The notes beneath the pieces are model-generated. The model saw nothing but the letters and a program-made list of their open reading frames with translations, ran no database searches and was not told where the DNA came from. A program made the position numbers and the translations under genes. A DNA stretch of 38,567 nucleotides, taken from the NCBI GenBank assembly GCA_018302335.1, contig JAGVZT010000068.1:1-38567 (forward strand), in the 5' to 3' direction. The first letter of the stretch is position 1. Each line of letters opens with the position of its first letter. Shown here piece by piece: positions 1-38,567 of this stretch. Origin of the DNA: Candidatus Woesearchaeota archaeon (GTDB lineage Archaea > Nanobdellota > Nanobdellia > Woesearchaeales > JAGVZT01).

Positions 1-884
1 TTCCGCTTCACGCCGAGAGGGCCTGAGCCCGGCCCGCCGCCGCCGTGCGGCGTCGAGAAGGACTTGTGGAGGTTCAGGTGGATGAGGTCGAATCCGAGGT
101 CTCCGAAGCGCGCGACGCCCAGCAGGGCGTTCGCGTTCGCCCCGTCGCCGTAGAGCAGCCCCCCGTGTTTGTGCACGATTCTCGCAATCTCCAGGATGTC
201 CTTCTCGAAGAGCCCGTGGGTGTTCGGGTTCGTGAGCATCATCCCGACGACGTCGCTGTCCATCGCTCTCTCCAGCGCGTCCAGGTCCACGCACCCGTCG
301 GGCCCACCCTTCAGCTCGACGCTCTCGAAGCCCGAGAGCGCAACGCTCGCCGGATTCGTCCCGTGTGCGCTGTCGGGGATGAGCATCTTCCTGCGCCTCT
401 CCCCGATGGCGTCGAAGTGCGCTTTCATCACCAGGACGCCAGTGAATTCGCCATGGGCCCCGGCCGCAGGCTGCAGGGTGTACGCGTCCATCCCCGTGAT
501 TGCGCAGAGGAGCTGCTCCAGCTCGTGCATGAGCCGCAGCGCGCCCTGGCAGTGGGTCTCCGGAAGGAAGGGGTGGAGCTGGCTGAACCCGGGCAGCCTG
601 GCGACCGCTTCGTTCACCCGCGGGTTGTACTTCATGGTGCAGCTTCCCAGCGGATAGAATCCTGTATCGACGCCGAAGTTCTTCCTGCTCAACGCGGTGT
701 AGTGCCGCACCACTTCTACCTCCGGCAGGGAGGGGAGGGGAAGTTGCTGCCTGCGCAGTTCGCCCGGCAGCCTGCCCTCGGCAGGCACGTCCAGCTTCGG
801 GAGCCGCATCACTGCGGAGCCCGGCCTGTCCTTCTCGAAGAGCAGCCGGTCATGCGTGTCGGCGGCCTGCGGAGAGTTGCTCAT
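1..884 (-). CDS. gcvPB: Glycine dehydrogenase (decarboxylating) subunit 2, C-terminus cut by window edge
   Basis: Reverse-strand reading from ATG at 884: MSNSPQAADTHDRLLFEKDRPGS...GVDTGFYPLGSCTMKYNPRVNE...LQPAAGAHGEFTG...LLYGDGANANALLG...LHKSFSTPHGGGGPGSGPLGV, typical P-protein subunit 2 with PLP-lysine region NLHKSF. Start overlaps gcvPA stop. Confidence 0.95.
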   Translation of the reverse strand, partial: MSNSPQAADTHDRLLFEKDRPGSAVMRLPKLDVPAEGRLPGELRRQQLPLPSLPEVEVVRHYTALSRKNFGVDTGFYPLGSCTMKYNPRVNEAVARLPGFSQLHPFLPETHCQGALRLMHELEQLLCAITGMDAYTLQPAAGAHGEFTGVLVMKAHFDAIGERRRKMLIPDSAHGTNPASVALSGFESVELKGGPDGCVDLDALERAMDSDVVGMMLTNPNTHGLFEKDILEIARIVHKHGGLLYGDGANANALLGVARFGDLGFDLIHLNLHKSFSTPHGGGGPGSGPLGVKR

Positions 885-2218
885 CGCGGGCCTCCGAGCA
901 GGGAAGCGAGCTCGTCGATTTCGTCTTTGGTATTCATCTCCGTGACGCACAGCAGCAGGGCATCACGCAGTTCCTTCCGGTCGGGATAGAGCGCCTTCAG
1001 CGGGAGACCGGCGATGACGTCGCGCTCCGCAAGAGAGGCATGCGCGCGCCCGGCATCCGGGATGAGCGCGATGAACTCGTTGTAGTGCGGCCGGTCTTCG
1101 TGGGGGATGCGGACTCTCATCGTCGAGAGTGCCTTGCGGGCATACGCCGCCTTCTGGAGATTGAGCTCGGCAAGCTCCCGGAGATTGGGGCCGAGCAGGG
1201 CGAGATGGATGGCGCACGCGAGCGCGTTGAGCTGCTGGCTGGTGCAGATGTTGGATGTCGCCTTCTCGCGGCGGATGTGCTGCTCCCGCGCCTGCAGGGT
1301 GAGGGTGAAACCACGTTTCCCTTCTGAGTCGAGGGTCTGCCCGACGAGCCTGCCGGGGATGTGGCGCATGTGCTCCTCCCTGGTCGCCATGAAGCCGCAG
1401 TGCGGCCCGCCGAAGGAGAGCGGGCTGCCGAAGCTCTGCGCCTCTCCCACCGCGATGTCCGCGCCCATCTCCCCCGCAGGCTTCAGGATGCCGAGCGAGG
1501 TGGCCTCGCAGCTCAGCGCGATGAGCAGCGCCCCCTTCCGATGGGCATCGTCGGCGAGGGCGCGGTAATCCTCGACGACGCCGAAGAAGTTCGGGCTCTG
1601 GACTATCACCGCGGCGGTGTCGCTCCCGATGGCCTGCGTGCCCGCAGGGTCGGTGCCTCCATCCCGGGAAGGGAGTTCTCTGATGACGAGTCTCCCTCCG
1701 CGCGCATAGGTCTTCAGCACCTGGCGGTAGTGCGGGTGCACCGCGTCGCTCACCAGGATATCCTTTTTGGAAGTGATGCCGGCCGCCATGACCGCCGCTT
1801 CGGCAAGGGCCGTGGCGCCGTCATAGACCGAGGCGTTCGCCAGGTCCATACCGGTGAGCTGGCAGATGAGGGTCTGGAACTCGAAGATGGCCTGGAGGCT
1901 GCCCTGGCTCGCCTCCGCCTGGTAGGGGGTATAGGCCGTGAAGAACTCGCCCCGGAGGAGGAGTTGGTCCACCGCGGCCGGGATGTAATGTCTGTAGGCT
2001 CCTGCGCCGAGGAAGGAGAGGCGGGGCAGCCTGTTCGTCCCCGCGATGCCCGATAGCAGAGTGCTGACTTCCTGCTCGCTCAGCCCCTCCGGGATTCCCA
2101 GCGGGGAGCGGAGCCGCACCTTCTCCGGGATGTCCTTGAAGAGAGCGCCGATGCTCGCGAGCCGGAGCTCGGCGAGCATCGCCTTCCTGTCGTCGGGAGT
2201 AAGGGCGGCGTATGCCAT
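881..2218 (-). CDS. gcvPA: Glycine dehydrogenase (decarboxylating) subunit 1
   Basis: ORF MAYAALTPDDRKAMLAELRLASIGALFKDIPEKVRL...FLGAGAYRHYIPAAVDQLLLRGEFFTAYTPYQAEASQGSLQAIFEFQTLICQLTGMDLANASVYDGATALAEA; family-typical. Confidence 0.95.
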   Translation of the reverse strand: MAYAALTPDDRKAMLAELRLASIGALFKDIPEKVRLRSPLGIPEGLSEQEVSTLLSGIAGTNRLPRLSFLGAGAYRHYIPAAVDQLLLRGEFFTAYTPYQAEASQGSLQAIFEFQTLICQLTGMDLANASVYDGATALAEAAVMAAGITSKKDILVSDAVHPHYRQVLKTYARGGRLVIRELPSRDGGTDPAGTQAIGSDTAAVIVQSPNFFGVVEDYRALADDAHRKGALLIALSCEATSLGILKPAGEMGADIAVGEAQSFGSPLSFGGPHCGFMATREEHMRHIPGRLVGQTLDSEGKRGFTLTLQAREQHIRREKATSNICTSQQLNALACAIHLALLGPNLRELAELNLQKAAYARKALSTMRVRIPHEDRPHYNEFIALIPDAGRAHASLAERDVIAGLPLKALYPDRKELRDALLLCVTEMNTKDEIDELASLLGGPR

Positions 2219-2220
2219 GG

Positions 2221-2601
2221 TCACTTGGCGATGAATTTCTGGTATGCGGCAGCGTCCATCAGGCTCTTCAGCTCTCCTGCATTGGTTGCCTTGAGCTTCA
2301 CGAGCCATCCGTCGCCGTACGGAGCGGTGTTGATAAGCTGCGGCTCCTTGAGCAGCCGTTCATTGACAGCGATGACCTCTCCGCTCGCGGGAGAGAAGAC
2401 GTCCGCGACCGCCTTCATGGTTTCCAGCACCAGGAGCTTGCCCATCTGCTTTACCGTAGTGCCAGTCTTCGGAAGCTCGACGTAGACGATGTCGTGCAGC
2501 TCGCCCTGGGCGTAGTCGGTGATGCCCATCACCACCGTTCCGCCTTCGAGACGGGCCCACTCGTGTTCCTTGCTGTAATGAAGTCCTTCCGGGATGTTCA
2601 T
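2221..2601 (-). CDS. gcvH: Glycine cleavage system H protein
   Basis: MNIPEGLHYSKEHEWARLEGGTVVMGITDYAQGELHDIVYVELPKTGTTVKQMGKLLVLETMKAVADVFSPASGEV; lipoyl-lysine region ETMKAV. Confidence 0.96.
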   Translation of the reverse strand: MNIPEGLHYSKEHEWARLEGGTVVMGITDYAQGELHDIVYVELPKTGTTVKQMGKLLVLETMKAVADVFSPASGEVIAVNERLLKEPQLINTAPYGDGWLVKLKATNAGELKSLMDAAAYQKFIAK

Positions 2602-3767
2602 CTCCTACCACCTGCGAATGCGTAGAAAGGCCTCTTGACCACGCGCGCGGGGATGCGCCTCTCGCGGACCTCGACCCGTACCTCGTCTCCCGTCGAAACG
2701 ATGCCCGTTTCCGTAAGCGCGAGCGCGATGCTCTTCCCCAGCGTCGGAGAGAATGTGCCCGAGGTCACGGCTCCGATGGTGACCGCATCGTCCTCGCTGT
2801 CGGGCCGCATCACCGCGCAGTGCTGCCGGGCGATGGCGCGCTCCATCTCAAGGGCGATGAGCTCTCTCGGAGCGCCGCCGCGCTTCTGCCCGAGAAGCGC
2901 CTCGCCGCCGATGCCAGCAGGATTCTTCTCGCGCACCGCCCATCCCACCCCGCCCTCGACAGGAGAGATATCCTCGGAGAGCTCATGGCCGTACAGCGGA
3001 TAGCAGGCCTCCAGTCGGAGGGAGTCGCGAGCGCCAAGTCCCGCGGGATGCAGTCCCCCTGATTTCCCGGCGTCGAGGAGAAGCTTCCACAGTCTCGAGG
3101 CGTGCGCGCTCCTGGTGTAGAGCTCGAATCCGTCCTCGCCGGTGTACCCCGTGCGGGAGACGAGCGCGAGAATCCCCCGGATGTCCACGAGCATCGCGTG
3201 GAATCGCGCCAGGCTTCCCACATCGCGGCCGAGCGGTTCGAGAATCTCCCTTGCCTGCGGCCCCTGGAGCGCGAGCATCGCGACGCCGCTGCCGATGTCC
3301 TCGATGGCAGTCTCGCGCGGACCTTCTTTCCTCCATTCCGCGAGGAGCCTGCGCAGCCATGCGAGGTCCTTCGGGGTGTTCGCGGCGTTGACCACGACCA
3401 TGTAAGCATGGCCGGCTTTCCTGGCGGGCAGCGCCCCCGCGCAGTCCATGCCGCTGATGTTGTAGACGAAGAGGTCGTCCACGGTTCCGCCGCTCGGGGT
3501 GCACATGGGGCTGTAGAGCGCCTCTCCCGGCGGGCACCGGGCGAGGTCGTTGGTGAGGGCCTGCTGGAGGAACGCTTCTGCATCCTCTCCGGTGACGAGG
3601 AACTCTCCCATGTGACTGGTGTCGAACAGCCCTGCGGCTGTCCTCGTGGCGATGTGCTCCGCGATGATGCCGGTGTACTGCAGCGGCATGAGAAAGCCGC
3701 CGAACTCCACCATCTTGCCCCCGAGCGCGAGGTGCGCGTCATGGAGCGGACTTGTGAGCGCTACCAT
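2598..3767 (-). CDS. gcvT: Glycine cleavage system aminomethyltransferase T protein
   Basis: MVALTSPLHDAHLALGGKMVEFGGFLMPLQYTGIIAEHIATRTAAGLFDTSHMGE...SRTGYTGEDGFELY...GLGARDSLRLEACYPLYGHEL; 4-nt overlap with gcvH. Confidence 0.96.
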   Translation of the reverse strand: MVALTSPLHDAHLALGGKMVEFGGFLMPLQYTGIIAEHIATRTAAGLFDTSHMGEFLVTGEDAEAFLQQALTNDLARCPPGEALYSPMCTPSGGTVDDLFVYNISGMDCAGALPARKAGHAYMVVVNAANTPKDLAWLRRLLAEWRKEGPRETAIEDIGSGVAMLALQGPQAREILEPLGRDVGSLARFHAMLVDIRGILALVSRTGYTGEDGFELYTRSAHASRLWKLLLDAGKSGGLHPAGLGARDSLRLEACYPLYGHELSEDISPVEGGVGWAVREKNPAGIGGEALLGQKRGGAPRELIALEMERAIARQHCAVMRPDSEDDAVTIGAVTSGTFSPTLGKSIALALTETGIVSTGDEVRVEVRERRIPARVVKRPFYAFAGGRR

Positions 3768-3793
3768 ACTCCCCGTCCAGAATCCCTCCGGGC

Positions 3794-3802
3794 GTTATAT
3801 AT
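3794..3802 (-). promoter_or_regulatory. TATA box of the gcv operon
   Basis: GTTATATAT ~27-30 nt upstream of the gcvT ATG (3767, minus strand); leaderless-type spacing. Confidence 0.6.
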
Positions 3803-3846
3803 AGATTTTGCGTCTCCGGCCGCCCTGCAGCGTGTCTCCGGACTTC

Positions 3847-3913
3847 GGCCGCGATGCCGCGCGAGTTCCTCGTTGTCCCGCCGGCATGGCGGACATCCTT
3901 CGCAATGTGGCCG
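3847..3913 (+). repeat. Dispersed GGCCG-ended element, copy A (67 bp)
   Basis: ggccgcgatgccgcgcgagttcctcgttgtcccgccggcatggcggacatccttcgcaatgtggccg; by hand 50/67 identical to copy C and 48/67 to copy F without gaps. Confidence 0.85.
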
Positions 3914-3962
3914 CGTCTCCCCAGCCGTACTGAACGTCCGTGCGGCTCCGGCGGACAAAGCG

Positions 3963-3970
3963 TTATAAAG
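3963..3970 (+). promoter_or_regulatory. Putative TATA box for groEL
   Basis: TTATAAAG ~35-40 nt upstream of the groEL ATG at 4004. Confidence 0.5.
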
Positions 3971-4003
3971 CGGCCGGCGATTCCCCTCTCGGGGGTGTGG
4001 GAC

Positions 4004-5671
4004 ATGAACAAGCTCGATTTTGGGACTGATGCCAGGGAGAAGCTCGCCATGGGCGCGGACAAGCTCGCGCAGGCGGTGACCGCGACGCTCGGCCCGGGCG
4101 GCAGGGAAGTCATCATCCAGACGCAGTGGGGCTCTCCGACAGTCACGAAGGATGGTGTCACGGTGGCGAAGGCCATCGAGCTGGAGGACGCTCTGGAGAA
4201 TCTTGGCGCGACGCTCCTGAAGGAGGCCGCCATCAAGACCAACGATACCGCGGGGGACGGCACCACGACCGCGACCTTGCTCGCGCAGAGCATGTACCGC
4301 GCAGGGCTCAAGGCCATCGAGTCCGAGAACGTCAATCCCGTGTACCTGCGCCGGGGCATCGAGCAGGCTGTTCGGGCCATCGGTGAGCAGCTCTCCTCCC
4401 TGAAGCGCGACGTGCGCGACGCGGAGGAGATACGCAATGTGGCGCTGATATCCTCCAACCACGACGAGAGCATCGCGGATATCATCAGCATCGCCATCAG
4501 CGGCGGCACCCTCCGGAAGGGAGAGGAGGACGCCGCGGAGTACCAGGGTGTCGGACCTAACGGCGTCATCACGGTGAAGGAGGGCAAGACCAGCGACACC
4601 TCGCTGGAGTTCGTCGAGGGCTACGAGTTCGACCGCGGCTTCCGGTCGCCTTACTTCATCACCAATCCGGAGCGGCTCTCCGCGGAGCTCCCGGCGCCGC
4701 ATATCGTGCTCTACGACGGCAAGATGGGGCTGCCCGAGGTGGTGAAGGTGCTCGAGGAGGGCATGAAATCGGATCCTCGACCGTTCCTCTTCATCGCGGA
4801 GGATTTCGACGAGCAGGCTCTTGCGACTTTGGTGCTCAACACCCTCAAGGGGCACATCCGCGCCGCGGCGGTGAAGGCGCCCGGCTTCGGGGACAGGAGG
4901 AAGGCCCTGCTCGAGGACATCGCCATCGCGACAGGCGGAAAGGTCATCTCGTCTGAGGCAGGCCTGTATCTGGAGAAGATGACATCTGCGGCGGTCCTGG
5001 AATGCCTGGGTTCCGCGGACGAGGTTACCGTGGGAAAGGACGCGACCACCATCCTCGGAGCGCGCGCAGCGCCAGGTGCGGTGGAGAGCCGTGTCCGGCT
5101 GCTGGAGAAGGAATCCGAGGCGACCGCCTCGGACTACGATAAGGAGAAACTCCAGGAGCGCATCGCCAAGCTCGCGGGGAAGGTCGCGGTCATCAACATC
5201 GGCGCATACACCGAGATGGAGATGAAGGAGCGCAAGTACCGCGTCGAGGATGCGATGAACGCCACCCGCGCAGCGTCCAAGGAGGGCATCGTCCCCGGCG
5301 GCGGGGTGGCGTATCTCCGTCTCGCCCAGGGTCTTGAGGAGCGCATCGCCGCAGAGAAGGACCCTTCGACGAAGAAGGGGGTGCAGCTCGTCGCGGACGC
5401 CCTGCGCCAGCCGGCGTACCACATCGCGAAGAACGCGGGCGCCGATGCGGATGCGGTGCTCAAGAGGCTCTCCGCCGGTAAGGAGGCCTTCGGCTATGAC
5501 GCGCTGCGGCAGGAGTACGGGGACATGTACACGCTCGGGGTCATCGACCCCGCGCTCGTGGTGCGCTCGGCGATAGAGAACGCGGCGTCTGTCGCGGTCC
5601 ACCTGCTGAACGCCGAATGCGCAGTCACCGTGATACCGGAGAAGAAGGACGAGCCCGCGCACGAGGAGTGA
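4004..5671 (+). CDS. groEL: Group I (bacterial-type) chaperonin GroEL/Cpn60
   Basis: DFGTDAREKLAMGADKLAQAVTATLGPGGREVIIQ...AGDGTTTATLLAQSM...KAPGFGDRRKALLEDIAIATGGKVIS...SDYDKEKLQERIAKLAGKVAVINIGA...EGIVPGGGVAYLR. Group I signatures, not thermosome. Confidence 0.97.
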   Translation: MNKLDFGTDAREKLAMGADKLAQAVTATLGPGGREVIIQTQWGSPTVTKDGVTVAKAIELEDALENLGATLLKEAAIKTNDTAGDGTTTATLLAQSMYRAGLKAIESENVNPVYLRRGIEQAVRAIGEQLSSLKRDVRDAEEIRNVALISSNHDESIADIISIAISGGTLRKGEEDAAEYQGVGPNGVITVKEGKTSDTSLEFVEGYEFDRGFRSPYFITNPERLSAELPAPHIVLYDGKMGLPEVVKVLEEGMKSDPRPFLFIAEDFDEQALATLVLNTLKGHIRAAAVKAPGFGDRRKALLEDIAIATGGKVISSEAGLYLEKMTSAAVLECLGSADEVTVGKDATTILGARAAPGAVESRVRLLEKESEATASDYDKEKLQERIAKLAGKVAVINIGAYTEMEMKERKYRVEDAMNATRAASKEGIVPGGGVAYLRLAQGLEERIAAEKDPSTKKGVQLVADALRQPAYHIAKNAGADADAVLKRLSAGKEAFGYDALRQEYGDMYTLGVIDPALVVRSAIENAASVAVHLLNAECAVTVIPEKKDEPAHEE

Positions 5672-5700
5672 GCCCGTCGGTGGGTGGCCCCTTTGCTTGC

Positions 5701-5763
5701 GGCCGGAATGCCCGAGGATTTCCGCGCTTGCTCGCGGCATGCCGGGCATTCCCGGCGCGGCCG
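5701..5763 (+). repeat. Dispersed GGCCG-ended element, copy B (63 bp)
   Basis: ggccggaatgcccgaggatttccgcgcttgctcgcggcatgccgggcattcccggcgcggccg; shares CGAGGATTTC and GGGCATTC with the reverse complement of copy D, and the same ends. Confidence 0.75.
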
Positions 5764-5802
5764 CCGGGAGTCCCAAAACCTTTTAAACCGGACAGTATTC
5801 AC

Positions 5803-5827
5803 ACTTAAATAGTGAGTAATCGGAGGT
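5803..5827 (+). promoter_or_regulatory. TATA-like box (ACTTAAATAG, 5803-5812) plus Shine-Dalgarno GGAGGT (5822-5827)
   Basis: TATA ~26 nt upstream of ATG 5834; GGAGGT 6 nt before ATG. Confidence 0.6.
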
Positions 5828-5833
5828 ATTTGC

Positions 5834-6199
5834 ATGGCACTCGACGACACGCTCCATGAGCATCCGGATGGAATGTTCGACAGCCCCCTGGACTTCGCCC
5901 GCTCGCGATACGGGGAGCGGGACTACCGCTACTTCGATCTAGGGGGCCATGAAGTCACTCCGGACATCGGGGAGTCCCGTATCGCGCTCCGCTACAAGGA
6001 CGAGATTGAGGGCGCCCTCGCTTCGGGAGAGAATGTGGTCATCACCTTCCAGCGCGACCAGCTCACGGAGAGCCGGGGGGATGTCTGGGACCTCCGCCAG
6101 AAACTCAGCAGGCAGCGGGGCGCGTCTGCGCTCGTGAGAGAAATCAGCTATGACGGCAAGCCCGAAGTCCGCTACTTCCTGCTTTTCTCGAACGACTAG
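5834..6199 (+). CDS. Uncharacterised 121-aa protein
   Basis: ORF MALDDTLHEHPDGMFDSPLDFARSRYGERDYRYFDLGG...YFLLFSND with its own TATA and SD; no family recognised. Confidence 0.75.
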   Translation: MALDDTLHEHPDGMFDSPLDFARSRYGERDYRYFDLGGHEVTPDIGESRIALRYKDEIEGALASGENVVITFQRDQLTESRGDVWDLRQKLSRQRGASALVREISYDGKPEVRYFLLFSND

Positions 6200-6215
6200 G
6201 GTCCTGGGAGCCTCC

Positions 6216-6282
6216 GGCCGTCATGCCGCACGAGTTCCGGGCTGTCTCGGCGGGATGCTGGATATTCTCCGCATGGCGGCCG
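6216..6282 (+). repeat. Dispersed GGCCG-ended element, copy C (67 bp)
   Basis: ggccgtcatgccgcacgagttccgggctgtctcggcgggatgctggatattctccgcatggcggccg; 50/67 identical to copy A. Confidence 0.85.
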
Positions 6283-6388
6283 GCAACAGGCGTTTTGCCC
6301 TGCGTCCCTCCGCGCAAACTTTAAATAGCCCCGGCCTTTCCACCTTTCCTGCGAGAGACGAAGAGGCTGTGACTTCTTCCGTTATCAG

Positions 6389-6733
6389 ATGAAACCATTG
6401 TTGCCGACCCTCCGCGAGAGGAAACGATATCTCGTGGTCGAGGTCGTATCGGAAAAGCCAGTGACGTGGAGTGGCGCGAGACGCGCCATGGCCCGCGCTG
6501 GGCTCAATTCGCTCGGGGAGTTCGGGCTCTCCCGTGCCGGCCTCCGTTTCCTGGATGAAAAATGGGAGCAGTCGCGCCAGCGGGGCGCGCTCCGCGTGGC
6601 GCACACCTCTCTCGATGCGGTGCGCGCATCCCTCGCCTTCGTCCAGGAGATTGATGGGCAGCCCGCCCTGCTGCGCTCAGTGGGCGCCTCAGGGATGCTG
6701 CATCGCACTGAACGCTATCTGAAGGAGGAATGA
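6389..6733 (+). CDS. rnp2: Ribonuclease P protein component 2 (Pop5)
   Basis: MKPLLPTLRERKRYLVVEVVSEKPVTWSGARRAMARAGLNSLGEFGLSRAGLRFLDEKWEQSRQRGALRVAHTSLDAVRASLAFV; N-terminal PTLRERKRYL typical of archaeal Pop5; followed by psmA. Confidence 0.85.
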   Translation: MKPLLPTLRERKRYLVVEVVSEKPVTWSGARRAMARAGLNSLGEFGLSRAGLRFLDEKWEQSRQRGALRVAHTSLDAVRASLAFVQEIDGQPALLRSVGASGMLHRTERYLKEE

Positions 6734-7539
6734 CCATGGAGACCATGCCCCACCAGTTGATGGGATACGACAGAGCAATCACCATGTTCAGCCCGGACGG
6801 CAGGCTGCTCCAGGTGGAGTACGCCAAGAAGACCGTGAAGCAGGGCTCCACCGCCATCGGGCTCACCGCGACCGACGGCGTCGTCCTGGTCACGGACAAG
6901 CGCATCGTGGACAAGCTCATGGTGCCGGAGTCTATCGAGAAGATCTGGCAGGTGGACGAGCACATGGGCGCGACCGCCTCGGGCATCCTCTCCGATGCAC
7001 GGGTGCTCATCGAGCGGAGCCAGCTCAAGGCGCAGCAGCACCGCGTGGTGTACGGCACGCCCATCGACGCCCTCTCGGTGGTGAAGGACATCTGCAACCT
7101 CAAGCAGATATGCACCCAGAGCGGAGGGCTGCGCCCCTTCGGCGTGAGCATCCTCATCGCCGCCGTTGATGCGGCGGGGCCGAGGCTCTTCGAGACCAAT
7201 CCGACGGGGATTTACTTCCAGTACAAGGCGACCTCCATCGGCGAGGCGGAGACCGAGGTGGACGAGATACTCATCAAGGAGTATCACGAGAGCATGGACG
7301 TCAACGACTGCCTGCGTCTCGCCCTCCGTTCCCTCTACCGCACCCTGAAGGACTTCGAGCTCCGGCGCATCGACGCGGCGGTCATCAGCACGAAGGACAA
7401 GCAGTTCCGCAAGGTCCCCCAGGGCGAGCTGGAGAAGATGTTCAACGAGGTCAAGCAGAAGACGAAGCCGGACAGGACCGAGAAGCGCAAGAAGGAGCCC
7501 AGCGAGGAAGAGGAGGAGGACAATCCCGACCTCGGGTGA
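6730..7539 (+). CDS. psmA: Proteasome subunit alpha
   Basis: YDRAITMFSPDGRLLQVEYAKKTVKQGSTAIGLTATDGVVLVTDKR; ATGA overlap with pop5; acidic C-terminal tail. Confidence 0.97.
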   Translation: MTMETMPHQLMGYDRAITMFSPDGRLLQVEYAKKTVKQGSTAIGLTATDGVVLVTDKRIVDKLMVPESIEKIWQVDEHMGATASGILSDARVLIERSQLKAQQHRVVYGTPIDALSVVKDICNLKQICTQSGGLRPFGVSILIAAVDAAGPRLFETNPTGIYFQYKATSIGEAETEVDEILIKEYHESMDVNDCLRLALRSLYRTLKDFELRRIDAAVISTKDKQFRKVPQGELEKMFNEVKQKTKPDRTEKRKKEPSEEEEEDNPDLG

Positions 7540-7544
7540 GCGCC

Positions 7545-8267
7545 ATGCACGGAAGAGAGACCTTCGACAAGGACAGGATTCACATCAACGTCGCGCGCCT
7601 CAGGAAAGGAGGCCAGACCTTCGAGGTCGTCGTTGACGCGGACCAGGCAGTCGCCTTCCGGGAGGGGAGGCTGAAGGATTTCCGCGAGGTGGTGAAGAGC
7701 CAGGAGGTCTTCACCGACGCCAAGAAGGGGGAGCGCGCCCAGGAGTCGCACTTCGCCCAGGTGTTCAACACCACCGACAAGGACGAGGTCCTCAGGATGA
7801 TCCTGTCCGAGGGCGAGATTCAGCTCACCGCCGAATACCGGCAGAAGCTCCGTGACGCGAAGAAGCGGCAGATCATCACCATCATCCACCGCAACGGCGT
7901 CGACCCGAAGACGCATCTCCCCCATCCGGTGACGCGGCTGGAGAACGCCTTCGAGGAGGCCAAGGTCCATCTCGACGAGTTCCGGCGCGCGGAGGACCAG
8001 GTCCAGGATGTCCTGAAGAGCCTGAGGCTGGTGCTGCCCATCAAGTTCGAGCTTGTGGAGGTCGCGCTGCGCATCCCGGCCCAGCACGCGACGAGGGCCT
8101 ATGGCACCGTCAAGAGCTACTGCAAGATACTGCGCGACGAGTGGCTGTCCGACGGCACGTGGAGCGCGGTGGTGGAGCTTCCGGCTGGCCTGAGGGACGA
8201 GCTCTTCGACGAGCTCAACAGGCAGACGCACGGCAATGTGGAGTCCAGAGTAGTACAGACAAGGTGA
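7545..8267 (+). CDS. Ribosome maturation protein SBDS homolog
   Basis: Product from ATG 7545 (GTG at 7536 is possible): LRKGGQTFEVVVDADQAVAFREGRLKDFREVVKSQEVFTDAKKGERA...VFNTTDKDEVLRMILSEGEIQLTAEYRQ. Confidence 0.95.
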   Translation: MHGRETFDKDRIHINVARLRKGGQTFEVVVDADQAVAFREGRLKDFREVVKSQEVFTDAKKGERAQESHFAQVFNTTDKDEVLRMILSEGEIQLTAEYRQKLRDAKKRQIITIIHRNGVDPKTHLPHPVTRLENAFEEAKVHLDEFRRAEDQVQDVLKSLRLVLPIKFELVEVALRIPAQHATRAYGTVKSYCKILRDEWLSDGTWSAVVELPAGLRDELFDELNRQTHGNVESRVVQTR

Positions 8268-8272
8268 TAGAC

Positions 8273-9223
8273 ATGGAACAAGGTTCATTCGACAACAGGG
8301 GCCCCAGGCGCTTCGGCGGTCCGCGCGGCCCGCGCCGATTCGGCGGCCCGCGCCGTGACGGTCCAGGGTATGGTGGCCCGCGTCGCGATGGCCCCCGCTA
8401 CGGCGGCCCCCGCGACGGCCCGCGTGATGGCCCGCGCGAGGAGCGGCAGGAGTACCCGGAAGAGCGGCCCCAGGAGCAGCCCGAAGAGCTTCCTCCCGAA
8501 GGACCTCCCGAGAACGCAGCGCCGCCGCTCGTGAAGGAGCGCGAAGTGGTGGTGCCGGGACAGGAGCTGTGCATCGGCCTCGATTACCTCCCGAGCAGCG
8601 GCACCTACCGTCTCAACGACAAGATACTCGCCTCGCTCTACGGCCTGGTGCAGTTCCGCGGCCGGCTGGTGAGCATCATCCCCCTCTCCGGGAGATACCA
8701 TCCCGTGCAGGGAGACGTCGTCGTCGGCAAGGTGAGCGATATCCTCATCAGCGGCTGGCGCCTGGAGATAAACTCCGCGTACAGCGCGGTGCTGGGCATC
8801 GTGAACACCGTTGGGTACATCCGCAAGGGAGAGGACCTCACCCGCTACTTCAAGATAGGCGACTATATCGTGACCAAGATTATCAACGTGACCAGCCAGA
8901 ACCTCATCGATGTCACCATGAAGGGCCCCGGGCTGCGGAAGCTCACCGGCGGCAGGATTGTCACGGTGGTGCCGAGCAAGGTCCCCCGGCTCATCGGGAA
9001 AGGCGGCTCCATGGTGGATGAGATCCAGAAGGCCACGCAGTGCGAGATTGTGGTGGGGCAGAACGGCGCAGTGTGGCTGCAGGGCCAGCCGGAGAGCGAG
9101 CTTCTCGCCGTCGAGGTCATCCGCAAGATACAGGCGGAGTCCCATCTCTCCGGGCTCTCCCAGCGCGTCACGGATTACCTGAAAGAGCGCGGCGCGACTC
9201 CTGCACCAGAGGTGACCCCATGA
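8273..9223 (+). CDS. rrp4: Exosome complex RNA-binding protein Rrp4 with Gly/Pro/Arg-rich N-terminal extension
   Basis: S1/KH-type core (GRYHPVQGDVVVGKVSDI...VPRLIGKGGSMVDEIQKATQCEIVVGQNGAVWL) preceded by GPRRFGGPRGPRRFGGPRRDGPGYGGPRRDGPRYGGPRDGPRDGPREE. Confidence 0.95.
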   Translation: MEQGSFDNRGPRRFGGPRGPRRFGGPRRDGPGYGGPRRDGPRYGGPRDGPRDGPREERQEYPEERPQEQPEELPPEGPPENAAPPLVKEREVVVPGQELCIGLDYLPSSGTYRLNDKILASLYGLVQFRGRLVSIIPLSGRYHPVQGDVVVGKVSDILISGWRLEINSAYSAVLGIVNTVGYIRKGEDLTRYFKIGDYIVTKIINVTSQNLIDVTMKGPGLRKLTGGRIVTVVPSKVPRLIGKGGSMVDEIQKATQCEIVVGQNGAVWLQGQPESELLAVEVIRKIQAESHLSGLSQRVTDYLKERGATPAPEVTP

Positions 9224-9930
9224 GCTACAAAACCAGAGTGGACGGCCGCGCCCTCGACCAGACCAGGGACATCGAGGCGAAGGCGGGAGTGATTGGACGC
9301 GCAGACGGCTCAGCCTATTTCAAGATAGGCAACACCGTCGCGTACGCCGCGGTCTACGGGCCGAGGAACCTCCATCCGAGGTTCATGCAGGACCCCACAA
9401 AGGGAATCCTTCGCTGCCACTACAACATGATGCCCTTCTCGGGCTCCGGGGACCGCGTGCGGCCCGGGCCGAGCAGGCGCTCCAAGGAGATTTCCCTGGT
9501 GATGGAGAAGGCCCTGCTGCCCGTCCTCAGCCTGGGCGATTTTCCCAATGCCGTGGTGGATGTCTTCGTGGAGTTCCCCCAGACGGACGCGGGCTCGCGG
9601 TGCGCTGGCATCAGCGCGGCGAGCATCGCGCTTGCGGACGCAGGCCTTGCCATGAAGGACCTCGTGCCGGCAGTCTCTGTCGGCAGGGTGGAGGACAAGA
9701 TTCTGGTGGACCTCAACTACGCGGAGGAGAGCTACGAGGGTGAGGTCGCCGATATCCCCATGGCGATGATACCCAACACCGGTGAGATAACCCTGCTCCA
9801 GATGGACGGCAAGGTTAGCAAGGAGATGCTGCTCGACGCCCTCCGCATGGGGAAGGACGCCCTGCTCCGCATCCACAAGGTGCAGCAGGAGGCCCTGAAG
9901 GCCAAGTACAGAGGTGGCGGAGATGAATGA
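9220..9930 (+). CDS. rrp41: Exosome complex exonuclease Rrp41
   Basis: MSYKTRVDGRALDQTRDIEAKAGVIGRADGSAYFKIGNTVAYAAVYGPRNLHPRF...RPGPSRRSKEISLVMEKAL; RNase PH fold; ATGA overlap with rrp4. Confidence 0.96.
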   Translation: MSYKTRVDGRALDQTRDIEAKAGVIGRADGSAYFKIGNTVAYAAVYGPRNLHPRFMQDPTKGILRCHYNMMPFSGSGDRVRPGPSRRSKEISLVMEKALLPVLSLGDFPNAVVDVFVEFPQTDAGSRCAGISAASIALADAGLAMKDLVPAVSVGRVEDKILVDLNYAEESYEGEVADIPMAMIPNTGEITLLQMDGKVSKEMLLDALRMGKDALLRIHKVQQEALKAKYRGGGDE

Positions 9931-10702
9931 GATCATGCGCAGCACAGTCGGCCGCACCCTCTCGCAGGGCATCCGCGACGGCAGGAGGGACCTCCTGTCC
10001 TACCGTCCCGTGGAACTGAAGACCGGCATCAGCGCGAACGCCGAGGGCTCTGCCCACGTCAAGATAGGCACCACCGAGGTGTTCGTCGGCGTGAAGCTCG
10101 CGGTGGAGAGGCCCTATCCGGACACCCCGAACAAGGGGATGCTCGCCGTGAACACCGAGCTGCTCCCGCTCTCGAGCCCGGAGTTCGAGACAGGCCCTCC
10201 TGCCATCCTCGCCATCGAGCTGTCGCGGGTGGTGGACCGCGGCATCCGGGAGTCCGGCTACCTGGACATGGACAAGCTCAACATCACCCCCGGGGAAGAG
10301 TCCTGGAGCATCTTCATCGACATCTGCACCCTGAACAGCGACGGCAACCTCTTCGACGCCGCGGCGCTCGGCGCGCTGGTCGCCCTGCGGGACGCGAAGT
10401 TCCCGAAGCGTGAAGGCAAGAAGCTCAACTACAAGGAGCACAAGGGGAAGCTGCCGCTCAAGGAGATGCCCATCTCGGTGACCGTGCTCAAGATAGGCTC
10501 GCACCTCCTGGTGGACCCGGACCGGGAGGAGGAGGAGGTCTATGACGCCAGGCTAACCGTCGCCGTGCTGCCGGACGGCAATCTCTGCGCACTGCAGAAG
10601 GGTGGCGACGCTCCTCTCAGCTTCGATGATATCGAGCGCATGGTATCCATCGCGCAGGACAAGAGCAAGGAGCTCCGGAAGCTCGTCGAAAGCGTCCGTT
10701 AG
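9923..10702 (+). CDS. rrp42: Exosome complex component Rrp42
   Basis: MNEIMRSTVGRTLSQGIRDGRRDLLSYRPVELKTGISANAEGSAHVKIGTTEVFVGVKLAVERPYPDTPNKGML; overlaps rrp41. Confidence 0.96.
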   Translation: MNEIMRSTVGRTLSQGIRDGRRDLLSYRPVELKTGISANAEGSAHVKIGTTEVFVGVKLAVERPYPDTPNKGMLAVNTELLPLSSPEFETGPPAILAIELSRVVDRGIRESGYLDMDKLNITPGEESWSIFIDICTLNSDGNLFDAAALGALVALRDAKFPKREGKKLNYKEHKGKLPLKEMPISVTVLKIGSHLLVDPDREEEEVYDARLTVAVLPDGNLCALQKGGDAPLSFDDIERMVSIAQDKSKELRKLVESVR

Positions 10703-10851
10703 CGTCTCGCCCGGGGAGCATCTCCAGGCGGTTCACGAGCTGGTCTGACAGGCTGCCAAGCTCCCCTCCGAGGTCGGCTGTGAGAACGCGTGCGGCCCGA
10801 GCTGTCTCGTTGGTGCGACTTCCGAAGCAGCTCGGCCGTCACCGGCCGTTT

Positions 10852-11253
10852 CTACGAGAAAGGCAGCAGCCCGCCCACGAACGGCTCGATGAAGGCCCAG
10901 ATGTAAGGTGCCGCGACGACCAGGACGCCTATCAGCAGTAGGTGGAACTTGCTCTCCCCCACGGAGGTGTGCGGCACCAGCGCGGCCGCCGCGCCCGTCT
11001 TGAGGGCGGCGAGCAGCCCGATGACCACGCGGATGCCGAAATCCACCATGCTGTTCTCGGTGATGGCGAACGGCAGGAGACCGAGCACGAACGAGATGTT
11101 CATGCTGGCGAAGACGAAGAGGAACATCACCGGGATGGCGTGTAGGCTGTGGGAGAGCCACATGCCTGGCTCGTCCCGGGCGAGGAGGACGAGCTCCACC
11201 AGCCCGATAAGGATGCCCATCACCACCGCGGGCACGATGAGCAGTTCTGCCAT
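10852..11253 (-). CDS. Small multi-pass membrane protein, uncharacterised
   Basis: ORF MAELLIVPAVVMGILIGLVELVLLARDEPGMWLSHSLHAIPVMFLFVFASMNISFVLGLLPF...; several hydrophobic segments. Confidence 0.75.
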   Translation of the reverse strand: MAELLIVPAVVMGILIGLVELVLLARDEPGMWLSHSLHAIPVMFLFVFASMNISFVLGLLPFAITENSMVDFGIRVVIGLLAALKTGAAAALVPHTSVGESKFHLLLIGVLVVAAPYIWAFIEPFVGGLLPFS

Positions 11254-11294
11254 GACCCTGCCTTGCGAATGTGCATATTTAAACCTTTGTATGG

Positions 11295-11369
11295 CGGCCC
11301 AGAAACCCTCAGATTCCTCTGCCGCAGAATATCCGCGTGGTCTGGGCGGTTACTGTCAGCAATGGGGCC
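11295..11369 (+). repeat. Possible divergent copy H of the dispersed element
   Basis: Its reverse complement, ggccccattgctgacagtaaccgcccagaccacgcggatattctgcggc..., resembles copy D as written (ggccgccttgctgagaatgcccgcgattccggccagaccgcc...), with indels. Confidence 0.35.
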
Positions 11370-11383
11370 AGAAACCCGGACAG

Positions 11384-11902
11384 CTAGCCCGTGCGGACCG
11401 CGCCGCTCCTGCCCAGGTCCTGTATCCTGGCGCGGAGGTGCTCGATGGTCTTGCTGTTGTCCTGCTGGGTCATGAGGGTGCCGCACTCGGGGCACTTGAA
11501 ATCGTACTCCATGGCCCGCTCGAATTCCAGACGCGAGCACATGCTGGTGCAGATGAAGAAGGCGTTGAGGTTCTGCTCCTCCCTGCGGAGGCGCTCCTTG
11601 AGGGCAGCGACGCGCTCCAAGTGGAGCCTGTCCTTCAGCTCCACCACGCGGGAGGGATTGAATGTCCAGTAGCTGATATACCATCCTTTCTCCTTGTCCT
11701 TCTTGCGGTGATAGGTCACGAGATGCATGCCGTGGAGGCGATACAGCATGTTCCGAGCCTCGTTGACCTCGATATCAATGCTCTCGGCTATGGTGAACTC
11801 GGAGATGTTCCTCTTGCCCTTCAGATACGCAATGAGGGGCAGAACGTCCTCGCCGACCACTTCTGAGACGACTTCTTTGACCAGCTTATCATGAACACGC
11901 AT
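11384..11902 (-). CDS. tfe: Transcription factor E (TFIIE-alpha homolog)
   Basis: MRVHDKLVKEVVSEVVGEDVLPLIAYLKGKRNISEFTIAESIDIEVNEARNMLYRLHGMHLVTYHRKKDKEKGWYISYWTFN plus Zn ribbon CTSMC...CPECG. Confidence 0.92.
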   Translation of the reverse strand: MRVHDKLVKEVVSEVVGEDVLPLIAYLKGKRNISEFTIAESIDIEVNEARNMLYRLHGMHLVTYHRKKDKEKGWYISYWTFNPSRVVELKDRLHLERVAALKERLRREEQNLNAFFICTSMCSRLEFERAMEYDFKCPECGTLMTQQDNSKTIEHLRARIQDLGRSGAVRTG

Positions 11903-12024
11903 TACACATATAAGAACGCAGCAACTATTTAAATGTTTCTATTATTGACTATTACACAGTTATTATTTTTAGGTAATTTTTTGAGTTGCGCTGCATGACA
12001 TCATCGGAGCATCCGACTGTGCGT

Positions 12025-12047
12025 CCGCAAGGTGTCTCATCTTGCGG
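12025..12047. promoter_or_regulatory. Inverted repeat CCGCAAG-9 nt-CTTGCGG upstream of the kinase promoter
   Basis: Perfect 7-bp arms, ~20 nt upstream of the TATA-like AACTTAAATAG at 12067. Confidence 0.4.
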
Positions 12048-12098
12048 CCCCTTTCACGGAGAGAAAACTTAAATAGCTTCCGATGGCAGGATGACGGA

Positions 12099-13334
12099 AT
12101 GGAGCAGGGCAAAACCAGCCAGGGGGCAGCTCACGGGAGGCAATTCCGGGTGTGGAAGCCTCTTGTCATGATGCTCGGCGTCGTCCTGTTTTCCATAGCT
12201 GCCAATCTCACCCAGCTCGGGCTGACTGACGCCCTGCTCAGCCAGTCCGGAGTGCGGCTGGCGGCAAGCGTCGGGCGGAGCGTCTGGATTCTCCATGTCC
12301 TCTTTGCCGTGGTCATGGGCGGCCTCTCCGGAGCAGCGGTCATCGCCCTGTACCTCCTGAGGGAGCGACAGCGCGACGAGGCGGAGCACCGTGCCGAGCA
12401 TCTCCAGCGCCTGGTGGAGGAGAACACCGCGCAGCTCAGCGATGCCAAGGAGCATCTCGAGTTGAGGGAGCAGACCGCAGCCCTGGCTGCCAAGGTCGGA
12501 GAGCTGGAGAGGCTTCGCTCAGCGTCCCAGCGGTCGCTGACGGAGCAGCAGGAGGCCTACCTCCAGCTCAAGGAGGAGAAGAACAAGAGCCAGCAGCTGA
12601 TTCAGGAGCTCAAGCAGCTGGAGGTGCGGAAGGACGAATTCATCTCCATCGCCTCGCACGAGCTGAAGACGCCCGTCACCTCTATTCGCGGCTTCGTGCA
12701 GCTCCTTCTGGAGCGCCGGCAGGAGCTTTCTCCGGAGAGCGGGCAGTTCCTGGACATCATCTCGAGGGACACGGACAGGCTCAGCGAGCTTATCGCCACT
12801 ATTCTCGACCTGTCGCGGCTGGACCTCCACAGGCTCGCCTTTGTCTACGAGCGCACGAACGTGGTTTCGCACCTGAAGGAGACGGTCGCTTTCCTGGAGC
12901 CCCGGCTGCGGGAATCTCAGCTCACGCTCCGACTCGTGACAGGCAAGGGGGCGCAATTCGCCGTCATCGACCAGGCGAGGGTGCAGCAGGTCATTCTCAA
13001 CCTGCTCACGAATGCCATCCGCTACAGTCCGCAGGGCGGAGTCATCACGGTCTCGCTGACGCGGAGCGCGCATCACCTGCACTACAAAGTCACGGACCGG
13101 GGGCCGGGCATCGCCAAGAAGGACCAGGCACGGCTTTTCCGGCGATTCTCCCATGCGGGCTCCGTCCTGACCCGCAAGGCGGGTGGCACCGGCCTAGGCC
13201 TTGCCATCGTCAAGGAGCTCACTCAGGGCATGGGGGGCACGGCGACGCTGCACAGCAGCCTGGGGAAGGGCACCAGCGTTAAGGTCATTCTCCCCCTGCG
13301 GCCCGTCAGGACAGAGTCTTCCGGACCTGCTTGA
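12099..13334 (+). CDS. Membrane sensor histidine kinase
   Basis: Two N-terminal hydrophobic segments, coiled coil, HisKA ISIASHELKTPVTSIRGFVQLL, HATPase NLLTNAIRYSP...GTGLGLAIVKELTQGMGG. ATG 12099 placed ~28 nt after TATA. Confidence 0.92.
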   Translation: MEQGKTSQGAAHGRQFRVWKPLVMMLGVVLFSIAANLTQLGLTDALLSQSGVRLAASVGRSVWILHVLFAVVMGGLSGAAVIALYLLRERQRDEAEHRAEHLQRLVEENTAQLSDAKEHLELREQTAALAAKVGELERLRSASQRSLTEQQEAYLQLKEEKNKSQQLIQELKQLEVRKDEFISIASHELKTPVTSIRGFVQLLLERRQELSPESGQFLDIISRDTDRLSELIATILDLSRLDLHRLAFVYERTNVVSHLKETVAFLEPRLRESQLTLRLVTGKGAQFAVIDQARVQQVILNLLTNAIRYSPQGGVITVSLTRSAHHLHYKVTDRGPGIAKKDQARLFRRFSHAGSVLTRKAGGTGLGLAIVKELTQGMGGTATLHSSLGKGTSVKVILPLRPVRTESSGPA

Positions 13335-13674
13335 GCAGGGCGTCGTTGTCGAACGGCTTCGTGATATAGCCGTCGGCCTTCAGCTGCTTGAGCACTTCCT
13401 GCCCCACCTCGGAGAAGCGGGCGACCGTGATGAAGATGACCTTCAGGGCCTTGGTCTTCGGGTCCTGCCGCAGCTTCTCCAGGATCTCGCGGCCGGACAT
13501 GCCTGGCATCATCATGTCGAGCAGCACCAGGTCCGGCCTGAAGGCTTTCACTGCGGCGAGGCTCTTCTTCCCGTCCTCTGCGGTCTCCACCACGAAGCCG
13601 GCGCGCTCGAGAATCGTCTTCATGAGCAGGAGGAGATGGGGCTCGTCGTCAACGACCAGGATGCGCTTCGCCAT
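13306..13674 (-). CDS. Stand-alone CheY-like response regulator
   Basis: MAKRILVVDDEPHLLLLMKTILERAGFVVETAEDG...PDLVLLDMMMPGMSG...FITKPF-type ending; 3' end overlaps the kinase 3' end by 29 nt. Confidence 0.95.
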   Translation of the reverse strand: MAKRILVVDDEPHLLLLMKTILERAGFVVETAEDGKKSLAAVKAFRPDLVLLDMMMPGMSGREILEKLRQDPKTKALKVIFITVARFSEVGQEVLKQLKADGYITKPFDNDALLKQVRKTLS

Positions 13675-13745
13675 CGGGTAGACCTCGTGCGCCGGACTTG
13701 ATAAAGTTTTCTAACGGCGCGGCCCCCCAGGAGTCAGTAGAGAGT

Positions 13746-13807
13746 CGGCCGCCTTGCTGAGAATGCCCGCGATTCCGGCCAGACCGCCAGAAATCCTCGT
13801 GGCGGCC
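13746..13807 (-). repeat. Dispersed GGCCG-ended element, copy D (62 bp)
   Basis: Reverse complement ggccgccacgaggatttctggcggtctggccggaatcgcgggcattctcagcaaggcggccg; shares CGAGGATTTC and GGGCATTC blocks with copy B. Confidence 0.75.
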
Positions 13808-13824
13808 GAGCTGCGGCAGCGCGC

Positions 13825-14526
13825 CTACTGGATGCTGTGCACCACGAGGCCCTTCGCGCTTATCTCCAGAGGATGGATGTCCTCATCGTTGCGCGTCCGC
13901 CGCATCTTCCGGACCAGGAGGCTGCGAGAGTACTGGGAGCCGAGCGATTCGAAGGTGATGTGGACGACTCCCGTGCTGACGAACGCGGAGACCGTGTCGC
14001 TCGCGAGCACTCCTTCGTCACTCGCCTGGGAGATGAGCAGGGTGGTGGTGTCCATCTTCTTCACGGTGCCGAGGAAGCGGTAGAGGAAATTTGCCATGGA
14101 GTAGCCGCTCACTTCGGATGGGCCTTCGCGTGTGGGCACGTTGACCGCGAGCGTGGTGAGGGAGTCGATGACCAGCCGCTGCACCTTGTGCTCCTGAATA
14201 AGTTCGAGAATCTCCTTCGCTGTCGAGCGGCCTATGCTGTCCGGGGTGACGGTGATGATGGAAAGGAGTCCCTCCTTCTCCAGCTTCTCCAGGTCCCATC
14301 CGAACTGGCTGGCCTGCTCCAGCAGCTCCTGCCGGTTCTCCTCGAACGAGACGTAGGCGCCCCGCTCCTTGGATTTAGTGGCCCCATTGTAGAGGTACTG
14401 GAGGGCGAAGAGGGTCTTTCCCGTTCCTGGGGTGCCGCTGAGCAGGACGGCGCTGCCCTTCGGGAATCCGCCCTGGACCAGCTTGTCAAAGCCCGGAATC
14501 CCCGTAGGCACCCGCTCTGTGGTCAT
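13825..14526 (-). CDS. KaiC-like RecA-superfamily ATPase
   Basis: VPTGIPGFDKLVQGGFPKGSAVLLSGTPGTGKTLFALQYLYNGATKSKERGAYVSFEE...RLVIDSLTTL; Walker A GTPGTGKT. Confidence 0.93.
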   Translation of the reverse strand: MTTERVPTGIPGFDKLVQGGFPKGSAVLLSGTPGTGKTLFALQYLYNGATKSKERGAYVSFEENRQELLEQASQFGWDLEKLEKEGLLSIITVTPDSIGRSTAKEILELIQEHKVQRLVIDSLTTLAVNVPTREGPSEVSGYSMANFLYRFLGTVKKMDTTTLLISQASDEGVLASDTVSAFVSTGVVHITFESLGSQYSRSLLVRKMRRTRNDEDIHPLEISAKGLVVHSIQ

Positions 14527-14918
14527 GTTCGCCCTCGCTTGTTGGTCCGCTTCGCGCGCATCCTCTTCTGCTCCGCAAGGAATGGCGGGTGCTTGTCCAC
14601 CATGAAAATGAGGAAGTACTTGTCGCCGTTCTCGACCACCTGGGCCTTCGCCGGCTTTGTGAGCTCCCCGGAGAGGAGCAGCTCGCGGAGGTCCTTGGGC
14701 ACCAGCAGGTAGGTGGTCGCTTCGTTTTTCCCGCGCCGGATGAGGCGGCTTCGCAGCTGCATCTGTGCTTCCGCGAAGAGATAGACGCGGCTGATCTGCC
14801 CGCCGAGCTGCAGCGCGTCCTGGTAGGGGAGCTGGACCTCGAAGACGACCTTGCCGTTCTCCGAAAGTCTTGTCCCGAGCACCTCTCCCATGGGCGGGGC
14901 AAACGGCGGGCGATTCAT
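14523..14918 (-). CDS. Uncharacterised protein translationally coupled to the KaiC-like gene
   Basis: MNRPPFAPPMGEVLGTRLSENGKVVFEVQLPYQDALQLGGQISRVYLFAEAQ...; ATGA overlap with downstream KaiC-like ORF. Confidence 0.75.
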   Translation of the reverse strand: MNRPPFAPPMGEVLGTRLSENGKVVFEVQLPYQDALQLGGQISRVYLFAEAQMQLRSRLIRRGKNEATTYLLVPKDLRELLLSGELTKPAKAQVVENGDKYFLIFMVDKHPPFLAEQKRMRAKRTNKRGRT

Positions 14919-14988
14919 AAACTTTTCCCTGGAATATTATCCGAGGTGGCAGCCCAGACAATCTGAAGCCATATGTACTCAATAGTAG

Positions 14989-15000
14989 TTGAATATTCAA
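14989..15000. promoter_or_regulatory. Perfect 12-bp palindrome TTGAATATTCAA in an AT-rich divergent promoter region
   Basis: Read directly; intergenic between divergent starts at 14918 and 15078. Confidence 0.45.
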
Positions 15001-15077
15001 GAAATTATTATCCTGATATCATTGGAAGGGATAAACATGTAGAAAGGCTTAAATGGCCCCGGGGCAGGTGGAAGCAT

Positions 15078-16352
15078 ATGGGAACTTCCCCGGACATCGC
15101 GCTCGTCGCCAGGAACCAGGCGGAGCAGCTGGGCGCATTCCTCCACGACGCGGGACGGAAGGCTCCGGAGAAGATCCGCGTGTGGGACGAGACCCTGCGG
15201 GACGGGGAGCAGAGCCCGGGGGTGTGCTTCACTGCCGAGGACAAGCTCGATATCGCGAAGCTGCTCGACGGGATGGGGGTGGCGGTCATCGACGCGGGCT
15301 TTCCGATGGTGTCCGAGGAGGAGCGGCGTGCCATCACCGCCATCGCCCGCGAGGGGCTCTCGGCCGCGGTGGGGGCGACGGTCCGTGCCGTCCCGGCAGA
15401 TATCGACGCAGCGCTGCGGTGCGAGGTCCGCGAGGTGCACATGTTCCTTCCCACGAGCGGGCTGCATCTCCGCCACAAGCTCGGCATCAGCGCCGAGGAC
15501 GCCATCTCGCGCGCCGTCGCCGCCGTGGAGCACGCGAAGCGTCATGGTCTCGTGGTGGATTTCATCGCGGAGGACGCCACCCGCACGCCCATGGAGTATC
15601 TCCTGCGGTTCTACCGCGCGGTCATCGACGCAGGCGCGGACAGGGTCATGCTCACCGACACCGTGGGGGTGATGAGTCCCGAGGCGATGTTCCGCTTCTC
15701 CCGCATGGTGATGGACGCCCTGGGCAAGAAGGCCGAGTTCGCGGTCCACTGCCACAACGACTTCGGGCTTGCGGTCGCGAACACCCTGGCTGCAGTGCTC
15801 GCCGGAGCCACCTATCCCACGGTGACGGTGAACGGCATCGGCGAGCGCGCGGGCAACGCGGCCTTCGAGGAGACCGTGATGGGACTTGAACATCTTTATG
15901 GCATCCGGACAGGCATCGCCACCGAGCGCCTTGCCGAACTCTCCCTGCTTGTGGAGCGCAGGAGCGGGATGTTCAACCAGCCGCACAAGCCCGTGGTGGG
16001 GTTCAATGCCTTCCGGCACGAGTCCGGCATCCACGTCGATGGGGTGCTGCAGCACACCGGCACCTACGAGCCCATCCAGCCCGAGGAGGTCGGATGCTGC
16101 CGCTCGTTCGTGCTGGGAAAGCATTCCGGGCGCAGCCTGGTCACGGCGCTCCTCGCCTCTCGGGCGCTGACTGCGAGCGAGGAGCAGGTCCGCGCCATCG
16201 CCGAGGATGTCAAGCTCACGAAGGAGCGCTCTCCGCGGGAGCGCATCCACCGCACTGCCCACGAGCGCGATGCCTATCATCGCGAGGTGCTCGGCTTTCC
16301 CGAGGAGCAGTTCTGGCAGCTCGTCCAGCGGCACCTGGGGAATGCGGCATGA
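15078..16352 (+). CDS. Homocitrate / isopropylmalate / citramalate synthase family enzyme lacking the LeuA regulatory domain
   Basis: IRVWDETLRDGEQSPGVCFTAEDKLDIAKLLDGMGVAVIDAGFP...VHCHNDFGLAVANTLAAVLAGA...VNGIGERAGNAAFEE...FRHESGIHVDG; ends at about 425 aa. TATA GCTTAAATGG ~27 nt upstream. Confidence 0.9.
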   Translation: MGTSPDIALVARNQAEQLGAFLHDAGRKAPEKIRVWDETLRDGEQSPGVCFTAEDKLDIAKLLDGMGVAVIDAGFPMVSEEERRAITAIAREGLSAAVGATVRAVPADIDAALRCEVREVHMFLPTSGLHLRHKLGISAEDAISRAVAAVEHAKRHGLVVDFIAEDATRTPMEYLLRFYRAVIDAGADRVMLTDTVGVMSPEAMFRFSRMVMDALGKKAEFAVHCHNDFGLAVANTLAAVLAGATYPTVTVNGIGERAGNAAFEETVMGLEHLYGIRTGIATERLAELSLLVERRSGMFNQPHKPVVGFNAFRHESGIHVDGVLQHTGTYEPIQPEEVGCCRSFVLGKHSGRSLVTALLASRALTASEEQVRAIAEDVKLTKERSPRERIHRTAHERDAYHREVLGFPEEQFWQLVQRHLGNAA

Positions 16353-17602
16353 GCCAGACCCTCGCGGAGAAGCTGCTTTCCCGCGCGGCCGGAAGGGTAC
16401 TGGCCGCGGGCGAGACCGCGACGTGCAGGGTGGACCTCGCGATGGTGCACGAGGCCGGGGCGCAGATGCTCGGGCCGCTGGGCGCGATGGGCGTGCGCCG
16501 GGCATGGAATCCTGAGCGGATTGTCGCGGTCATCGACCACTGGGCTCCTGCGTCCAACGAGAAGGCGGCGGTCATGCATCAGCGCGTGCGAGAACTCGTG
16601 CGCTCGTACGGCATCTCCCGTTTCTACGACCTCGGCAACCAGGGGGTCTGCCACCAGATTCTCGTCGAGCAGGGCCACGTGAGCCCCGGGATGCTCGTGG
16701 TGGGGACGGATTCGCACACCACCATGGCCGGCGCGCTGGGCGCCTTCGCGACGGGCATCGGGCCGACGGAGATGGCCGCGGTGTTCGGCCTCGGAGAGCT
16801 CTGGATGCGGGTGCCGGAGAGCGTGCTGGTCACCGTGCAGGGCACTCTTCCCCGAGGGGTGAGCTCGAAGGACCTCACCCTGGCGGTGATGCGCGACCTC
16901 GGCGTCGATGGCGCGCTCTACCGCGCGGTGGAGTTCACTGGAACGGCCGTCAGCCGCATGCCGGTCTGGGAGCGGTTCACCCTCACGAACATGGCGGTCG
17001 AGATGGGCGGGAAGGCCGGCCTCATCACGGCGGACCGGTTGACTGCCGAATACCTCAGGAAAGCTGGCGCGGCCGGGGGCGAGTACTTTGCGCCAGATGA
17101 GGATGCGCACTATGCGACAGAGGTGCGCATCGATGCCGAGGCCCTGGAGCCGCTCGTCGCGGTCCCGCATTCTCCCGACAGGGTGCAGTCCGTCTCCTCC
17201 CTTGGAGAGGTGCGGATTGACCAGGCCTTCCTCGGCAGCTGCACCAATGGCCGGCTGGAGGACCTGAGGATTGCCGCGGGGCTGCTCAAGGGCAGCCGCG
17301 TCGCTGCCGGGGTGCGCTTCATCGTCACTCCTGCATCGCACTCCATCTACCGGGCGGCGCTGGCCGAGGGGCTCATCGCGGACTTCGCCGATGCGGGGGC
17401 CATCGTCACTCCCGCCGGGTGCGGCGCCTGCTTCGGAGGCCACATCGGAGTCCTCGGTCCCGGTGAGGTGTGCATCTCCTCTTCCAACAGGAATTTCTCT
17501 GGAAGGATGGGCAGCGCCCAGGCAAGCATCTACCTCGCCTCTCCTGCGGTGGTCGCGGCATCCGCCATCGCAGGGAAGATAGTCGCGCCGGAGGGACTCT
17601 GA
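16349..17602 (+). CDS. 3-isopropylmalate dehydratase / homoaconitase large subunit
   Basis: VGTDSHTTMAGALGAFATGIGPTEMAAVFGLGELWMRVPE...FLGSCTNGRLEDLRIAAGLLKG...VTPAGCGACFGGHIGVLGPGEVCISSSNRNFSGRMG. Confidence 0.93.
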   Translation: MSQTLAEKLLSRAAGRVLAAGETATCRVDLAMVHEAGAQMLGPLGAMGVRRAWNPERIVAVIDHWAPASNEKAAVMHQRVRELVRSYGISRFYDLGNQGVCHQILVEQGHVSPGMLVVGTDSHTTMAGALGAFATGIGPTEMAAVFGLGELWMRVPESVLVTVQGTLPRGVSSKDLTLAVMRDLGVDGALYRAVEFTGTAVSRMPVWERFTLTNMAVEMGGKAGLITADRLTAEYLRKAGAAGGEYFAPDEDAHYATEVRIDAEALEPLVAVPHSPDRVQSVSSLGEVRIDQAFLGSCTNGRLEDLRIAAGLLKGSRVAAGVRFIVTPASHSIYRAALAEGLIADFADAGAIVTPAGCGACFGGHIGVLGPGEVCISSSNRNFSGRMGSAQASIYLASPAVVAASAIAGKIVAPEGL

Positions 17603-18060
17603 TGCTCGCCCTCAAAGTGGGAGACCATGTCAACACCGACATGATAGTTCCTGGGCGCTACCTGGCCATTCTGGACCCCGAAGAGCTTGCGAAGCATGTC
17701 CTGGAAAGCCTCGACATGCCCGCCCGCATCCGTCCCGGAGATGTGCTCATCGCCGGGCACAACTTCGGGTGCGGCTCCAGTCGTGAGCACGCTCCCATCG
17801 CACTCAAGGCGGCAGGCATCTCTGCGGTGCTCGCGGAGAGCTTCGCCCGGATATTCTTCCGGAACGCTATCAATGTCGGGCTGCCGGTCATCGTCTGCCC
17901 GGGCATCTCCCGGCTCCCGGACGGCTGCGAGATAGAAGTGGTCGGGCGGGTTGTCCGTGCCGCCGGCCTGGAGCTGCCTTTCGTCCCTCTCAGCGCGGAA
18001 GTGCAGGAGATTCTGGACGCGGGAGGCCTGGTGGAGATGGTGCGGAGGAGACTCGCATGA
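17602..18060 (+). CDS. 3-isopropylmalate dehydratase / homoaconitase small subunit
   Basis: KVGDHVNTDMIVPGRYLAILDPEELAKHVLE...GHNFGCGSSREHAPIALKAAGISAVLAESFARIFFRNAINVGLPV. Confidence 0.93.
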   Translation: MLALKVGDHVNTDMIVPGRYLAILDPEELAKHVLESLDMPARIRPGDVLIAGHNFGCGSSREHAPIALKAAGISAVLAESFARIFFRNAINVGLPVIVCPGISRLPDGCEIEVVGRVVRAAGLELPFVPLSAEVQEILDAGGLVEMVRRRLA

Positions 18061-19142
18061 TTGCCGTGCTGCCTGGAGACGGCATCGGGCCGGAGGTCAT
18101 CCGCGAGGCGGTGGCGGGTATGGACGCCGCCGCATGCGCGCTCGGGCTGGAGCTCACTTTCGAGCAGTTTCCGTGCGGTGCAGCTCAGTACCAGCGGACA
18201 GGGCGGCAGTGGTCGAGAGGCGCCCTCCGCGCGTGCAGGCGCGCGGAGGCTGTGCTCTTCGGCGCGGTGGGGCTTCCGGGAGTGACGCTCGATGACGGCA
18301 GGGCTGCAGGAGCTGATGTGCTCTTCGGCCTCCGCCAGGGGCTGTATGCGAATGTCCGGCCGGTGAAGCTTATGCCGGGCGTACGGCCCCTCCTCGGCGG
18401 CCGTCCGTCCGCAGTGCGTCCCGAGGATGTCAATCTTGTCGTAGTGCGGGAGAACACCGAGGGGCTCTATGCGCCATTCGCCCCCCTGCTCCCCAAGGGC
18501 CCTGAGGCAAGGGATGTCCGGACCATCACCCTGTCTGCCAGCAGGAGGATCATCCGGCACGCCTTCTCCCTCGCGGCGGCGCGAAATAAGCGCGTGACGT
18601 GCGTGGACAAGAGCAATCTCCTCGCCGGCTGCGTGCTGTTCTCCCAGGCGTTCCAGGACATCGCGACGAGGCATCCCCAGGTGAAGACGGACCATCTCTT
18701 CATCGACGCTGCCATGCCCGCCCTCCTGCGCAATCCCGCGGCGTACGACGTGCTCGTGACCACCAACCTCTTCGGGGACATCCTGTCCGACCTCGCCTCG
18801 GTGCTCGGCGGAGGCCTCGGGACCGCGCCCAGCGCTAATCTCGGGACGAAGCGGGGCATGTTCGAGCCGGTGCACGGCAGCGCGCCGGACATCGCGGGGA
18901 AGGATACCGCCAATCCCGTCGGAGCGGTGCTCTCGGGAGCGATGCTCCTGGAGTGGCTGAGCAGGAAGGGGGAGTGGCGCTACCAGGTGGCGGGGTCGCT
19001 CCTCGAGCAGGCTGTGCGCGATGTGACCTCGCGGGGGATATGCACTCCCGACATAGGGGGGACGGCGCGGTGCAGCGAGGTCGGAGCGGCGATAGTGGAG
19101 AGCGTGGCAGCGAACGCGAAGAAGATGAGGGACGCGAGATGA
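18057..19142 (+). CDS. Isopropylmalate / homoisocitrate dehydrogenase family
   Basis: MIAVLPGDGIGPEVIREAV...LRQGLYANVRPVKLMPG...VVVRENTEGLYA...DILSDLASVLGGGLGTAPSANLG...MFEPVHGSAPDIAGKDTANPVGAVLSGAMLLEW. Confidence 0.93.
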   Translation: MIAVLPGDGIGPEVIREAVAGMDAAACALGLELTFEQFPCGAAQYQRTGRQWSRGALRACRRAEAVLFGAVGLPGVTLDDGRAAGADVLFGLRQGLYANVRPVKLMPGVRPLLGGRPSAVRPEDVNLVVVRENTEGLYAPFAPLLPKGPEARDVRTITLSASRRIIRHAFSLAAARNKRVTCVDKSNLLAGCVLFSQAFQDIATRHPQVKTDHLFIDAAMPALLRNPAAYDVLVTTNLFGDILSDLASVLGGGLGTAPSANLGTKRGMFEPVHGSAPDIAGKDTANPVGAVLSGAMLLEWLSRKGEWRYQVAGSLLEQAVRDVTSRGICTPDIGGTARCSEVGAAIVESVAANAKKMRDAR

Positions 19143-20785
19143 AGACATCAAGTGTGCTTGTGAACTACTGCGGCTATCCAAACTCGGTGAATAATCTCAT
19201 GCTCGACAACGGGATGGCGAACCTCGCGGGCAGCCTGCTGGAGAATGGCCATGAGACTCTCATCATGGATTTTGCCACACTGGACACCGTGCGCAACTTC
19301 TATCCCGTGAAATTCCACGCTGAGCTGAGTTCCCTCGTAGAGAATATCATGTCATCATTCCGAAACCATCGAGAGCCTGAGTCCTCGGCCCTTGAGCGGC
19401 TGCGAGAGATTGAGATACATGTTGAGGACTTCCAGCGGGAGAAGCTGGGAGTTCTGACCCGTCAACTGATGAGAACGGTCGCGGAACGTAAATGTGACTT
19501 TGTGGGATTCAAACTCTGGACTGGAGAGGGCTTTATTGGCTCCATTGCGATGGCTCAGAGCCTGCGTGAAGAGTTTCCTGACCTCAAGATTTACGCAGGT
19601 GGCCCTCATAATGATTACTTCAAGCAGCTGTCCTTACAGGAGGCGAATGTCTTTGATGCAATCATCTATGGGGAGGGAGAGCAGGTTATCCGCCTTTTGG
19701 CGGAGCATGCTGTGGGTGAGCGCGACCTTGCCTCGATTCCCAATGTGATATACAACCACAAGGGCCTTGTTGTGACCACAAAGGAGGATATGATTCTCAC
19801 TCTCGATGACCTGCCTCGCCCTACGTACGATGTCGAGGTGTATCCTGCCATGAAAGGCAACCAGAAAGTCAAGGTGGTACCTGTTGATGAGAGTCGTGGC
19901 TGTCCAAAGAAGTGCAATTTTTGTATCCATACCGCGAAGAGCGGCAACCGATGGCGGCTCAAGGACGCCACTCGTTTTGTGCAGGAACTGGCGTGGATGA
20001 GCGACCAGTACGGTTTTCATGTTTTTCGCTTCGCGGGCTCGAACACACCCTCAAAGCTGCAGAGGGAGATTGCCCACGAGCTGAAGCAGCGGCAGCTTAA
20101 CTTCACCTACGGTGCCTTCACGACGGCCGGATATCTGCGAGACTACTCTGAGCTGAAACAGGCAGGGTGCTACGCCCTCTTCTTCGGGATAGAGTCCGGC
20201 AGCCAGAGGCTGCTCGATGAGGTCCATCGCAAGGGTGTGACGCGCGAGGTTATGCTCGGTAGCCTGAAGAAATGTAAAGCTTCTGGCATCTTCACCGTTG
20301 CGAGCCTCATCGTCCCTTCTCCTATGGAGGACGAACGGAGCCGTCAGGATACCGTGAATCTCATCCTTGAATCCCGCCCGGACACCGTTCTTATTAATCT
20401 GCCCGGCCTTGTGCATGGGACCGCGTGGGGAAACAACTATGTCAACTATGGCTTTGAACTTGAGAACCCTTCGACCTTCTACCAAACCATGATGCGCTAC
20501 CGCGTCAAGAATACATATCCTCCCGAGCTATGGAACCCTCTTCCCTACAAGGTGAACGGAAAAGACTTCCGGGCCATGGTGCAGGAGTCTGGGGATTTTG
20601 CCCGGCTTATGACGCGAAATGGGATTCCAGTGGGGATATCCGATGAATTGGCTCTCATCGCGAGCTGCACGGACATGACCCCTGCAGAGTTTCATGAGAA
20701 GAATATCAGTGCCTTTTCAGCCGCTGATTTCGATAAGATAGAATCACTGGTCCGCGCTGTGAACAGGGGTGCACTCATCAGTTAG
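19139..20785 (+). CDS. Radical SAM protein with B12-binding-type N-terminus
   Basis: Radical SAM CX3CX2C (ESRGCPKKCNFCIH); N-terminal region LLENGHETLIMDFATL...FVGFKLWTGEG...YAGGPHNDYFKQLSL...FDAIIYGEGE typical of B12-binding radical SAM enzymes. ATGA overlap with the preceding dehydrogenase. Confidence 0.9.
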   Translation: MKTSSVLVNYCGYPNSVNNLMLDNGMANLAGSLLENGHETLIMDFATLDTVRNFYPVKFHAELSSLVENIMSSFRNHREPESSALERLREIEIHVEDFQREKLGVLTRQLMRTVAERKCDFVGFKLWTGEGFIGSIAMAQSLREEFPDLKIYAGGPHNDYFKQLSLQEANVFDAIIYGEGEQVIRLLAEHAVGERDLASIPNVIYNHKGLVVTTKEDMILTLDDLPRPTYDVEVYPAMKGNQKVKVVPVDESRGCPKKCNFCIHTAKSGNRWRLKDATRFVQELAWMSDQYGFHVFRFAGSNTPSKLQREIAHELKQRQLNFTYGAFTTAGYLRDYSELKQAGCYALFFGIESGSQRLLDEVHRKGVTREVMLGSLKKCKASGIFTVASLIVPSPMEDERSRQDTVNLILESRPDTVLINLPGLVHGTAWGNNYVNYGFELENPSTFYQTMMRYRVKNTYPPELWNPLPYKVNGKDFRAMVQESGDFARLMTRNGIPVGISDELALIASCTDMTPAEFHEKNISAFSAADFDKIESLVRAVNRGALIS

Positions 20786-21423
20786 ATTTTGCGTCGCACA
20801 GGAGGGCCAAGAGGGTCAAGGTATTTGCTGACATCATGCTTAAATCTCAAAGGCAGCTGTCGAGCGATATCCGGTTTCCGGATATCAAAGGTGCCCTTCT
20901 CCCGAATGACAAACTCGCAGTAGGGCTTCCCCGTCGCGATACACTGGGTCTCAATGCAGACAAGCTTCTTGTTACCTGTCTGCTCCTGAAATAGCCCGGT
21001 ATACGCTCCGAGAATCATGTCATCCACGGGATGCTGCCGCAGCCCAAAGGTATTTTTGTATTCTTCGGCGAACGTGGACTTTACCTTGACGATGAATTCG
21101 GGTTTTTTTACATCTGCGCGAATAAGCTCTGTCTCTCCCCCGCCTATCATCTCTCCCTGTTCCAGTTGCATTTTGATTGCCTTCAGGCCTGAAAAGCCGA
21201 AACGCTTCTGCGTCATTTTTGCAGCAAGAATGCACTGGGTCTCCATGACCTTGAAGAGGATGGAGCGACCCTGCTGTCCGAACTCATCTTCCAGAAAGCG
21301 ATGCATGAGGACGAGCACATTAAGACTCCAGAGATAGCAGGGAACATCCATGAGCAACAAGCGGCCATCCCTATACGTGAACAGCTTGGCAATCAAAATC
21401 CGTTGTAGAAAACCCGACTTCAC
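20782..21423 (-). CDS. V4R (4-vinyl reductase-like) domain protein
   Basis: GTG start; C-terminal CIETQCIATGKPYCEFVI resembles the cysteine-containing V4R motif; convergent with the radical SAM gene, stops overlapping. Confidence 0.7.
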   Translation of the reverse strand: MKSGFLQRILIAKLFTYRDGRLLLMDVPCYLWSLNVLVLMHRFLEDEFGQQGRSILFKVMETQCILAAKMTQKRFGFSGLKAIKMQLEQGEMIGGGETELIRADVKKPEFIVKVKSTFAEEYKNTFGLRQHPVDDMILGAYTGLFQEQTGNKKLVCIETQCIATGKPYCEFVIREKGTFDIRKPDIARQLPLRFKHDVSKYLDPLGPPVRRKI

Positions 21424-21491
21424 GGTCCCGCCACCAAATGCACCTCCCGAATGATGATGATTATACTATATAAACCTGCGGCTTTTAAGCG

Positions 21492-22814
21492 CTACATCCC
21501 CCGTTCGTCCACGAACCGCCTGAGTTTCAGGCCCCCGCCGGACGGCGCGAGCGAGCCTGGTGGGACGAATTCAACCTCCGGGTCCGCAATCATCCTGGCC
21601 TTGTCCGTCACGTAGACGAGTTCGCTGCTCTGCGCCTTCAGCGCGGCCAGTACCCTCGCCGCGACACCCTCGGGACGCGCCCCGGGCCGCAGCTCCGCGC
21701 GGAGCACCGCGTGGTCGCGCAGGCCGCGCTTGCTCACGATGAACTGGAAGCGTTCGCTCAACTCGGGGACGCTCGTCACGGCGTCCATCACCTGGTGGGG
21801 ATAGACGTTCGCCGCGCCGAGGGTCATCATGTCGTCGCTCCTTCCGAGGATGTGGCTCATCAGCGGATAGCCGAGGCCGCAGGAGCACTCTCCCAGAAGG
21901 GAAATCATATCTCGCATGGCGTAACGTATCATCGGCATGGAATCCTTGAAGAGGCAGGTGACGAGCATCTCCCCCTTCTCCCCGGGTGCGACCGGCTCGC
22001 GGGTCTTCGGGTCGACGACCTCGATGATGTATTCATCGGCGAAGTAGTGGAGCCCGCTCTTCTCCTCGCACTCCGCTGCCGCGACCCCTATCTCGGTGCA
22101 GCCGTAGCCTTGCAGCACTGTCGTGCTGAAGGCCTCCTCCAGACGGGAGCGCTGCCGCTTCCCGCAGCCTTCTGCTCCCACGACAGCCCGCTTGAGGCCG
22201 AGCGCGGGAAAATCCACGCCCGATTCCTCCACCAGTTTCGCTGCGAAGGACGGCGAGGTGATGAGGTACTTCGGACGGTACGCCTTGAGCCGCTCGGCAT
22301 GCCAGGCCATCGGGAGGCTCATCTCCGCGGGGACGGTCGGGCCGATGCGCTCGCACCCGTTCTGGACGAAGAACGCGGAGGCCCAGGGCCCGTGCGGAAG
22401 CGCGGGATAGATGACACCGTCGCCGCGCACCCCGCTGAGGTAGAAGCTCCGCGCGGAGAGCTCGAAGATGCGCTTCTTCTCCTGCTCGGAGACGGCGATG
22501 AGCTTGGGCTTCCCTGTGGACCCGGAAGACTCGATGAACCTGGCGATGGTGCTCTGGGGAGCAGAGACCCATCCCCACGGCGCGTTCTCGACGATGTGGC
22601 TCTTCTCCACCACAGGAAGCCGCGGAAGGTCGTCGAGAGTCCGGATTTCCGCGGGGTGCACGCCGTGGGAGCGGAGCAGCGCTTCGTACGCCGGGCATCC
22701 GCGCGCGGCGGCGCGCACCAGGCTGCGTAATTTCCGCTCCTGCAGCCGCCGCAGGGCCTCGCCTCGCAAGCCTGAGCCCGCGAGGAACTCCCGCCTGACC
22801 GCCGCCTCGGACAC
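21492..22814 (-). CDS. PaaK-like phenylacetate-CoA ligase family adenylate-forming enzyme
   Basis: RFIESSGSTGKPKLIAVS...LQGYGCTEIGVAAAECEEKSGLHYFADEYIIEVVDPKTREPVAPGEKGEMLVTCLFKDSMPMIRYAMRDM...ILGRSDDMMTLGAANVYP. Confidence 0.92.
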   Translation of the reverse strand: MSEAAVRREFLAGSGLRGEALRRLQERKLRSLVRAAARGCPAYEALLRSHGVHPAEIRTLDDLPRLPVVEKSHIVENAPWGWVSAPQSTIARFIESSGSTGKPKLIAVSEQEKKRIFELSARSFYLSGVRGDGVIYPALPHGPWASAFFVQNGCERIGPTVPAEMSLPMAWHAERLKAYRPKYLITSPSFAAKLVEESGVDFPALGLKRAVVGAEGCGKRQRSRLEEAFSTTVLQGYGCTEIGVAAAECEEKSGLHYFADEYIIEVVDPKTREPVAPGEKGEMLVTCLFKDSMPMIRYAMRDMISLLGECSCGLGYPLMSHILGRSDDMMTLGAANVYPHQVMDAVTSVPELSERFQFIVSKRGLRDHAVLRAELRPGARPEGVAARVLAALKAQSSELVYVTDKARMIADPEVEFVPPGSLAPSGGGLKLRRFVDERGM

Positions 22815-22927
22815 GCCCTTCCCAGAGCGCTCCCTCTATTTATGTTTTGGGGGGAGGTTATCCGGAAGGAAAGCAAGTTATCCGTGAGATGCGAAAGCAT
22901 TTATAATCCGCCCCCTGAGGCTCTCCT

Positions 22928-24202
22928 ATGGCCCTGCTCGCAGAGAGAGTCCGCCTGCTGGAGAACTCCTCCATCCGGAGAATGTTCGACGAAGCAGCCA
23001 GGAGGCCGGACGCCGCGAATCTCACCCTCGGCCAGCCGGACTTTGATGCCCTGCCCGCGACGCGCTCTGCTGCCCTGCGGCACCTGAGGTCTGCTGAGCC
23101 GGCATCCCACGGCGCGGGCCTTCTCTCTCTCCGGAGAGCGGTATCCGTGAAGCTCCGGGAGCGGAACGGCATCCCCGCGAAGCCGGACACCGTGCTCATC
23201 ACCCCGGGAGTCACTGCCGGCATCCAGCTCCTCTGTCTCGCCCTCTTCCAGCCAGGGGATGAGGTGCTGGTGCCCGACCCGTATTTCGCGGTGTATCCCC
23301 ACGCCTTGCGTCTTGCCGGCGCGACATCGGTGCCCGTGGACACCTACCCGGACTTCTGCCCTCGTGCCAGCGCGCTGCGGAGGCATCTGACCGAGCGCAC
23401 CAAGGCTCTCATCCTGAACTCGCCGAACAATCCGACCGGCGCGGTGTACCCGGAGAGAGAGCTGAAGCGCATCGCCCGCTTCGCAGGCGCGAACGGCCTC
23501 CTCGTCGTCTCGGACGAGATTTACGAGCCCTTCGTGTTCGAGGGGAAGCATGCGAGCATCGGGGCATACCATGAGGACACGCTCACCCTGAATGGCTTCT
23601 CCAAGAGCGCCGGCGTGCCCGGATGGCGCATAGGGTATGCAGCAGGGCCTCCGGCGGTGATTTCTGGGATGCGCAGGCTTCAGGAGCTTACCTGCATGCG
23701 AATCCCCGCGTTCGCGCAGAAGGCGATGGTGACCTCCCTCGCGGAGAGCTGCGCCCAGCACGCGGAGCGCTATCGCATGCGCCGGAACCACCTGTGGCGC
23801 GCGCTGAGCGGGATGTACAAGCTGATGAGGCCGAGAGGGGCATTCTACGCCTTCCCGGAGGCCCCTGGCGGGAATGGCGATGAGTTCGCGCTTCATGCGC
23901 TCGATGAGGGAGTCGTCGTGGTTCCTGGCTCCGCGTTCTCCGCGCGGAACACGCATTTCCGGATCTCGTTCTCGGGAATAGACCTCGCTGCTGGAATCGA
24001 GGCCCTGCGTAGGCTCAGCGCAAAAAACGTCGAGGAACCGCTCGGCCGCATTGCGGACAATCCTCGGCATGACGGAGAGGCTGTCCGGAACGCGGACGAC
24101 AAGGCGGCTGAGATGACGCCCGACAGAGGGTTTGCCGCAAACCATTTATACACAAAAAAAAGGAGGGAGGTGCCATGGAGGACTTCTGGCAGGGGCAGGT
24201 AG
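22928..24202 (+). CDS. Class I/II PLP-dependent aminotransferase (C-terminus reads through element E)
   Basis: NLTLGQPDFDALP...ITPGVTAGIQLLCLALFQPGDEVLVPDPYF...LNSPNNPTGAVYPERELKRIARFAGANGLLVVSDEIYEPFVFEG...LNGFSKSAGVPGWRIGYAAGP. Confidence 0.93.
   Translation: MALLAERVRLLENSSIRRMFDEAARRPDAANLTLGQPDFDALPATRSAALRHLRSAEPASHGAGLLSLRRAVSVKLRERNGIPAKPDTVLITPGVTAGIQLLCLALFQPGDEVLVPDPYFAVYPHALRLAGATSVPVDTYPDFCPRASALRRHLTERTKALILNSPNNPTGAVYPERELKRIARFAGANGLLVVSDEIYEPFVFEGKHASIGAYHEDTLTLNGFSKSAGVPGWRIGYAAGPPAVISGMRRLQELTCMRIPAFAQKAMVTSLAESCAQHAERYRMRRNHLWRALSGMYKLMRPRGAFYAFPEAPGGNGDEFALHALDEGVVVVPGSAFSARNTHFRISFSGIDLAAGIEALRRLSAKNVEEPLGRIADNPRHDGEAVRNADDKAAEMTPDRGFAANHLYTKKRREVPWRTSGRGR
24043..24109 (-). 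repeat. Dispersed GGCCG-ended element, copy E (67 bp) inside the 3' end of the aminotransferase ORF
   Basis: Reverse complement agccgccttgtcgtccgcgttccggacagcctctccgtcatgccgaggattgtccgcaatgcggccg; aligns to copy A end to end without gaps (~43/67 by hand). Confidence 0.75.
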
Positions 24203-24702
24203 CTATCGTCCTCCTCGTGCTGCCGCGGGAGCAGTACCATGAGAGGCTGCGCGACGTGGTGAGCGCGGTTGCAGCTCGCGGCGAGAAGGTCTGTTACGTC
24301 ACCCTCAATCGTTCGTATGCGAAGGTCAGGGAAGAGATTTCCGCCGCAGGGGGCGCTGTCGGGCAATTCTTCTTCCTGGATACGGCGACTCCTTTCGGGA
24401 GCCGTGCGCCGGAGGACTGCATCCTGGTGGGAGACGCCCACGCCCTCACGGAACTTGGCCTCGCGGTCACCTCCGCCATCGAGGAGCGCGGCTGCTCCAT
24501 TGCTCTCTTCGATGCTGTTTCCACCCTGCAGGTCTACCATCCTGCGAATGTGGTGCTCATGTTCGTGCATGCAACCATCACCAAGCTCCGGGGCCACGGC
24601 ACGAAAGGGCTGCTCATCATGGTGCCCGAACAGCGGGATTCTCCGTTGGTGAAGGATGTCGCGATGTTCTCGGACCGGGTGATGGATTTCACGGTGGGCT
24701 GA
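24175..24702 (+). CDS. Uncharacterised RecA/KaiC-fold-like protein without recognisable Walker A
   Basis: MEDFWQGQVAIVLLVLPREQYHERLRDVVSAVAARGEKVCYVTLNRSYAKVREE...; 1-nt overlap with the downstream KaiC-like gene; TATA 24144 and SD present. Confidence 0.7.
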   Translation: MEDFWQGQVAIVLLVLPREQYHERLRDVVSAVAARGEKVCYVTLNRSYAKVREEISAAGGAVGQFFFLDTATPFGSRAPEDCILVGDAHALTELGLAVTSAIEERGCSIALFDAVSTLQVYHPANVVLMFVHATITKLRGHGTKGLLIMVPEQRDSPLVKDVAMFSDRVMDFTVG

Positions 24703-25391
24703 TGGTCTCTCGCGTCCCTACAGGCATCCCGGGTCTCGACGAGCTCATCGGCGGCGGTCTCGTGCAGAAGAGCACCACCATCGTGGAAGGCGGTCCGGGC
24801 TCCGGGAAGAGCATTTTCTGCATGCAGTTTCTCGTCGCGGGTCTCCTGCAGGGCGAATCCTGTCTCTTCATCTCCTTTGAGGAGACCACGGAGCACGTCC
24901 TTCAGGACCTGCGGGACTTCCCGTGGGACCTTCAGAAGAGCGTGGACTCCGGGAAACTGCAGGTGACGTACTACACCCCCGAGCAGGTCAACCAGCTCCT
25001 CGAGACCGGCGGCGGCCTCATCCACGACCAGCTGGAGGGGATGAACGCGCGGCGCCTGGTCATTGACTCCCTCACCGCGTTCTCTCTCCTCTACCCCAGA
25101 GAGCTCGAGCGGCGGAGGGCGCTCTTCTCCCTGTTCGAGGCGGTGCGCCGCTGGGGGTGCACCTCCCTGATGACCCTGGAGAGCGACCCGGAGCGTGAGG
25201 AGCGCCGCGCCCTCTCCACTGAGTTCGAGGCGGACAGCGTCATCCTGCTGTACAACCAGAAGAGGGAGCACCTCCGGGAGCGCAGTCTGGAGGTCCTTAA
25301 GATGCGCGGCTCGGCGCACACCAACAGGATACTGCCGATGAAGATCACTTCCTCAGGCATCCTGGTCTATCCAAAGGAGTCGGTCTTCTGA
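24702..25391 (+). CDS. KaiC-like RecA-superfamily ATPase linked to the pilus operon
   Basis: VPTGIPGLDELIGGGLVQKSTTIVEGGPGSGKSIFCMQFLVAGLLQGESCLFISFEETTEHVLQDL...RRLVIDSLTAFSLL; Walker A GGPGSGKS. Confidence 0.92.
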   Translation: MVSRVPTGIPGLDELIGGGLVQKSTTIVEGGPGSGKSIFCMQFLVAGLLQGESCLFISFEETTEHVLQDLRDFPWDLQKSVDSGKLQVTYYTPEQVNQLLETGGGLIHDQLEGMNARRLVIDSLTAFSLLYPRELERRRALFSLFEAVRRWGCTSLMTLESDPEREERRALSTEFEADSVILLYNQKREHLRERSLEVLKMRGSAHTNRILPMKITSSGILVYPKESVF

Positions 25392-25777
25392 TGAGGGGCC
25401 AGTTGGCAGTCGAGGCTCTGGTGCTCGTCGGTGCGAGCCTTGCGGTGGTACTCGTCCTGTCGTCTCTGGCCCTCGGCGCCGCTTCAGACCTGGAGAGGCA
25501 GCTCGCTTCGCACGAGGCAAGACTCGCGGTGTCCTCCCTGGCCGATGCGGCGCGGGCGGTGCATTATCAGGGAGACGGCGCCCGGCAGACCCTGTGGGTG
25601 CTCCTCCCCGAGGGCATGAGTTCCCTGGAGGCCAGCCAGCGGACCCTGCTCCTGGTAACCGACGACGAGGCGTTCCACGAGAGCCTGCCGTTCAACGTGA
25701 CGGGCACGCTGACCGCGGAGGCTGGACTGAGGAGGGTCCAGCTCAACGCGACGGCATCGGGAGTGGTCTTCGGATGA
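25391..25777 (+). CDS. Pilin-like secreted protein with class III-type signal
   Basis: MRGQLAVEALVLVGASLAVVLVLSSLALGA: RGQxxVExL followed by a hydrophobic stretch. Confidence 0.75.
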   Translation: MRGQLAVEALVLVGASLAVVLVLSSLALGAASDLERQLASHEARLAVSSLADAARAVHYQGDGARQTLWVLLPEGMSSLEASQRTLLLVTDDEAFHESLPFNVTGTLTAEAGLRRVQLNATASGVVFG

Positions 25778-26166
25778 GGCGCGCCCAATTCGCAGTGGAG
25801 ATGCTGGCGGTGATGTCCCTGCTGCTGCTTCTTGGGACTGCCATCGTGAGCCAGGCTTCAGTCCAGCAATCGCTTGCCGACCAGGGTTCGAGGGGTGCGT
25901 CAGCGATGGCAATCGCCGAAGAGACAGCCTCTGTCCTGAATGCTCTCGTGCTGGCGGGAAACGGGACCAGCGCCACGCTCAGGCTGCCGGATGCCCTGCC
26001 TGATGACACGCCCTACTCTGTTGCGGCGCGAAGCCACCTGCTGGAGCTGCGCTGGGAAGACGTCGTTGTGCAGGCTCCCCTCCTTGCGGGCGCGGTCACG
26101 GGAGAGCTGGTCCCCGGCGCGATGTTCTCTGCGAGCTATGGCGAGGGGGTGCTCCGCTTTGCCTGA
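25774..26166 (+). CDS. Pilin-like secreted protein with class III-type signal
   Basis: MRRAQFAVEMLAVMSLLLLLGTAIVSQASVQQSL; QFAVEML motif; ATGA overlap. Confidence 0.75.
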   Translation: MRRAQFAVEMLAVMSLLLLLGTAIVSQASVQQSLADQGSRGASAMAIAEETASVLNALVLAGNGTSATLRLPDALPDDTPYSVAARSHLLELRWEDVVVQAPLLAGAVTGELVPGAMFSASYGEGVLRFA

Positions 26167-26647
26167 CCGCGGCCAACTCTTCCTTGCGGATGGAATCCTC
26201 GCGGCCTTTGTCCTGACCTCGCTCCTGCTCTCGCTGTACGGACTGCAGGCCTATCTCCAGAGGGAGGCTGCTGAGGAGCATTCCCGCTCCGACCTTGCGC
26301 TCCGTGCGTGGTACGCCTCCAGCGTCCTTCTGGGGACTCCGGGCGAGCCTGAGGAATGGAACGCAGGGAATGTCTCCGCTGCCGGCCTGAAGGGCGGGCC
26401 TGCTGAAGTCAGCCATGAAAAACTTGCCCAGCTTTCCTTGCTTCTGAGCGAAGAGTCCTACGCGCCGAGCGGCTTCCTGGGACCGGGCTATCGCTATCGT
26501 CTCTCGGTCTATCCCATGCCCGATGCTGGCGTCCCGCTCATGGTTGCCGGCGGCGCGCCTCAGGGAGACACCGTGGTGCGGGTGACGCGATTCGCGCTCT
26601 ACAACGGGAGCCGCGCGAGAGTGGAATTCACCGGGTGGCAGACATGA
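26159..26647 (+). CDS. Pilin-like secreted protein (probable TTG start)
   Basis: (L)PDRGQLFLADGILAAFVLTSLLLSLYGLQAYLQREAAEE; TTG at 26159 overlaps the upstream stop. Confidence 0.65.
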   Translation: MPDRGQLFLADGILAAFVLTSLLLSLYGLQAYLQREAAEEHSRSDLALRAWYASSVLLGTPGEPEEWNAGNVSAAGLKGGPAEVSHEKLAQLSLLLSEESYAPSGFLGPGYRYRLSVYPMPDAGVPLMVAGGAPQGDTVVRVTRFALYNGSRARVEFTGWQT

Positions 26648-27048
26648 GACGCGGCTTCTTCAGCGCCGACGCGCTCATCGCGCTCATCGTCACCGCGACG
26701 GTCGCGCTCGCGGTCCTCCTCCTGTTGCGGGCGACTCCCGATGAATCCGGGCAGGAGCAGCTTCATCTGGCTGCTGTCGACAGCGGTGCGGTCCTCGAAG
26801 CGGAGGGCTCTCTCCGGCTGCTCGCCTCCGGAGACGCAAGCGGAGTGGAGAGCTATCTCGACGGCCTTCCGGAGGAGTTGTGCGCGGAGGTGGCACTGCA
26901 CGATGCCAGCGGAAGCCTCGTGCAGCTGGTGCGGAGAGATGGCTGTGCCGATCCGCGGAACACAACTCGTCAGGTCAGCGCCGCTCGTCGGGTTCTTCCT
27001 GCGGGAGACACGAGCTATCTGGTGGTGCTCATGGCGTGGTACCGATGA
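26644..27048 (+). CDS. Pilin-like secreted protein
   Basis: MRRGFFSADALIALIVTATVALAVLLLLRATPDESGQEQL; N-terminal charged residues then hydrophobic helix. Confidence 0.65.
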   Translation: MRRGFFSADALIALIVTATVALAVLLLLRATPDESGQEQLHLAAVDSGAVLEAEGSLRLLASGDASGVESYLDGLPEELCAEVALHDASGSLVQLVRRDGCADPRNTTRQVSAARRVLPAGDTSYLVVLMAWYR

Positions 27049-27845
27049 GACGCGCCATGGTCGCCAGCATCACTGCGGTGCTGCTCCTCTCGTCGCTGAC
27101 GGTGCTGGCCCTCGCCCTCGCCCAGCAGCGCAGGAGCTACTCCCGCGCGAAGGGCTTCCTGCCCGAGACTCTTGCGTTCGCCGCGGCGCTGGACGACCTC
27201 TCGTCCGGCTTCTCCGAGGGCCTGTTCGGCATGAGCGTCGTGGAGCTGTCCAATGGAAGCCTGCTCCTGGAGCCGGCCGGATTCCTCAGTCCGGCGATAG
27301 ACCACGAGCAACGTCTCGACTCCTATCGCGAGGCCGCTGCCCTTCTTTCCGCGCAGCAGCACCTCAGTCTCTCGCTCGCAGGAGGCCCTTCCTTTGCCAT
27401 CGAGCCGCAGAACATCACCTTGACTTTCAACGGAAGCCAGCTCAGCGGCCAGCTGGGGGAGGCGGTGCAGTCCCTCCGCATCACCGCCATGGCATCCGCG
27501 GTGAACGCGACTTTGAATTCGAGCCCGGCTGCCAGCGGAGACACTCCCGTAGAGGTGCACATCCGGGATGCAGCGGGCAATACGGCGCTCAGCACCACAG
27601 TGCTGCTCGACCTCGCAGCGGAGAACGCGCCGTTCGAGGTCTCCTTTTCGAATGCCTCGGTGAGCGTCGAGGTGTCCTCGTCCAACCTGCTCATCACCAG
27701 CGCAGGGACCGCAGTGAACGTGACCACCCTGGCGCTCGAGTTCCTGGAAGCGGACTCTCTCCTGCGCAGCGATGTAATGGTCACTCTGAACAGCTCGACT
27801 TTTTCCGTGAGAAGACCACTCATGACCAGAGGTGACACCACATGA
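27045..27845 (+). CDS. Secreted protein with N-terminal anchor and several N-glycosylation sequons
   Basis: MRRAMVASITAVLLLSSLTVLALALAQQRRSYSRAKGFLPE...; sequons NGS, NIT, NGS, NAT, NSS, NAS, NVT. Confidence 0.7.
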   Translation: MRRAMVASITAVLLLSSLTVLALALAQQRRSYSRAKGFLPETLAFAAALDDLSSGFSEGLFGMSVVELSNGSLLLEPAGFLSPAIDHEQRLDSYREAAALLSAQQHLSLSLAGGPSFAIEPQNITLTFNGSQLSGQLGEAVQSLRITAMASAVNATLNSSPAASGDTPVEVHIRDAAGNTALSTTVLLDLAAENAPFEVSFSNASVSVEVSSSNLLITSAGTAVNVTTLALEFLEADSLLRSDVMVTLNSSTFSVRRPLMTRGDTT

Positions 27846-29560
27846 ACAGCATCACCACCCCGCTCGATGCCCTGCTGGACGCCTTACCTCCAGAAGGACT
27901 GGACCTGGCGACCCTCGCTGCCCGCATCCGCGCGGAACCTGCGCGCGTCCTCGCCTGGGCCGAACTGCTGGAGAGGCAGGGAGCGCTCCGCCTCATCTTT
28001 CCTCTTTTCGGAAAGGGGAGGGCCATCCCTATCCAGCGTGCCGCGCCGTGCTTACCTGGGGAAATGCCAGTCGGCTCAGAAAGCTATGCCGTTCAGGCAG
28101 ACGGCATCAGCGCCCAGGTGAGCATCGTGCTGAAGCCGGGCGCCGCGGGAACATACCTCCTTCAGGCGCCAACTCTCGGTCCGGGAACCGAGGCGCTCCT
28201 CAAGGACATCATCGAGATACACGCAGGACGTGCCGAACTCCCGAGCTATCCCCGGAGCTGGCCCGAGCGCCGCCTCTATCTTGACAGCCAGCTGGTCCTC
28301 ATGCGCGCGATACTCCGCGAGCGCGCGGGAGAGCTGCCCGAGGAGACAGCCTCTGCGCTCGCCGCCATGGCAGTGCATCGCGCACGCGGGCTGAAGGACC
28401 TGGAGCTCTACCTCGCGGATGACTGGCTGGAGGAGCTTGCCATCACCGGCAGCAGGTTCCCCATGGCGGTCTACCATCGGAAGCACGGCTGGCTGGAGAC
28501 AGAGCGGAGATTCCAGGACGACGAGGAGATTTACAGCTTCGCGGCAATCATCGGGAGGCAGATGGGCAAGGAAATCACCATGCGCACCCCCATCGTGGAT
28601 GCTCCCCTCTACCAGGGGGACAGGAGCATCTCCACCCTGTACCCGGTCTCGTCGCTGGGCAACACCGTGACCATCAGGCGGTTCGCGCGCAATCCCTGGA
28701 CCCTGGCGGACCTGCTCTCCTCGGGCAACCTCTCCGTCGAGATGGCTGCGCTGCTCTGGCAGGCGATGCAATTCGAGATCAACATCCTCATCGCGGGCTC
28801 CACCGCTTCCGGCAAGACGTCCCTGCTCAACGCCCTCTGCGCGCTCCTTCCCAATGCCCAGCGCATCGTCTCCATCGAGGACACCAGGGAGCTCTCCCTC
28901 CCCGAGACCCTGGCATGGAACTGGGTCCCGCTCGCGGTGCGCCAGCAGAACCAGCAGGGGGAGGGCACCATAGAGATGCTCGACCTCATGGTCAGCGCCC
29001 TCCGCATGCGTCCAGACCGGCTGGTCATCGGAGAGGTCCGTAGGAGGGAGCAGGTGCTCACCATGTTCGAGGCGATGAACACGGGTCATGCGGTGTATTC
29101 CACGCTCCATGCGGATACAGCCGACCAAGTGGTCCGGAGGCTTGTCGAGGCGCCGCTCTCCGTCCCCGCACGGGACGTGCAGGCCCTCCAGCTTGTGGTG
29201 GTGCAGCACAGGGACAGGCGCACCGGCCTGCGGCGCACACGGGAAATCGCCGAGGTGCTGCACCTTCCTGGCGATGAGGTGAAGCTCAACTACCTCTTCC
29301 GCTGGCAGCCCCGCAAGGATGCATTCGATGAGGTGTCGCAGAGCGTCCGGCTCGCGGAGGAGCTGAACCTTCACACGGGACTCTCGCTGCAGGACCTCGC
29401 GAAGGACAGGAAGGAGAAGGCGGAGCTGCTGGAATGGCTCGCGAAGCAGAAGCCAGGCCTCGCGGACTTCGGCAGGCTGATGCATCTCTTCTACCAGGAC
29501 AGCGCGGCCCTGCTGGCGAGCATCCGCAGGAAGTCGCCTCTGGACGAGGTGCTGAAGTGA
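27842..29560 (+). CDS. GspE/TadA-family type IV pilus/secretion ATPase
   Basis: LTRRGDYS-like core: TVTIRRFARNPWTLADLLSSGNLSVEMAALLWQAMQFEINILIAGSTASGKTSLLNALCALLPNAQRIVSIEDTRELSLPE...RPDRLVIGEVRRREQVLTMFEAMNTGHAVYSTLHADTADQVVRRL. Confidence 0.95.
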   Translation: MNSITTPLDALLDALPPEGLDLATLAARIRAEPARVLAWAELLERQGALRLIFPLFGKGRAIPIQRAAPCLPGEMPVGSESYAVQADGISAQVSIVLKPGAAGTYLLQAPTLGPGTEALLKDIIEIHAGRAELPSYPRSWPERRLYLDSQLVLMRAILRERAGELPEETASALAAMAVHRARGLKDLELYLADDWLEELAITGSRFPMAVYHRKHGWLETERRFQDDEEIYSFAAIIGRQMGKEITMRTPIVDAPLYQGDRSISTLYPVSSLGNTVTIRRFARNPWTLADLLSSGNLSVEMAALLWQAMQFEINILIAGSTASGKTSLLNALCALLPNAQRIVSIEDTRELSLPETLAWNWVPLAVRQQNQQGEGTIEMLDLMVSALRMRPDRLVIGEVRRREQVLTMFEAMNTGHAVYSTLHADTADQVVRRLVEAPLSVPARDVQALQLVVVQHRDRRTGLRRTREIAEVLHLPGDEVKLNYLFRWQPRKDAFDEVSQSVRLAEELNLHTGLSLQDLAKDRKEKAELLEWLAKQKPGLADFGRLMHLFYQDSAALLASIRRKSPLDEVLK

Positions 29561-30336
29561 TTCGCGCGCCGAGAGTTCTGCTCCAGCTCATCGCAGGTGA
29601 AGTTCGCAGCGCCTACGGCATTTCACCAGAGCGCTACCTGTTCCGCGCGGTCTCGGTCGGACTCCTCGGAGGAGCGGCATTCACCGCGCTGCTCTCCCTG
29701 CGCGCCTCAGAAGAGGCGGCTGTGGCCGGAGGGCTCGCCTTCCTCCTGCTCACCCTCCTCGCCGCACGCGCGCTCCCCAGGGCTCGCATGGCCGCGCGGG
29801 TGGCTGCTGCGGACAGCCACCTTCTCCTCGCGGTCCGGGAGCTGGGACTGCTCCTCAAGGCCGGATACCCGCTGCAGGACGCCCTCATCCACCTGTCCCG
29901 CGGGCACGGGGAGGTCTCGCGGCAGCTAGGGCTCCTTGCGAGGGACATCGAATCAGCGCGCCCTCTCGGAGAATGCTTCGGCGCTGCGAGGATGCGTACG
30001 TCCCCTCAGGCGCTCCTCCGGCTGCTCTCCCTGCTTGAGGGCGGCTTCCGCTCCGGAAGCTCTCTTGAGGTGAGCCTCAATGCTCTCGTCTCGGACCTCG
30101 CGAATGACCAGCGCTCCCGCATCGAGTCCTACACCCGGGAGCTCAATGTGTGGAGCATGGCGTATCTCCTCCTTGCGGTGGCCATACCCACCATCGGGGC
30201 GGTGATGCTCCTTGTCCTCGGCGCCTTCGCCGCAGGGGCCGAGATTCCCGGTTTCCACCTTTTTGTCATCGGGAGCATAGGGATGCAGGTGCTGATGCTC
30301 ATGACGCTGCGGACCAGGAGGCCGGTGGTGACATGA
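29557..30336 (+). CDS. TadC/GspF-like inner-membrane platform protein, first of two
   Basis: GTG start overlapping the ATPase stop; LLLAVRELGLLLKAGYPLQDALIHLSRG...LLSLLEGGFRSGSSLEVSLNALVSDL and C-terminal TM helices. Confidence 0.85.
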   Translation: MIRAPRVLLQLIAGEVRSAYGISPERYLFRAVSVGLLGGAAFTALLSLRASEEAAVAGGLAFLLLTLLAARALPRARMAARVAAADSHLLLAVRELGLLLKAGYPLQDALIHLSRGHGEVSRQLGLLARDIESARPLGECFGAARMRTSPQALLRLLSLLEGGFRSGSSLEVSLNALVSDLANDQRSRIESYTRELNVWSMAYLLLAVAIPTIGAVMLLVLGAFAAGAEIPGFHLFVIGSIGMQVLMLMTLRTRRPVVT

Positions 30337-31205
30337 TGCGCGCGCTCGCGGCATTCTGGCCCTTGAGACTACGCAGGCTCCTCGGATACGCTGACAGGCG
30401 CTCTGAAGAGCGTCTCGGCAAGCTGACCGCATGGTGGCTGGCTGCCTTGCTGCTCTCGCTGCTTACGGGTGTGGCGAGCAGGGGCGCGCTCGTGCTTGCG
30501 GCCCTGGTCGCTGTGGCCCCTCTCCTGTGGATGCTTCGCGAGCGCCTCAGGAGCGAGGAGAAGGCAGGGCAGGCCGAGGCTCAGCTTCCCGTCCTCCTGC
30601 GGGAGACGGCCTCCTATCTACGGGCGGGACTCTCTTTCGATGAGTCCCTCGCCCGCGCCGCCTCGCACGATGGCGTCCTTTTCCGTCGCCTGCGGACAGC
30701 CCTCTCCCGGAACCCCGGCGCAGCCCTCATGGAGCTATCATCTGGTCCTGCAGGCGGTGTCTTCGCGCTCCTGGGACCTGCCTCCAGAGCGGGGTCGGTC
30801 ACCGCGGCCCTGCTTGAGGAGCTGGCCCGCCATGCCGAGGAGGGACGCTCCCTGAGGCAGGAGTTCCAGGTGAGCACCAAGAGCTACTCCATGCTCATCG
30901 CCATGAGTGCGGTGCTCATCATGCCGGTGCTGCTCGCCCTCTCCCTCCGGTTCCTGCGAGTCATCTCCGGCATCACGCCCGGCGCTTCTGGAGGCCTCGG
31001 TCTTCCCCAACTGGTCGCGTCCTCGCTGCCCGCGGAGCAGACCATGGCCGCGCTGTCCGTCATCCTGCTCCTCTGCACGGTGCTGCTCGCGACCCTGTTC
31101 GGCAGCGTCGCGCGTGGCGAAAGCATTGCGCGCGGGGTGAGCAGGTCTCCGCTTTTCCTTGTCGCAGCGCTCGCAGTGTTCTTGGTCGCTCGGGGGCTGC
31201 TCTAG
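30333..31205 (+). CDS. TadC/GspF-like inner-membrane platform protein, second of two
   Basis: AQLPVLLRETASYLRAGLSFDESLARAASHDG...LLGPASRAGSVTAALLEELARHAEEGRSLRQEFQVSTKSYSMLIAMSAVLIMPVLLALSL; ATGA overlap. Confidence 0.85.
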   Translation: MMRALAAFWPLRLRRLLGYADRRSEERLGKLTAWWLAALLLSLLTGVASRGALVLAALVAVAPLLWMLRERLRSEEKAGQAEAQLPVLLRETASYLRAGLSFDESLARAASHDGVLFRRLRTALSRNPGAALMELSSGPAGGVFALLGPASRAGSVTAALLEELARHAEEGRSLRQEFQVSTKSYSMLIAMSAVLIMPVLLALSLRFLRVISGITPGASGGLGLPQLVASSLPAEQTMAALSVILLLCTVLLATLFGSVARGESIARGVSRSPLFLVAALAVFLVARGLL

Positions 31206-31549
31206 CGGCGCAGCTCTCTGATGAGCGGAGCGAGCTTGCTGTCGAGCAGTTCCTGAAGCTCCGGGTCATCCTTGTGCATGAAGATATCCGGAATCTCGAG
31301 CACCTCGGTCTTGCGGAACGCCCCATCGTGCAGCTGCCTGATGTGCTCGAGGTGGTGCTCCTCCATCACGAAGATGCGGTCAGCGCGCTCGATGTGCTCT
31401 CTGGTGACCCTGGTCCGCGCTCCGAAGGAGGTGCCCGCGCTCTCCACCTCGACCCCCGAGATGCGATGCTCCTTGAGCTTCCTCTTGAGGAATTCCTCCG
31501 CAGCGACGCTTCTCTGGAGATTGGCCGTGCAGATGAACAGGATGCGCAT
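31202..31549 (-). CDS. Low-molecular-weight phosphotyrosine phosphatase family protein
   Basis: MRILFICTANLQRSVAAEEFLKRKL...VESAGTSFGARTRVTREHIERADRIFVMEEHHLEHI; N-terminal CX5R P-loop (CTANLQR). Confidence 0.88.
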   Translation of the reverse strand: MRILFICTANLQRSVAAEEFLKRKLKEHRISGVEVESAGTSFGARTRVTREHIERADRIFVMEEHHLEHIRQLHDGAFRKTEVLEIPDIFMHKDDPELQELLDSKLAPLIRELRR

Positions 31550-31593
31550 GCTGCGGGTAAAGCGGGCGGCATATATAAGCGTTCGGGCGCTCG

Positions 31594-33177
31594 TCAGAAG
31601 CCCGGTCGCATCGCCGTGCGAGTCACGCGTCGTCCCGCAGGAATGCCGGGTATCCTCAACACTGCGGCCGACTCCTGCTTCTCTTCGGCGACCGGCTCCA
31701 TCCTGGGAGGAGCATTCTTGCTGAGCACGATGCGCCTCTGCCACTCTTCCCGCGTTGCCGGGAAATCGCTCCTCTGGTGGCAGCCGCGGCTCTCCTGCCG
31801 GAGCAGCGCGGAGGTGGTGATGAGCATCGCCACGCCGAGCATGCCCTGCTCAACCGTCGGCTGCAGCGAGGCGAGTCCGGCAATCGCCTCCAGGAGTCCC
31901 TGCTCGTCGCGCTGCATCCCGACAAGGCGCCACATGAGCGAGGCAAGGGAGTCGGATGGCGTAGCGTGATGAGCCGACCGGCCAACATCCTGCGGGGGTG
32001 CCTGCGTACCCCTGGGCTTCTCGGTCAGAATGCGAAGCGCCGCTGTCCTGCCGAACACCGCTCCCTCCAGGAGAGAGTTGCTCGCGAGGCGGTTGGCGCC
32101 ATGGACGCCCGTGCAGGCGCACTCCCCCACCGCGTAGAGCCCAGGGACGCTGCTCGTGCCGGAGAGGTCGGTGCGTATCCCTCCGCAGAGGAAATGCGCA
32201 GCAGGGATGACCGGAATCGGCTGCTCAGCCGGGTCAAGGCCGTAGGCGGCGCAGGTTTCCATCAGGGTGGGAAAGCGCGTGACGAGCAGCTCGCGGGAGA
32301 GATGCCGCACGTCGAGAAACACGTCAACGCCCAGCTGGACGCTGCGCCAGATGCGCTGGCTCACCACATCGCGCGGGGCGAGTTCCCGGAGGGGGTGGTC
32401 CGCGAGGATTCGCGCGCCGTCGGCATCGATGAGATGGCCGCCCTCGCCGCGCAGGGCCTCGGTGAGCAACTCGTTCCTTGCCTGGGGAAGAGCGAGGGTG
32501 GTGGGATGGAACTGCATGAACTCGAGGTCGGCGAGCTCCGCGCCGGCCTGGTACGCCAGCCACAGTCCCTCGCCCGTGGCGGATTCGGGATTCGAGGTGC
32601 GCTGCCACAGCCTGCCCGCTCCGCCGGTGGCGAGGACGACGGCGTCCGCATGCATTTTGGTCTCTCGCTTCTTCCGCATATCGAGAAGAGTGGCTCCCGT
32701 GCAGCGGCCTTCCACCGTGAGCTGTGTGGCGAGATGCTGCTCCAGCACCTCGATGCGCGGATGAGCGCGCACAGCGTGGGAGAGCGCCTCCTGGATGGCA
32801 GCGCCTGTCTTGTCCGCGACATGAGAAATCCGGCGCTGGGCATGCCCTCCTTCCCGGCCGAGGGATGCTTCGAACCGCACCCCCCTGGCGAGCAGCTCCC
32901 GGATGGCCTCCGGTCCTTGGCGCACCAGATTATCCACAGCAAGCCGGTCGCACAGGGCTCGCCCTGCCTCGAGGGTATCATGGACGTGGCTTTCGAAGGT
33001 ATCGTCCCTTCCGACCACCGCGGCGATTCCTCCCTGTGCCTTGCTGGTGTTCGTCTCCGGGGACTTGCTCGCGACGAGGACGCGCTGGCCTTCGGGGATG
33101 GCATCCGCGACGGCGAGGGCGGCGCTGAGGCCTGCGACGCCCCCGCCGATGACCAGGCAGCGCACGCGCTCAGCCAT
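31594..33177 (-). CDS. nadB: L-aspartate oxidase (C-terminal tail encoded by element F)
   Basis: MAERVRCLVIGGGVAGLSAALAVADAIPEGQRVLVASKSPETNTSKAQGGIAAVVGRDDTFESHVHDTLEAGRALCDRLAV...GGIRTDLSGTSSVPGLYAVGECACTGVHGANRLASNSLLEG...RQESRGCHQRSDFP. Confidence 0.95.
   Translation of the reverse strand: MAERVRCLVIGGGVAGLSAALAVADAIPEGQRVLVASKSPETNTSKAQGGIAAVVGRDDTFESHVHDTLEAGRALCDRLAVDNLVRQGPEAIRELLARGVRFEASLGREGGHAQRRISHVADKTGAAIQEALSHAVRAHPRIEVLEQHLATQLTVEGRCTGATLLDMRKKRETKMHADAVVLATGGAGRLWQRTSNPESATGEGLWLAYQAGAELADLEFMQFHPTTLALPQARNELLTEALRGEGGHLIDADGARILADHPLRELAPRDVVSQRIWRSVQLGVDVFLDVRHLSRELLVTRFPTLMETCAAYGLDPAEQPIPVIPAAHFLCGGIRTDLSGTSSVPGLYAVGECACTGVHGANRLASNSLLEGAVFGRTAALRILTEKPRGTQAPPQDVGRSAHHATPSDSLASLMWRLVGMQRDEQGLLEAIAGLASLQPTVEQGMLGVAMLITTSALLRQESRGCHQRSDFPATREEWQRRIVLSKNAPPRMEPVAEEKQESAAVLRIPGIPAGRRVTRTAMRPGF
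31604..31670 (+). repeat. Dispersed GGCCG-ended element, copy F (67 bp) inside the 3' end of nadB
   Basis: ggtcgcatcgccgtgcgagtcacgcgtcgtcccgcaggaatgccgggtatcctcaacactgcggccg; 48/67 identical to copy A without gaps. Confidence 0.85.
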
Positions 33178-34102
33178 GCTGCACCTCCAGGGAGAGGTCG
33201 AGGCTTCTCGCGGAGTGCGTCAGGTAGCCGAGGGAGATGACATCCGCGCCCGCCTGCGCATATGCCCGGGCATGCTCGCGGGTGATGCCTCCCGATGCCT
33301 CGATGAGCGGCAGCGTTCCTTCTGACCGGAGCAGCCCGACAGTCTCGCGCACCTGCGCCGGCGAGAAGTTGTCGAGCAGGAGGATGCATGGTGTCCGGAG
33401 CGCGAGTTCCTGGAAGAGGCGCGAGGCCTGGAGCGCGTCATCCCGCGAGGTGACCTCAAGCTCGATGAACGCGCCGCGCGCCCGCGCGAGCGAATCCCGC
33501 AGGGAAGAGCCGCGCAGCGCGGCAAGATGGTTGTCCTTGACGAGCACCGCGTCGTGCAGCGAGAGCCGATGCGTGAGGCCTCCTCCGACTGCCACGGCTT
33601 TCTTGTCCAGCAGCTCCCAGGGGCATTTTCGTGTCGCCGCGACCAGCGTCTTCGTCCCCTCGAGCTCTCTTCGGACGAGGGCAGTCTCGGTCGCGATGCC
33701 GCTCATCCTGCGAAGGAGTTCGAGAAGCCTGCGTTCCACGGCGAGGACCGCGGGAAGGGAGCCGGAAAGCTCTGCCGCAGCGTCGCCTTCGGCCAGCTGC
33801 GCTCCATCGTCCCGCTGCGGTCTCCAGCGGATGCCGAAGTGCGCACAGAGGAACGCGGCTTCTTCCATTCCTGCGAGCACCCCCGCTTCCTTCGCGAGGA
33901 TGCTGCCGGTCGCGAGGCCGCCTGGGAAGAGCGAGGACGTGGTGACATCGCGGCTGAAATCAGGCGCGTGGTCCGGAGGCAGCCCGAGGTCCCGCAGCAC
34001 CGCGCTGACAAGATAATCCTGCAGGCAGCTCGAGTAGAGCGGATTCTTTGCGGTGAGCTCCGCCGACCGGTCCAGTGGATGGGTCGCTCTCAGCGCTTGC
34101 AT
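33170..34102 (-). CDS. nadC: Nicotinate-nucleotide pyrophosphorylase (quinolinate phosphoribosyltransferase)
   Basis: DLGLPPDHAPDFSRDVTTSSLFPGGLATGSILAKEAGVLAGM...LLRRMSGIATETALVRRELEGTKTLVAATRKCPWELLDKKAVAVGGGLTHRLSLHDAVLVKDNHL...IEASGGITREHARAYAQAGADVISLGYLTHS. Confidence 0.95.
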   Translation of the reverse strand: MQALRATHPLDRSAELTAKNPLYSSCLQDYLVSAVLRDLGLPPDHAPDFSRDVTTSSLFPGGLATGSILAKEAGVLAGMEEAAFLCAHFGIRWRPQRDDGAQLAEGDAAAELSGSLPAVLAVERRLLELLRRMSGIATETALVRRELEGTKTLVAATRKCPWELLDKKAVAVGGGLTHRLSLHDAVLVKDNHLAALRGSSLRDSLARARGAFIELEVTSRDDALQASRLFQELALRTPCILLLDNFSPAQVRETVGLLRSEGTLPLIEASGGITREHARAYAQAGADVISLGYLTHSARSLDLSLEVQHG

Positions 34103-34107
34103 GGTGC

Positions 34108-35133
34108 TCACGGCGCGATGGCCATCATGCGCTCCAGCGCCAGTCTGGCGCGTTCCGCGACGCGCCTCGGGACGGTGATCTCGAACTGCATCTGCTCCAG
34201 GCTGCGCTTCACGGAGAAGAGGTCGATTTTCTTCATGTCCGGGCAGATCTGGCAGACCGGGATGAACTTCTTTCCCGGCATCTCGCGGCGGAGCATGTTG
34301 GACATCCCGCACTCGGTGACGATGATGAACTCCTTTGCGGGACTGCTCCTTGCGTGCGTGAGCATCCCGCTCGTGGATGTCACCATGTCCGCCTTGCCGA
34401 GCATGTCTGCCTGGCACTCCGGATGGGCGATGATCTCTGCCCCAGGATACTGCTGCTTGATGCTGTCCAGCTCCCCGGTCGCGAGGCCGTGGTGGATGGG
34501 GCACCATCCCTCCCAGGCGATGAGCGTCTTCTCCGGGACCATGCGCTGCGCATAGGCCGCGAGGTTCTTGTCCGGGACCATGATGACCTTCTTCTCTCGG
34601 AGGGAGCGCACCACCTGCACGACATTGGACGACGTGCAGCAGATGTCGCTCTCTGCTTTGACGTCCGCGCTGCTGTTCACATAGCACACCACCGCGGCGT
34701 CGGGATGCTCGCTCTTCAGCTCGCACAGTCCTTCCGCGGATATCATGTCCGCCATCCCGCAGCCTGCGTACAGCACCGGGAGGAGCACGCGCTTGTCCGG
34801 ATTCAGGATGGCTGCGCTCTCGGCCATGAAGTGCACCCCGCAGAACACGATGACCTCTGCGTCGGCCTGCTGGGCCATCCTGCTCAGGCCGAAGGAATCG
34901 CCGATGAAATCTGCTATCTCGTAGATCTCCGGCATCTGGTAGTTGTGGCAGAGGATGATGGCGTTGCGCTCCTTCTGGAGGCGGATGATATCGCGCTCCA
35001 GCCGGGGGTCGCGGCGCGCCTGCTCGAAGAGATTCGGGACGATGCCCTTGAACTCCAGGTTCCGGTCGGGAGCAATCTCACCCAGGGCGCGCTCCCGCAG
35101 GGCGACGAGCTGTGAACGCGGTGCGGGTGCCAT
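34108..35133 (-). CDS. nadA: Quinolinate synthase
   Basis: RNAIILCHNYQMPEIYEIADFIGDSFGLSRMAQQADAEVIVFCGVHFMAESAAILNPDKRVLLP...YAGCGMADM...CQICPDMKKIDL. Start at ATG 35133, ~28 nt after a TATATAT box. Confidence 0.95.
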   Translation of the reverse strand: MAPAPRSQLVALRERALGEIAPDRNLEFKGIVPNLFEQARRDPRLERDIIRLQKERNAIILCHNYQMPEIYEIADFIGDSFGLSRMAQQADAEVIVFCGVHFMAESAAILNPDKRVLLPVLYAGCGMADMISAEGLCELKSEHPDAAVVCYVNSSADVKAESDICCTSSNVVQVVRSLREKKVIMVPDKNLAAYAQRMVPEKTLIAWEGWCPIHHGLATGELDSIKQQYPGAEIIAHPECQADMLGKADMVTSTSGMLTHARSSPAKEFIIVTECGMSNMLRREMPGKKFIPVCQICPDMKKIDLFSVKRSLEQMQFEITVPRRVAERARLALERMMAIAP

Positions 35134-35235
35134 CCCGCTTCTCTGGCGGGCGGCTCGCACTATATATCTTTTCTATATCCCATGTACATATTTTGAACTC
35201 TGTAGATGGAGGGCGCAGGACGGCCGAGAATCGTT

Positions 35236-35298
35236 CGGCCGCAGTGCTTATGGTTTCCGGCATGCCTGACAGCTCGGAACCCACACGGCAACGCGGCC
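35236..35298 (-). repeat. Dispersed GGCCG-ended element, copy G (63 bp)
   Basis: Reverse complement ggccgcgttgccgtgtgggttccgagctgtcaggcatgccggaaaccataagcactgcggccg; matches copy A with one 4-bp gap. Confidence 0.8.
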
Positions 35299-35324
35299 GA
35301 TATTTCCCGTGATGCTGCCGTAGG

Positions 35325-35332
35325 TTTAAATA
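35325..35332 (+). promoter_or_regulatory. TATA box of the acyl-CoA mutase gene
   Basis: TTTAAATA ~26-33 nt upstream of ATG 35358. Confidence 0.65.
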
Positions 35333-35357
35333 CCGAAGTCCCGCTCCGGGCACAGGC

Positions 35358-38300
35358 ATGGGACAGAAGCCTCTGCGCATTCTCACGGCAGTCGGCCCGT
35401 ACGACGGCCACGACGTCAGCATCCTCGCCCTGAACGAGGCGCTGCTCGAAAGCGATGTGCCCATCGAGGTCATCTACCAGGGCTATGACGTCAAGGCGAA
35501 GAATCTCGTCGCCGCGGCGGTGCAGGAGGATGTCGACGCCATCGCAGTCAGCTCCCGGCCATCTGCAGTTCTACCCTGCCATCGTCGGGATGCTCCGAGA
35601 GGCCGGAGCAGGGCACATCGCGGTCTTCGGTGGCGGAGGCGCGACCATCAGCAAAGAGGACGGGAAGGCCATCCAGCAGGCCGGCATCACCAAGGTCTAT
35701 GGCACCTCGTTCGCCCTGCCGGAGATTGCCGCGGACATCGGCCGCTTCCTCCTGGAGCAGCGCACCAAGCGGGGCCTCTACCCGGACATCGCGCGATGGT
35801 CGGGCAAGGCCCTCAAGGGGGACTCTTTCGCGGTCGCGAGGATGCTTTCCCTCGCCGAGGATCGCATCCGAGGCGTTCCGCTCGCGGAGCGCGTCCAGAA
35901 GGAGTTCCTCAAGGTCCTCAACGCGGCGGCATCCTCCGCGGCGAAGGTCGTCATGGTGACGGGCGACGGAGGCTCCGGGAAGAGCACCATCATCGACGAG
36001 CTCGTCCGGCGGGCGGTCGCGGACCAGCCGGAGCTGCGCATCGCGGTCCTGTCCAACGACCCGACGACCATCCACGAGCAGACGGAAAGCGCGTTCCTCG
36101 GCGACCGGGTGCGGATGAACTACATCTACAATCCGAGAGTGTTCATGCGGAGCGTCGCGACCGGCAAGGCCTACGAGACCCTGAGCCCCGCGCTGCGGGA
36201 CTCTATCTCCGTCCTGCGCGCCGCCGGATACGGCCTCATCATCGTGGAGACTCCTGGCACCGGGCAGGCAGGGGTGAACCTGAAGCAGTTCTCTCCCGAT
36301 GTCATGCTCTACGTCAAGACCAAGGAGTTCGGCACCGCCATCCAGCTCCGGAAGGACCAGCTCCTCAAGGACGCGAATGTCATCGTGCTGAACAAGGCGG
36401 ACCTTCCCGGGGCGAAGTCCGCGTACGACGAGCTCGAGAACATCATCTCGAAGCGCAAGGACGCCTCGCTGCATGCGACATTGGCGAAGTCTGCACGTGA
36501 CCCGGGGATGGACCTGCTCTACATGGACCTCGCCTCCCGCCTGGGATGGCGCAGCACCCTGCAGCCGGTGAGCGGCGAGGTGTTCAGCTTCAGCCAGTCG
36601 ACACTGCTCGTGCCGCATCCCCGCAGGACGTATCTCGCGGACATCAGCCAGAGTGTGAGGGAATACGACCGCTGGGCCGATGGCCAGATTGCCCTGGCGC
36701 GCGAGGGCAAGGTGGACAGGCTGGACGAGCTCTGCCAGCGCCTGCTCGAAGAGTGGCCCGCACGCTGGGAAGCCCTGTCATCCCAGGCTGCGGCACGCCT
36801 CGGCACCGAGACCCACGCGACGACGCTGAACGGGCTGCGCGTCCCCAAGGTCGCGCTTCCGGACCCCAAGGACATCGCGGAGAGTCTCCGCTTCCTTCTG
36901 GAGGAGGGATTGCCCGGGATGTTTCCCTATGTCACCGGCATCCACCCGCTGCGTCCCGAGACCGCGGGAGAGACCACGCGGCAGTTCGCCGGGCTGCGCG
37001 GCCCGGAGGAGACGAACGCGAGACTCAGATTGCTCGCCCAGGGGGTGAAGCGGCCCCGGCTGAGCATCGCCTTCGACGGTATCACCCTCTACGGGGACGA
37101 CTGCGACGCGGACCCGAGCTGCAGGGGGAAAATTGGCGAGGGCGGAGTCTCGGTCTCCTCGTACGAGGACATGAAGGCCGTGCTCAGGGACTTCGATGTC
37201 CGGCAGATATCCACGTCGATGACCATCAACGGCCCTGCCCCGGTCATCCTGGCTATGTATTTCAACGCCTGCATCGACAAGGAGACGGAGCGCGCAGGGA
37301 AGGCCCTTACGGCCGCTGAATCCTCGCGGCTCAGGACGGAGACCCTGAGCGCTCTCCGGGGCACCGTCCAGGCGGACATCCTCAAGGAGGTCATCGCCCA
37401 GAACGAGTGCATCTTCCAGCCGGAGTTCGCGGTGAAGCTCCTCGGCGATGTGCAGCAGTACTTCATCGACCACGACATCGGCAAGTTCTACTCCATGAGC
37501 GTCTCGGGGTACCACATGGGAGAGGCAGGCGCGACTCCGGTGCAGGAGCTCGCGTATACCCTGAGCAACGGCTTCACCTATGTGGAGAATTTCCTCTCCC
37601 GTGGGATGCAGGTTGACGACGTCTCGCCGTCGCTCTCGTTCTTCTTCCGCGTTTCGCACGAGGCCGAGTGGCTGGTCTACGGCGCGGTGTGCCGCAAGAT
37701 ATGGGCCATCGCGATGCGCGACCGCTATCGCGGGAGCGAGCGGAGCCAGCTCTTCAAGTTCCACTCCCAGACGTCCGGACGCGCGCTGCAGGCGGAGGAG
37801 TGGGACACCCTGAACCCGCTGCGGCTGGTCTACCACTCTCTCATGGCGCTGCTGAACAACACCAACTCGCTGCATGTCGACTCCGCGGACGAGCCCATGA
37901 CCACTCCCGGAGAGAAGTACGTCCGGCAGGCGACGATGATTCCCAACTATCTCCGGGAGGAGGCCGAGGCCTTCGTGGTGCAGAATCTCCTGTCGGGGAG
38001 CTATGCCTATCGCGCGCTGCTCCGCGAGACCCAGGAGAGGGTCCTGCAGGAGTTCGAGCGTCTGGACCAGTTCGGCGGGGTGCAGTCTGCCGTGGACGTC
38101 GGCTACCAGCGCAGGGAGATTGCCGGAAGCTCGCGGCGATACGAGCACCAGCGCATGCGCGGCTCTCCCGAGCGGAAGATCATCGGCTTCAACCATCACG
38201 AGCTGCCGGAGGGCCATCCGGGAAAGCAGCCGAGCGTGCCGGAGCTGGTCCGCCCGACCGAGGATGACTGGCAACGGCGCATGCACACGGTGGAGGAGTT

Positions 38301-38469
38301 CCGGAGTCGGCATCCGGAATCGGGAGAGTATCTCGCGAAGCTCAAGAAAGTCGCGCTCTCCGGAGGCAATGTCTTCGAGGAGCTGATGGAGACCACGAGG
38401 CACGCGACCCTCGGCCAGATCACGGAGACGCTCGCCGAGGTCGGCGGCAGGTACCGCAAGGCGGTCTAG
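35358..38469 (+). pseudogene. icmF: IcmF-type fused B12-binding / G-protein chaperone / acyl-CoA mutase, frame disrupted at ~35555
   Basis: N-terminus PLRILTAVGPYDGHDVSILALNEALL...QEDVDAIAVSS in frame of 35358; continues GHLQFYPAIVGMLREAGAGHIAVFGGGG...TGDGGSGKSTIIDEL...ETPGTGQAG...NKADLPG...SMTINGPAPVILAMYFNA...RGTVQADILKE...NGFTYVENFLSRGM...SFFFRVSHE...FHSQTSGR in the frame of 35455. Confidence 0.85.
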
Positions 38470-38567
38470 ACCGCCATCTCCAGCACCACCCGGTCGAAGT
38501 CCACGTGCGGGACCTTGCGGTAGCGCGTTCCGCGCCTCGCTCGGCTGAATCGCACCACTCCCAGACG
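38466..38567 (-). CDS. C-terminus of an unidentified minus-strand ORF, cut by window edge
   Basis: Reverse frame open to the window edge: RLGVVRFSRARRGTRYRKVPHVDFDRVVLEMAV*; convergent with the mutase stop. Confidence 0.45.
   Translation of the reverse strand, partial: RLGVVRFSRARRGTRYRKVPHVDFDRVVLEMAV

Follow-up and report, generated by a model that had tools for sequence, protein, structure and literature searches.

What does a KaiC-like ATPase do in an operon that otherwise encodes the parts of a pilus machine? The question is raised by ten overlapping genes of a DPANN archaeon from the order containing Woesearchaeota (genome of 1.56 Mb, 93% complete). The operon lies on contig C9, and the window, which is the whole stretch of DNA that was analysed, has a length of 38,567 nucleotides. 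The original prediction described a ten-gene operon with overlaps of 1–8 nt, in which KaiC-like proteins are joined to a non-archaellum set of pilus or secretion genes. We examined what kind of machine these genes encode and whether the KaiC-like genes belong to it.

Operon layout and pilus components

All ten open reading frames were found, on the + strand, between positions 24175 and 31205 (Table 1). Consecutive genes overlap by 1, 1, 4, 8, 4, 4, 4, 4 and 4 nt from the first to the tenth gene. Chance is not a satisfactory explanation for this arrangement, given that unrelated genomes contain these families in the same succession. An aminotransferase open reading frame upstream extends 28 nt into the first gene. 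A TATA-like box is seen ≈27 nt upstream of the first ATG; since it fits poorly with the strong ribosome-binding site, no promoter is claimed.

Table 1. Genes of the operon and candidate start signals (positions in the window).
Feature	Positions	Strand	Length	Description	Evidence
Candidate start signals: TTTATA; ribosome-binding GGAGGGAGGTG	24145-24150; 24162-24172	+		Candidate operon start signals	Read from sequence, consensus resemblance only
iKaiC	24175..24702	+	175 aa	P-loop-less KaiC/RecA-fold protein (DUF7504-like)	Pfam DUF7504 and weak KaiC match
KaiC	24702..25391	+	229 aa	Single-domain CI-type ATPase	PF06745 E 4e-55, Walker A intact
pil3	25391..25777	+	128 aa	Class III pilin	Q..VE motif (MRGQLAVEAL)
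pil4	25774..26166	+	130 aa	Class III pilin	QFAVEM motif (MRRAQFAVEM); family kept after pil3
pil5	26159..26647	+	162 aa	Minor-pilin-like, TTG start	Family invariant Q6, D11, G62, P64, W67
pil6	26644..27048	+	134 aa	Minor-pilin-like	FTxDAxxA-type N-terminus, invariant D9, near-invariant C80 and C101
pil7	27045..27845	+	266 aa	Minor-pilin-like	Long N-terminal helix and beta domains; conserved last pilin gene
ATPase	27842..29560	+	572 aa	GspE2/TadA-type pilus assembly ATPase, fused N-terminal winged-helix-like region	T2SSE E 1e-33
TadC1	29557..30336	+	259 aa	Platform protein, GTG start	T2SSF E 7e-13
TadC2	30333..31205	+	290 aa	Platform protein	T2SSF E 1.5e-5

The matches to T2SSE and T2SSF agree with the predicted GspE/TadA ATPase and two TadC-like proteins. 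Among PDB sequences the ATPase is closest to AfGspE (Archaeoglobus GspE, 222 bits), followed by FlaI (167) and CpaF (136). TadC2 scores 42 bits with the UpsF model, far under the cut-off of 400.

The five small proteins had been called pilin-like, two of them with class III motifs. These two are pil3 and pil4, and the motifs are degenerate in pil5 (QLFLAD), pil6 (FFSADAL) and pil7 (MRRAMVAS), for which relatives show clearer N-termini (QxFSxD, KxxFTLDAxxA and KKGFLFTI). Pil5 and pil6 have no family match and are called pilin-like from their N-terminal motif and position. In the AF2 model of pil3 (pLDDT 94) a helix of 60 residues leads into an antiparallel sheet, which gives it the outline of a pilin, and the model of pil7 (pLDDT 85) combines beta domains with a long helix at the N-terminus. 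A structure search of both models against the PDB gave no match at E < 0.2 and hence no fold family to name, and a profile search of pil3, pil4 and pil7 against PDB sequences gave no match either. The analysis supplies a working identity for five “hypothetical” protein families in many DPANN genomes.

Outside the operon, the same genome encodes two Peptidase_A24 prepilin peptidases that score above cut-off and two stand-alone major pilins on contig C72. In several relatives, major pilins of the Q-A-S/T-EYLIILAVVI type adjoin TadC2. Of the features by which archaeal type IV pili are recognized, those that can be read from sequence are present, i.e., an assembly ATPase, a TadC/PilC-type platform, class III pilins and, in the genome, a prepilin peptidase.

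A secretion system had been named as the alternative to an adhesion pilus, and no positive evidence for it emerged. A pseudopilus for secretion or DNA uptake would fit an ATPase whose closest relative, AfGspE, is a type II secretion protein by its PDB name, and the five small pilin-like genes do resemble a pseudopilin set. Against this, about half of the relatives have a pil3 that is lengthened at its C-terminus (300–790 residues in total), and Pfam finds LamG-type lectin domains, FG-GAP (propeller) repeats, Ig and fibronectin-like modules in the extended orthologs. Adhesion is favored over secretion because of these domains. That major pilin genes adjoin TadC2 in relatives also argues against a pseudopilus, and neither a secretin nor a dedicated substrate was seen, so we regard this explanation as unlikely. 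For the short pil3 of the operon itself, an adhesive role is suggested by its relatives.

The KaiC pair and its relation to ArlH

The second gene was predicted to encode a KaiC-like ATPase, and its PF06745 match identifies it as a KaiC. The closest PDB entry is the CI domain of KaiC (136 bits), ahead of the CII domain (74 bits) and of ArlH (36 and 31 bits). Like the cyanobacterial CI domain, the protein keeps Walker A and B, the catalytic Glu pair (FEE) and the KxRG finger. In KaiC, the FEE and KxRG residues serve ATP hydrolysis and contact with the neighboring subunit. Because both are kept, we predict an active ring ATPase that could hydrolyze ATP. Unlike cyanobacterial KaiC, the operon protein has one domain, with STEFEAD where CII has its HIST phosphorylation site; the second (CII) domain of the clock kinase with its Ser/Thr phosphorylation site is thus lacking in this protein, and neither kaiA nor kaiB was seen within the operon.

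The first gene had been described as RecA-like without an evident Walker A. Its product matches Pfam DUF7504 at 30.5 bits (cut-off 27) and PF06745 weakly (E 6e-4), and inspection of its motifs found no P-loop/Walker A, no catalytic FEE and no KxRG. Judged by these motifs the protein is an inactivated KaiC, or iKaiC, a term that covers inactivated KaiC domains including MEDS and DUF835 (PMC5847659). It resembles the published iKaiC proteins in its KaiC fold without a P-loop and in its similarity to Pfam DUF7504 and DUF835, and differs from them in being a stand-alone gene paired with an active-type KaiC at a pilus locus (PMC5847659). Among the best 80 DPANN-type KaiC loci (see below), the P-loop is absent from all 33 iKaiC homologs. 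The gene is present in 30 of these 80 loci, often ≈100 bp or less from KaiC, and most of them are without it.

A KaiC-superfamily protein encoded together with a pilus-type ATPase and a platform is also what the archaellum has, in ArlH, ArlI and ArlJ, and in the archaellum ArlH contacts the motor ArlI directly. The locus might therefore be read as a divergent archaellum, in which KaiC takes the place of ArlH, and ArlF and ArlG are represented by two of the small proteins. The motor parts are homologous, and pil3 has a weak archaellin match (PF01917, E 0.0025, below cut-off), which is the only trace of archaellin, ArlF or ArlG in the operon; the pil3 and pil7 folds have no match to archaellum proteins. 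The other evidence points away from an archaellum. A search of the operon's own genome with the ArlH model NF052589 returned nothing at E 1e-40; of 194 genomes of the phylum, 4 have a match above the cut-off of this model. The operon KaiC scores 53 bits with the ArlH model (cut-off 215) and the operon ATPase 232 with the FlaI model (cut-off 550). In the ATPase tree, the operon ATPase and the KaiC-linked DPANN pilus ATPases form a clade (support 100/99), and the ATPases adjoining ArlH genes (ArlI) form a separate one (support 100/99). The KaiC phylogeny suggested as a check places the operon KaiC in a set of 11 (support 99*) that includes eight pilus-linked members, and ArlH outside on a very long branch, with two ArlH rows entered in the tree.

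The motifs tell the same two proteins apart. All seven ArlH sequences compared have (S/T)EL where KaiC has FEE/FEQ, and none has KxRG. ArlH does not hydrolyze ATP (PMC8978795), whereas the operon KaiC, going by these residues, could. There are also two TadC genes in the operon instead of one platform gene. With no ArlH in the genome, an ATPase outside ArlI, and a KaiC that lies outside ArlH and keeps the motifs lost by it, we rejected the archaellum, which we consider hardly credible for this locus. The original description as a non-archaellum set thus stands, and the analogy with ArlH drawn alongside it turns out to be loose, since the operon KaiC resembles the ATP-hydrolyzing CI domain of the clock protein and is far from ArlH.

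Conservation of KaiC beside the pilus genes

The KaiC alignment was scanned against 84,980 prokaryote species, and the best 80 loci were analyzed. They are almost only DPANN and Altiarchaeota records; outside DPANN, these 80 include none except an Altiarchaeota record and archaea without a lineage name. Two bacterial-labeled records among the KaiC loci (L076 and L139) are probably mis-binned contigs. Linkage was scored with HMMs for the ten operon families, and a locus counted as linked if it contained two or more of the pilus families. The synteny survey proposed with the original prediction, for which absence of KaiC from syntenic pilus operons would have counted against a tie, found pilus linkage of the orthologous KaiC in 48 of the best 80 loci, many of which end at contig ends; among loci of at least 10 kb the count is 40 of 55. 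Other KaiC paralogs from the same order, used as a control, are pilus-linked in 2/26 loci (Fisher p 2e-6, for loci that are not phylogenetically independent).

The complete order KaiC-pil3-pil4-pil5-pil6-pil7-ATPase-TadC1-TadC2 occurs in nine further loci of the best 80 (L061, L064, L070, L073, L089, L093, L102, L128 and L135), which span Woesearchaeota to Diapherotrites and Micrarchaeota. L128 and L135 are from Diapherotrites and the complete genome of Fermentimicrarchaeum limneticum, and L102 (genome G016) also has an iKaiC gene upstream. Some loci have the ATPase-TadC module in inverted orientation or at a distance, with KaiC still adjoining pil3.

Co-occurrence was scored in 59 related genomes, with thresholds of E < 1e-130 for the operon-type ATPase and E < 1e-56 for KaiC. 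Each was found in 10 genomes; 8 have both, 2 have the ATPase only, 2 have KaiC only, and 47 have neither (p 8.5e-7). The two genomes with the ATPase and no detected KaiC are G001 and G009. In G001, from the same family as the archaeon that carries the operon, the contig begins just upstream of pil3, where KaiC would lie, and the gene may therefore have been missed. KaiC and ATPase distances are correlated (Mantel r 0.71, p 1e-4, 35 loci), which plain vertical descent fits too.

Shared descent can produce both linkage and a distance correlation, and KaiC could on that account be a mere neighbor, inherited vertically with the pilus genes and without a functional tie to them. We find this very unlikely, given that the adjacency of KaiC and pil3 is kept in several DPANN lineages despite rearranged order elsewhere, that the control paralogs are so rarely linked, and that KaiC and the ATPase co-occur. 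Taken together, the genomic comparisons establish that this KaiC belongs to the pilus system.

Proposed function and relation to known systems

The operon probably supplies a type IV adhesion pilus of DPANN archaea with its inner-membrane motor, its platform and its minor pilins, and adds a pair of KaiC proteins dedicated to regulation. Of what was originally proposed, the adhesion-type pilus that has a KaiC and a KaiC-like partner to itself is supported by the linkage, the co-occurrence, the trees and the adhesin domains of pil3, and the pair is conserved. The class III pilins of such a system would be cleaved by the prepilin peptidases, whose genes lie outside the operon. The filament would be assembled by the ATPase with the two TadC proteins, and the stand-alone major pilins on C72 are probably its main subunits. 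Pil3–pil7 might prime or cap it as a tip or priming complex. Pil3, whose counterparts in many relatives bear lectin, propeller or Ig domains, may present an adhesive tip. KaiC, as a single CI-type ring ATPase with iKaiC as sensor or adaptor, would determine the timing or the duration of pilus assembly.

That KaiC families occur within archaeal type IV pilus operons or close to them was reported in 2016, with the proposal that they are regulators (Makarova, Koonin and Albers, PMC4858521). In those loci (arCOG01171/01174/01175), too, KaiC is predicted to share an operon with a pilus ATPase, TadC and pilins, and there are stand-alone major pilins, but they come from other archaea and other ATPase clades, whereas the present layout has a fixed five-pilin set, two TadC proteins and an iKaiC partner and is spread across DPANN. 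A 2019 study described DPANN islands that encode FliI and TadC along with divergent pilins (PMC6393860). In 2022, Nanohaloarchaeota were reported to have Tad-like pilus clusters in which kaiC is present twice and no pilins are recognizable (PMC9563170). They share with our operon the DPANN origin and the combination of TadA/TadB/TadC with kaiC; they belong to another lineage, and the main text of that report recognizes no pilins and describes neither gene order nor iKaiC. The original prediction implied more novelty than there is, since the association of KaiC with type IV pili was already published in outline. The strikingly conserved DPANN-wide layout, with its five pilin families and iKaiC partner, seems not to have been described previously, as judged from the main texts of the papers cited here.

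All DPANN archaea cultured so far need host contact (PMC11291902), which makes the building and control of their attachment filaments a central open question. A KaiC switch probably governs attachment in the DPANN cells that carry this layout, and an operon with a built-in KaiC pair provides named, expressible proteins for testing direct KaiC gating of pilus motors.

How the pair would act can be pictured in two ways. On the genomic evidence, a KaiC/iKaiC switch likely controls pilus assembly, and by analogy with ArlH on ArlI the control possibly runs through direct contact with the motor. Taken further, a KaiC ring with a dead KaiC as sensor or adaptor might dock on a non-archaellum pilus motor, where its slow ATPase cycle would time assembly; in that case the KaiC fold would have been recruited to a pilus motor twice, once as ArlH and independently here, and the second recruitment would have been kept since early DPANN evolution for attachment to hosts or surfaces. 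We put this forward tentatively and think it rather doubtful in its full form.

It is quite possible, if a little short of an even chance, that KaiC and iKaiC are instead a general signal-transduction hub, which controls pilus gene expression (transcription or stability), and perhaps other genes, without touching the motor. Such a role has been proposed for archaeal KaiC families generally, and one in expression is discussed for haloarchaeal CirA (PMC13286277). Many KaiC and iKaiC paralogs lie away from pili in the same order, and contig C43 of the operon's own genome carries another KaiC, a two-domain protein, with three iKaiC genes. The operon KaiC subfamily, however, is tied specifically to structural genes, with an overlap of 1 nt into pil3, and it co-occurs with one ATPase clade.

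Whichever way the switch would act, other pilus loci of the same genome bear on its scope. In the stretches examined, no KaiC immediately adjoins the ATPases on C5 and C43 or the pilin clusters on C74 and C51. KaiC is therefore not a general requirement for assembly, and we infer that it is a regulator of this operon’s pilus and not a general assembly factor.

Operon edges and the ATPase N-terminus

The aminotransferase ORF upstream of the operon overlaps gene 1, which encodes the P-loop-less iKaiC (start 24175), by 28 nt, and its final ~60 residues are of non-native appearance. There may be a hidden frameshift at the end of this ORF, or the true start of gene 1 may lie further downstream. At the other edge, TadC2, the final gene, overlaps a convergent gene by 4 nt (31202–31205).

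The first ~65 residues of the GspE2/TadA-type ATPase are winged-helix-like in appearance. In relatives, a separate small gene with a weak match to the ATPase HMM (15–24 bits) is found immediately 5' of the ATPase gene, and the window ATPase may be a fusion.

Pilins and pilus loci

Very large extensions are seen on pil5 and pil6 as well in some genomes, which shows that variable extra domains are not confined to pil3. The stand-alone major pilins of the window's own genome (G000) have the sequences MARAQASTEYLIILAVV... and MRRAQASAEYLIILAVV....

KaiC genes

The KaiC/iKaiC cluster on contig C43 lies ~5–6 kb away from an ATPase/TadC locus. A further KaiC-like gene of the window is away from pilus genes. 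Paired adjacent KaiC genes occur in many Woesearchaeota pilus loci (L075, L077, L080, L088, L096, L106, L107, and L110), and the first KaiC of such side-by-side pairs mostly falls into its own separate clade in the KaiC tree. DPANN-type KaiC genes were also seen on records labelled Jorgensenbacteria and Chloroflexota (L076 and L139), which are probably mis-binned contigs.

Features in the window, its own genome and relatives (L, compared locus; C, contig)
Feature	Location	Strand	Remark
Aminotransferase ORF	window 22928-24202		
Winged-helix-like ATPase region	window 27842-28060		
Low-molecular-weight phosphatase-like gene	window 31202-31744	-	convergent to operon
Further KaiC-like gene	window 13834-14517	-	32% identity to operon KaiC
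Small gene upstream of ATPase	L191:4511-5008, L192:822-1265, L194:9482-9865		relatives
Extended pil5/pil6 genes	L188:3732-6113, L051:11528-13384		793 aa and 618 aa
Pair of stand-alone major pilins in tandem	L185:2714-3703 (G000:C72)		
Pilin cluster pil3-pil6	L187 (G000:C74:1-8000)		KaiC not immediately adjoining
Partial pilin set	L186 (G000:C51)		KaiC not immediately adjoining
ATPase/TadC locus	L035 (G000:C5)		KaiC not immediately adjoining
ATPase/TadC locus	L036 (G000:C43)		KaiC not immediately adjoining
Two-domain KaiC clustered with three iKaiC-type genes	L036:11260-15545 (G000:C43)
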